From: Corallococcus praedator
GTDB taxonomy: Bacteria > Myxococcota > Myxococcia > Myxococcales > Myxococcaceae
DNA: 33,422 nucleotides
Assembly: GCF_003612125.1 (NCBI RefSeq)
Contig: NZ_RAWI01000058.1
Location: 1-33,422 of the forward strand
Direction: 5' to 3'
The notes under the pieces are model-generated. The model had not been told where the DNA came from. It saw only the letters and a program-made list of their open reading frames with translations, and made no database searches. The position numbers and the translations under genes were made by a program. This document shows positions 1-33,422 of this stretch, piece by piece; position 1 is the first letter of the stretch; every line of letters starts with the position of its first letter.

Positions 1-19
1 AGATGAGTATAAGAGACAG
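1..19. other. Nextera mosaic-end adapter remnant at contig edge
   Basis: The first 19 bases match the 19-base Nextera transposase mosaic end (AGATGTGTATAAGAGACAG) at every position except the sixth, which is A instead of T. This is library adapter left at the end of an assembled contig, not genomic sequence. Genomic sequence therefore starts at about base 20, and the gene reading off this edge is cut artificially. Confidence 0.93.
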
Positions 20-166
20 CATCACGGGCGCCGGCGTCTGGCGGGGCGCGGGAGCGGCCTTCTCCAGTGCCTGGCCGCAGAGCACACAGGTGGCCGAGCG
101 CGGCGGGTTGTACCCGTCACAGTTCGGGCAGACCACCGGGAGCGCGGACAACAGGAGCTGAGACAT
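20..166 (-). CDS. Zinc-ribbon protein, N-terminal fragment (cut by contig end)
   Basis: An ATG at 166 on the minus strand opens a frame of 49 codons that runs without a stop to the adapter junction. The translation begins MSQLLLSALPVVCPNCDGYN and contains two Cys pairs, CPNC (C13, C16) and CVLC (C27, C30). This is the usual layout of a small zinc ribbon. A Pro/Ala-rich stretch follows, as in proteins where the ribbon is joined by a linker to a second domain. The gene is divergent from relA, with about 160 bases between the starts. The start has no strong Shine-Dalgarno sequence. The rest of the protein lies outside the window, so its function cannot be assigned. Confidence 0.7.
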
Positions 167-276
167 GGACTTGGGGCCAATCTAGGGGCGCGTGAAACGT
201 CGGGTCAATGAAAGCCGGCAAGCCGGCCAGCACCCGCGCTACAGGCTCCAACGCCCGTGAAGGAAGTACGATGTTC

Positions 277-295
277 CAGGGGAACGTTGCCCCTG
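277..295. promoter_or_regulatory. Inverted repeat in the relA upstream region
   Basis: CAGGGG (277-282) and CCCCTG (290-295) form a perfect 6-bp inverted repeat around AACGTTG, which contains the palindrome AACGTT. It ends 33 bases before the preferred relA ATG. It could be an operator or a leader hairpin. An alternative GTG start at 257 would place it inside the coding region. Functional status is unknown. Confidence 0.3.
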
Positions 296-328
296 CTGTT
301 TGAGGCAGTTACGATTGCCACCGCCTCG

Positions 329-2551
329 ATGATTCGCCTGAACGACATCCTGCAGCGGGTTGCGTCGTACCACCCGGACCCCGACCTGGACATCATCAAG
401 AAGGCGTACGTCTACTCGGCCAAGGTCCACCAGGGGCAGCTCCGGAAGTCCGGTGAGCCCTACCTGATTCACCCCCTGGAGGTGGCGGGCATCCTCGCGG
501 AGCTCAAGCTGGACGAGGCGTCCATCGTCACCGGCCTGCTCCACGACACCATCGAGGACACGCTCGCCACCGCCGAGGAGCTGACGGAGCTGTTCGGGCC
601 GGAGGTCGCCCAGCTCGTGGACGGCGTGACGAAGCTGTCCAAGTTCTCCGCGTCCGCGACGCTCTCCCAGGAGGAGAAGCAGGCGGAGAACTTCCGCAAG
701 ATGATCATCGCGATGGCGCAGGACATCCGCGTCATCCTCGTGAAGCTGGCCGACCGCACGCACAACATGCGGACGCTGGATCACATGTCCGAGGAGAAGC
801 AGGCCCGCATCGGACAGGAGACGCTGGACATCTACGCGCCCCTGGCCAACCGGCTGGGCATCTCCTGGATCAAGACGGAGCTGGAGGACCTGTCCTTCCG
901 CTACGTGAAGCCCCAGGAGTTCTTCGCGCTGGAGGAGCAGCTCAACAAGCGCAAGAAGGAGCGCGAGGCGTACATCGAGGACACGTGCGACCTGATGCGC
1001 GCCAAGCTCCAGGAGCGCGGCCTCAAGGGCGACGTCAGCGGCCGCTTCAAGCACGTCTACAGCATCTGGAAGAAGATCAAGTCCCAGGGCATCGACTTCG
1101 ATCAGATCCACGACATCATCGCGTTCCGCATCATCGCGCCCGCCGTGCCCGCCTGCTACGAGGCGCTGGGCATGGTGCACCAGATGTGGAAGCCGGTGCC
1201 GGGGCGCTTCAAGGACTTCATCGCCATCCCGAAGCCCAACATGTACCAGTCCCTGCACACCACGGTGATTGGTCCGTTGAGCGAGCGCGTGGAGGTGCAG
1301 ATCCGCACCGCGGAGATGCACAAGATCGCCGAAGAGGGCATCGCCGCGCACTGGGCCTACAAAGAGGGCCGCGCGCCCATCTCCAAGGACGATGAGAAGT
1401 TCGCCTGGCTGCGCCAGTTGATGGAGTGGCAGCAGGACCTCAAGGACCCCAAGGAGTTCCTCGAGACGGTGAAGGTGGACCTCTTCACCGACGAAGTCTT
1501 CGTCTTCACGCCCAAGGGCGACGTGCGAAGCCTGCCGCGCGGGGCGACGCCGGTGGACTTCGCGTACGCCATCCACTCGGACGTGGGCGGCCGGTGCGTG
1601 GGCGCCAAGGTGAACGGGAAGATCGTCCCCCTGCGCTACAAGCTGAAGAACGGCGACACGGTGGAGGTGCTCACCAGCCCGCAGGCGCACCCGTCCAAGG
1701 ACTGGCTCACCTTCGTCAAGACGAGCCGCGCGCAGCAGCGCATCCGCGGCTTCATCAAGCAGCAGCAGCGGGACAAGAGCCTGCAACTGGGCCGCGAGCT
1801 GGTGGAGCGCGAGTTCAAGCGCTTCCAGCTCAACTTCAACAAGCAGATGAAGTCCGGCGAACTCAAGAAGGTCGCCGAGGAGCTGGGCTTCCGCGTCGAG
1901 GACGACCTGCTGGTGGCCATCGGCTACGGCAAGGTGACGCCGCAGCAGTTGGTGCAGCGCATCGTGCCGCAGGAGAAGCTGGCGCAGGCGGAGCCGCCCC
2001 CGCGGCCGGACGCCAGCAACGGGAATGGCAACGGCAACGGGACGGGCAACACGTCCATGCTGCCGGGCCTGTCGCGCATGACGGACCTGGCCAAGCGGCT
2101 GGTGGGCCGCAACAGCCGCAGCGGCGTCCAGATTGGCGGCGTGGACGACGTGCTGGTGCGCTTCGGGCGCTGTTGCAACCCCGTTCCCGGGGACCCCATC
2201 GCGGGGTTCATCACCCGGGGGCGGGGCGTGACGGTGCACACGGTGGGCTGTGAGAAGGCCCTGGCCACCGATCCCGAGCGGCGCGTGGACGTGTCCTGGG
2301 ACGTGAAGGGCGACTTCAAGCGGCCCGTCACGTTGCGCGTGCTGACGGCGGACCGGCCGGGCCTGCTGGCGGACATCACCCACACGTTCTCCAAGAAGAG
2401 CGTCAACATCTCCCAGGCGAACTGCCGGGCCACCGGCGATGACCGGGCGGTGAACACCTTCGAGGTCACCATCTCCGACCTCAAGCAGCTCACGGACCTG
2501 ATGCGCTCCATCGAGCGTTTGACGGGCGTCTACTCCGTCGAGCGAATCTAG
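329..2551 (+). CDS. relA: Bifunctional (p)ppGpp synthetase/hydrolase (RelA/SpoT family)
   Basis: A long RSH enzyme of 740 aa that makes and degrades the stringent-response alarmone (p)ppGpp. The HD hydrolase domain looks intact: H48, the HD pair H72-D73 in LLHDTIEDT, and LADRTHNM near 140-147. The synthetase domain carries RFKD at 293-296, the charge form typical of bifunctional Rel enzymes (monofunctional RelA has ExDD), followed by IPKPNMYQSLHTTVIGP. A TGS domain (about 390-450), a Cys-containing region with GRCCNPVPGD, and a C-terminal ACT domain follow. I chose the ATG at 329 because MIRLNDIL is where family members usually begin. A GTG at 257 would add 24 unconserved residues. ridA follows 85 bases downstream on the same strand. 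In M. xanthus this alarmone triggers fruiting-body development. Confidence 0.95.
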   Translation: MIRLNDILQRVASYHPDPDLDIIKKAYVYSAKVHQGQLRKSGEPYLIHPLEVAGILAELKLDEASIVTGLLHDTIEDTLATAEELTELFGPEVAQLVDGVTKLSKFSASATLSQEEKQAENFRKMIIAMAQDIRVILVKLADRTHNMRTLDHMSEEKQARIGQETLDIYAPLANRLGISWIKTELEDLSFRYVKPQEFFALEEQLNKRKKEREAYIEDTCDLMRAKLQERGLKGDVSGRFKHVYSIWKKIKSQGIDFDQIHDIIAFRIIAPAVPACYEALGMVHQMWKPVPGRFKDFIAIPKPNMYQSLHTTVIGPLSERVEVQIRTAEMHKIAEEGIAAHWAYKEGRAPISKDDEKFAWLRQLMEWQQDLKDPKEFLETVKVDLFTDEVFVFTPKGDVRSLPRGATPVDFAYAIHSDVGGRCVGAKVNGKIVPLRYKLKNGDTVEVLTSPQAHPSKDWLTFVKTSRAQQRIRGFIKQQQRDKSLQLGRELVEREFKRFQLNFNKQMKSGELKKVAEELGFRVEDDLLVAIGYGKVTPQQLVQRIVPQEKLAQAEPPPRPDASNGNGNGNGTGNTSMLPGLSRMTDLAKRLVGRNSRSGVQIGGVDDVLVRFGRCCNPVPGDPIAGFITRGRGVTVHTVGCEKALATDPERRVDVSWDVKGDFKRPVTLRVLTADRPGLLADITHTFSKKSVNISQANCRATGDDRAVNTFEVTISDLKQLTDLMRSIERLTGVYSVERI

Positions 2552-2636
2552 CCCCGGCCCGGATGTGCTACAGCGCGCGGCGGACCCGCGGCCCCTGCTG
2601 TCCTTTTCGGGGCCGCCTCAACGCGAGGTGTGCTGC

Positions 2637-3023
2637 ATGGCGCGCAAGGCAATCCACTCCGACGACGCCCCCAAGGCCATTGGCCCTTACTCCCAGGCCG
2701 TGCAGGTGGACGCCGGGAAGCTGACGTTCCTGTCCGGGCAGATTCCCCTGGACCCCAAGACGATGGAGATCGTCCCCGGTGACGTCGCCGCGCAGGCCGA
2801 GCGCGTGATGGAGAACCTCAAGGCGGTGCTCGCCGCCAGCGGCCTGGACTTCTCCCACGTCGTGCGCTGCACCATCTTCCTCACCGACCTGGGCGACTTC
2901 GCCAAGGTGAACGAGGTGTACGGCCGCGCCTTCACCGGCGCGCCCCCGGCCCGCGCCACCGTGCAGGTGTCCGCGCTGCCGCGCGGCTCCAAGGTGGAGA
3001 TCGACGCCATCGCCGTCTCCTGA
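2637..3023 (+). CDS. ridA: RidA family enamine/imine deaminase
   Basis: A 128-aa protein of normal RidA (YjgF/YER057c/UK114) length. It contains the family's early IGPYSQAV motif, the FLSGQIPLDP segment, and the late sequence PPARATVQVSALPRGSKVEI, whose Arg and Glu contribute to the active site. RidA hydrolyses reactive enamines and imines, such as 2-aminoacrylate released by PLP enzymes. The ATG at 2637 is preceded by GAGGTG with 6-base spacing. An upstream in-frame extension from 2565 is not conserved in the family. It lies 85 bases after relA on the same strand and could be co-transcribed with it. A strong hairpin follows at 3083-3115. Confidence 0.93.
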   Translation: MARKAIHSDDAPKAIGPYSQAVQVDAGKLTFLSGQIPLDPKTMEIVPGDVAAQAERVMENLKAVLAASGLDFSHVVRCTIFLTDLGDFAKVNEVYGRAFTGAPPARATVQVSALPRGSKVEIDAIAVS

Positions 3024-3082
3024 CGTCTCCGGGCCTCCGGGCTCCGGAGCTCCAGGGACGCAAGCGACGCTGGAAACACGAA

Positions 3083-3115
3083 GGCCGTCGGTTCCCGCTG
3101 TGGGAGCCGACGGCC
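3083..3115. terminator. Hairpin terminator between convergent ridA and the DsbA-like gene
   Basis: GGCCGTCGGTTCCC (3083-3096) pairs with GGGAGCCGACGGCC (3102-3115) around a 5-base loop. This gives a 14-bp stem with a single G-U pair. It sits between two convergent genes and probably ends transcription from both sides. On the minus strand a short T-rich run (TTCGTGTTTCC) follows. Confidence 0.8.
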
Positions 3116-3150
3116 TCGCGTGCTTCAGGCTGCGTTGGAGCGGAAGCGGA

Positions 3151-5133
3151 CTACTTCGCGTCCGTCGCGATCGCCACGCCGGCCTTCTTCAGCTCCTCGT
3201 CGATGACGCGCTTGAAGGCGTCGAAGGGCTGGGCGCCCACGAGGGTGCGGCCGTTGACGAAGAAGGTGGGCGTGCCGTTCGCGCCCAGGGCGGAACCGGT
3301 GGCCATGTCCGCTTCGATCTGCGCGTCGAACTTGCCGCTGTCCAGGGCGGACTTGAACTTCGGCATGTCCAGCTTCAGCTCCTGCGCGTACTTCTCCAGG
3401 GACGCGCGATCCAACGCGCGCTGGTTGGCGAAGAGCTTGTCGTGCATCGCCCAGAACTTGCCCTGCTCGTGCGCGGCCATGGAGGCCTGCGCGGCGAGCT
3501 TCGCGTGCTGGTGGAAGGGCAGCGGCTGGTGCTTGAAGGCGATCTTCACCTTGCCCTCGTAGGCCTTCTCCACCTGCTCGAGGGTCGGCACCGCGCGGCT
3601 GCAAAAGGGGCACTCGAAGTCGGACCAGGCGACGATGGTCACCGGGGCCTTGGCGGGACCGCGCACCGGGGCGTTGCCCACGTCCACCTTCTGCACGGCC
3701 GGCTCGGCGGGCGCCGCGGGGGCGGCCGGAGCGGCGTTCACGTTGTCCTGGTTCAGCTTGGCGTACAGGTCCTCCGCCTTGGTGCCGGCGGCGAGCGCCT
3801 TGTCGGCCTTGGCGATCTCCTCGTCGATGAGGGGCTTGAAGGCCTCGAAGGGCTGCGCGCCCGACAGGAAGCGGCCGTTGATGAAGAAGGCCGGCGTGCC
3901 GTTGGCGCCCACCGCGCTGCCGGCTTCGGAATCCGCCGCCACCTTCGCGTTGAACTTGCCGCTGTCCAGGGCGGACTTGAACTTCGCCATGTCCAGCTTC
4001 AGCTCCTCGGCGTACTTCTCCAGGGAGGCGCGGTCCAGCGCGCGCTGGTTGGCGAACATCTTGTCGTGCATCTCCCAGAACTTGCCCTGCTCGTGCGCGG
4101 CGAGCGACGCCTGGGCGGCGATCTTCGCGTTCGCGTGCATGGGCAGGGGCTGCTGACGGAACACCACGCGCACGTCCTTGCCGTAGGTCTCCTTGATGCG
4201 GGTCAGCGTGGGTACCGCGCGGCTGCAGAACGGGCACTCGAAGTCGGACCACTCCACGATGGTGACCTTCGCGGTGGTCGGGCCGAACGACGGCGCGTCC
4301 GCGGGGATTTCAATCTTCTTGGCGGCGGCCGGGGCGGGCTCCGCGTTGCCCTGGGGGCGCGACGGGGCGCGCTCGACGCCCTTCTCGATGATGCGCGCGT
4401 AGACCTGACCGGGGGCGACGCCGCTCTTCACCAGGCCTTCGGCCTTGGCGAGCTCCTCGTCGATGAGGCCCTTGAAGTTCTCGATGGGCTGCGCGCCCGA
4501 CAGGAAGCGGCCGTTGATGAAGAAGGCCGGCGTGCCGTTGGCGCCCAGCTGCGAGGCCAGGGCCTGCTCCTTGGCGATGACGTCGGACAGGCGGGAGGCG
4601 GTCATGTCCTCCTTCCACTTGGCGACATCCAGACCGATCTCACGCGCGTACTTCTCCAGGCTCTCCCCATCCAGCTTCTTCTGGTTGGCGAAGAGCAGGT
4701 CGTGCATGTCCCAGTACTTGCCCTGCTCACCGGCCGCGAGCGCCGCGAGGGCCGCGGGCTTGGCGTGCGGGTGGAAGGACAGCGGGTTCTGGCGCATCAC
4801 CACGCGCAGCTTGCTGCCGTAGTCCTTCTGGAGCTGCACGACGGTGTTGTGCGCGCGGCTGCAGAACGGGCACTCGTAGTCGGAGAACTCCACCAGGGTG
4901 ACGAGCGCGTTGACGCTGCCCTTCACCGGGGCGCCTTCGACGGGCACCTTGAAGACGGTGGGGTCCACCTGGCGCGCGCCGGGCTTGGCCGCCTGCGCGA
5001 CGGTGGGCGAGTTGCCAGGGGTGGTGGTTTTCGAGCCGCTGGCGGCACGGCCGCCAACGAACCCGAGCACCAGGCCCACCAACAGGGCCACGATGACATT
5101 GGGCTTCATGGGTTGGGAATGCTCCTGCGCCAT
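3151..5133 (-). CDS. Membrane-anchored protein with three tandem DsbA-like thioredoxin domains
   Basis: A 660-aa protein. An N-terminal hydrophobic segment (about residues 11-28) should anchor or export it, so the rest would be periplasmic. Three DsbA-like domains follow, each with the active-site motif CPFC: C88/C91, C300/C303 and C508/C511. Each repeats the order SD[YF]ECPFCSRA, then an EQGK[YF]W.MHD helix, then NGTP.FF[IV]NGR with a cis-Pro. Linkers are rich in Ala, Pro and Glu. Domains 2 and 3 are more alike than either is to domain 1 (both have ANQRALDRASLEKYA and KFKSALDSGKF), which points to stepwise duplication. All three redox centres look intact, so thiol oxidation or disulfide exchange in envelope proteins is likely. 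The ATG at 5133 has GGAG upstream; an ATG at 5109 is also possible. It is divergent from the TusA-like gene. Confidence 0.88.
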   Translation of the reverse strand: MAQEHSQPMKPNVIVALLVGLVLGFVGGRAASGSKTTTPGNSPTVAQAAKPGARQVDPTVFKVPVEGAPVKGSVNALVTLVEFSDYECPFCSRAHNTVVQLQKDYGSKLRVVMRQNPLSFHPHAKPAALAALAAGEQGKYWDMHDLLFANQKKLDGESLEKYAREIGLDVAKWKEDMTASRLSDVIAKEQALASQLGANGTPAFFINGRFLSGAQPIENFKGLIDEELAKAEGLVKSGVAPGQVYARIIEKGVERAPSRPQGNAEPAPAAAKKIEIPADAPSFGPTTAKVTIVEWSDFECPFCSRAVPTLTRIKETYGKDVRVVFRQQPLPMHANAKIAAQASLAAHEQGKFWEMHDKMFANQRALDRASLEKYAEELKLDMAKFKSALDSGKFNAKVAADSEAGSAVGANGTPAFFINGRFLSGAQPFEAFKPLIDEEIAKADKALAAGTKAEDLYAKLNQDNVNAAPAAPAAPAEPAVQKVDVGNAPVRGPAKAPVTIVAWSDFECPFCSRAVPTLEQVEKAYEGKVKIAFKHQPLPFHQHAKLAAQASMAAHEQGKFWAMHDKLFANQRALDRASLEKYAQELKLDMPKFKSALDSGKFDAQIEADMATGSALGANGTPTFFVNGRTLVGAQPFDAFKRVIDEELKKAGVAIATDAK

Positions 5134-5194
5134 AGGTCCGACTCCGAGGGGGCCCAAGCGGGTGTCTGGGTAGGGAAAGGGCGGGGTACTTAAC

Positions 5195-5298
5195 AGAGGG
5201 AATTCCAGACACGCAAGCCGCGATGACCGCCTGCGTCCGCCACATCCAGAGGCCCCGAAGGGGCGGACAACGACGCGGGGTGGATCAAAATTCCCTCT
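5195..5298. repeat. 10-bp inverted repeat pair (AATTCCCTCT) in a divergent promoter region
   Basis: AGAGGGAATT at 5195-5204 and its exact reverse complement AATTCCCTCT at 5289-5298 flank the middle of the 212-base gap between the two divergent genes. Read in the direction of each gene, both have the same AATTCCCTCT element: about 61 bases before the DsbA-like start and 47 bases before the TusA-like start. This is compatible with a shared operator or promoter element. No regulator is identified. Confidence 0.5.
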
Positions 5299-5345
5299 CA
5301 TGACGGACCCGTGTGCGTTCGGGGTCCATGACAGGATGCGAGCCC

Positions 5346-5576
5346 ATGGAAGCCGGTGTGCGCGTGGATACGTCCGGAGCCTTCTGCCCGGTGCCCATCC
5401 TGGAGATCGCGAAGGCGATGCGGCGCCTTCCGCCCGGGACGCTGGTGGAGCTGGTGTCCACCGACCGGGGGCTGGAGGCGGACCTGCCCGCGTGGTGCGA
5501 GGCGACCGGCAATGAACTCGTGCGCCTGGAGCGGCGGGGCACCCACTATGTGGGCTGGGTGCGCAAGGCGGGGTGA
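5346..5576 (+). CDS. TusA/SirA-like sulfur carrier protein
   Basis: A 76-aa protein of TusA family size. It starts with the family strand and motif DTSGAFCPVPILEIAKAM, where FCPVP matches the CPxP sulfur-carrying Cys motif. The second half (LVELVSTDRGLEADLPAW...GNEL) follows the usual beta-alpha-beta-alpha-beta order. TusA proteins relay persulfide sulfur, for example to tRNA thiolation or to molybdopterin synthesis. Which pathway this copy serves is not visible here. The ATG at 5346 follows AGGATG by 8 bases; ATGs upstream in frame at 5313 and 5328 are less well placed. It is divergent from the triple-DsbA gene with a shared upstream repeat. The downstream neighbour is convergent, 19 bases away. 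Confidence 0.82.
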   Translation: MEAGVRVDTSGAFCPVPILEIAKAMRRLPPGTLVELVSTDRGLEADLPAWCEATGNELVRLERRGTHYVGWVRKAG

Positions 5577-5595
5577 GCGTCCGTGGGGCGCGGGC

Positions 5596-6507
5596 CTACA
5601 GGAGCTGGAGCACGCGGTCTTCCAGGCGGCGGCCCCGGCTGACGCCGAGAATCAACGTCTGGTGCTGGATGAGGTGGCCCACGGTGCGGCTGATGACCTC
5701 CTCGGCCTTGTGGGCCTGGCCGTCGAAGCGCACGCACAGCACGTCGGTGCCCTCCATGCGCGCGCCGATGACGCCGGGCAGGGAGGTGATCTCCGGGATG
5801 ATGACGTCGCCCCGGGCAATCTGGACGCGGAACTCGGCGCCCTGGCCGGTGAGCTCGGACATGGTGCCGGCCTGCGCGAGCGAACCCTTGTCGAGGATGG
5901 CGGCCGCGTCGCACAGCTCCTCCAGCTCCTGGAGGTTGTGGCTGGAGACGACGACGGTCTGCGTGCCCTTCATGTCCTTGATGACCTGACGCACCTGGGC
6001 GGCGATGCGCGGATCCAGGCCGGCGGTGGGCTCATCCAGCAGCACGAGGGGAGGGCGCCCCATGAGGGCCTGGGCCATGGCGGCCCGCTTGGCCATGCCG
6101 TGGCTGAGCGCCTGGGTCTGCACCTTCCAGGCCTCCATCAGGCCCACCTTCTCCAGGGCGCCGCGCGCTTCATGCTCCGGCTGGGGCAGGTCCGACAGGC
6201 GGGCCCAGTACATGAGCAGCGAGCCCACCTCCCAGCCCGGTGGCAGCACCGCGTCCTGGGGCAGCGCGCCCACGCGGCCCTTGAGGGCGCCGGGCGTGGT
6301 GGGCGACACGCCCATCACCTTGAGCGAACCCTCCGAAGGGTAGAGGTAGCCGCACATCATGGAGAAGGTCGTCGTCTTGCCGGCGCCGTTGGGCCCGATG
6401 AGACCGAAGACGTCACCCTGGCGCACCTGGAGGCTCACCGCGTTGACGGCGACCTTGGGGCCGAAGCGCTTGGACACGCCCGACAGTTCAATGGCCAGCT
6501 CGCTCAC
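5596..6507 (-). CDS. ABC transporter ATP-binding protein
   Basis: A 303-aa ABC ATPase of the DrrA/CcmA-like group that powers simple two-gene exporters. Walker A is GPNGAGKTT (38-46), Walker B is LVLLDEPTAGLD (154-165), and the H-loop is SSHNLQ. The signature motif reads LSHGM (134-138), not LSGGQ, so it is degenerate although the following helix MAKRAAMAQAL is normal. A C-terminal region of about 90 residues (EFRVQIARGD onward) resembles the regulatory tail of this group. The GTG start at 6507 overlaps the stop of the permease gene by 4 bases (GTGA), with GAGG upstream, so the two are translationally coupled. Substrate is unknown. Confidence 0.92.
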   Translation of the reverse strand: MSELAIELSGVSKRFGPKVAVNAVSLQVRQGDVFGLIGPNGAGKTTTFSMMCGYLYPSEGSLKVMGVSPTTPGALKGRVGALPQDAVLPPGWEVGSLLMYWARLSDLPQPEHEARGALEKVGLMEAWKVQTQALSHGMAKRAAMAQALMGRPPLVLLDEPTAGLDPRIAAQVRQVIKDMKGTQTVVVSSHNLQELEELCDAAAILDKGSLAQAGTMSELTGQGAEFRVQIARGDVIIPEITSLPGVIGARMEGTDVLCVRFDGQAHKAEEVISRTVGHLIQHQTLILGVSRGRRLEDRVLQLL

Positions 6508-7373
6508 AGGTCCCTCGTGCGCAGGACGCCATAGGCGCCCACCAGGAAGATGGCCGCGAAGGCGGCGTAGGCCGCGCCGCTGCCGGCGAACTCGGCGAGC
6601 TGCGGGTGCAGCAGGTTGCCCGAGTAGTAGGACGGGGACAGGTAGCGCACGAAGCGCACGGGGTTGGTGTCCTCCACCGCGCGCGAAACGGAGTCCATCA
6701 GCCAGAAGACGAACAGCAGGATGAAGTTGAAGACGAGGCTGACGGCGGGGCTGCGGAACAGGCTGGAGCACAGGGTGGTGAGGGCCACGTACGCCAGCGA
6801 GAACACGATGGTCGCGCCCCAGAACTTCAGGAGGTTCATCGCCAGCACCCCGAAGGCGAAGTCGGGGTTGAGGATGCGCGCGTAGACGAAGATGGCCAGG
6901 TCGATGACCAGCACCAGCCCCAGCAGCAGCGTGGCCTGGGAGAGGAACTTGCCCAGCAGCACCGACGAGCGGCGCGCGCGCACGGTGAGGTAGCGGATGG
7001 AGCGCGGGCCCACCTCGCCGCTCACCTGATCGAAGCCCATCAGCGCGATGTAGGCGGGGAGGAAGAAGAGGGTGAGCTTGAAGACGATGAGGACGACGAT
7101 GGGCACCTGCGACAGCGCCTGCATCATCGCGGTGTCGTTGCTGGTGAGGAAGCCCAGCACCCCCTGATGCATCTGGTCCGCGGCGCGCGCGGCGGCTTCC
7201 GGGTCCGCTCCTTCCTCCATGAGCTTCGTGTTCACCTGGCCCTGCAGTTCGCGGGTGACGAAGCCCACGACGAGCAGCACCAGCGCGGAGAACATGCTGT
7301 AGAGCCCGAGCAACACGAGCGCGCGGCCGCTGCGCACCGCCCGGCGCAGCTCCGCGGCCCAGATCACCATCAT
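6504..7373 (-). CDS. ABC transporter permease (ABC-2 type)
   Basis: About 289 aa with several hydrophobic helices: near residues 20-40, then VPIVVLIVFKLTLFFLPAYIAL, LLLGLVLVIDLAIFV, a helix around 185-205, VFNFILLFVFWLM, and a last one near the C-terminus. The segment GEVGPRSIRYLTVRARRSSVLLGKFL is typical of ABC-2 permeases. A soluble loop of about 60 residues separates helices 1 and 2. It is the first gene of a two-gene operon with the downstream ATPase (4-bp overlap) and should be its membrane partner. Two adjacent ATGs (7373 and 7370) follow AAAGAG, and the second has better spacing. It is divergent from the transpeptidase gene. Confidence 0.88.
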   Translation of the reverse strand: MMVIWAAELRRAVRSGRALVLLGLYSMFSALVLLVVGFVTRELQGQVNTKLMEEGADPEAAARAADQMHQGVLGFLTSNDTAMMQALSQVPIVVLIVFKLTLFFLPAYIALMGFDQVSGEVGPRSIRYLTVRARRSSVLLGKFLSQATLLLGLVLVIDLAIFVYARILNPDFAFGVLAMNLLKFWGATIVFSLAYVALTTLCSSLFRSPAVSLVFNFILLFVFWLMDSVSRAVEDTNPVRFVRYLSPSYYSGNLLHPQLAEFAGSGAAYAAFAAIFLVGAYGVLRTRDL

Positions 7374-7541
7374 CTCTTTAGGTCCGTCCAAGGTGCACAG
7401 GACCCTACTGGACCTCCGGTCACCTTCCCAGGTTTCTCCTAGACGAACCGAGCGGTCGAGGGAGCAAGCCGTGGACAGCGCGCCCTCAGCGACTACGATT
7501 CGGCGGCCTGCTCCCTGCCCCCCCAAGGAGAGCCCCGACGC

Positions 7542-9122
7542 ATGACGATTCGCCGCTTCCTCGCCGCCCTGCCGCTGTTCCCCCTCACGATGCTGCTGGG
7601 CGCCTCGGCCCCGGACGCTGGCGTCGCGCCGTCTCCGGCCGCCGCCCCTTCGGATGCCCAGACGCTGGCCGCGGCGGTGAACGCGCTGGACACGGACGCG
7701 GGCCCCGTGGGTGCTCGCGCCCTGGTGGAGAAGGTGGAGGCCGCGCAGCGCGCACCGTCCTCCACGGCGGCGGTGACAGCTCCGGACGCTCCGGTGGCCC
7801 AGGCTCCGGTGGCTCCGGATGCGGGCTCTCACCTCGCGTCCACTCCTGGCCCGGGCGGTGATGCGACCCCTGGCGCGCCCGCGGTTCCGGGCGGGCAGGG
7901 CGTGGACCCGCGCCCCGTGGATGCTCGGGCGCTGGCGGAGGCGCTGGCCACGAAGAGTGACGTCTCCTTCGAGCCCGGCATGGTGCCGCCGTCGCCGGTG
8001 CCCTCGCGTGAGAAGGCGCCGCCGTTCAGCAAGATGCAGGGCCTGCCCCGGGCGCAGGACCTGGTGGCGCGCGCGAAGCTGGAGGGCAGCAAGCTCGTCG
8101 TGAAGGGGGGCAAGAGCGCGCCGGATCAGGTGCTCACCATCGACCCTGGCCTCCAGGCGTCCCTCACGAAGATCATGCAGAACTACCAGGTGCCCTACGG
8201 CGCCGCGGTGGTGCTGGAGCCCTCCACCGGCCGCGTCCTGGCGATGGCCGAGCACTCCGAGGCGAAGCCCGAACTGCGCGGGCTGCCCGTGCGCGCGGTG
8301 TTCCCCGCCGCGAGCATCTTCAAGATCGTCACCGGCAGCGCGCTGCTGGAGGCCGGCGTGGCGCCGGAGACGGAGTCGTGCTTCCACGGTGGCAAGCGCA
8401 GCCTGTCCGAGCGGCAGCTGGAGGACACCGAACGCGACGGCGCCTGCTATTCGCTGGCGCTGGCCATGGGCAAGAGCGCCAACGTCATCTTCGCCAAGAT
8501 GACGAACAAGCACCTGAGCGCGGACGCCCTCAAGCGGATGGCCGCGCGCATGCGCTTCAACCGCGAGATCCCCTTCGCCCAGCCCCTGGACGTGTCGCTG
8601 GCGTACATCCCGGAGGACGGCTTCGCGCTGGCCAACACCGGCGCGGGCTTCGGGGACGTGTACCTGTCGCCGCTGCACGGCGCGCTGCTGGCCGCGGTCG
8701 CCGCGAACGAGGGCCGCTGGGTGGATCCGGTGCTGGTGGAGCCGGAGCCCTTCATGCCCCTGCCGGAGCCGGAGCCCGTGCTCACGCCCACCGCCGCGCA
8801 CGCCCTCACGCGCATGCTGGAGGAGACCGTCACCCACGGCACCGCGCGCGCCGTGTTCCGCGAGCGCGGCTTCCAGGTGAAGGACGCCGTGGGCAAGACG
8901 GGCACGCTCGCGGACCGCGAGCCCTTCCGCGACTACTCGTGGTTCGTCGGCTTCGCGCCCAAGGACAACCCCCGCGTGGCCGTGGCCGCCCTCATCGTCA
9001 ATGAGCCCAAGTGGCGCATCCGCGGCTCCTACCTGGGCCGCGAGGCCCTGCGGCTCGCCCTGGAGCGCATCCCCGCGCCCGTGGAGGTGACGGCCCCGGC
9101 CGGCGCCGCCGGCAAGCACTGA
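7542..9122 (+). CDS. Penicillin-binding protein, transpeptidase domain
   Basis: A 526-aa exported protein. An N-terminal signal-like segment (residues 1-21) is followed by about 130 residues of Ala/Pro/Gly-rich low-complexity sequence. A transpeptidase domain then runs from about residue 200 to 510. All three catalytic motifs of the serine penicillin-binding fold are present: SIFK (S258-K261), SAN (312-314) and KTG (452-454). The N-terminal dimerisation module of typical class B PBPs is absent, so this is a short, single-catalytic-domain member. It probably cross-links or remodels peptidoglycan in the periplasm. AAGGAG lies 11 bases before the ATG. Its stop directly abuts the convergent DUF4388 gene with no spacer. 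Confidence 0.9.
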   Translation: MTIRRFLAALPLFPLTMLLGASAPDAGVAPSPAAAPSDAQTLAAAVNALDTDAGPVGARALVEKVEAAQRAPSSTAAVTAPDAPVAQAPVAPDAGSHLASTPGPGGDATPGAPAVPGGQGVDPRPVDARALAEALATKSDVSFEPGMVPPSPVPSREKAPPFSKMQGLPRAQDLVARAKLEGSKLVVKGGKSAPDQVLTIDPGLQASLTKIMQNYQVPYGAAVVLEPSTGRVLAMAEHSEAKPELRGLPVRAVFPAASIFKIVTGSALLEAGVAPETESCFHGGKRSLSERQLEDTERDGACYSLALAMGKSANVIFAKMTNKHLSADALKRMAARMRFNREIPFAQPLDVSLAYIPEDGFALANTGAGFGDVYLSPLHGALLAAVAANEGRWVDPVLVEPEPFMPLPEPEPVLTPTAAHALTRMLEETVTHGTARAVFRERGFQVKDAVGKTGTLADREPFRDYSWFVGFAPKDNPRVAVAALIVNEPKWRIRGSYLGREALRLALERIPAPVEVTAPAGAAGKH

Positions 9123-10313
9123 TCAGGACAGCGGACGCAGGGTGAGCTTCACCAGCTCCGTGTCCACGAAGCCCTGGAAGAACTTCAGCGCTTCCAGCTC
9201 CTGCAACGGCGAGACGTGCACGATGGCCGCCACGTCCCGCTTCCCGTCGATGCGCGACAGCAGGTAGCGCTCCGGAGACGACAGGGGCAGCGTCTTCAGG
9301 TGCGGCGCGGACACCCGCAGCGTGGGCACGCGCGAGGGCTCCATCAGCGCCTTGCGCAGCTCCGCGAGCAGCCGGGCCTCCGCGTCGCGCAGCAGCTTCT
9401 GGGTGTGCTCGGACGGGGCGATTTCGTGCGCCCGCCGGGCCAGCGCCTCGCCGTCGCGCAGGTTGCCCGCGTCCAGGAAGAGCTGGGCCGCCTGGAGCAC
9501 CTCATCGGACGAGGACTCGGAGCCGATGACGCCGCCATTCTCGTCGTCGTCGTCCTCTTCCACCACCACCACGGTGGGCGTGTTGCGCTCCGGGGCGGGC
9601 AGGGGCGCTTCGTCGGACACCTTGAGCGCGTCCTGCCGGTAGAGGGCGTAGAGGCGCTGGTAGAGGAAGAAGTCCGTGGCGTGCAGCGCCAGCGCGATGC
9701 CGTCGATGCTCAGCCCTTCGCGCGCGAGCTGGACGATGCGGTCGTCCATGCTGCCGGCCTTGCGGTCGGCGAGCTTGCGCTCGTCCACTTCCAGCCGCAC
9801 CCCACCGGAAGGGAACACCGCGCGGATGGCCTGCCAGGCCGTCTCCCGGAACTCGCCCTCGCGGTGCACGTCCAGCAGGTCCACGCTGACGTCCAGGCCC
9901 TCCAGCTCCGGGGCGTCGTCGGTGGCCCGGAAGTCGAAGCCGCCTTCCTCCCAGGTGAAGGCGTCCAGCAGCATCTCCCGGAACTTGTGGGAGAGCGTGG
10001 TGCGCACGGTGGCTTCCGTCACCGAGCCCGTCATCGTGAGAATCTTCCCCAGCAGGATGTGCGTCTCCGCCTGGGTGGCGAACGCGCGCTCCAACTGGTC
10101 CTCCGTCAGGTGCCCCATGTTGATGAGGAACTGACCGAAGTATTCGCGCGGCTGGTTGGAGCTGGCGGTGATGACGTGCCCGTCGCGCAGGAGCAGCTGC
10201 TTGCGCACGTCTCCCCGCTCCACGTTCAGGGTGCCGGTGGCCCGGCGATTCCCGAGGTGGACGACCAGGTCCTTGAGGGGCATCGTCGAAAAATCACCAG
10301 ACACGCCGCGCAT
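9123..10313 (-). CDS. DUF4388 domain protein
   Basis: A 396-aa cytosolic protein. The N-terminus (GDFSTMPLKDLVVHLGNRRATGTL, then DGHVITASSN) is the hallmark of DUF4388 (PATAN-like), a domain common in deltaproteobacterial signalling proteins. A linker at about 250-285 contains a run of acidic residues (VVVVEEDDDDENGG). The C-terminal part has a TPR-like helical pair (AAQLFLDAGNLRDGEALARRAHEIAP) and a final domain ending in a helix. No catalytic motif is visible. The ATG at 10313 lies only 21 bases from the divergent glutaredoxin-like start at 10335, so at least one promoter must lie within the other gene. Role unknown; protein-protein signalling is a guess. Confidence 0.85.
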   Translation of the reverse strand: MRGVSGDFSTMPLKDLVVHLGNRRATGTLNVERGDVRKQLLLRDGHVITASSNQPREYFGQFLINMGHLTEDQLERAFATQAETHILLGKILTMTGSVTEATVRTTLSHKFREMLLDAFTWEEGGFDFRATDDAPELEGLDVSVDLLDVHREGEFRETAWQAIRAVFPSGGVRLEVDERKLADRKAGSMDDRIVQLAREGLSIDGIALALHATDFFLYQRLYALYRQDALKVSDEAPLPAPERNTPTVVVVEEDDDDENGGVIGSESSSDEVLQAAQLFLDAGNLRDGEALARRAHEIAPSEHTQKLLRDAEARLLAELRKALMEPSRVPTLRVSAPHLKTLPLSSPERYLLSRIDGKRDVAAIVHVSPLQELEALKFFQGFVDTELVKLTLRPLS

Positions 10314-10334
10314 CGAACGCCCATCCTGCAACGC

Positions 10335-10613
10335 ATGCGTGTCGATATCTACTCGAAACCCAGGTGTTCCCTCTGTGAGAAGGCCCGCGCGGTGGTGGAG
10401 GAGGTGCGGACCCGGCTGCCCTTCGAGCTCTACGTCACCGACATCCTCCAGAGCCCGGACCTCTTCGAGACGTGGCGTTACGACATCCCCGTGGTCCTGA
10501 TTGACGGCGTCCCCGCCTTCAAACACCGCGTGGAACCGGAGGTCCTCGAAGCGCGCCTCCGTGAGGTGATGAATGGCACACCCATTGCTAAAACCGTGGG
10601 CCAGGATGGGTAA
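10335..10613 (+). CDS. Glutaredoxin-like protein (DUF836 type)
   Basis: A 92-aa protein starting MRVDIYSKPRCSLCEKA. It has a CxxC active site (CSLC), a strand-helix order typical of the small glutaredoxin/DUF836 group, and the cis-Pro segment DIPVVLIDGVPAF. It is expected to take part in cytosolic thiol-disulfide exchange. Partner and reductant are unknown. The ATG at 10335 has no clear Shine-Dalgarno sequence, and the divergent DUF4388 gene starts 21 bases away. A hairpin at 10618-10657 probably ends the transcript. Confidence 0.85.
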   Translation: MRVDIYSKPRCSLCEKARAVVEEVRTRLPFELYVTDILQSPDLFETWRYDIPVVLIDGVPAFKHRVEPEVLEARLREVMNGTPIAKTVGQDG

Positions 10614-10617
10614 CAAA

Positions 10618-10657
10618 GTGCCCTTCTCCAAGAAATCCGGGGGGATACGAAGGGCGC
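10618..10657 (+). terminator. Possible terminator hairpin after the glutaredoxin-like gene
   Basis: GTGCCCTTC (10618-10626) pairs with GAAGGGCGC (10649-10657) with one G-U pair, giving a 9-bp stem with a 22-base loop. A short A-run follows rather than a T-tract. It lies 5 bases after the stop codon. The large loop makes this a moderate call. Confidence 0.4.
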
Positions 10658-10733
10658 AAAAGTGGCGGGGCTGTAAATCTGGGCGGTCGGGAGGGGCGGT
10701 GGGGCAGAAATTCCTGGAAGGGAGGGCACGGCG

Positions 10734-11687
10734 GTGGGTCTGAAGCGCAAGCGGACAGGAAAGTCGGGGCAGCCTCCTACGGTGTTGCTGGTGGAGCCGC
10801 GGGCGGAGGACCTGGAGCGCACCCGGGCGCTGCTGGGCGAGGCGGGCTTCCGTGTGGTTCCGCTCACGCGCTTCGACGCGGCGGTGCCGCTCTTCGAGGT
10901 GATCCGCCCGGACGCGGTGCTGCTCGCCGCGCAGCCTCCGGACTACGCGGCGGTGCAGACGGCGCGCCGGCTGCGGCAGGTGAGCCGGGGCACGGTGCCG
11001 ATGCTGTACCTGGTGGACTCGCACGACCGGGACGCCTGGCGCTTCTGCGTGGAGAAGGGGCAGTGCGTGGACGTGGTGCCGCGCGTGGTGGACGGCGCGG
11101 AGCTGTCCATGAAGCTGCACGCGCAGATGCGGCTCAAGCAGTCGGTGGAGCGCGTGGCGGCCGGCGAAGAGGCCGGCACGGCGCTGGCGCTGCATGATCC
11201 GGTGACGGGGCTCTACAACCGGCCCTTCCTGCTGGCCCTCATTGGCCTGGAGGCCCGGCGGACGGAGCGCTACGGGGGCACCTTCTCCGTGGTGGCCGCG
11301 GAAGTGAGTGGTTGGAGCGCGCTTCGCAAGGAGCACGGCCGGGGGATGGCGGAGCGGCTGCTCGTCTACAGCGCGGTGGTGCTGGGGCAGACGGTGCGCG
11401 AGGCGGACGCGGTGGCGCGGGTGGGGGACAGTGAGTTCGCCATGCTGCTGCCGGGCACGCCCGCGGAGTCGGTGCCGGAGGTCCTGGCGCGGGTGGAAGC
11501 CCGGTTCGAGGCGGCACGGTTCCAGATGGAAGGTCGCGTGGTGCGCACGGCGCTGGAGCTGGGGGCGGTGAGCTTCCCGGACACGGTGGGGGCACCCACC
11601 CAGTTGCTGAGCGCGGCACTGCAGACGTTGAGGCGTACACGCGAGATTCGGCGGGCGGCCGGTCCGGCCCGGCTGTTGTCGATTTGA
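10734..11687 (+). CDS. Degenerate receiver-GGDEF protein
   Basis: A 317-aa protein. Residues about 15-135 fold like a response-regulator receiver (TVLLVEPRAEDLERTRALL), but the expected phosphoacceptor Asp is Ala (A65 in PDAVLLAAQPP). Residues about 150-310 are a GGDEF domain with the normal entry motif HDPVTGLYNRPF. Its active-site loop reads GDSEF (231-235) instead of GGDEF. It is therefore unlikely to be phosphorylated or to make c-di-GMP, and may act as a binding or scaffold protein. GTG start at 10734 with GGAGGG 7 bases upstream. The NtrC-type regulator begins 47 bases after its stop (alternative starts would overlap), so the two are probably co-transcribed. Confidence 0.85.
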   Translation: MGLKRKRTGKSGQPPTVLLVEPRAEDLERTRALLGEAGFRVVPLTRFDAAVPLFEVIRPDAVLLAAQPPDYAAVQTARRLRQVSRGTVPMLYLVDSHDRDAWRFCVEKGQCVDVVPRVVDGAELSMKLHAQMRLKQSVERVAAGEEAGTALALHDPVTGLYNRPFLLALIGLEARRTERYGGTFSVVAAEVSGWSALRKEHGRGMAERLLVYSAVVLGQTVREADAVARVGDSEFAMLLPGTPAESVPEVLARVEARFEAARFQMEGRVVRTALELGAVSFPDTVGAPTQLLSAALQTLRRTREIRRAAGPARLLSI

Positions 11688-11734
11688 TGCAGTTCACTGA
11701 GGATTTGATGCACAGGGCGAGCGGAGGCGTGGGG

Positions 11735-13405
11735 ATGGATCGGATCGCGGTGCTGGTGGTGGATGACGAAGAGTCGGTGCGCACGTTCCTGTCCGAGCTG
11801 TTGGGCAGCTCGGGTTACCAGGTGCGGTGTGCGTCGAGCGGTTCGCAGGCGCTGGAGATGCTCTCCGGTGGCTCGTTCGACGCGGTGCTGCTGGACGTGG
11901 TGATGCCGGAGATGAGCGGCCTGGAGGTGTTGCGCCGCTACCGGGGCAACGGCGGCAATGCCCCGGTCATCGTGTTGAGCGCGCTGTCCGGCGCGGACGA
12001 CGCGGTGCGCGCGCTGAAGATGGGCGCGTCCGACTATCTGGCGAAGCCCTTTGGCAACGACGAGCTGCAGGACGTGCTCGCCCGTGCCCTGGGGACCCGC
12101 GTGCCGGAGCGCCAGATTTCGGCGCCGGTGCCCGCGCCCCGCGTGATGCTGACGTCGGCGGAGGCCGCGGCCGAGGCTCGCGTGCTCATCTCCACGTCGC
12201 CGGCCATGCGCCGGGCCCGCGCGCTGGTGGAGCGCATCGCGGACACGGACGTGCCGGTGCTGCTGCTCGGTGAGTCCGGCACGGGCAAGGAAGTGATTGC
12301 CCGCGAAATCCATGCGCGCAGCCAGCGCCACGGTCGCCCCTTCATCAAGGTGAACTGCGCGGCGCTGCCGGGCGAACTGCTGGAGAGCGAGCTGTTCGGC
12401 CACGAGCGCGGTGCCTTCACGGGCGCCACGGCGGAGAAGCCGGGCAAGTTCGAACTGGCGGACCAGGGCACCATCTTCCTGGACGAGATTGGCGAAATGG
12501 CCATCCGCCTCCAGGCGAAGCTGCTCCAGGTGCTGCAGGACGAGGAGTTCTTCCGCGTCGGTGGCAAGAAGAGCGTTCGCGTGGACAGCCGCGTGGTGGT
12601 GGCGACGAACCGCGACCTGGAGAAGGAGATCGCGCTCGGCAACTTCCGCGAGGACCTGTACTACCGCCTCAACGTCGTGGCCATCCGCCTGCCGCCCCTC
12701 CGCGAGCGCCGCGAGGACGTGGTGCCGCTCACCGACCACTTCCTGAAGAAGTACGGCAAGGGCTTCATGTCGGGCGTCTCCGAGCTGCCCACGGAAGTGC
12801 TCCACGCCTTCAGTGACTACGAGTGGCCGGGCAACGTGCGCGAGCTGGAGAACATGGTTCGCCGCCTGTGCGTGCTGAAGGATCCGACGCTGGTGCTGGA
12901 CGAGATTCGCGGAGGTGGCCGGACCCCGGCGAGCGCTCCGTCGCTGCCCACGTCCTTCGGTGGGGAGGACTTCGGTCCTCCGCCTTCGCGCCACTACGAG
13001 GATCCGGCCCGCGTCTTCGCGGCCCCTCCGTCCCAGGTCGCTTCCTCGAACGGCTCGGGGGTGCAGGTGCTGGAGATGCCCGCGCGCGGCACGATGACGC
13101 CGCCGCCGGTGGCCCTGGTGTCGGACGCTTCGCCGTTCAATGCCGTGGCGCCCCAGCGCTACGCGAATCCGTTCGATGCGCCGCAGCCTCCGCCTCCGCC
13201 GCCTCCGGCTGGAGAGCTGTCGCTCAAGGACATTGGCAAGCGCGCCGCGATGCTCGCCGAGCGTGAGGCGATACTGGCCATGCTCCAGCGCACCGCGTGG
13301 AACAAGCGCCGCGCCGCCGGCAAGCTGCGGATCAGCTACAAGGCGCTGCTCTACAAGATCAAGGAGTGCGGCATCATCGATCCTCGCGCGAGCGCCGAGT
13401 TCTAG
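11735..13405 (+). CDS. NtrC-family sigma-54-dependent response regulator
   Basis: A 556-aa activator. The receiver domain has the acidic pair D10/D11, phosphoacceptor D54 and K104. The AAA+ domain has Walker A GESGTGKE (about 179-186), GAFTGA (226-231, contacts sigma-54) and Walker B FLDE (D250-E251). A long, disordered Pro/Ser-rich linker (about 415-505, including a run of Pro) then leads to a Fis-type helix-turn-helix near the C-terminus (AAGKLRISYKALLYKIKE). All key residues look functional. The ATG at 11735 has GGAGG 7 bases upstream; further in-frame starts at 11684, 11687 and 11708 are less well placed. No histidine kinase gene lies beside it, so its sensor is encoded elsewhere. Its immediate upstream partner is the degenerate receiver-GGDEF protein. 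Confidence 0.94.
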   Translation: MDRIAVLVVDDEESVRTFLSELLGSSGYQVRCASSGSQALEMLSGGSFDAVLLDVVMPEMSGLEVLRRYRGNGGNAPVIVLSALSGADDAVRALKMGASDYLAKPFGNDELQDVLARALGTRVPERQISAPVPAPRVMLTSAEAAAEARVLISTSPAMRRARALVERIADTDVPVLLLGESGTGKEVIAREIHARSQRHGRPFIKVNCAALPGELLESELFGHERGAFTGATAEKPGKFELADQGTIFLDEIGEMAIRLQAKLLQVLQDEEFFRVGGKKSVRVDSRVVVATNRDLEKEIALGNFREDLYYRLNVVAIRLPPLRERREDVVPLTDHFLKKYGKGFMSGVSELPTEVLHAFSDYEWPGNVRELENMVRRLCVLKDPTLVLDEIRGGGRTPASAPSLPTSFGGEDFGPPPSRHYEDPARVFAAPPSQVASSNGSGVQVLEMPARGTMTPPPVALVSDASPFNAVAPQRYANPFDAPQPPPPPPPAGELSLKDIGKRAAMLAEREAILAMLQRTAWNKRRAAGKLRISYKALLYKIKECGIIDPRASAEF

Positions 13406-13435
13406 CGCCGCGTCCCCGGTCGATTGTCGTGCGCG

Positions 13436-13470
13436 ACGGCCCTTCTTCCGGATGACGGAAGGAGGGCCGT
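13436..13470 (+). terminator. Hairpin terminator after the NtrC-type gene
   Basis: ACGGCCCTTCTTCCG (13436-13450) pairs with CGGAAGGAGGGCCGT (13456-13470) around GATGA. This is a 15-bp stem with one G-U pair, lying 31 bases after the stop codon and followed by TCC. It should end the two-gene signalling transcript. Confidence 0.75.
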
Positions 13471-13553
13471 TCCGCTTGCGGGATGTGCCGTTGTCCTGGC
13501 TGTCTTTCGCCCCTGCTTGCGTGGGACGGGGGTTGCCCGATATCGCGGAGGCC

Positions 13554-14357
13554 ATGACCGCTCCACTCGTCCTGCTTGGCTGTGGCTACACGCTCACCCG
13601 GTTCGCCCGGGTGGAAGCCCGGTCCGGCCGTGAAGTCCTGGCCACCACGCGGGATGCAGCGCGCCGCGCGGTGCTGGAGGGCGCGGGCGTGCGGGTGCTG
13701 TCGCTCGATGAAGCGCTGGCGCGGGTCGAGGGCGCGCACGTCGTGGACTCGGTTCCTCCCGAGGCCGGACTGGATGCGCACTTCGCGGACGTGCTGTCGC
13801 GGGCCCGGCCTTCGCGGCTCGTCTACCTGTCATCCACGGGCGTGTATGGCTCCGCGCGCGGACACGTGGATGAGCTGACCCCGGTCGACACGGCCTCATC
13901 GGTTGCCCGGGCCCGGCTGGAGGCGGAGGCGCGCTTCCTTCCGCTGGGCGCCAGCGTGATGCGCATCGCGGGCATCTACGGCCCCGGGCGCGGCACCTCC
14001 GGACGGCTGAAGGCGGGCACGCTGCGCATTCCCGAGTCCGGTGGGGGACGGCTCTCCCGCATCCATGTGGACGACCTGGTGGACGCCGTTCGCGTGGTGC
14101 TCGAACGTGGGGCTCCCGGCGAGGTGTACTGCGTGGCCGACCGGCGCCCCGCGACCCAGGAGGAGACGGCCACCTGGCTCTGCCAGCACCTGTCCCTTCC
14201 CATGCCGCCCCGGGTTCCCTTCGCGTCGCTCCATGAATCCCTGCGCGGCGACCGGGCCATCAGCGGCGCGAAGCTGGAGGCCCTGGGCTGGACGCCGCGC
14301 TACCCGGACTTCACCACCGGCTTCGTCGCGGCCATGGAGGAAGAGGCGCGAGGGTGA
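13554..14357 (+). CDS. NAD-dependent epimerase/SDR family protein (YeeZ-like)
   Basis: A 267-aa protein with an N-terminal nucleotide-binding fold (LVLLGCGYTLTRFA, a GxGY-type glycine motif as in YeeZ-like atypical SDRs), the strand LVYLSSTGVYG, and RIAGIYGPGRG and HVDDLVDAV segments typical of extended SDRs. Where classical members have YxxxK, the sequence is VARAR, so the catalytic Tyr and Lys appear replaced. This suits the atypical group and leaves the reaction uncertain. The ATG at 13554 has GGAG very close upstream. The gene follows a strong terminator, so it has its own promoter. It is convergent with the antiporter gene, 19 bases apart. Confidence 0.8.
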   Translation: MTAPLVLLGCGYTLTRFARVEARSGREVLATTRDAARRAVLEGAGVRVLSLDEALARVEGAHVVDSVPPEAGLDAHFADVLSRARPSRLVYLSSTGVYGSARGHVDELTPVDTASSVARARLEAEARFLPLGASVMRIAGIYGPGRGTSGRLKAGTLRIPESGGGRLSRIHVDDLVDAVRVVLERGAPGEVYCVADRRPATQEETATWLCQHLSLPMPPRVPFASLHESLRGDRAISGAKLEALGWTPRYPDFTTGFVAAMEEEARG

Positions 14358-14376
14358 CTCGCGGCGGTCCGCGGGG

Positions 14377-16017
14377 TCAGTGCTCGGGGGCCTCCGCGCG
14401 CAGGAGCTGCTGAAGGTCCAGCTCCGTCCAGTCCAGCTCCTGCTCCACCTGCTGGAACGCCGCGTCCCCGATGGTCCCGTCCGAGCGCAGCTCCAACAGC
14501 CGCCGCCGTTCAGCGGCCATCGCGGTGCGCACCACGTTCGCGTCGGCGGAGGCTGGACCCCACGGCGCGGAGGCCCCATCCGGACGGGCTTCGGCCTGAG
14601 CGTCCGTGTGTCCCGCGAGCACCTGCTTCGCCCGCTGGAGTTGCAGCTCGTACCGCCGCCGCACCAGGGCCGCCAGCTCCGTGCCCGCCGACGCGTCGGT
14701 CGCATCCAGCGCCGCGCGCAGCGTCTGTACCCGGGCGAGCCGCACCTCGTGGTCGACCGCGCCGTCGTCGTCCAGCTTCAGGCGGGACATCAGGGGGCGC
14801 AGCGTCATCCCCTGCAGCACGAGCGTGCCCAGCACCACCGCGAAGGACGTGAAGAGGATGAGGTCGCGGTAGGGAAACGGGGGGACGCCTTCGCCACCGG
14901 TCGGCAGGGCCAGGGCCGCCGCGAGCGTTACGATGCCCCGCATCCCGCACCAGCCCACCAGCATGGCCGCCTTCGGCGACAGCGCGACCGCGTTGGATTT
15001 GCCCGGGGACGTGGAGGAGGCCCGGCGCTGTCGCCAGCGGCCGAGCGCCGCCACGCCCATCACCCAGGCGATGCGCGCGAGGATGGCCACCCCCGTGACG
15101 ACCGCCGCGATGCCCGCGTACTCCAGCCACGTGGGCCGGTCGAGCCGCGCGACGATGGACTTGAGCTGGAAGCCCACGAGGATGAAGGCGAGCACGTTCA
15201 ACACGAACACGGCCACCTCCCACACCGCGTACGCCGGGATGCGGATCCGCGCGGGCGTCACCAGGGCCGCGATCCGCGAGGCCGTCATCGCATAGACGAC
15301 CGTCGTGAGGATGCCGGACAGGTGCAGCCGCTCGGCGAGCATCCACACCGCGAACGTGCTGCCGAACTGCACGATGACCGCCGTGGACACATCCTCGATG
15401 AACCGGTTCACGAACAGGGTGACTCGCGCGAGCACCGACCCCAGCACCACGCTGCCCACCGTGACGACGAGCAGCATCGGGAGCGCGCTCCAGCCCAGGA
15501 TGCCCCCCGCCGCCACCGCGCCCAGGGCGAGCCGGTAGATGAGCAGGGCGCTCGCGTCGTTGAACAGGCTCTCGCCCTCAAGGATGACCAGCAGCCGGTG
15601 CGGGGGCCTCAACTGCTTTAACACCGCCGTGGCCGCCGCCGCGTCCGGAGGCGCGACGATGGCGCCCAGAGCGATGGCCGCGGCCCAGGGCATGTCCGGC
15701 ACCTGCCACCGGACCGCGACCGCCACCGCGATGACCGTGAGCACCACCGCGCCCAGCGCCAGCCCCACCACCGGCCGCCAGTTCGCACGCAGGTCCCGGG
15801 GCGAGGCGTCGAAGGCCGCGTCCAGCAGCACCGGCGCGACGAAGAGCGTGAGCGCAAGCTCCGGATCCAACACCAGCTCCGGCGTCCCCGGCACGAGCGC
15901 CAGCACCGCCCCCGCGAACGCCACCAGCGCGGGGTAGGGCGTGCCAATCCGCCGGGACAGCGCCGCGAGTCCCGCGCCCCCCAGCAGCAGCGCGATGACG
16001 ATCTCGAACACGAGCAT
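14377..16017 (-). CDS. CPA1-family Na+/H+ antiporter
   Basis: A 546-aa inner-membrane protein with about 12 hydrophobic helices in the first 410 residues and a hydrophilic cytoplasmic tail of about 130 residues. Family signatures include ALGAIVAPPDAAAATAVL, LEGESLFNDASALLIYRL (the ND pair of the ion site) and GWCGMRGIVTLAAALALP. It should exchange Na+ or K+ for protons for pH and ion homeostasis. The tail is rich in Arg, Glu and Leu and may be regulatory. The ATG at 16017 is preceded by GGAGGG. A TPR gene is divergent, 259 bases away. That gap also holds an 8-bp hairpin at 16053-16074 (TTCCTGCG/CGCAGGAA). Confidence 0.93.
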   Translation of the reverse strand: MLVFEIVIALLLGGAGLAALSRRIGTPYPALVAFAGAVLALVPGTPELVLDPELALTLFVAPVLLDAAFDASPRDLRANWRPVVGLALGAVVLTVIAVAVAVRWQVPDMPWAAAIALGAIVAPPDAAAATAVLKQLRPPHRLLVILEGESLFNDASALLIYRLALGAVAAGGILGWSALPMLLVVTVGSVVLGSVLARVTLFVNRFIEDVSTAVIVQFGSTFAVWMLAERLHLSGILTTVVYAMTASRIAALVTPARIRIPAYAVWEVAVFVLNVLAFILVGFQLKSIVARLDRPTWLEYAGIAAVVTGVAILARIAWVMGVAALGRWRQRRASSTSPGKSNAVALSPKAAMLVGWCGMRGIVTLAAALALPTGGEGVPPFPYRDLILFTSFAVVLGTLVLQGMTLRPLMSRLKLDDDGAVDHEVRLARVQTLRAALDATDASAGTELAALVRRRYELQLQRAKQVLAGHTDAQAEARPDGASAPWGPASADANVVRTAMAAERRRLLELRSDGTIGDAAFQQVEQELDWTELDLQQLLRAEAPEH

Positions 16018-16260
16018 GGAGCCCTCCGAAGGGGAATGTCCGCCATCCGGACTTCCTGCGGCGTAGCGCAGGAATGCGGGTTTCGGACAGTGGCAAATCC
16101 TCGACGTCGCAACCCGTCGTCCCCACGCGGGCGCGCGCGTCATCAGCGCAACGCGATGGATGCCATCAGCCGGGGAAGGGGCGCGGCTTTGCGGAGCGGC
16201 GTCCCCCGGTGACAGGCTGGCCCTTTCGGCCGCGCGCGGATGCGCGGTCCTCGCAACCCT

Positions 16261-16275
16261 GTTCCCTGGGGGAAC
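16261..16275 (+). promoter_or_regulatory. Hairpin covering the ribosome-binding site of the TPR gene
   Basis: GTTCCC (16261-16266) and GGGAAC (16270-16275) form a perfect 6-bp stem with loop TGG, ending one base before the ATG at 16277. The purine-rich GGGGGAA that would serve as Shine-Dalgarno sequence lies in the loop and 3' arm. Folding would hide it from the ribosome, which suggests translational control. Confidence 0.45.
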
Positions 16276-16276
16276 G

Positions 16277-16843
16277 ATGTCCAGGTCGTTGTTGTTCGCG
16301 GCTTTCAACGAGGGCGTCCACCGCTCCATGTCCGGCAACCACGAGGCCGCGGTCCAGTCGTTCGACCAGGTCCTCGCCGTGGATCCGCGCCACTTCCCCG
16401 CGCTCACCGGCAAGGCGTTCGCGCTCAAGCAACTGGGCCGCACCGCCGAGGCCCTGAAGGGCTTCCAGCGGGCCGTGGAGCTGGACCCTTCCGCCCCCGA
16501 CCCCCTCCGCGAGGCCGCCCTCTGCCAACTGGAGCTGGGCGAGCCGGAGGCCGCCGCCCTGCTCATGGAGCGCGCGGTCCAAATCAACCCCACCCCCGGC
16601 TACCGGGAGGCCGCCGCCGTGGAGGTCTACCACCTGGGTAACGCGCTCCTGACCCAGGGACGGCGCCCGGACAAGGCCCGCTACCGTTTGGCCCGGCAGG
16701 TTTTCGAGCTGGCGCTGGAGCTGTCCCCCGCCTACGTGGAGGCCGCCAAGGCCCTGGCGGACGTGTGGGAGCACCTGGGTGACCCTACCCAGCAGGAGCA
16801 CTACACCCAGCTGGCGACCCGGCTGCGCCCGGCTACCTCCTGA
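16277..16843 (+). CDS. TPR repeat protein
   Basis: A 188-aa protein made almost entirely of tetratricopeptide repeats. At least three clear units are visible, for example HEAAVQSFDQVLAVDP, TAEALKGFQRAVELDP and ARQVFELALELSPAYVEAA, so it should be an all-helical adaptor for protein contacts. No signal peptide or catalytic motif is seen, which suggests a cytosolic protein. The ATG at 16277 was chosen because GGGGGAA precedes it and the TPR fold begins just after. An upstream extension from 16160 has no TPR content. DAHP synthase follows about 100 bases downstream on the same strand. No partner can be named. Confidence 0.85.
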   Translation: MSRSLLFAAFNEGVHRSMSGNHEAAVQSFDQVLAVDPRHFPALTGKAFALKQLGRTAEALKGFQRAVELDPSAPDPLREAALCQLELGEPEAAALLMERAVQINPTPGYREAAAVEVYHLGNALLTQGRRPDKARYRLARQVFELALELSPAYVEAAKALADVWEHLGDPTQQEHYTQLATRLRPATS

Positions 16844-16941
16844 GCCGCCCTGCTTCAATTTTCCATTTCAAGGCGGAGGGAAAGGGCGCAGCGTCGGTGT
16901 TGAATGCCGATTGGACGCCCCTCTTCAGGAGAACCCTTCGC

Positions 16942-18075
16942 ATGATCGTGATGCTCGAGCCGGATTCGCCGGAATCCGTTGTGAATGCCGTCCTCCATCT
17001 GGCTTCGCAGTACGAGGGCGTCACGCCCCGCGCGCACGTGGTCCAGGGCGCCGAGTCCACCATCACGGAGCTGTACCTGCTGGGCTCCACCGCGCAGGTG
17101 CCGCTGGAGCCCTTCCAGCAGCTGCCCGGCGTGCGCCAGGTGGTGCGCGTGTCGCAGAAGTACCGGATCATCGGGCGGCACGGTGGCCAGCGCACCACGG
17201 CGGGCTTCGACTACAACGGCGTGTCCTTCGGTGACACCACCGTGAACCTCTTCGCGGGCCTGTGCGCGGTGGATTCGCTGGAGAGCGTGGACTCGATGAT
17301 GGCGGCGCTCGCGCGCTGCGGCATCCAGACGACGCGCATGGGTGCGTACAAGCCGCGCACGAACCCGTACGAGTTCCAGGGCCTGGGCGCCAAGTGCCTG
17401 CCGTGGGTGTTCGAGTCCGCGGGCAAGCACGGCATCAAGGTCGTCGCGATGGAGGTGACGCACCCGCGCCACATCGATGAAATCAACGACGCGCTCAAGC
17501 AGTCCGGCAACGCCACGGGCGTGATGCTCCAGGTGGGCACGCGCAACGCGCAGAACTTCGAGCTGCTCAAGAGCATTGGCCAGCAGCGCGCGTTCCCAGT
17601 GCTCTTCAAGCGCGGTATGGGCATCACGCTGGAGGAGTCCCTCAACGCGTGCGAGTACGTGGCGAGCGAGGGCAACCCGAAGATCGTCTTCTGCCTGCGC
17701 GGCGTGAAGACGCACCTGGGCGACCCGCACCGCAACATGGTGGACTTCGCGCACGTGCCCGTCGTCCGCCGGCTGACGCGCATGCCGGTGTGCGTGGATC
17801 CGTCGCACGCCATCGGGCGCGCGGAGGCCCCGCCGGACGGACTGCCGGACATCTTCCACGCCATTGGCCAGGGGCTCATCGCGGGCGCGTCCATGGTGCT
17901 GGTGGACTTCCACCCGCATCCGGAGATTGCGTTGTGCGACGGACCGCAGGCGCTGCGCCTGGAGCAGTTGGGCGCGCTCCAGCGCTACACGAACATCGTT
18001 CGCGGCGCGTACACGGAGGCGGTGAAGAACGGCGACGGAACGGCCGCCAAGGCCGGCGCGCAGGTCAGTCGCTGA
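16942..18075 (+). CDS. aroF: 3-deoxy-7-phosphoheptulonate (DAHP) synthase
   Basis: A 377-aa enzyme that condenses phosphoenolpyruvate with erythrose 4-phosphate, the first step of the shikimate pathway. An N-terminal ferredoxin-like regulatory domain (about 1-85) precedes the TIM barrel. This is the type I-beta arrangement found in AroF-like enzymes, not the long type II form. Signature segments are GAYKPRTNPYEFQGLG, LFKRGMGITLEE and DPSHAIGRAE; the last two hold ligand and metal residues. I chose the ATG at 16942, with AGGAG upstream at long spacing; an ATG at 16951 is also possible. It is convergent with two prephenate dehydratase genes, overlapping the nearer one by 11 bases, so the entry and Phe-branch steps sit side by side. 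Confidence 0.93.
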   Translation: MIVMLEPDSPESVVNAVLHLASQYEGVTPRAHVVQGAESTITELYLLGSTAQVPLEPFQQLPGVRQVVRVSQKYRIIGRHGGQRTTAGFDYNGVSFGDTTVNLFAGLCAVDSLESVDSMMAALARCGIQTTRMGAYKPRTNPYEFQGLGAKCLPWVFESAGKHGIKVVAMEVTHPRHIDEINDALKQSGNATGVMLQVGTRNAQNFELLKSIGQQRAFPVLFKRGMGITLEESLNACEYVASEGNPKIVFCLRGVKTHLGDPHRNMVDFAHVPVVRRLTRMPVCVDPSHAIGRAEAPPDGLPDIFHAIGQGLIAGASMVLVDFHPHPEIALCDGPQALRLEQLGALQRYTNIVRGAYTEAVKNGDGTAAKAGAQVSR

Positions 18076-18898
18076 GCGCGTAGCAGCCGAGGACCTGGAG
18101 CGACGTGCACGCGCTCCGGGCCTCGTCCAACGCGGCCCGCACCTGGGGCGCGTCCTCCCGGCCGTCCACGTCCAGGCACCAGCGGTAGTCCCAGGCGCGG
18201 ACGCCGCCGGGGCGGGACTCCAGCCGCGCGACGTTCACCCCGCGCGTGGCGAAGGCCCCCAGCACGCCCGCGAGCGCGCCGGGCCCGTCGTTCAGCGTGA
18301 GCACCACGGACGTCTTCCACCGGGAGCCCAGGTGGGGCGGGAGGGCCGGCCCCACCGCGAGGAAGCGGGTGGCGTTGTCCGGTGAGTCCTCGATGCCTTC
18401 GGCGAGGACGGCCAGGCCGTAGAGGTCCGCCGCCGCCCGGCTGGCGATGGCCGCCGTGCCTGCGGGGGCCTCCTCGCCCACCCGTCGCGCGGCCACCGCG
18501 GTGTTCACCTCCGGCACCGGCTGCAGGTGGTGCCTGCGCAGCCAGCCCGAGCACTGCGCCAGCGCCTGGGGATGGGACAGCGCGCGGGTGAGGCTCGCCA
18601 GCGAGCGCCCCGGTGGCGCGAGCAGGCAGTGGCGCACGCGCAGGCGCAGCTCTCCGGACAGGCGCGGGGTGAACTCCAGCAGCAGGTCCACCACCTCCGC
18701 CACCGGGCCCGCGAGCGCGCTCTCCAGGGGCAGGACGCCGCCGTCCACCCGGCCCTCGGCGACGGCTTCGAGGACGGCGCGGAAGGAAGGGCAGGGGACC
18801 AACACCACCGACGGGCCGAAGAAGGCCCGCGTGGCTTCGTCGCCGTACGCGCCGCGCTCGCCCTGGAAGGCGATGCGGCGGGGGGCGGCGTCATCCAT
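18065..18898 (-). CDS. Prephenate dehydratase-like protein with ACT domain (second copy)
   Basis: A 277-aa protein with a prephenate dehydratase domain (about 1-185) and a C-terminal ACT domain (LNDGPGALAGVLGAFATRGV, ESRP). The conserved SHPQALAQC and DNATRF motifs are kept. The usual PIENS/T motif reads PLESALAG, so the Asn that helps catalysis in the E. coli enzyme is Ser here. There is no chorismate mutase domain. Its start overlaps the end of the upstream fused copy by 8 bases, so the two are translated together. It may be a weaker dehydratase, act on another substrate such as arogenate, or serve as a regulatory partner. The 3' end overlaps aroF by 11 bases. Confidence 0.85.
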   Translation of the reverse strand: MDDAAPRRIAFQGERGAYGDEATRAFFGPSVVLVPCPSFRAVLEAVAEGRVDGGVLPLESALAGPVAEVVDLLLEFTPRLSGELRLRVRHCLLAPPGRSLASLTRALSHPQALAQCSGWLRRHHLQPVPEVNTAVAARRVGEEAPAGTAAIASRAAADLYGLAVLAEGIEDSPDNATRFLAVGPALPPHLGSRWKTSVVLTLNDGPGALAGVLGAFATRGVNVARLESRPGGVRAWDYRWCLDVDGREDAPQVRAALDEARSACTSLQVLGCYALSD

Positions 18899-20030
18899 CG
18901 ATGGGCTCCGCGCGCGGGTACGTGCCCAGCACGCGCAGCGACGCGGTGAGCGAACGCAAATCCTCCAGCGCCGCCGTCACGGACGCGGACGCGGCGTGGC
19001 CCTCCACGTCCAGATAGAAGCGGTACTGCCACGGGGCTCCCGGGATGGGGCGCGACTCCAGCTTGGTGAGGTTCACCCCGCGCTGCGTGAGCCGTTGCAG
19101 CACCTGGCCCAGCGCACCCGGACGGTGTTCCAGCACCACCAGCAGGGACGTCTTGCAGGGCACGTCCGGCGCGAGCGGCGTCGGTTCACGCCCCACCTCC
19201 ACGAAGCGCGTGAAGTCCGCGCCGGGTTGCAGGTCGCTCGCGAGCACCACGAGGCCGAAGCGGCTGGCCGCGGACTCACTGGCGATGGCGGCCATCGTCA
19301 CGTCGTTGCGGTCCGCCACGGTGCGCGCGGCGACGGCGGTGTCCGGCCCCAGCACCGCGCGGGCCCACGGCACGTGCGTGCGCAGGAAGTCCTCGCACTG
19401 GGCCAGCGCCTGCGGATGCGACAGCACCTCGCGCAGGTCCTCCAGCTTCGCGCCCTTCACGCCCAGCAGCCGGTGATCCACCTGGCTCACCAGCTCGCCG
19501 GTGATGACGCCATCGCCCGCGGCGAGCACGTCGTAGGTCTCGTTGATGGTGCCCGCGGTGGTGTTCTCGATGGGCATCAGCAGCAGGTCCTGCTCGCCCT
19601 TCTTCAGGGCCTCCACCGCCTGTCGCGCGGAGTCGAAGCCGGTGAGGAGCACGCCGCCCGGACGGTGGCCGTAGCGCTGGCGCGCGGCCAGGTGGCTGTA
19701 GGAGCCCTCGACGCCCAGGTACCCCACGCGCAGGGGCGTGGTGTCCAGCCGCGTGACCAGCGCCTGCTGCCGCGCGACGGACATGTCCAGGATGACGCGG
19801 TAGAGGCGCTCCACCTCGTGCGGATCCAACCCGCGCTCGGCTGCCCGGCCGCGCAGCTTGCGCAGGAGCAGGTCCTCGCGCTGTGGATCCCGGAAGGGCC
19901 AGGCCGTCACCAGCTTCGCCCGCGCCACGTCGTCCGCCAGGGCCATGCGCCGCTGGAGCGCGTCGAGGATGTCCTCGTCGACGCGTTCGAGGGCTGTTCG
20001 CAGGGTGTCCAGGTTCGGGGTGTCCGCCAT
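18891..20030 (-). CDS. pheA: Chorismate mutase-prephenate dehydratase (P-protein)
   Basis: A 379-aa bifunctional enzyme of the phenylalanine branch. Residues about 5-90 are an AroQ-type chorismate mutase (LRTALERVDEDILDALQRR, AKLVTAWPFRDPQRE). Residues about 100-280 are prephenate dehydratase with PIENTTAGTINETYD and SHPQALAQC. Residues about 290-375 are an ACT domain with the Phe-binding pattern HRPGALGQVL and ESRP. The TRF motif is present, but the residue two before it is Asp-Phe-Thr rather than Asn-x-Thr (ADFTRF). The ATG at 20030 has no strong Shine-Dalgarno sequence. It overlaps the second dehydratase copy by 8 bases and lies 41 bases after DUF4291, so it may belong to that longer transcript. 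Confidence 0.93.
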   Translation of the reverse strand: MADTPNLDTLRTALERVDEDILDALQRRMALADDVARAKLVTAWPFRDPQREDLLLRKLRGRAAERGLDPHEVERLYRVILDMSVARQQALVTRLDTTPLRVGYLGVEGSYSHLAARQRYGHRPGGVLLTGFDSARQAVEALKKGEQDLLLMPIENTTAGTINETYDVLAAGDGVITGELVSQVDHRLLGVKGAKLEDLREVLSHPQALAQCEDFLRTHVPWARAVLGPDTAVAARTVADRNDVTMAAIASESAASRFGLVVLASDLQPGADFTRFVEVGREPTPLAPDVPCKTSLLVVLEHRPGALGQVLQRLTQRGVNLTKLESRPIPGAPWQYRFYLDVEGHAASASVTAALEDLRSLTASLRVLGTYPRAEPIDG

Positions 20031-20071
20031 CGCGAAAACATAACAACTCGCGTCAGGGAACGGTCATCCGG

Positions 20072-20662
20072 TTACATCCCGAGCCGTCGGGCGGGCTCCG
20101 GAGGCACCGGGTAGACGGCCTCCTTCGGCAGCAGGCGGGTCGCCTGGTCCGCGCGCCCGTCGTCCAGGTGCTTGCGAAGCTTCCGCACCAGTGGCGTCAG
20201 GTCCGTGATGGAGACGGTCCAGTCGTCCACGAAGCGCTGGATGACGGCGCGGCTCAGGCCCACCTGGATGCTGTCGTGGGGCAGGCCCGCGCCGCGCAGG
20301 GTGCGCTCGGGGTCCCACTGGACGATGACGGGCGCCGACTCGAAGGCCTCACGCCACGCCTGCTGGGTGCCGTGCACCTTCGGCTCGTAGCTGGTGAGCA
20401 CCGCCAGGCTCAGGGCCTCTTCCCACGCGGAGCGTTTGATCCGCACCGCGAGCGTGCGCTCCTGTCCGCTCTTGCTGCCCCAGTTGGAGCGGTGCATGAG
20501 CCACAGGAAGCTGGGTTTGATCCACGTCATCCGTCCCACGGAGAAGGGCGGGCCGAACTTCTGCTGCTCCACGGCCACGTCCGCGATGGCGTCGGGATAG
20601 GCCTGGTACACCACGATGGACGCGCGGTCGAAGTCGGCGCGGACTTCTCGCGCGGCGCTCAT
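20072..20662 (-). CDS. DUF4291 family protein
   Basis: A 196-aa soluble protein matching DUF4291: [21 protein letters not shown] near the start, then [20 protein letters not shown], then the [10 protein letters not shown] segment. The family is widespread, but I know of no established function. There is no signal peptide. Its ATG overlaps the stop of the upstream EVE-domain gene by 4 bases (ATGA), so the pair is translationally coupled. The bifunctional pheA starts 41 bases downstream on the same strand. Confidence 0.88.
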
Positions 20663-21135
20663 GGCTGGGGCCTGGGCTTCGCTTTCGGCTTCGGCTTGGA
20701 GGCGGGGGCCTTCGGCAGCTTCGTCTGGCCCATCTTCAGGACGAGCTCGAAGTGCTCCACGGGGGAGGGCGTCACGCTCAAGCGGCTGCGGGTGAGCAGC
20801 GGGAAGTCCTTGAGCGCGGGCGTGGCCTTGATGGTGGCCAGCGTCACGGGGGTGGTGAAGGCGACCACGGGGCCCACGTCCACGGAGGCCCAGTCCTCAC
20901 CGGGGGCGGTGGGATCGGCGCCCGGCTTGGAGAGCACGCGCGCCACGCCCACGACGGCCTTGTCCTCGTTGGAGTGGTAGTAGAGGCACAGGTCCCCGGG
21001 CGTCATGGCCCGCAGGTTGTTGCGCGCCTCGAAGTTGCGCACGCCCGTCCACGCCGTCCTGCCGTCCGCTTCCAACTGGGCGTACGCGTAGACGGAGGGC
21101 TCGCTCTTGATCAACCAGTACCGGCCAGTCGCCAT
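20659..21135 (-). CDS. EVE domain protein (modified-base or nucleic-acid binding)
   Basis: A 158-aa protein. Residues about 5-140 form an EVE domain, beginning [14 protein letters not shown] and containing [14 protein letters not shown] and [10 protein letters not shown], close to bacterial relatives of THYN1. EVE domains belong to the PUA-like fold and several bind modified DNA bases. The tail is a basic Lys/Pro-rich extension ([10 protein letters not shown]) that may help nucleic-acid contact. It is coupled by a 4-bp overlap to the DUF4291 gene. A terminator-like hairpin separates it from the upstream TPR gene, so it likely starts its own transcript. Confidence 0.9.
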
Positions 21136-21152
21136 GGCGGCGCACCCTAGCG

Positions 21153-21180
21153 CAGGGCCGCCAGGAGGACAGCGGCCCTG
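21153..21180 (-). terminator. Hairpin terminator between TPR and EVE genes
   Basis: CAGGGCCGC (21153-21161) and GCGGCCCTG (21172-21180) form a perfect 9-bp stem with a 10-base loop. It lies in the 60-base gap after the TPR gene stop, reading on the minus strand, and probably ends that transcript. Confidence 0.65.
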
Positions 21181-21195
21181 AGTGCCAGGGCGTGA

Positions 21196-22368
21196 CTACT
21201 TCGCGCCCAGCGCGGCGACGAGCCGGTCCGCCTGCTCGCGGATGTGCTTGTCGGTGCTGGCCTGGGCCTTCTTCGCGTGCGTCCGGGCCTGGGCCTTGTC
21301 GGTGTCCGCCAGGGCCAGCGCCAGGTTGAGGTGCACGCCCGTGTCCTCCGGGTGCGCCTTCAGCGCCTGCGTCAGCACGGCGCGCGCGGCGGTGGCCCCG
21401 CCGGGGCGCGACAGGTGCAGCACCGCGAGGTCGTTGGCCGCGCCCACTTCGGACGCGTCAACGGCGATGGCGGCCTCCAGCAGCTTCTGCGCTTCCGCGT
21501 CGTCGCCCAGGCGGCGGCGGACCTTGGCCAGCGCGATGCGCACGGCGGCGTTGTCCGGCACCTTGACGAGCGCTTCGCGCAGGATGCGGTCCGCGTCCTC
21601 GTTCTTGCCGGCCACGAAGGACGCAAGCCCGTGCAGGTAGATGGCGTCCGCGTTGTCCGGCTGCTGCATGCGCAGGTCGATGGCGGCCTTGATGGCCGGC
21701 TCGGGCGCGCCCGCGAAGAAGCACAGCGAGGCGAACTCACGGATGAGGGAAGGCTCGCGGGGGCTGCGCAGGATGGCCTGCTGCAGCGTCGTCAGCGCGG
21801 CGCCCACGTGTCCCTGGAGGACCTGCACGCGCGCGGCGAGCAGCAGCGGCAGGTGCTCCGTGCGGCTGGCCTCCGCGGCCTCCTGGTAGCGCCGCAGCGC
21901 GCGGTCCAACTGCTTGTCGCCCTGGAGCGCCATGCCCAGGTACGTCAGCGTCTGCGCGTTGCCGGGCTGGAGGGCGAGCGCCTTCTCCAGCACGGGGATC
22001 GCGGCGGGGTATTGGTGGTGGGCGAGCAGTCCCCGGCCGTGGTTGACGACCTCGAAGAAGCCCGCCTTCGGCTGGGCCGCGAGCGCCTCCAGCACCGCGA
22101 GCTGCCGGGCATCACCCTTCTCGGCATCGAGCCGGGCCAGGTGGCTGAGCGCTTCGGGATGGGTGGGGTGCTGCTCCACGAGCCGCTGGAGCATGGCGCG
22201 CGCGGCGGGCTCGTCATGCTGCGCGAGGCGCAGACGGGCGAGCCCGAGCATCGCGGCGGCGTCCTTCGGATCCTGCTTGAGGGCGCGCTCGAATTCGATG
22301 GCCGCGTCCTTGAGGAGGCCCTGCTTCATCAGACGCGCGGCGGAGGTTGCCTGTTTGGAGACGGCCAT
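21196..22368 (-). CDS. TPR repeat protein
   Basis: A 390-aa soluble protein of continuous tetratricopeptide repeats, about ten units by eye. Examples are LLKDAAIEFERALKQDPKDAAA, QYPAAIPVLEKALALQPGNAQT and EDADRILREALVKVPDNAAV. There is no signal peptide, transmembrane segment or catalytic motif, so a cytosolic scaffold is likely. The C-terminal part is rich in Ala, Lys and Thr. The ATG at 22368 has no evident Shine-Dalgarno sequence. It lies 50 bases after the Ala/Gly-rich protein gene on the same strand, with a weak hairpin between them. Function unknown. Confidence 0.85.
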   Translation of the reverse strand: MAVSKQATSAARLMKQGLLKDAAIEFERALKQDPKDAAAMLGLARLRLAQHDEPAARAMLQRLVEQHPTHPEALSHLARLDAEKGDARQLAVLEALAAQPKAGFFEVVNHGRGLLAHHQYPAAIPVLEKALALQPGNAQTLTYLGMALQGDKQLDRALRRYQEAAEASRTEHLPLLLAARVQVLQGHVGAALTTLQQAILRSPREPSLIREFASLCFFAGAPEPAIKAAIDLRMQQPDNADAIYLHGLASFVAGKNEDADRILREALVKVPDNAAVRIALAKVRRRLGDDAEAQKLLEAAIAVDASEVGAANDLAVLHLSRPGGATAARAVLTQALKAHPEDTGVHLNLALALADTDKAQARTHAKKAQASTDKHIREQADRLVAALGAK

Positions 22369-22382
22369 GGGTCAAGAGGATA

Positions 22383-22405
22383 GCCCAGCCCTGGAAGGGC
22401 CGGGC
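22383..22405 (-). terminator. Possible hairpin terminator after the Ala/Gly-rich gene
   Basis: GCCCAGCCCT (22383-22392) and AGGGCCGGGC (22396-22405) form a stem with one A-C mismatch and a 3-base loop (GGA). It lies in the 50-base gap on the minus strand. It has no T-run, so it may only attenuate readthrough into the TPR gene. Confidence 0.45.
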
Positions 22406-22418
22406 AGTCCGCGGGGGC

Positions 22419-23381
22419 CTACCCGATGCCCAGGAAGCTCCCGGCGCCTTCGATGATGTTCCCGGCCCCTTCCACGATGCCGCCCGCGACGTCCAGTGCG
22501 CCGGAGAACACATCGCCGGCCGCGTCCAGCACCGCGCCGCCCGCGTTGATGGCGCCCTCGGCCACGTTCTCCAGGATCTCACCACCGGCCGCGGCGGCCG
22601 TCTCGCCGACCGCCTTGAGGATGTTGCCGGGGTTGACGGAGCCTTCCACCTCGACGCCCAGGCCCAGGCCGGCCGTGGCCTCCACGCCGACGTCGAACTC
22701 CAGGTTGCCGCCGTTCAGGCCGATGTCCGCGTGGGCGTCGCCGCTCACGCCGGCGCTGGCGCTGGCGGTGATGCTGGCGGAGGCCAGGGTGTCATCCTCG
22801 TGCTTCAGCTCGATGGCGCCCGTGAGGCTGGCCTGCGCACCGGCGAAGCCGGACGCCGCGGCGCTGATGGACACGTCGCCGTCGGTGCCGACGTGCAGGT
22901 CCAGGTCGATGCTGCCCTCGGCGCCAATCTTGCCCAGCGCGGACAGGTCCAGCTCGACGGAGTACTGCTCACCGGCGATCTCGAACTCCACCGTCTTGGT
23001 GGCGCTGGCGCCCGCTTCCAGCAGGTTGGCGGACACGTCCACCTGCACGTTCACGTCGATGCCGGACAGGCCGATGTCGGCGTCCACGGAGGCATCCGCG
23101 CTGAACGTGGGACCCTGGACGTAGGCGTTGGTGTTGATGCCGCCCGGGCCGGTGCCGTTGACCTCGGAGCGCGCGCCGCCGGCTTCGAAGCTCGACTGGC
23201 CGCTCAGCACATTGCGCGAGTTCGACTGCACGTTGCCCTGCGCCGACGTGTCCACGCGAGAGCCGGCCGGTGCCGTGGCGGGCTTCTGACCATTCTTCGC
23301 CAGGTTCGGCGCGACGGGCGGAGGCGCGACAGGCCGCGGCGGGGGAGGCGGAGGCGGGCGGTAGCCGATGGGCGTGGACAT
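22419..23381 (-). CDS. Unrecognised Ala/Gly-rich protein with Pro-run N-terminus
   Basis: A 320-aa protein I do not recognise. The N-terminus (MSTPIGYRPPPPPPP) is Pro-rich, with no signal peptide or membrane helix. Residues about 90-260 alternate small or acidic residues with hydrophobic ones (for example SADASVDADIGLSGIDVNVQ and GSIDLDLHVGTDGDVSISAA). This looks like many short amphipathic beta strands, as in a beta-sheet or beta-helix surface. The last 60 residues are Gly/Ala-rich with helical repeats of the type GGAVLDAAGDVFSGALDVAG. It has no Cys, no Trp and no Met after the first, and is strongly acidic. Similar Pro-rich leaders occur on myxobacterial exported or effector-like proteins, but that link is a guess. 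The ATG at 23381 has no clear Shine-Dalgarno sequence. Confidence 0.7.
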   Translation of the reverse strand: MSTPIGYRPPPPPPPRPVAPPPVAPNLAKNGQKPATAPAGSRVDTSAQGNVQSNSRNVLSGQSSFEAGGARSEVNGTGPGGINTNAYVQGPTFSADASVDADIGLSGIDVNVQVDVSANLLEAGASATKTVEFEIAGEQYSVELDLSALGKIGAEGSIDLDLHVGTDGDVSISAAASGFAGAQASLTGAIELKHEDDTLASASITASASAGVSGDAHADIGLNGGNLEFDVGVEATAGLGLGVEVEGSVNPGNILKAVGETAAAAGGEILENVAEGAINAGGAVLDAAGDVFSGALDVAGGIVEGAGNIIEGAGSFLGIG

Positions 23382-23689
23382 GGCGGGCTCGATTTCAAAG
23401 GAGCGGCACCAGACTCGGCGCCAGCTTTTCCTCATTCTCCGAAATGCCCGGAGGAGAGTTTCCGACCCCGCATCACTTTGTAAGAAATGGCCGTCCGGAT
23501 TCTCGCGGAGTGGGCAGGAGTCCTACATGCGCACCGAAATGTTTCCTGGGGGGCAGCGCGGAGACGGCACGGTGCGTCGAAATCGAGGGGTGGAGGACTC
23601 GACATCGCGCTCCACGGCACCTGGGTCCCGGGGCAAACCTACTCGACGGTATGTCCCACCACCCGTTCCTTTCCCATTTCCTGGGAGGC
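23382..23689. other. Intergenic region, no gene seen
   Basis: This 308-base gap lies between the DUF4336 gene (ending at 23690) and the start of the Ala/Gly-rich gene, both on the minus strand. Short open frames cross it on both strands, but none has a ribosome-binding site with conserved-looking sequence. An A/T-richer patch near 23476-23490 (ACTTTGTAAGAAAT) may belong to the promoter of the Ala/Gly-rich gene. Confidence 0.5.
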
Positions 23690-24355
23690 CTATGGGATCA
23701 ACCCCCGTTCACGGAACGCGGCGAGCAGCCGGGGCTTGCCCTCGTTCAGCATCGCCTCGCCGTGAGAGGGGACCACGTGCTCGAAGTCGAGCCCGGCGAT
23801 CTTCTGGATGGCCACGTTGAACGCAGCCCGGTCCTTGGCGAACCGGAGGAACAGCCGGCTCACGGCGAAGCGTTTGTAGGTGCCGAACATCCCGAAGAAC
23901 ATCCAGGCCGCGAGGCCCTTCGGCTGGGTGACGTTGAAGACCATGTCGGTCAGGTAGAGCGCCTTCGACGGATGGTGCAGGAACGCGCTCTCGTTCATCT
24001 TCGGCATGCCCGGAATCGGGATGAGCGCCAGCTCGCTCTCGAAGGGCCACGGCGTCTCTCCGAGGATGCCGTGCCAGGTCAGCTCGGGGTGCTTCTCCCG
24101 CACCCCGGCCGGCCCCCAGAGCCTCGCGTTCGGATGCGCCTGCGCCGCGGCCTTCATCCCGGCGGTGTGCATCAGGCTGGGGGCCACGATGTCGGTGACC
24201 GGGCCGGCTTCCTGGAGCTGCCCGGGCGTGAGCTTCGAGCCCGGTGAGAACAGCACGCGCGCCTGCTGAAGCTCGAAGACCGCCGTGCGCACGGGCAACT
24301 GCAACACCGGCGAGCGCAGCGTGGAGTCGAGGAACCGGGTCTTGGGAAGGGACAT
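23690..24355 (-). CDS. DUF4336 family protein (metallo-beta-lactamase-like fold)
   Basis: A 221-aa soluble protein of the DUF4336 family, a metallo-beta-lactamase-like group. Visible features are RTAVFELQQARVLFSPG at the start, an HTAGMKAAAQAHPNARLWGP segment where canonical enzymes carry HxHxDH, LYLTDMVFNV (the late Asp region) and VVPSHGE (late His). The first metal motif is not complete, as usual for the family, so catalysis is uncertain. It follows the debranching enzyme gene by 48 bases on the same strand and may be co-transcribed. The ATG at 24355 was used; no strong Shine-Dalgarno sequence is evident. Confidence 0.82.
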   Translation of the reverse strand: MSLPKTRFLDSTLRSPVLQLPVRTAVFELQQARVLFSPGSKLTPGQLQEAGPVTDIVAPSLMHTAGMKAAAQAHPNARLWGPAGVREKHPELTWHGILGETPWPFESELALIPIPGMPKMNESAFLHHPSKALYLTDMVFNVTQPKGLAAWMFFGMFGTYKRFAVSRLFLRFAKDRAAFNVAIQKIAGLDFEHVVPSHGEAMLNEGKPRLLAAFRERGLIP

Positions 24356-24403
24356 GGGCCGGAAGCTCCCACGAAGCCCCCCTGGACGTCACCCCGGTAC
24401 GCT

Positions 24404-26434
24404 TCACCCGATGTTCGTCTTGCTGAACACGCGCAGCGCCTCCGCCACGCTCCAGGCCTGCGCGAAGCAGCCTCGCGGACGGTAGGGCTCCGTCGCGTCG
24501 AAGATCTCCGAAATCTGTCCGATGCCCCCGTGCGACAGGTGGTCCTCCATCCCCGCCAGCAGCGCACGTGCCGCCTTCAGGTCCGGCGTCACCTTCAACG
24601 TCGCGTCCACATAGTGTCCGATGAGCCAGCCCCACACCGTGCCCTGGTGGTAGGCCGCGTCGCGCGCGCGCAGGTCACCGTCGTACTTCGGCTTGTAGTC
24701 CCTGCTGCCCGGCGCGAGGCTCCTCAAGCCCACGGGCGTCACCAGCTCGCGGCGCACCACGTCCAACACCTGCGCCCAGTGCTCGCGCTTGAGCACCGGG
24801 TGCTTCAACGAGATGGCGAAGACCTGATTGGGGCGCACGTGCGCGTCCTCGCGCACCCCCTCGCCGTCCACCACGTCGTAGAGGCACCCGCCCGCTTCAT
24901 TCCAGAAGCGCTGGTTGAAGCTGCCATGGACCCGCTCCGCGGCCGCCCGGTACGGCGCCGACTCCTGGTCCAGCCGCTCCGCCCAGCCCGCCATCAGCTT
25001 GAGCGCGTTGAACCACAGGGCGTTGAGCTCCACCGCCTTGCCCCGGCGCGGCGTCACCACCCAGCCCTCCACCTTCGCGTCCATCCAGGTGAGCTGGTAG
25101 CCCTCCTGTCCCTGGCGCAGCAATCCGTCCGCCGGATCCACGCCGATGTTGAAGCGCGTGCCCTTCTGGTGGTGCGCCACGATGTCGCTCAGCGTGGGGT
25201 ACAGGTCGCGCAGCAGGGTCTCGTCCCCCGTCTCCTCCAGGTAGCGGTCCACCGCGTGGAAGAACCAGAGCGTCGCATCCGCCGTGTGGTAGACGCCCTC
25301 GTTCTCCCCGTCCGGGAAGTAGTTCGGAATCAGGCCGTCGCGCACGTAGTGCTCGAACGTGCGCAGGATGGCCGCCGCCTCGCGGTAGCGCCCCGTGGCC
25401 AGCGTCAGCCCGTCCAGGCTGATCATCGTGTCGCGGCCCCAGTCGGTGAACCAGGGGTAACCCGCGATGACGCTTCGCGCGTCCAGTCCCATGGACCGGG
25501 CCCAGGCTGCATCCGCGGGCCTCGGCGGGTCGATGATGAATTGATCCGCCGCCAGCACCAGCCGCGCCTGCACGCCCGAACGCGCAGGCTCCGGGGCGCG
25601 CTCCAGCAGCCGCTGCTGCCGCGCCAGCTCCCGTTCGAACACCACGGCGGGGTCCCGCTCCAGGTGCCCCGCGCTCTGCGTGGTGAGTCCGAAGCCCAGC
25701 GTGCCGCCCGGCTTCAGCGTGGCGGTGAAGTAGCCCGGCGAGTGCTGCACCTCCGTGAAGTCATAGCCGCGCGCCTTCTCCATGCGCAGGTGCTGGGGCC
25801 TGGACGTCTCCTCCAGGCTCACGAACGGCGTGGGCCCATCCGAGTACAGCCGCATCCGCATCGACGGGCCGTCCTCGCCATTGCGCAACGTCACCAACGG
25901 CCCCCGCAGCGTGACGATGGCTTCCTCCACGTTCTCACGCAGCGGTCCATCATGCGGGCGCAGCACCGGGAAGGGCCGCAGGTGCAGGGTGGCCTCCGGA
26001 CCGGACAGGTGCTCCCACGTGATGAACACCGTGTCCTCGCCGTGCACCATCACGAAGCGACGGCGCAGCCGCGTCCGTCCCACCGCGTACTCCCAGACGG
26101 GAACCAGTCCCTCCAGATGGAAGTGGCGCAGGTGGCGCGCGCCGTCCTCCACCGTCGTGCCGTCCGCGTGCTCCTCGGAGGTCAGCCGGTAGCGCTGCCC
26201 ATCCACGATGGCCGCCTCGTCCAGCCTCGCCATCAGCACCGTGCGGCCCAGCTTCTCCAGCGTGGGGATGAACAGGCCGTGATAGCGGCGCGTGTTGCAC
26301 CCCACCAACGTGCCGGACGCGTAGCCCCCGCGGCCGTTGGTCATCAGCCACTCGTGGTGCACGCCGATGCCGAAGTCAGCGCCGTCCTTCCAGTCGAACG
26401 CGAGGCGGGGCAGGTCGGGGGCTGATGGATTCAC
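24404..26434 (-). CDS. Glycogen debranching-type enzyme (amylo-alpha-1,6-glucosidase)
   Basis: A 676-aa enzyme with the bacterial debranching N-terminal domain (HHEWLMTNGRGGYASGTLVG, NTRRYHGLF) and a C-terminal (alpha/alpha)6 glucosidase domain of the GDE_C/GH133 type (GYPWFTDWGRDTMISLDG near residues 325-343, then YHTADATLWFFHAVDRYL and YHQGTVWGWLIGHYVD). It should hydrolyse alpha-1,6 branch stubs in glycogen or maltodextrin. I chose the GTG at 26434: it has GGAGGAG upstream and overlaps the stop of the treZ-like remnant by 4 bases (GTGA), a normal coupling. An in-frame GTG at 26491 would add 19 residues that lie inside that remnant. The coupling suggests it was once the second gene of a treZ operon. 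Confidence 0.92.
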   Translation of the reverse strand: MNPSAPDLPRLAFDWKDGADFGIGVHHEWLMTNGRGGYASGTLVGCNTRRYHGLFIPTLEKLGRTVLMARLDEAAIVDGQRYRLTSEEHADGTTVEDGARHLRHFHLEGLVPVWEYAVGRTRLRRRFVMVHGEDTVFITWEHLSGPEATLHLRPFPVLRPHDGPLRENVEEAIVTLRGPLVTLRNGEDGPSMRMRLYSDGPTPFVSLEETSRPQHLRMEKARGYDFTEVQHSPGYFTATLKPGGTLGFGLTTQSAGHLERDPAVVFERELARQQRLLERAPEPARSGVQARLVLAADQFIIDPPRPADAAWARSMGLDARSVIAGYPWFTDWGRDTMISLDGLTLATGRYREAAAILRTFEHYVRDGLIPNYFPDGENEGVYHTADATLWFFHAVDRYLEETGDETLLRDLYPTLSDIVAHHQKGTRFNIGVDPADGLLRQGQEGYQLTWMDAKVEGWVVTPRRGKAVELNALWFNALKLMAGWAERLDQESAPYRAAAERVHGSFNQRFWNEAGGCLYDVVDGEGVREDAHVRPNQVFAISLKHPVLKREHWAQVLDVVRRELVTPVGLRSLAPGSRDYKPKYDGDLRARDAAYHQGTVWGWLIGHYVDATLKVTPDLKAARALLAGMEDHLSHGGIGQISEIFDATEPYRPRGCFAQAWSVAEALRVFSKTNIG

Positions 26435-26838
26435 GCCTTCGTCTCCTCCTCGCCCGTCAACACGAGCGCGGTCTGTCCGGGCAGTGGCCACCGTCCATCC
26501 TCCGGAATCGGTGGCGCGCCCATCCCGCCGTAACGGGCCTGGTCACTGGACAACAACAGTCGCCAGCGCCTTCCAGAAGGTGGGGCGAACAGCGGTTGCG
26601 GACACGACCCTGAAGCCAGTCCCGTGCCCAGGTTGAGGAGGACGAGGCGGTCGCCCTCCCGCTCGCTGCCTGAATCGCGGAGCACCAGCGCCTGCGGTGC
26701 GCCTTGCCGCGTCCACCGCGTCCCGGCGGACCGAGCGTGTGCCTGCCCCTCGTGGGGACCCGGCCCATGCACGCCGGTGCTTCGGACGCTCCCCAGGCCG
26801 CCCGCAGGGCGAAGGGCAGGGCAGGTCCTGGCCGCCAT
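26431..26838 (-). pseudogene. treZ-like C-terminal remnant (malto-oligosyltrehalose trehalohydrolase)
   Basis: The last 85 or so residues of this frame look like the C-terminal domain of TreZ: ALVLRDSGSEREGDRLVLLN, then CPQPLFAPPSGRRWRLLLSS, DQARYGGMGAPP and RWPLPGQTALVLTG. The catalytic TIM barrel (about 450 residues expected upstream) is absent. The frame opens only at 26838, and the sequence up to the PLD gene at 27013 shows nothing TreZ-like in any minus-strand frame. The residues before about 50 are low-quality coding sequence. The stop overlaps the debranching enzyme start by 4 bases. This is best read as a decayed or deleted treZ. Expression as a small protein cannot be excluded. The 174 bases beyond it should contain the PLD promoter, and perhaps the promoter of this transcript. 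Confidence 0.72.
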
Positions 26839-27012
26839 CCGCCTCCCCTGGTGCCCCCACGTCCGGGTCCCTTGCGAGGGCCCACCGGGGAGCGCACCTC
26901 ACCAGGACCTTCGCGAGCGCTTCGCCTTCTCCTATAGAGAGGTGTCCGTCCCGGTGATGCGGAACGTGGAGGGGCGCGGGCACCCGGGTGTTCCAGCCCG
27001 AGGAGGAACGGC

Positions 27013-28578
27013 GTGGCCATCGTGAAGTCGACGGGCATCAGCGGGCCCCAGCGCGGGCTGGCGGAGCAGGTGTTCTCCCGGGCCGCGGGCGCGCCGCTCG
27101 TACCGGGCAACGACGTGCACCTGCTGCGCGACGCGCGTGAGAACTATCCCGCGTGGCTGAGCGCCATCCACCTGGCCCGCCGCTCCGTCCTCTTCGAGAA
27201 CTACATCATCGAGGACGACGACGTGGGCCGCACCTTCGCGGAGGCGCTGGAGGCCCGCGCCCGCGACGGCGTGCGCGTCTGCGTGCTCTATGACTGGCTG
27301 GGCTGCCAGGGCACCGCGTCCAGCCGCTTCTGGCGCAGGCTGCGCGAGGCGGGCGTGGAGGTGCGCTGCTTCAATCCCTTCCAGTTCGACCGGCCCCTGG
27401 CCTGGCTGGGCCGCAACCACCGCAAGACGCTCACCGTGGACGGCGAGGTGGGCTTCGTCTCCGGCCTGTGCGTGAGCCACAAGTGGGTAGGGGACCCGGA
27501 GAAGCACGTGGCCCCGTGGCGCGACACCGGCCTCGCGATTCGCGGCCCGGCCGTGGCGGACCTCGTGCGCGCCTTCGCCCAGGGCTGGGCCACCGTGGGG
27601 ACTCCGCTCGACGAGGAGGGCTGCCTCTCCGCCCGAGCGCCCGATCCGATGGGCGACGTGGCCCTGCGCGTGGTGGCCGGCGTGCCCTGGAGCGCGGGCC
27701 TGTTCCGCGTGGACCAGCTCATCGCGTCGCTCGCGCGCAAGCGGCTGTGGCTCACGGACGCGTACTTCGTGGGCACCGCCGCCTATGTGCAGGCGCTGCG
27801 GGCCGCGTCGCGCGACGGCGTGGACGTGCGGCTGCTGGTGCCCGGCAGCAGCGACATCCCCGCGCTGCGCCCCCTCACCCAGGCCGGCTACCGCCCCCTG
27901 CTGGAGGCGGGCATCCGCGTCTATGAATGGAACGGCACCATGCTCCACGCCAAGACGGCGGTGGCGGATGGGCTGTGGGCCCGCGTGGGCTCCTCCAACC
28001 TCAACCCCGCAAGCTGGCTGGGCAACTCCGAAATCGACGTGGCGGTGGAGGACGTCCACTTCGCCCAGCAGATGGAGTCCATGTACCAGCAGGACCTGGA
28101 GCACGCGACGGAGGTCGTGCTCAGCGGGAGGGATCGGCGCCTGATGTCCACCAACCCACGCCCGCTTCCGCGCTCGCGGCGGGGGGGCCCCGGACGGCGG
28201 GGCAGCATGAGCCGCGCGGCCGCGGGCGCGGTGCGCCTGGGCAACACGGTGGGCGCCGCCGTCACCAACCACCGCGAGCTGGGGCGCACGGAGTCCAAGG
28301 TCGTCTTCGGCGCGGGCGTGGTGCCCCTGGCGCTCGCGGGTGTGGCGCTGTGGTGGCCGCAGGTGGTGGCCGTGCCGGCGGCACTCCTCTGCGCCTGGGC
28401 CGGCATCGCCTTGTGGAGCCGCGCCGTGCGCCTGCGCCGCCAGGAAGCCGAAGCGCCCGAGGCGCGAGGGCCCCTGCCGGAGAGGGAGGTGCCGCCCAGG
28501 CCCGCCGCGGTGGCGCCGGAGGTGCTCACGGAAGCGGAGCCGCGGAACACGCCGGAAGCGGAGCAGCAGCAGCCCTGA
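27013..28578 (+). CDS. Phospholipase D/cardiolipin synthase-like protein
   Basis: A 521-aa PLD-superfamily protein with two complete HKD motifs: HRKTLTVD (H136, K138, D143) and HAKTAVAD (H312, K314, D319), the latter followed by GSSNLNPASW. The spacing and the segment RVCVLYDWLGC resemble cardiolipin synthases, which join two phosphatidylglycerols. Typical Cls proteins have N-terminal membrane helices. Here that part is missing, and hydrophobic helices lie near residues 430-475, followed by a Pro/Glu-rich tail, so membrane anchoring would be C-terminal. The GTG start at 27013 has a perfect AGGAGG 6 bases upstream. It is divergent from the treZ remnant/debranching unit and convergent with the small membrane protein gene. 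Confidence 0.9.
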   Translation: MAIVKSTGISGPQRGLAEQVFSRAAGAPLVPGNDVHLLRDARENYPAWLSAIHLARRSVLFENYIIEDDDVGRTFAEALEARARDGVRVCVLYDWLGCQGTASSRFWRRLREAGVEVRCFNPFQFDRPLAWLGRNHRKTLTVDGEVGFVSGLCVSHKWVGDPEKHVAPWRDTGLAIRGPAVADLVRAFAQGWATVGTPLDEEGCLSARAPDPMGDVALRVVAGVPWSAGLFRVDQLIASLARKRLWLTDAYFVGTAAYVQALRAASRDGVDVRLLVPGSSDIPALRPLTQAGYRPLLEAGIRVYEWNGTMLHAKTAVADGLWARVGSSNLNPASWLGNSEIDVAVEDVHFAQQMESMYQQDLEHATEVVLSGRDRRLMSTNPRPLPRSRRGGPGRRGSMSRAAAGAVRLGNTVGAAVTNHRELGRTESKVVFGAGVVPLALAGVALWWPQVVAVPAALLCAWAGIALWSRAVRLRRQEAEAPEARGPLPEREVPPRPAAVAPEVLTEAEPRNTPEAEQQQP

Positions 28579-28663
28579 GGCTTCCGCGTCCCGGGCGCGC
28601 TCGGGGCGTGCCCTCGTCGCGCGACCCTCGGGAAAATGAAACGGGACCGTCGGGTCGGAGCGC

Positions 28664-28680
28664 GGGAAGCGTTGCTTCCC
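28664..28680. terminator. Hairpin between convergent PLD and small membrane protein genes
   Basis: GGGAAGC (28664-28670) and GCTTCCC (28674-28680) form a perfect 7-bp stem with a GTT loop, in the 151-base gap between convergent genes. It could stop transcription from both sides. No T-run follows. Confidence 0.55.
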
Positions 28681-28729
28681 CTCGCGTCCAGGCCCGAGGC
28701 CCCGTGATTCCTACAGTCCTACAGCCTTC

Positions 28730-28921
28730 CTACGCCTGCTTCGCGACGCCGGTCGGCTCCTCCGCCTTACCGTTGAGCAGCGCGCTGCCCCCATACAAGG
28801 CCAGGCCCACCATCCCCAGGACGCCGGCTTCGATGCTGCTGCCCATCGCCGCGCCCATCAGGCCCACCACGCTGGTACCCACCATGAAGACCAACCCCAT
28901 CGCCCCAGCTGCCTTGCCCAT
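28730..28921 (-). CDS. Small membrane protein of unknown function
   Basis: A 63-aa protein with two hydrophobic, Gly/Ala/Met-rich helices (about residues 5-26 and 31-53) joined by a short loop, GSSIEAG, and a short polar tail. It looks like a small hairpin-type inner-membrane protein. The ATG at 28921 is preceded by AGGGGG with 7-base spacing, better than an in-frame start at 28966. I do not recognise the family. It is divergent from the exo-like operon, 410 bases from that operon's first start. Confidence 0.65.
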   Translation of the reverse strand: MGKAAGAMGLVFMVGTSVVGLMGAAMGSSIEAGVLGMVGLALYGGSALLNGKAEEPTGVAKQA

Positions 28922-29043
28922 CCGTGTCCCCCTCGTGACGGTTGTTGTGATGCCCTGAAACCCCATGCTGCGTCCGACGGGCAGTCCCTTTTCAAGACCC
29001 GTGCCGAAGTGCTCGCACAGGAGGGCCCCTTACATGTGCTGGA

Positions 29044-29058
29044 GCGCGTGGAACGCGC
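29044..29058. promoter_or_regulatory. Palindrome upstream of the exo-like operon
   Basis: GCGCGT and ACGCGC form a perfect 6-bp inverted repeat around GGA, about 170 bases upstream of the sigma-54-type promoter. That distance is usual for enhancer-binding protein sites, so it is a candidate activator site. In GC-rich DNA a repeat of this size can also arise by chance. The rest of the 410-base gap (28922-29331) holds no convincing gene. Confidence 0.3.
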
Positions 29059-29225
29059 GGGGACTGGAGTGGGCAAACCTCTTCCACCGCACGGAAGCGA
29101 TCGGCAGAAAGCACAGGGGAGAACACCTGGGTACGACCGGAATTTTTGCCGATTCCCCCCATGTGCGCCTGATGTGGCACGCCGTAACCCACCGGAGTCC
29201 AAGGGTTTTCCCTCTCCTCAAGCGC

Positions 29226-29241
29226 TGGCACACGCGCTGCT
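29226..29241 (+). promoter_or_regulatory. Sigma-54 (-24/-12) promoter of the exo-like operon
   Basis: TGGCACACGCGCTGCT has the invariant GG and GC separated by exactly 10 bases and closely fits the consensus TGGCAC-N5-TTGCW. Transcription would begin about 12 bases after the GC, near 29252, leaving a leader of about 80 bases. That leader contains a 6-bp hairpin at 29269-29283 (CGGCCC, loop GCA, GGGCCG). From memory, the M. xanthus exo operon is controlled by the sigma-54 activator Nla6, which fits this site. Confidence 0.72.
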
Positions 29242-29331
29242 AAGGGACACCGCCAGAAGCGTGCTGCTCGGCCCGCAGGGCCGGTGGACGGCGGCACTCG
29301 CCAGACATCAGTGAACGAAGGAGAGCGGAAG

Positions 29332-29901
29332 ATGGGAATGCGGCGCACGGGGTTCTGGGTGGGGTTGGGGATGCTCCTCCTGTCGGGATGTGCTCACCAG
29401 CAGACGCTGAAGGTGGACAACGCGGAGCAGCCGTACCGGATTGGCCGCGAGGACGTCCTGGACGTCAGCGTGTGGCGTGACGCGGAGCTGTCGCGCACGG
29501 TGCCGGTGCGGCCCGACGGCTTCATCTCCGTCCCCATGGTGGGGGAAGTCCAGGCCGCGGGCATGACGCCCACGGAGCTGGCGGAGGCGCTCAAGACGGG
29601 CCTGCAGCCGTATGTGCAGGAGCCGCGCGTGACGGTCATCGTCCGCGAGGTCAACAGCACCCGCGTGTTCGTGACGGGCGAAGTGGCCCACCCGGGCGCG
29701 TACCCGCTGCGCGGCCGCGTGTCGCTCCTGCAGGCCATCGCGCTGGCGGGCGGCTTCACCGACTTCGCCAACTCCGACGGCATCGTCGTCATCCGCACGG
29801 ACGGCAAGGGCGGGCAGATCCCGGTGCGCTACAGCGACCTGGTCTCCCCCGACGGCGAGAACGTCATCCTGCGTCCCGGTGACACCGTCGTCGTCCCGTG
29901 A
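29332..29901 (+). CDS. exoA: Polysaccharide export outer-membrane lipoprotein (short OPX/Wza)
   Basis: A 189-aa lipoprotein with signal and lipobox LLLSGC (C20). It has a PES (polysaccharide export) domain (YRIGREDVLDVSVWRDAEL, RPDGFISVPMVGEV) and an SLBB-type domain (RVFVTGEVAHPGAYPL...LLQAIALAGGF). The C-terminal amphipathic helix that forms the outer-membrane pore of E. coli Wza is absent. Such short OPX proteins need a separate beta-barrel, which is encoded next. The ATG at 29332 has AAGGAG 8 bases upstream. It is the first gene of a four-gene run behind a sigma-54 promoter, in the order of M. xanthus exoA-D (spore coat polysaccharide). The symbol rests on this order and domain match. Confidence 0.85.
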   Translation: MGMRRTGFWVGLGMLLLSGCAHQQTLKVDNAEQPYRIGREDVLDVSVWRDAELSRTVPVRPDGFISVPMVGEVQAAGMTPTELAEALKTGLQPYVQEPRVTVIVREVNSTRVFVTGEVAHPGAYPLRGRVSLLQAIALAGGFTDFANSDGIVVIRTDGKGGQIPVRYSDLVSPDGENVILRPGDTVVVP

Positions 29902-29942
29902 GGGGTGACGGACGCAACTTAAAACACAGACATCCGGACGAT

Positions 29943-31139
29943 ATGAACAAGGGCGTGGGCGTGGGCAAGGACGGGAGGGCGGCGGTGAGGGGCAACTGGA
30001 AGCGGGCAGTGATCGCAGGCTGTCTCATCGCCGGACCGGCTGCTCAGGCGGCCACCATCCTGGAGCCTCGGCTGCGCCTGACGGCGGAGGAGCGCTTCGA
30101 CAACGATCTGCGGCTGGGCGGTGGCGCGGGTGCCACCGGCGGGCAGTTCATGACGAAGCTGTCTCCCCGGCTGGGCCTGGATGTGAAGAACGATCAGCTC
30201 ACCCTGGATACGTTCTACGCCACGGACCTGCTCGCGCGACACGGCTCCGGCAAGACGACGTTGGACCACCGGGGCGGGTTCGGCCTGCGCGACGTGCTGT
30301 CGCGCCGGCTGCGATTGGACGCGAGCGCCAAGGTGTTCCGCGTCACGGACCCCACGTCGCTGCCGCGTGATGGTCTGGCGCGCTCCACGGCTCCCACCTT
30401 CTATGCGCAGGCGAAGGTGGGGTTGACGGGGCGGGTGACGGATCGCATGGATGTGCGCGGCAACTATTCATTTGAAGCCACGCGCATCATCGAGCCGGGA
30501 CGGGTGGCGGGTTACGCGCACACCCCGTCGGTGGAGCTGTGGTACCGCTCCACGCGCCGGCTGTCGTTGGGCGCCGAGTATCGTTATCAGGGCTTCCTGT
30601 ACGCGGGGGACTACAGCCAGGCGCACGGCGCTTCAGCGGCCCTGCGCTACCGGCTGACGCGGCCCACCACGCTCACCCTCCGGGGCGGGCCGGTGCGCTA
30701 CCTGCCGTCGGACGCGTCCCGCGGGGGCTGGCTGCCCCGCGTGGCGGTGGAATTGGTTCGTGAAGGAGAGCGCTCGGATATCGGCTTCGCCGTGGGACAC
30801 GACCTGGTGGGTGCCAGCGGGTTCTCCGGCGCGGTCTGGGCGGACTACGCATCAGTGATGGCGGCGCACCGGTTCACGGCGAAGTTGTCTGCCTTTGGGG
30901 CGGCCAGCTTCTTCCGCAACGGCACCGCGCCGGATTTGAACTACACGCAGTGGCGCAACACCACGAACGTGTCGCAGGGCTATGCAGTGGGAGGCGGCGT
31001 CGAGTACCGGATGAACCGGAAGCTGGCGCTGCAGGGAGCGGTGGACCGCATCGCGCAAGTGGGCGCGGCGGACGTCGCTGGGGCTGGGGATCTGACACGC
31101 AATGTGTTTGCTCTCCGTCTGGTCATGACACCTTGGTAG
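29943..31139 (+). CDS. exoB: Outer-membrane beta-barrel, Wzp-like polysaccharide exporter partner
   Basis: About 398 aa, with a signal peptide ending near AQA|ATIL, then many alternating amphipathic strands with aromatic girdle residues (for example DVRGNYSFEATRII, RRLSLGAEYRYQGFLY, ALRYRLTRPTTLTLRGG) and a final strand NVFALRLVMTPW ending in an aromatic residue. This is a typical outer-membrane barrel with 16-18 strands by eye. In M. xanthus the gene next to the short OPX protein encodes such a Wzp barrel, and the pair forms the export channel. Start is uncertain. The ATG at 29943 is used here. A GTG at 29985 has GGGAGGG 5 bases upstream and gives a neater 22-residue signal peptide. A GTG at 29898 overlaps the exoA stop. 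Confidence 0.8.
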   Translation: MNKGVGVGKDGRAAVRGNWKRAVIAGCLIAGPAAQAATILEPRLRLTAEERFDNDLRLGGGAGATGGQFMTKLSPRLGLDVKNDQLTLDTFYATDLLARHGSGKTTLDHRGGFGLRDVLSRRLRLDASAKVFRVTDPTSLPRDGLARSTAPTFYAQAKVGLTGRVTDRMDVRGNYSFEATRIIEPGRVAGYAHTPSVELWYRSTRRLSLGAEYRYQGFLYAGDYSQAHGASAALRYRLTRPTTLTLRGGPVRYLPSDASRGGWLPRVAVELVREGERSDIGFAVGHDLVGASGFSGAVWADYASVMAAHRFTAKLSAFGAASFFRNGTAPDLNYTQWRNTTNVSQGYAVGGGVEYRMNRKLALQGAVDRIAQVGAADVAGAGDLTRNVFALRLVMTPW

Positions 31140-31174
31140 GGAGCATGCGAGTGCGAGGCATGGAGGAGCGGATC

Positions 31175-32584
31175 ATGGAGCGTGGGATGACGGCGGACCA
31201 GATGCTTTCGGCGCTGTGGCGTCGCAAGGCCCTGGTGGGGGCGATCGCTGCTGCGATTTTCGTGGTGGGCGCGGCGATCGTGATGACGCGGCCTAGCATT
31301 TATGAAGCTTCGGTGGTGGTGCGCGTGGAACCGCAGCGCCCCGGTGAGGAGATGGTGCAGCGCACGGTGAGCGAGCTCATCGAGCAGCGGCTGGTGACGG
31401 TCCGCCAGGAGCTCCTGGCCCGGCCGGTGCTCCAGAAGGCCATCGAGGAGATGAACCTCTACCCGGAGCTCGTCTCCGAGAAGGGCATCGAGGCGGCGGT
31501 CGAGCAGATGCGCAAGGACCTCACCGTGCGCGTCGAGGGTGAGACGGCGTTCGAGCTGACGTACGCGGGCCGCGACCCGCAGGTCGTCGCGCAGGTCACC
31601 AACCGCCTGCCGGCCATCTTCTCCGAGGAGACGCTGAAGATCCGCCAGGCGCAGGCCGCCCGCGCCACCAACCTCTTCACGGAGGAGATGGTGAACATGG
31701 GCAAGGCGGTCTCCGCGTGGGAGGCCAACATCAGCCGCTTCAAGGTGGACCACCTGGGCGAGCTGCCCGAGCAGATGGAGATGAACATGCGCGGCCTGGA
31801 GCGCATCAGCGCCCAGCTGCAGACCAAGTCCGAGGAGCTGCGCGCCGCCGAGGCCCGCCGCTCCGACCTGGCCCGGGCCCGCAACGCCGCGGACAGCGAG
31901 GCGGGTCGCCTGGAGGCCGCGCAGAGCGGGCTGTCCCGGACGCTCACCCAGGCCAAGACGCAGTGGACCGAGGACCACCCGGAAGTGAAGCGGATGGAGC
32001 GCGAGCTGGGCACCGTCGCCGAGCAGCGCAAGGAGGCCGAGGGCCGCATGTTCGCCGAGCGCAACGAGCGCACCCGCGTCACCACGCTGGTGGGCAGCAT
32101 CCAGAAGGACATCGTGGACCTGCAGAAGCAGGCCGAGGCCTACCAGGCGCGGCTGAACAACACCCCCCGCTGGGCGCATGAGCTGGCGGTGATGAACCGG
32201 GACTACGAAATCGCCCGCACCAAGTACCAGAGCGTGGTGAGCCGCAAGGTGGAGGCGGAGATCGCCCAGGAGCTGGAGGCCAAGAGTGCCCAGAGCCTGT
32301 TCAACGTCATCTCGCCCGCCGGGGTGCCTTCCGCTCCGGCCCGTCCGGACCGCCTGAGCGGTCTGCTCATCGCGGCCCTCCTGGCCCTGTCGCTGGGTGT
32401 CCTCACCGGCACCGTGCTGGAGATGCGCGACGACAGCCTCCGCGACGGCACCGAGGTCCGCGAGCGCATCACGCTGCCTGTCCTGGCGGTGGTCCCGAAC
32501 ATGCAAGGCAAGACAGAGAAGCGGGTGTTGATGCCCATGGCTGGGAGCAAGAACAGCGTCTCCTCGCCCACTTCGCTGAATTAA
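31175..32584 (+). CDS. exoC: Wzz/Wzc-N-type polysaccharide co-polymerase
   Basis: A 469-aa inner-membrane chain-length protein. It has an N-terminal Wzz domain with transmembrane helix 1 (about 20-42, ALVGAIAAAIFVVGAAIVM) and a long periplasmic coiled coil (about 150-370, rich in Glu, Arg and Ala). The segment VISPAGVPSAPARPDR carries the Pro-rich motif that precedes transmembrane helix 2 (LLIAALLALSLGVLTGTVL). The cytoplasmic kinase domain of full-length Wzc is missing; it is encoded separately by the next gene, as in split BY-kinase systems. The ATG at 31175 was chosen because GGAGGAG sits 6 bases upstream; in-frame ATGs at 31145 and 31160 have poor sites. It follows the barrel gene by about 35 bases. 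Confidence 0.88.
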   Translation: MERGMTADQMLSALWRRKALVGAIAAAIFVVGAAIVMTRPSIYEASVVVRVEPQRPGEEMVQRTVSELIEQRLVTVRQELLARPVLQKAIEEMNLYPELVSEKGIEAAVEQMRKDLTVRVEGETAFELTYAGRDPQVVAQVTNRLPAIFSEETLKIRQAQAARATNLFTEEMVNMGKAVSAWEANISRFKVDHLGELPEQMEMNMRGLERISAQLQTKSEELRAAEARRSDLARARNAADSEAGRLEAAQSGLSRTLTQAKTQWTEDHPEVKRMERELGTVAEQRKEAEGRMFAERNERTRVTTLVGSIQKDIVDLQKQAEAYQARLNNTPRWAHELAVMNRDYEIARTKYQSVVSRKVEAEIAQELEAKSAQSLFNVISPAGVPSAPARPDRLSGLLIAALLALSLGVLTGTVLEMRDDSLRDGTEVRERITLPVLAVVPNMQGKTEKRVLMPMAGSKNSVSSPTSLN

Positions 32585-32620
32585 TTGCCGACCCCCAACG
32601 GAAAAGATTGGAGAACTCAG

Positions 32621-33358
32621 ATGGATTCGACGATGGAGCGGGCCGGAAACTTCCTCCCGCGTGTGGATGAGAGCGCGGCTTCCTCGAACGCGGTGGACCG
32701 TCGGGTGGTGACGTTGACGGCCCCGGCCTCCGCGGCCGCCGAGCAGTACCGGACGCTGTACTACCGGCTGGAGCGGATGCGGGAGCAGCGCCCGATGAAG
32801 GTGGTGGCGCTCACCTCGGCCATGCCCGGCGAGGGCAAGACGGTGACGAGCGTCAACCTGGCGCTGGCTGCCGCCCGGGCGAACCCGGAGCGCCGCATCC
32901 TGCTGGTGGACGCGGACCTGCGCCGGGGCCAGGTGGCCCCCACGCTGGGCATGCGCAACAAGCAGGGTCTGGCGGAGCTCTTGGCCGGTGAGTGCGATGT
33001 GCGCGACGTGGTGCGCCGCTTCAACGCCACGCGGCTGGCCGTCATCCCCGCCGGCGCCACGCCGGAGGAGAGCACCCAGGTGCTGGCCAGCGCCCGGATG
33101 AAGCAGTTCCTCAAGGCGGTGCGCGAGGGCTTCGACGAGGTGTACGTGGACCTGCCGCCCACGCTGCCGTTCGCGGACGCGGCCATCCTGGGCCACCAGA
33201 TGGACGGCGTGCTGATGGTCATCCGCGCCAACGTCACCCCCTCCAAGGTGGTGAACCAGGCGGTGGAGCAGCTGGCGGGCGCGGCGCTGGTGGGCTGCGT
33301 GCTCAACGGGGCGGAAGTGAACGCGACCCCGTACCTGAAGAACTACGTGAAGAAGTAG
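32621..33358 (+). CDS. exoD: BY-kinase-type ATPase (CpsD/Wzc C-domain)
   Basis: A 245-aa P-loop ATPase with Walker A SAMPGEGKT, Walker A' LLVDADLRRG and Walker B-like EVYVDLPPT, the layout of bacterial tyrosine kinases that partner Wzz proteins. An N-terminal segment includes AAAEQYRTLYYRLE, the usual Wzc interface helix. BY-kinases normally end in a Tyr cluster for autophosphorylation. This tail is only TPYLKNYVKK, with two Tyr, so phosphorylation may be limited or act on other proteins. In M. xanthus the matching gene (exoD/btkA) encodes an active tyrosine kinase needed for spores. The ATG at 32621 has GGAG 7 bases upstream. Confidence 0.88.
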   Translation: MDSTMERAGNFLPRVDESAASSNAVDRRVVTLTAPASAAAEQYRTLYYRLERMREQRPMKVVALTSAMPGEGKTVTSVNLALAAARANPERRILLVDADLRRGQVAPTLGMRNKQGLAELLAGECDVRDVVRRFNATRLAVIPAGATPEESTQVLASARMKQFLKAVREGFDEVYVDLPPTLPFADAAILGHQMDGVLMVIRANVTPSKVVNQAVEQLAGAALVGCVLNGAEVNATPYLKNYVKK

Positions 33359-33422
33359 CAGCACCGCAGCACGACATGCAGGTGAGAGCAGTCTGTCTGG
33401 CCTTCCGTCCCCCCTCCTATGC
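33359..33422 (+). other. Window end, next gene start not resolved
   Basis: Only 64 bases remain after the kinase gene. An open frame from an ATG at 33376 reaches the window edge (beginning MQVRAVCLAFRPPSYA), but it has no clear ribosome-binding site and is too short to identify. In M. xanthus a sugar-phosphate transferase gene (exoE) would follow. Confidence 0.25.

Follow-up and report, generated by a model that had tools for sequence, protein, structure and literature searches.

Overlapping prephenate dehydratase genes with different asparagine losses in Corallococcus praedator: a phenylalanine-branch module possibly being divided between two proteins

Two prephenate dehydratase genes overlap by 8 bases in Corallococcus praedator, and each of the two encoded proteins, here called the P-protein and PDT2, lacks an asparagine that the other has kept. 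The best reading of this arrangement is a co-translated, subfunctionalised pair whose members are coming to share out catalysis and phenylalanine control. More broadly, and tentatively, we regard the two genes as an old, translationally coupled phenylalanine-branch module whose single job is being split between its two products. The window is the whole stretch of DNA that was analysed, 33,422 nucleotides of contig NZ_RAWI01000058.1; its genus is labelled g1, and other genera are numbered likewise.

The P-protein gene lies on the reverse strand (18891..20030; 379 aa, from open reading frame and Pfam) and encodes an N-terminal AroQ-type chorismate mutase fused to a dehydratase and an ACT domain. 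All three domains exceed the curated Pfam cut-offs: CM_2 (residues 10-89, 19764..20003; 71.8-75.4 bits, cut-off 27), PDT (PF00800; residues 102-283, 19182..19727; 161.7-163.9 bits, cut-off 25.2) and ACT (residues 294-359, 18954..19151). Its stop overlaps the start of PDT2 at 18891..18898. PDT2 (18065..18898, same strand; 277 aa, likewise from open reading frame and Pfam) consists of a dehydratase domain (PF00800, 185.8 bits, cut-off 25.2) and an ACT domain (18122..18310), with no chorismate mutase match in Pfam; a second CM_2 match is present elsewhere in the genome. The location and overlap proposed in the earlier, sequence-only reading are thus borne out. Both ACT domains carry the GAL and ESRP motifs, predicted to bind phenylalanine (PGAL and ESRP). 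Structure models of the P-protein dehydratase (pLDDT 94.4, pTM 0.88) and of PDT2 (pLDDT 94.5, pTM 0.88) were obtained; among solved structures, the former is nearest to prephenate dehydratases and to GqqA, which is related to them. A DAHP synthase gene (16897..18075, forward strand) is convergent with the pair, and a relative, counted irrespective of orientation, occurs in the fetched flank of pairs in 15/15 cases in g1, 2/2 in g2, 5/7 in g3, 27/27 in g6 and 1/1 in g38.

The two proteins are the only PF00800 matches in the genome of the window, which also has no match to SBP_bac_3, the fold class of cyclohexadienyl dehydratase. A missing tyrosine route was considered and rejected: PF02153 is unmatched in this assembly, but probably through an assembly gap, as 99 of the 117 genomes searched in the order have the family at E <= 0.001 (87 above cut-off), including 13 of the 14 other g1 genomes searched. 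PF00351 matches as two pieces in one frame.

In the P-protein the dehydratase motifs GSYS, PIENT, SHPQALAQ and TRF are intact, and the catalytic threonine of TRF is present in both proteins (DFTRF in the P-protein, NATRF in PDT2). The losses are as first described: the P-protein combines PIENT with ADFTRF, its codon GAC (19215..19217, reverse strand) placing Asp272 at the NxTRF asparagine, and PDT2 combines DNATRF with PLESA, its codon AGC (18719..18721, reverse strand) placing Ser60 at the PIEN asparagine. Asparagine is indeed the normal residue before TRF, as had been stated, though precisely two residues upstream of the threonine (NxTRF). Both positions are asparagine in 79 of 79 reference dehydratases, a set drawn from genome contigs, without the near-twin of the window (L033), as the best 80 of a larger number of matches to a single PDT2 query, and therefore leaning towards PDT2-like proteins. 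If the two asparagines together are taken as the mark of a prephenate dehydratase, neither the P-protein nor PDT2 carries it. PDT2 also has GAYG (Gly19) at the family GxYS motif, where serine occurs in 73/79 references and GAYG in 5/79, and tryptophan in place of an invariant phenylalanine in its ACT domain. Mutagenesis of the E. coli enzyme, reportedly in Biochemistry in 2000, is said to have identified Thr278, Asn160, Gln215 and Ser208 as catalytic, with Asn160Ala about 500-fold lower in activity. We take the PIEN asparagine to be among these four residues and the NxTRF asparagine to lie outside them, so that on this map the P-protein presumably retains every one of the four, and the Asn160 equivalent is missing from PDT2.

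These substitutions are not confined to the window. In the non-redundant set, the P-protein reads DFTRF in 15/15 g1 and DYTRF in 27/27 g6 members, the second gene reads PxES[AST] in 15/15 and 27/27, and a dehydratase with both asparagines occurs in none of the 42 g1 and g6 genomes counted. Identical domains were merged ahead of the motif counts, leaving 248 rows; the genome G144 was thereby merged into its twin L033, which has the same motifs (15 g1 rows), but is counted in the overlap and dN/dS sets (16). The genomes G071, G179 and G191 were left out, as was a weak third match to PF00800 in G093 (34.7 bits). Each change (Asn to Asp, Asn to Ser) is a single transition and yet is fixed in all 42 rows; because they are conserved across both genera, neither chance nor a sequencing slip explains them.

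Both asparagines are normally constrained, since they are invariant in the 79 references and in the single-dehydratase genomes (33/33 read, 48 found). Among two-copy genomes, 61 of the 67 read (71 found) have a copy lacking one asparagine, and all 55 of the DxTRF genomes read also possess an NxTRF dehydratase (54 in this P-protein clade, one in family f5). In the genomes read, asparagine losses thus appear only alongside a second copy, although these genome counts reflect few events and shared ancestry rather than independent cases. At least 11 genomes of family f1 have no PF00800 match at all.

A start codon placed so as to give the 8-base overlap exists in every one of the 53 tandem pairs (16 in g1, 2 in g2, 7 in g3, 27 in g6 and 1 in g38), which agrees with the proposal that the two proteins would be made together. 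Both genes are under purifying selection, PDT2 evolving faster, with a median dN/dS of 0.277 in g1 and 0.256 in g6, about 1.7 times that of the P-protein (0.161 and 0.149). A recent tandem duplication was rejected: the P-protein and PDT2 do not form one clade (p-AU 0.0003), and the pair is therefore not a recent duplicate in decay.

More divergent arrangements exist in two other genera. The P-protein of g43, a genus represented by two species, is missing 86 dehydratase residues, including SHPQ...Q, and has kept its chorismate mutase and ACT domains; the coupled second gene has SHPQ...Q and NTTRF and ends before any ACT domain, with none in the next 170 codons in three forward frames. One chain without ACT is here paired with a partner without a full catalytic domain and, judged by this domain content, g43 is the end point of a catalytic/regulatory split. 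The assemblies of g43 are drafts, one of them 82% complete, and a further dehydratase may have escaped detection in them. Position and a quick tree (support 89) place the g43 second gene in the PDT2 clade, but the careful tree does not; its membership of that clade is neither established nor rejected by the topology test (p-AU 0.30). In the four g10 genomes PDT2 is absent and a different stand-alone dehydratase gene lies directly upstream of the P-protein gene, whose ATG is 6 bases past the stop of its neighbour in 4/4; gene order indicates that the pairing was rebuilt around another partner.

The two window proteins do not show the split layout of g43: each is a full-length chain and each has the ACT motifs. 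ESRP in the ACT domain of PDT2 is altered in several other lineages; in g1 and g6, 41 of the 42 second genes carry it unaltered. The g43 split cannot simply be read into the genus of the window, because the ACT motifs are intact there and ESRP is kept in nearly all of these rows. The suggestion of a division between catalysis and phenylalanine sensing therefore holds for the g43 domains and fits the altered ESRP motifs elsewhere, but not in that simple form for the window proteins.

Under the divided-module reading, the P-protein would supply the chorismate mutase and the better-kept phenylalanine-sensing ACT domain, with Asp at its NxTRF position, and PDT2 would supply a second dehydratase domain with an intact TRF loop and Ser for the PIEN asparagine. 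Overlapping translation would yield matched amounts of both chains, and these probably work jointly, either in a mixed oligomer or side by side as enzymes that are each weak; with the load shared, neither chain would have to keep every residue. The chains probably touch, the substitutions at the two asparagines would lower activity, and phenylalanine control may act across chains.

The same observations can be read as two ordinary isoenzymes, each a complete, phenylalanine-inhibited dehydratase that tolerates its substitutions, with the overlap being operon packing; we consider this somewhat unlikely. Short overlaps and conserved linkage are common among operon genes without protein contact. 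SHPQ...Q and TRF are present in both proteins in 42/42 g1 and g6 rows each, which fits independent activity equally well, as do the purifying selection on both genes, the two confident models of dehydratase and ACT folds and the occurrence of GAYG in the reference rows. In addition, the P-proteins of four g3 species have NYTRF and are nested among DYTRF relatives, so that Asp at this position seems to be reversible and may be harmless. Against isoenzymes stands the invariance of both asparagines in references and single-copy genomes, together with their loss only beside a second copy.

A bolder form of the divided module, an obligate two-chain prephenate dehydratase, is unlikely in our estimate. 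The P-protein and PDT2 would then assemble, and the g1 and g6 chains alone would be without normal activity or normal phenylalanine control. Starting from one ancestral hetero-oligomer, catalysis would have been lost from the first chain in g43 and mainly from the second in g1 and g6, the roles of enzyme and regulator having switched between orthologues.

It is also distinctly doubtful that in g1 and g6 the dehydratase reaction falls to the P-protein, PDT2 having decayed to an auxiliary chain or serving regulation alone, with these roles reversed in g43. On the E. coli map, presumably, only PDT2 is short of a catalytic residue; it has also lost the GxYS serine and has the higher dN/dS. It has nevertheless kept SHPQ...Q and TRF in all 42 rows, unlike the degenerate chorismate mutase-dehydratases of f5, and two PF00800 matches are present in every g1, g2, g3 and g6 genome surveyed.

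A changed substrate for PDT2 (for example arogenate or another cyclohexadienyl acid), with the PIEN change altering recognition, had been proposed for one copy; no support for it was found, with the neighbourhood considered as far as the DAHP synthase gene, and we consider it very improbable. A serine fixed in 42/42 rows beside intact SHPQ...Q and TRF would fit re-tuned recognition, but the sister genus g2 has PVEN in the same gene, and the plant switch between arogenate and prephenate is reported, in the text available, in the PAC region with Ala314 rather than in PIEN (PMC10845154).

Finally, a hetero-oligomer in which one composite site takes its PIEN asparagine from one chain and its NxTRF asparagine from the other, as the sequence-only reading had suggested from the reciprocal losses, is hardly credible: both asparagines (model positions 62 and 178) lie outside the segment 87-172 missing in g43 and appear, on the modelled fold, to share one lobe of a single chain, so that lobe exchange between chains would not unite them and mixing within one lobe would be required. 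This argument draws on the order of model elements, the g43 deletion (ends within a few residues) and the two subdomains into which the fold is divided in the available text of PMC8192741.

The genera together form a graded natural series, from a pair with one intact copy through single substitutions per copy to a full domain split and partner replacement. The series would serve to show how a feedback-controlled enzyme gets divided between two proteins, in a central pathway and in a form testable by complementation. The pair also makes testable the roles of the PIEN and NxTRF asparagines, and whether this step limits the phenylalanine supply of myxobacteria. According to the methods in the available text of PMC4048283, A1 minimal medium for Myxococcus xanthus includes added phenylalanine (0.1 mg/ml), and growth on it therefore does not probe the dehydratase step.

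No paper on this myxobacterial pair was among the matches listed in our literature searches, and the closest comparisons are with better-known systems. The P-protein shares its domain order with the E. coli-type P-protein (PheA), PRK10622 being its best NCBIfam match (261 bits, residues 4-373). It differs in falling below the equivalog cut-off of that model (577 bits), in having Asp for the NxTRF asparagine and in being coupled to a second dehydratase; it lies just above the PRK11898 prephenate dehydratase cut-off (220.8 against 219). Residues 9-275 of the 277 in PDT2 match the monofunctional dehydratase with ACT of Chlorobium tepidum (2qmx; E 4.9e-47). PDT2 differs in having Ser for the PIEN asparagine and Gly for the GxYS serine, and it scores below each of the two NCBIfam cut-offs for prephenate dehydratase (224.8 against 359, 208.3 against 219). 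For GqqA of Komagataeibacter europaeus, the available text reports that only two of the four catalytic residues are retained, and yet reports complementation of an E. coli dehydratase mutant (PMC8192741). GqqA is thus, as far as that text goes, a precedent for tolerated losses of catalytic residues, but it is a single protein and is also reported to be an acylase. Short HisG with HisZ is a pair of catalytic and regulatory paralogues. The g43 pair would work alike, a catalytic chain without a sensing domain joining a chain that has one, although HisG/HisZ is a different enzyme and the g43 pair is known here from its genes. In Bacillus subtilis a free-standing ACT gene is annotated as pheB in the accessible part of PMC1173090, and as in g43 the ACT unit is placed outside the catalytic protein; pheB is an ACT domain only, whereas the ACT domain of g43 is fused to a chorismate mutase and half a dehydratase.

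Two overlapping genes on the minus strand encode proteins with prephenate dehydratase motifs: the P-protein (18891-20030, 379 residues), in which a chorismate mutase is fused to dehydratase and ACT domains, and PDT2 (18065-18898, 277 residues), with dehydratase and ACT domains. An earlier sequence-only reading had proposed that the genes overlap by 8 bases and that each product has a different active-site loss, and both points are borne out. Alignment with 79 dehydratases from other bacteria and archaea (from the best 80 of a larger number of matches to a PDT2 query, and thus leaning towards PDT2-like proteins) yielded 48 columns at least 92% conserved, from which the P-protein departs at seven and PDT2 at six. 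Asp272 in the NxTRF motif of the P-protein and Ser60 in the PIEN motif of PDT2 both stand where 79 of 79 references have Asn; PDT2 also has Gly for the Ser of GxYS. A convergent DAHP synthase gene (16897-18075, plus strand) overlaps the PDT2 gene tail to tail by 11 bases. Since the genome contains no further PF00800 match and no match to SBP_bac_3, the two proteins are its sole dehydratases of the kinds sought.

We surveyed 117 genomes of the order and then 195 of the phylum, counting motifs by genus in a non-redundant set. The tandem pair is present in g1 (the genus of the window) and in four further genera (g2, g3, g6 and g38), with an altered form in g43. The NxTRF motif of the P-protein is D[FY]TRF in g1 (15/15), g6 (27/27), g2 (2/2), g10 (4/4), g38 (1/1), three of seven g3 species and both g17 P-proteins of the same clade; the other four g3 proteins read NYTRF. 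PDT2 reads PxES[AST] in g1 (15/15) and g6 (27/27), and PVEN in g2 (two), g3 (seven), g38 (one) and g7 (one), the single g7 genome having PDT2 alone with every motif canonical. There are thus 42 genomes, all of g1 or g6, without any dehydratase that holds both Asn residues, and SHPQ...Q and TRF are kept in both proteins in all 42. Their codons, GAC in the P-protein and AGC (one AGT) in PDT2, each lie one transition from AAC or AAT. Purifying selection acts on both genes, with median pairwise dN/dS of 0.161 (g1) and 0.149 (g6) for the P-protein and 0.277 and 0.256 for PDT2. A start codon permitting the 8-base overlap is found in 53 of 53 pairs (52 ATG, one GTG), several g6 and g3 pairs also having an earlier in-frame start.

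Trees of both copies, a check suggested by the sequence-only reading, separate P-proteins and PDT2s into two deep clades, and a joint clade is rejected (p-AU 0.0003); the pair was therefore assembled from two old, different dehydratases. Asp at NxTRF is scattered throughout the P-protein clade, within which the four g3 species with Asn are nested, so that their Asn looks like a reversion. Because g2 is sister to g1 in the PDT2 tree (support 99/97), the Ser shared by g1 and g6, not by g2, implies two gains or one reversal.

Loss of either Asn was seen only next to a second copy in the genomes read here. Where a single PF00800 match was found (48 genomes), both residues are kept in all 33 read; where there were two or more (71 genomes), a copy lacks one of them in 61 of 67 read, although shared ancestry reduces these 61 to few events. 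The losses include a chorismate mutase-dehydratase of G139 (L199:1222-2634), which reads IITRF for NITRF beside a canonical second dehydratase, and degenerate fusions in family f5 (L167, L170, L171 and L172; for example PVESE, GPAELLHD and GPSRF). The f5 genomes also hold a canonical stand-alone dehydratase, and their fusions retain ESRP; here too, a fused dehydratase has lost its motifs with ACT retained.

Other arrangements occur. Family f7 has a single frame of about 650 residues (L219:2486-4474, L222:784-2727) whose dehydratase domain has no ACT part and whose end weakly matches chorismate mutase; read by eye, L219 has DAHP synthase between these parts, and three of five f7 loci match the DAHP synthase of the window. 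This protein apparently unites three steps of the Phe branch. In the small genomes of f22 (L182, L223) the chorismate mutase-dehydratase stops ahead of any ACT domain and so probably lacks Phe control. Within f1, the family of the window, at least 11 genomes that are 95-100% complete (G031, G053, G068, G077, G091, G097, G103, G104, G106, G110, G111) gave no PF00800 match; they are possibly phenylalanine auxotrophs or users of another dehydratase. In g17, the second dehydratase is unlinked in G113 and G137, and G135, G136 and G138 lack such a P-protein and each carry one complete chorismate mutase-dehydratase of another kind.

An interacting pair appears more likely than two proteins acting independently, given the conserved overlap, a re-pairing in g10 and the end point reached in g43. 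PDT2 is missing from all four g10 genomes, where a different dehydratase sits directly upstream of the P-protein, whose start lies 6 bases past the upstream stop (4/4). Both g43 species (G154, G155) keep, in the first gene, the chorismate mutase (scoring 143.6 and 143.9 bits with a profile made from the P-protein clade) and an ACT domain with ESRP, and lack 86 dehydratase residues (model residues 87-172), the stretch that holds SHPQ...Q and runs from about the end of predicted strand 81-90 to the start of strand 178-186. In what is left, the loops have the sequences PLEST or PLEGT, and HYTRY. The second gene, overlapping the first gene's stop by 4 bases (G154) or starting 2 bases after it (G155), keeps SHPQALAQ and NTTRF, has PLHNS and ends ahead of any ACT domain, with none in 170 downstream codons of each forward frame. 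An assembly fault is unlikely, as both species agree. The two drafts gave no further PF00800 match. The g43 dehydratase reaction, if anywhere in the pair, must be the second protein's, and the first protein's ACT domain, the pair's only one, may control it.

Most likely this is a coupled pair whose second copy takes load off the first; ACT is better preserved in the P-protein, and dehydration is either divided between the chains or has moved. In g1 and g6 both proteins may be active, or the P-protein may do most of the work; the retained motifs fit either. The proposed split of catalysis and Phe sensing is supported by the g43 domain layout, but ESRP is intact in PDT2 of g6 (27/27). It is altered in g2 (FPRP, 2/2), g38 (EPRP, 1/1), g3 (3/7) and g1 (1/15) and absent in g43 (2/2), compared with alteration in one of 54 P-proteins of these six genera. 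A hetero-oligomer completing one active site is unlikely, since the stretch that g43 lacks includes neither Asn62 nor Asn178 (model numbering; positions 156 and 272).

In E. coli the catalytic residues are reportedly Thr278, Asn160, Gln215 and Ser208 (Biochemistry, 2000), Asn160Ala lowering activity about 500-fold. On this map, PDT2 lacks one catalytic residue, and the P-protein change falls on a conserved residue near the catalytic Thr. TRF is described as critical, with ligand bound by ESRP and GALV (PMC10845154); for the E. coli dehydratase, four residues are said to matter for catalysis, and Glu159 and Glu232 to influence substrate binding (PMC8192741). Structure prediction gave each protein a dehydratase plus ACT fold with high confidence (pLDDT 94.4 for the P-protein, 94.5 for PDT2). 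Residues 95-379 of the P-protein model match 7am0, GqqA (Z 29.7, rmsd 3.1, 272 aligned), 6vh5 (29.5, 3.0, 273), 3mwb (28.8, 2.6, 274) and 2qmx (28.7, 3.4, 266). The pair, which offers a clear set of bench tests, is a real, conserved oddity inside a known enzyme family.
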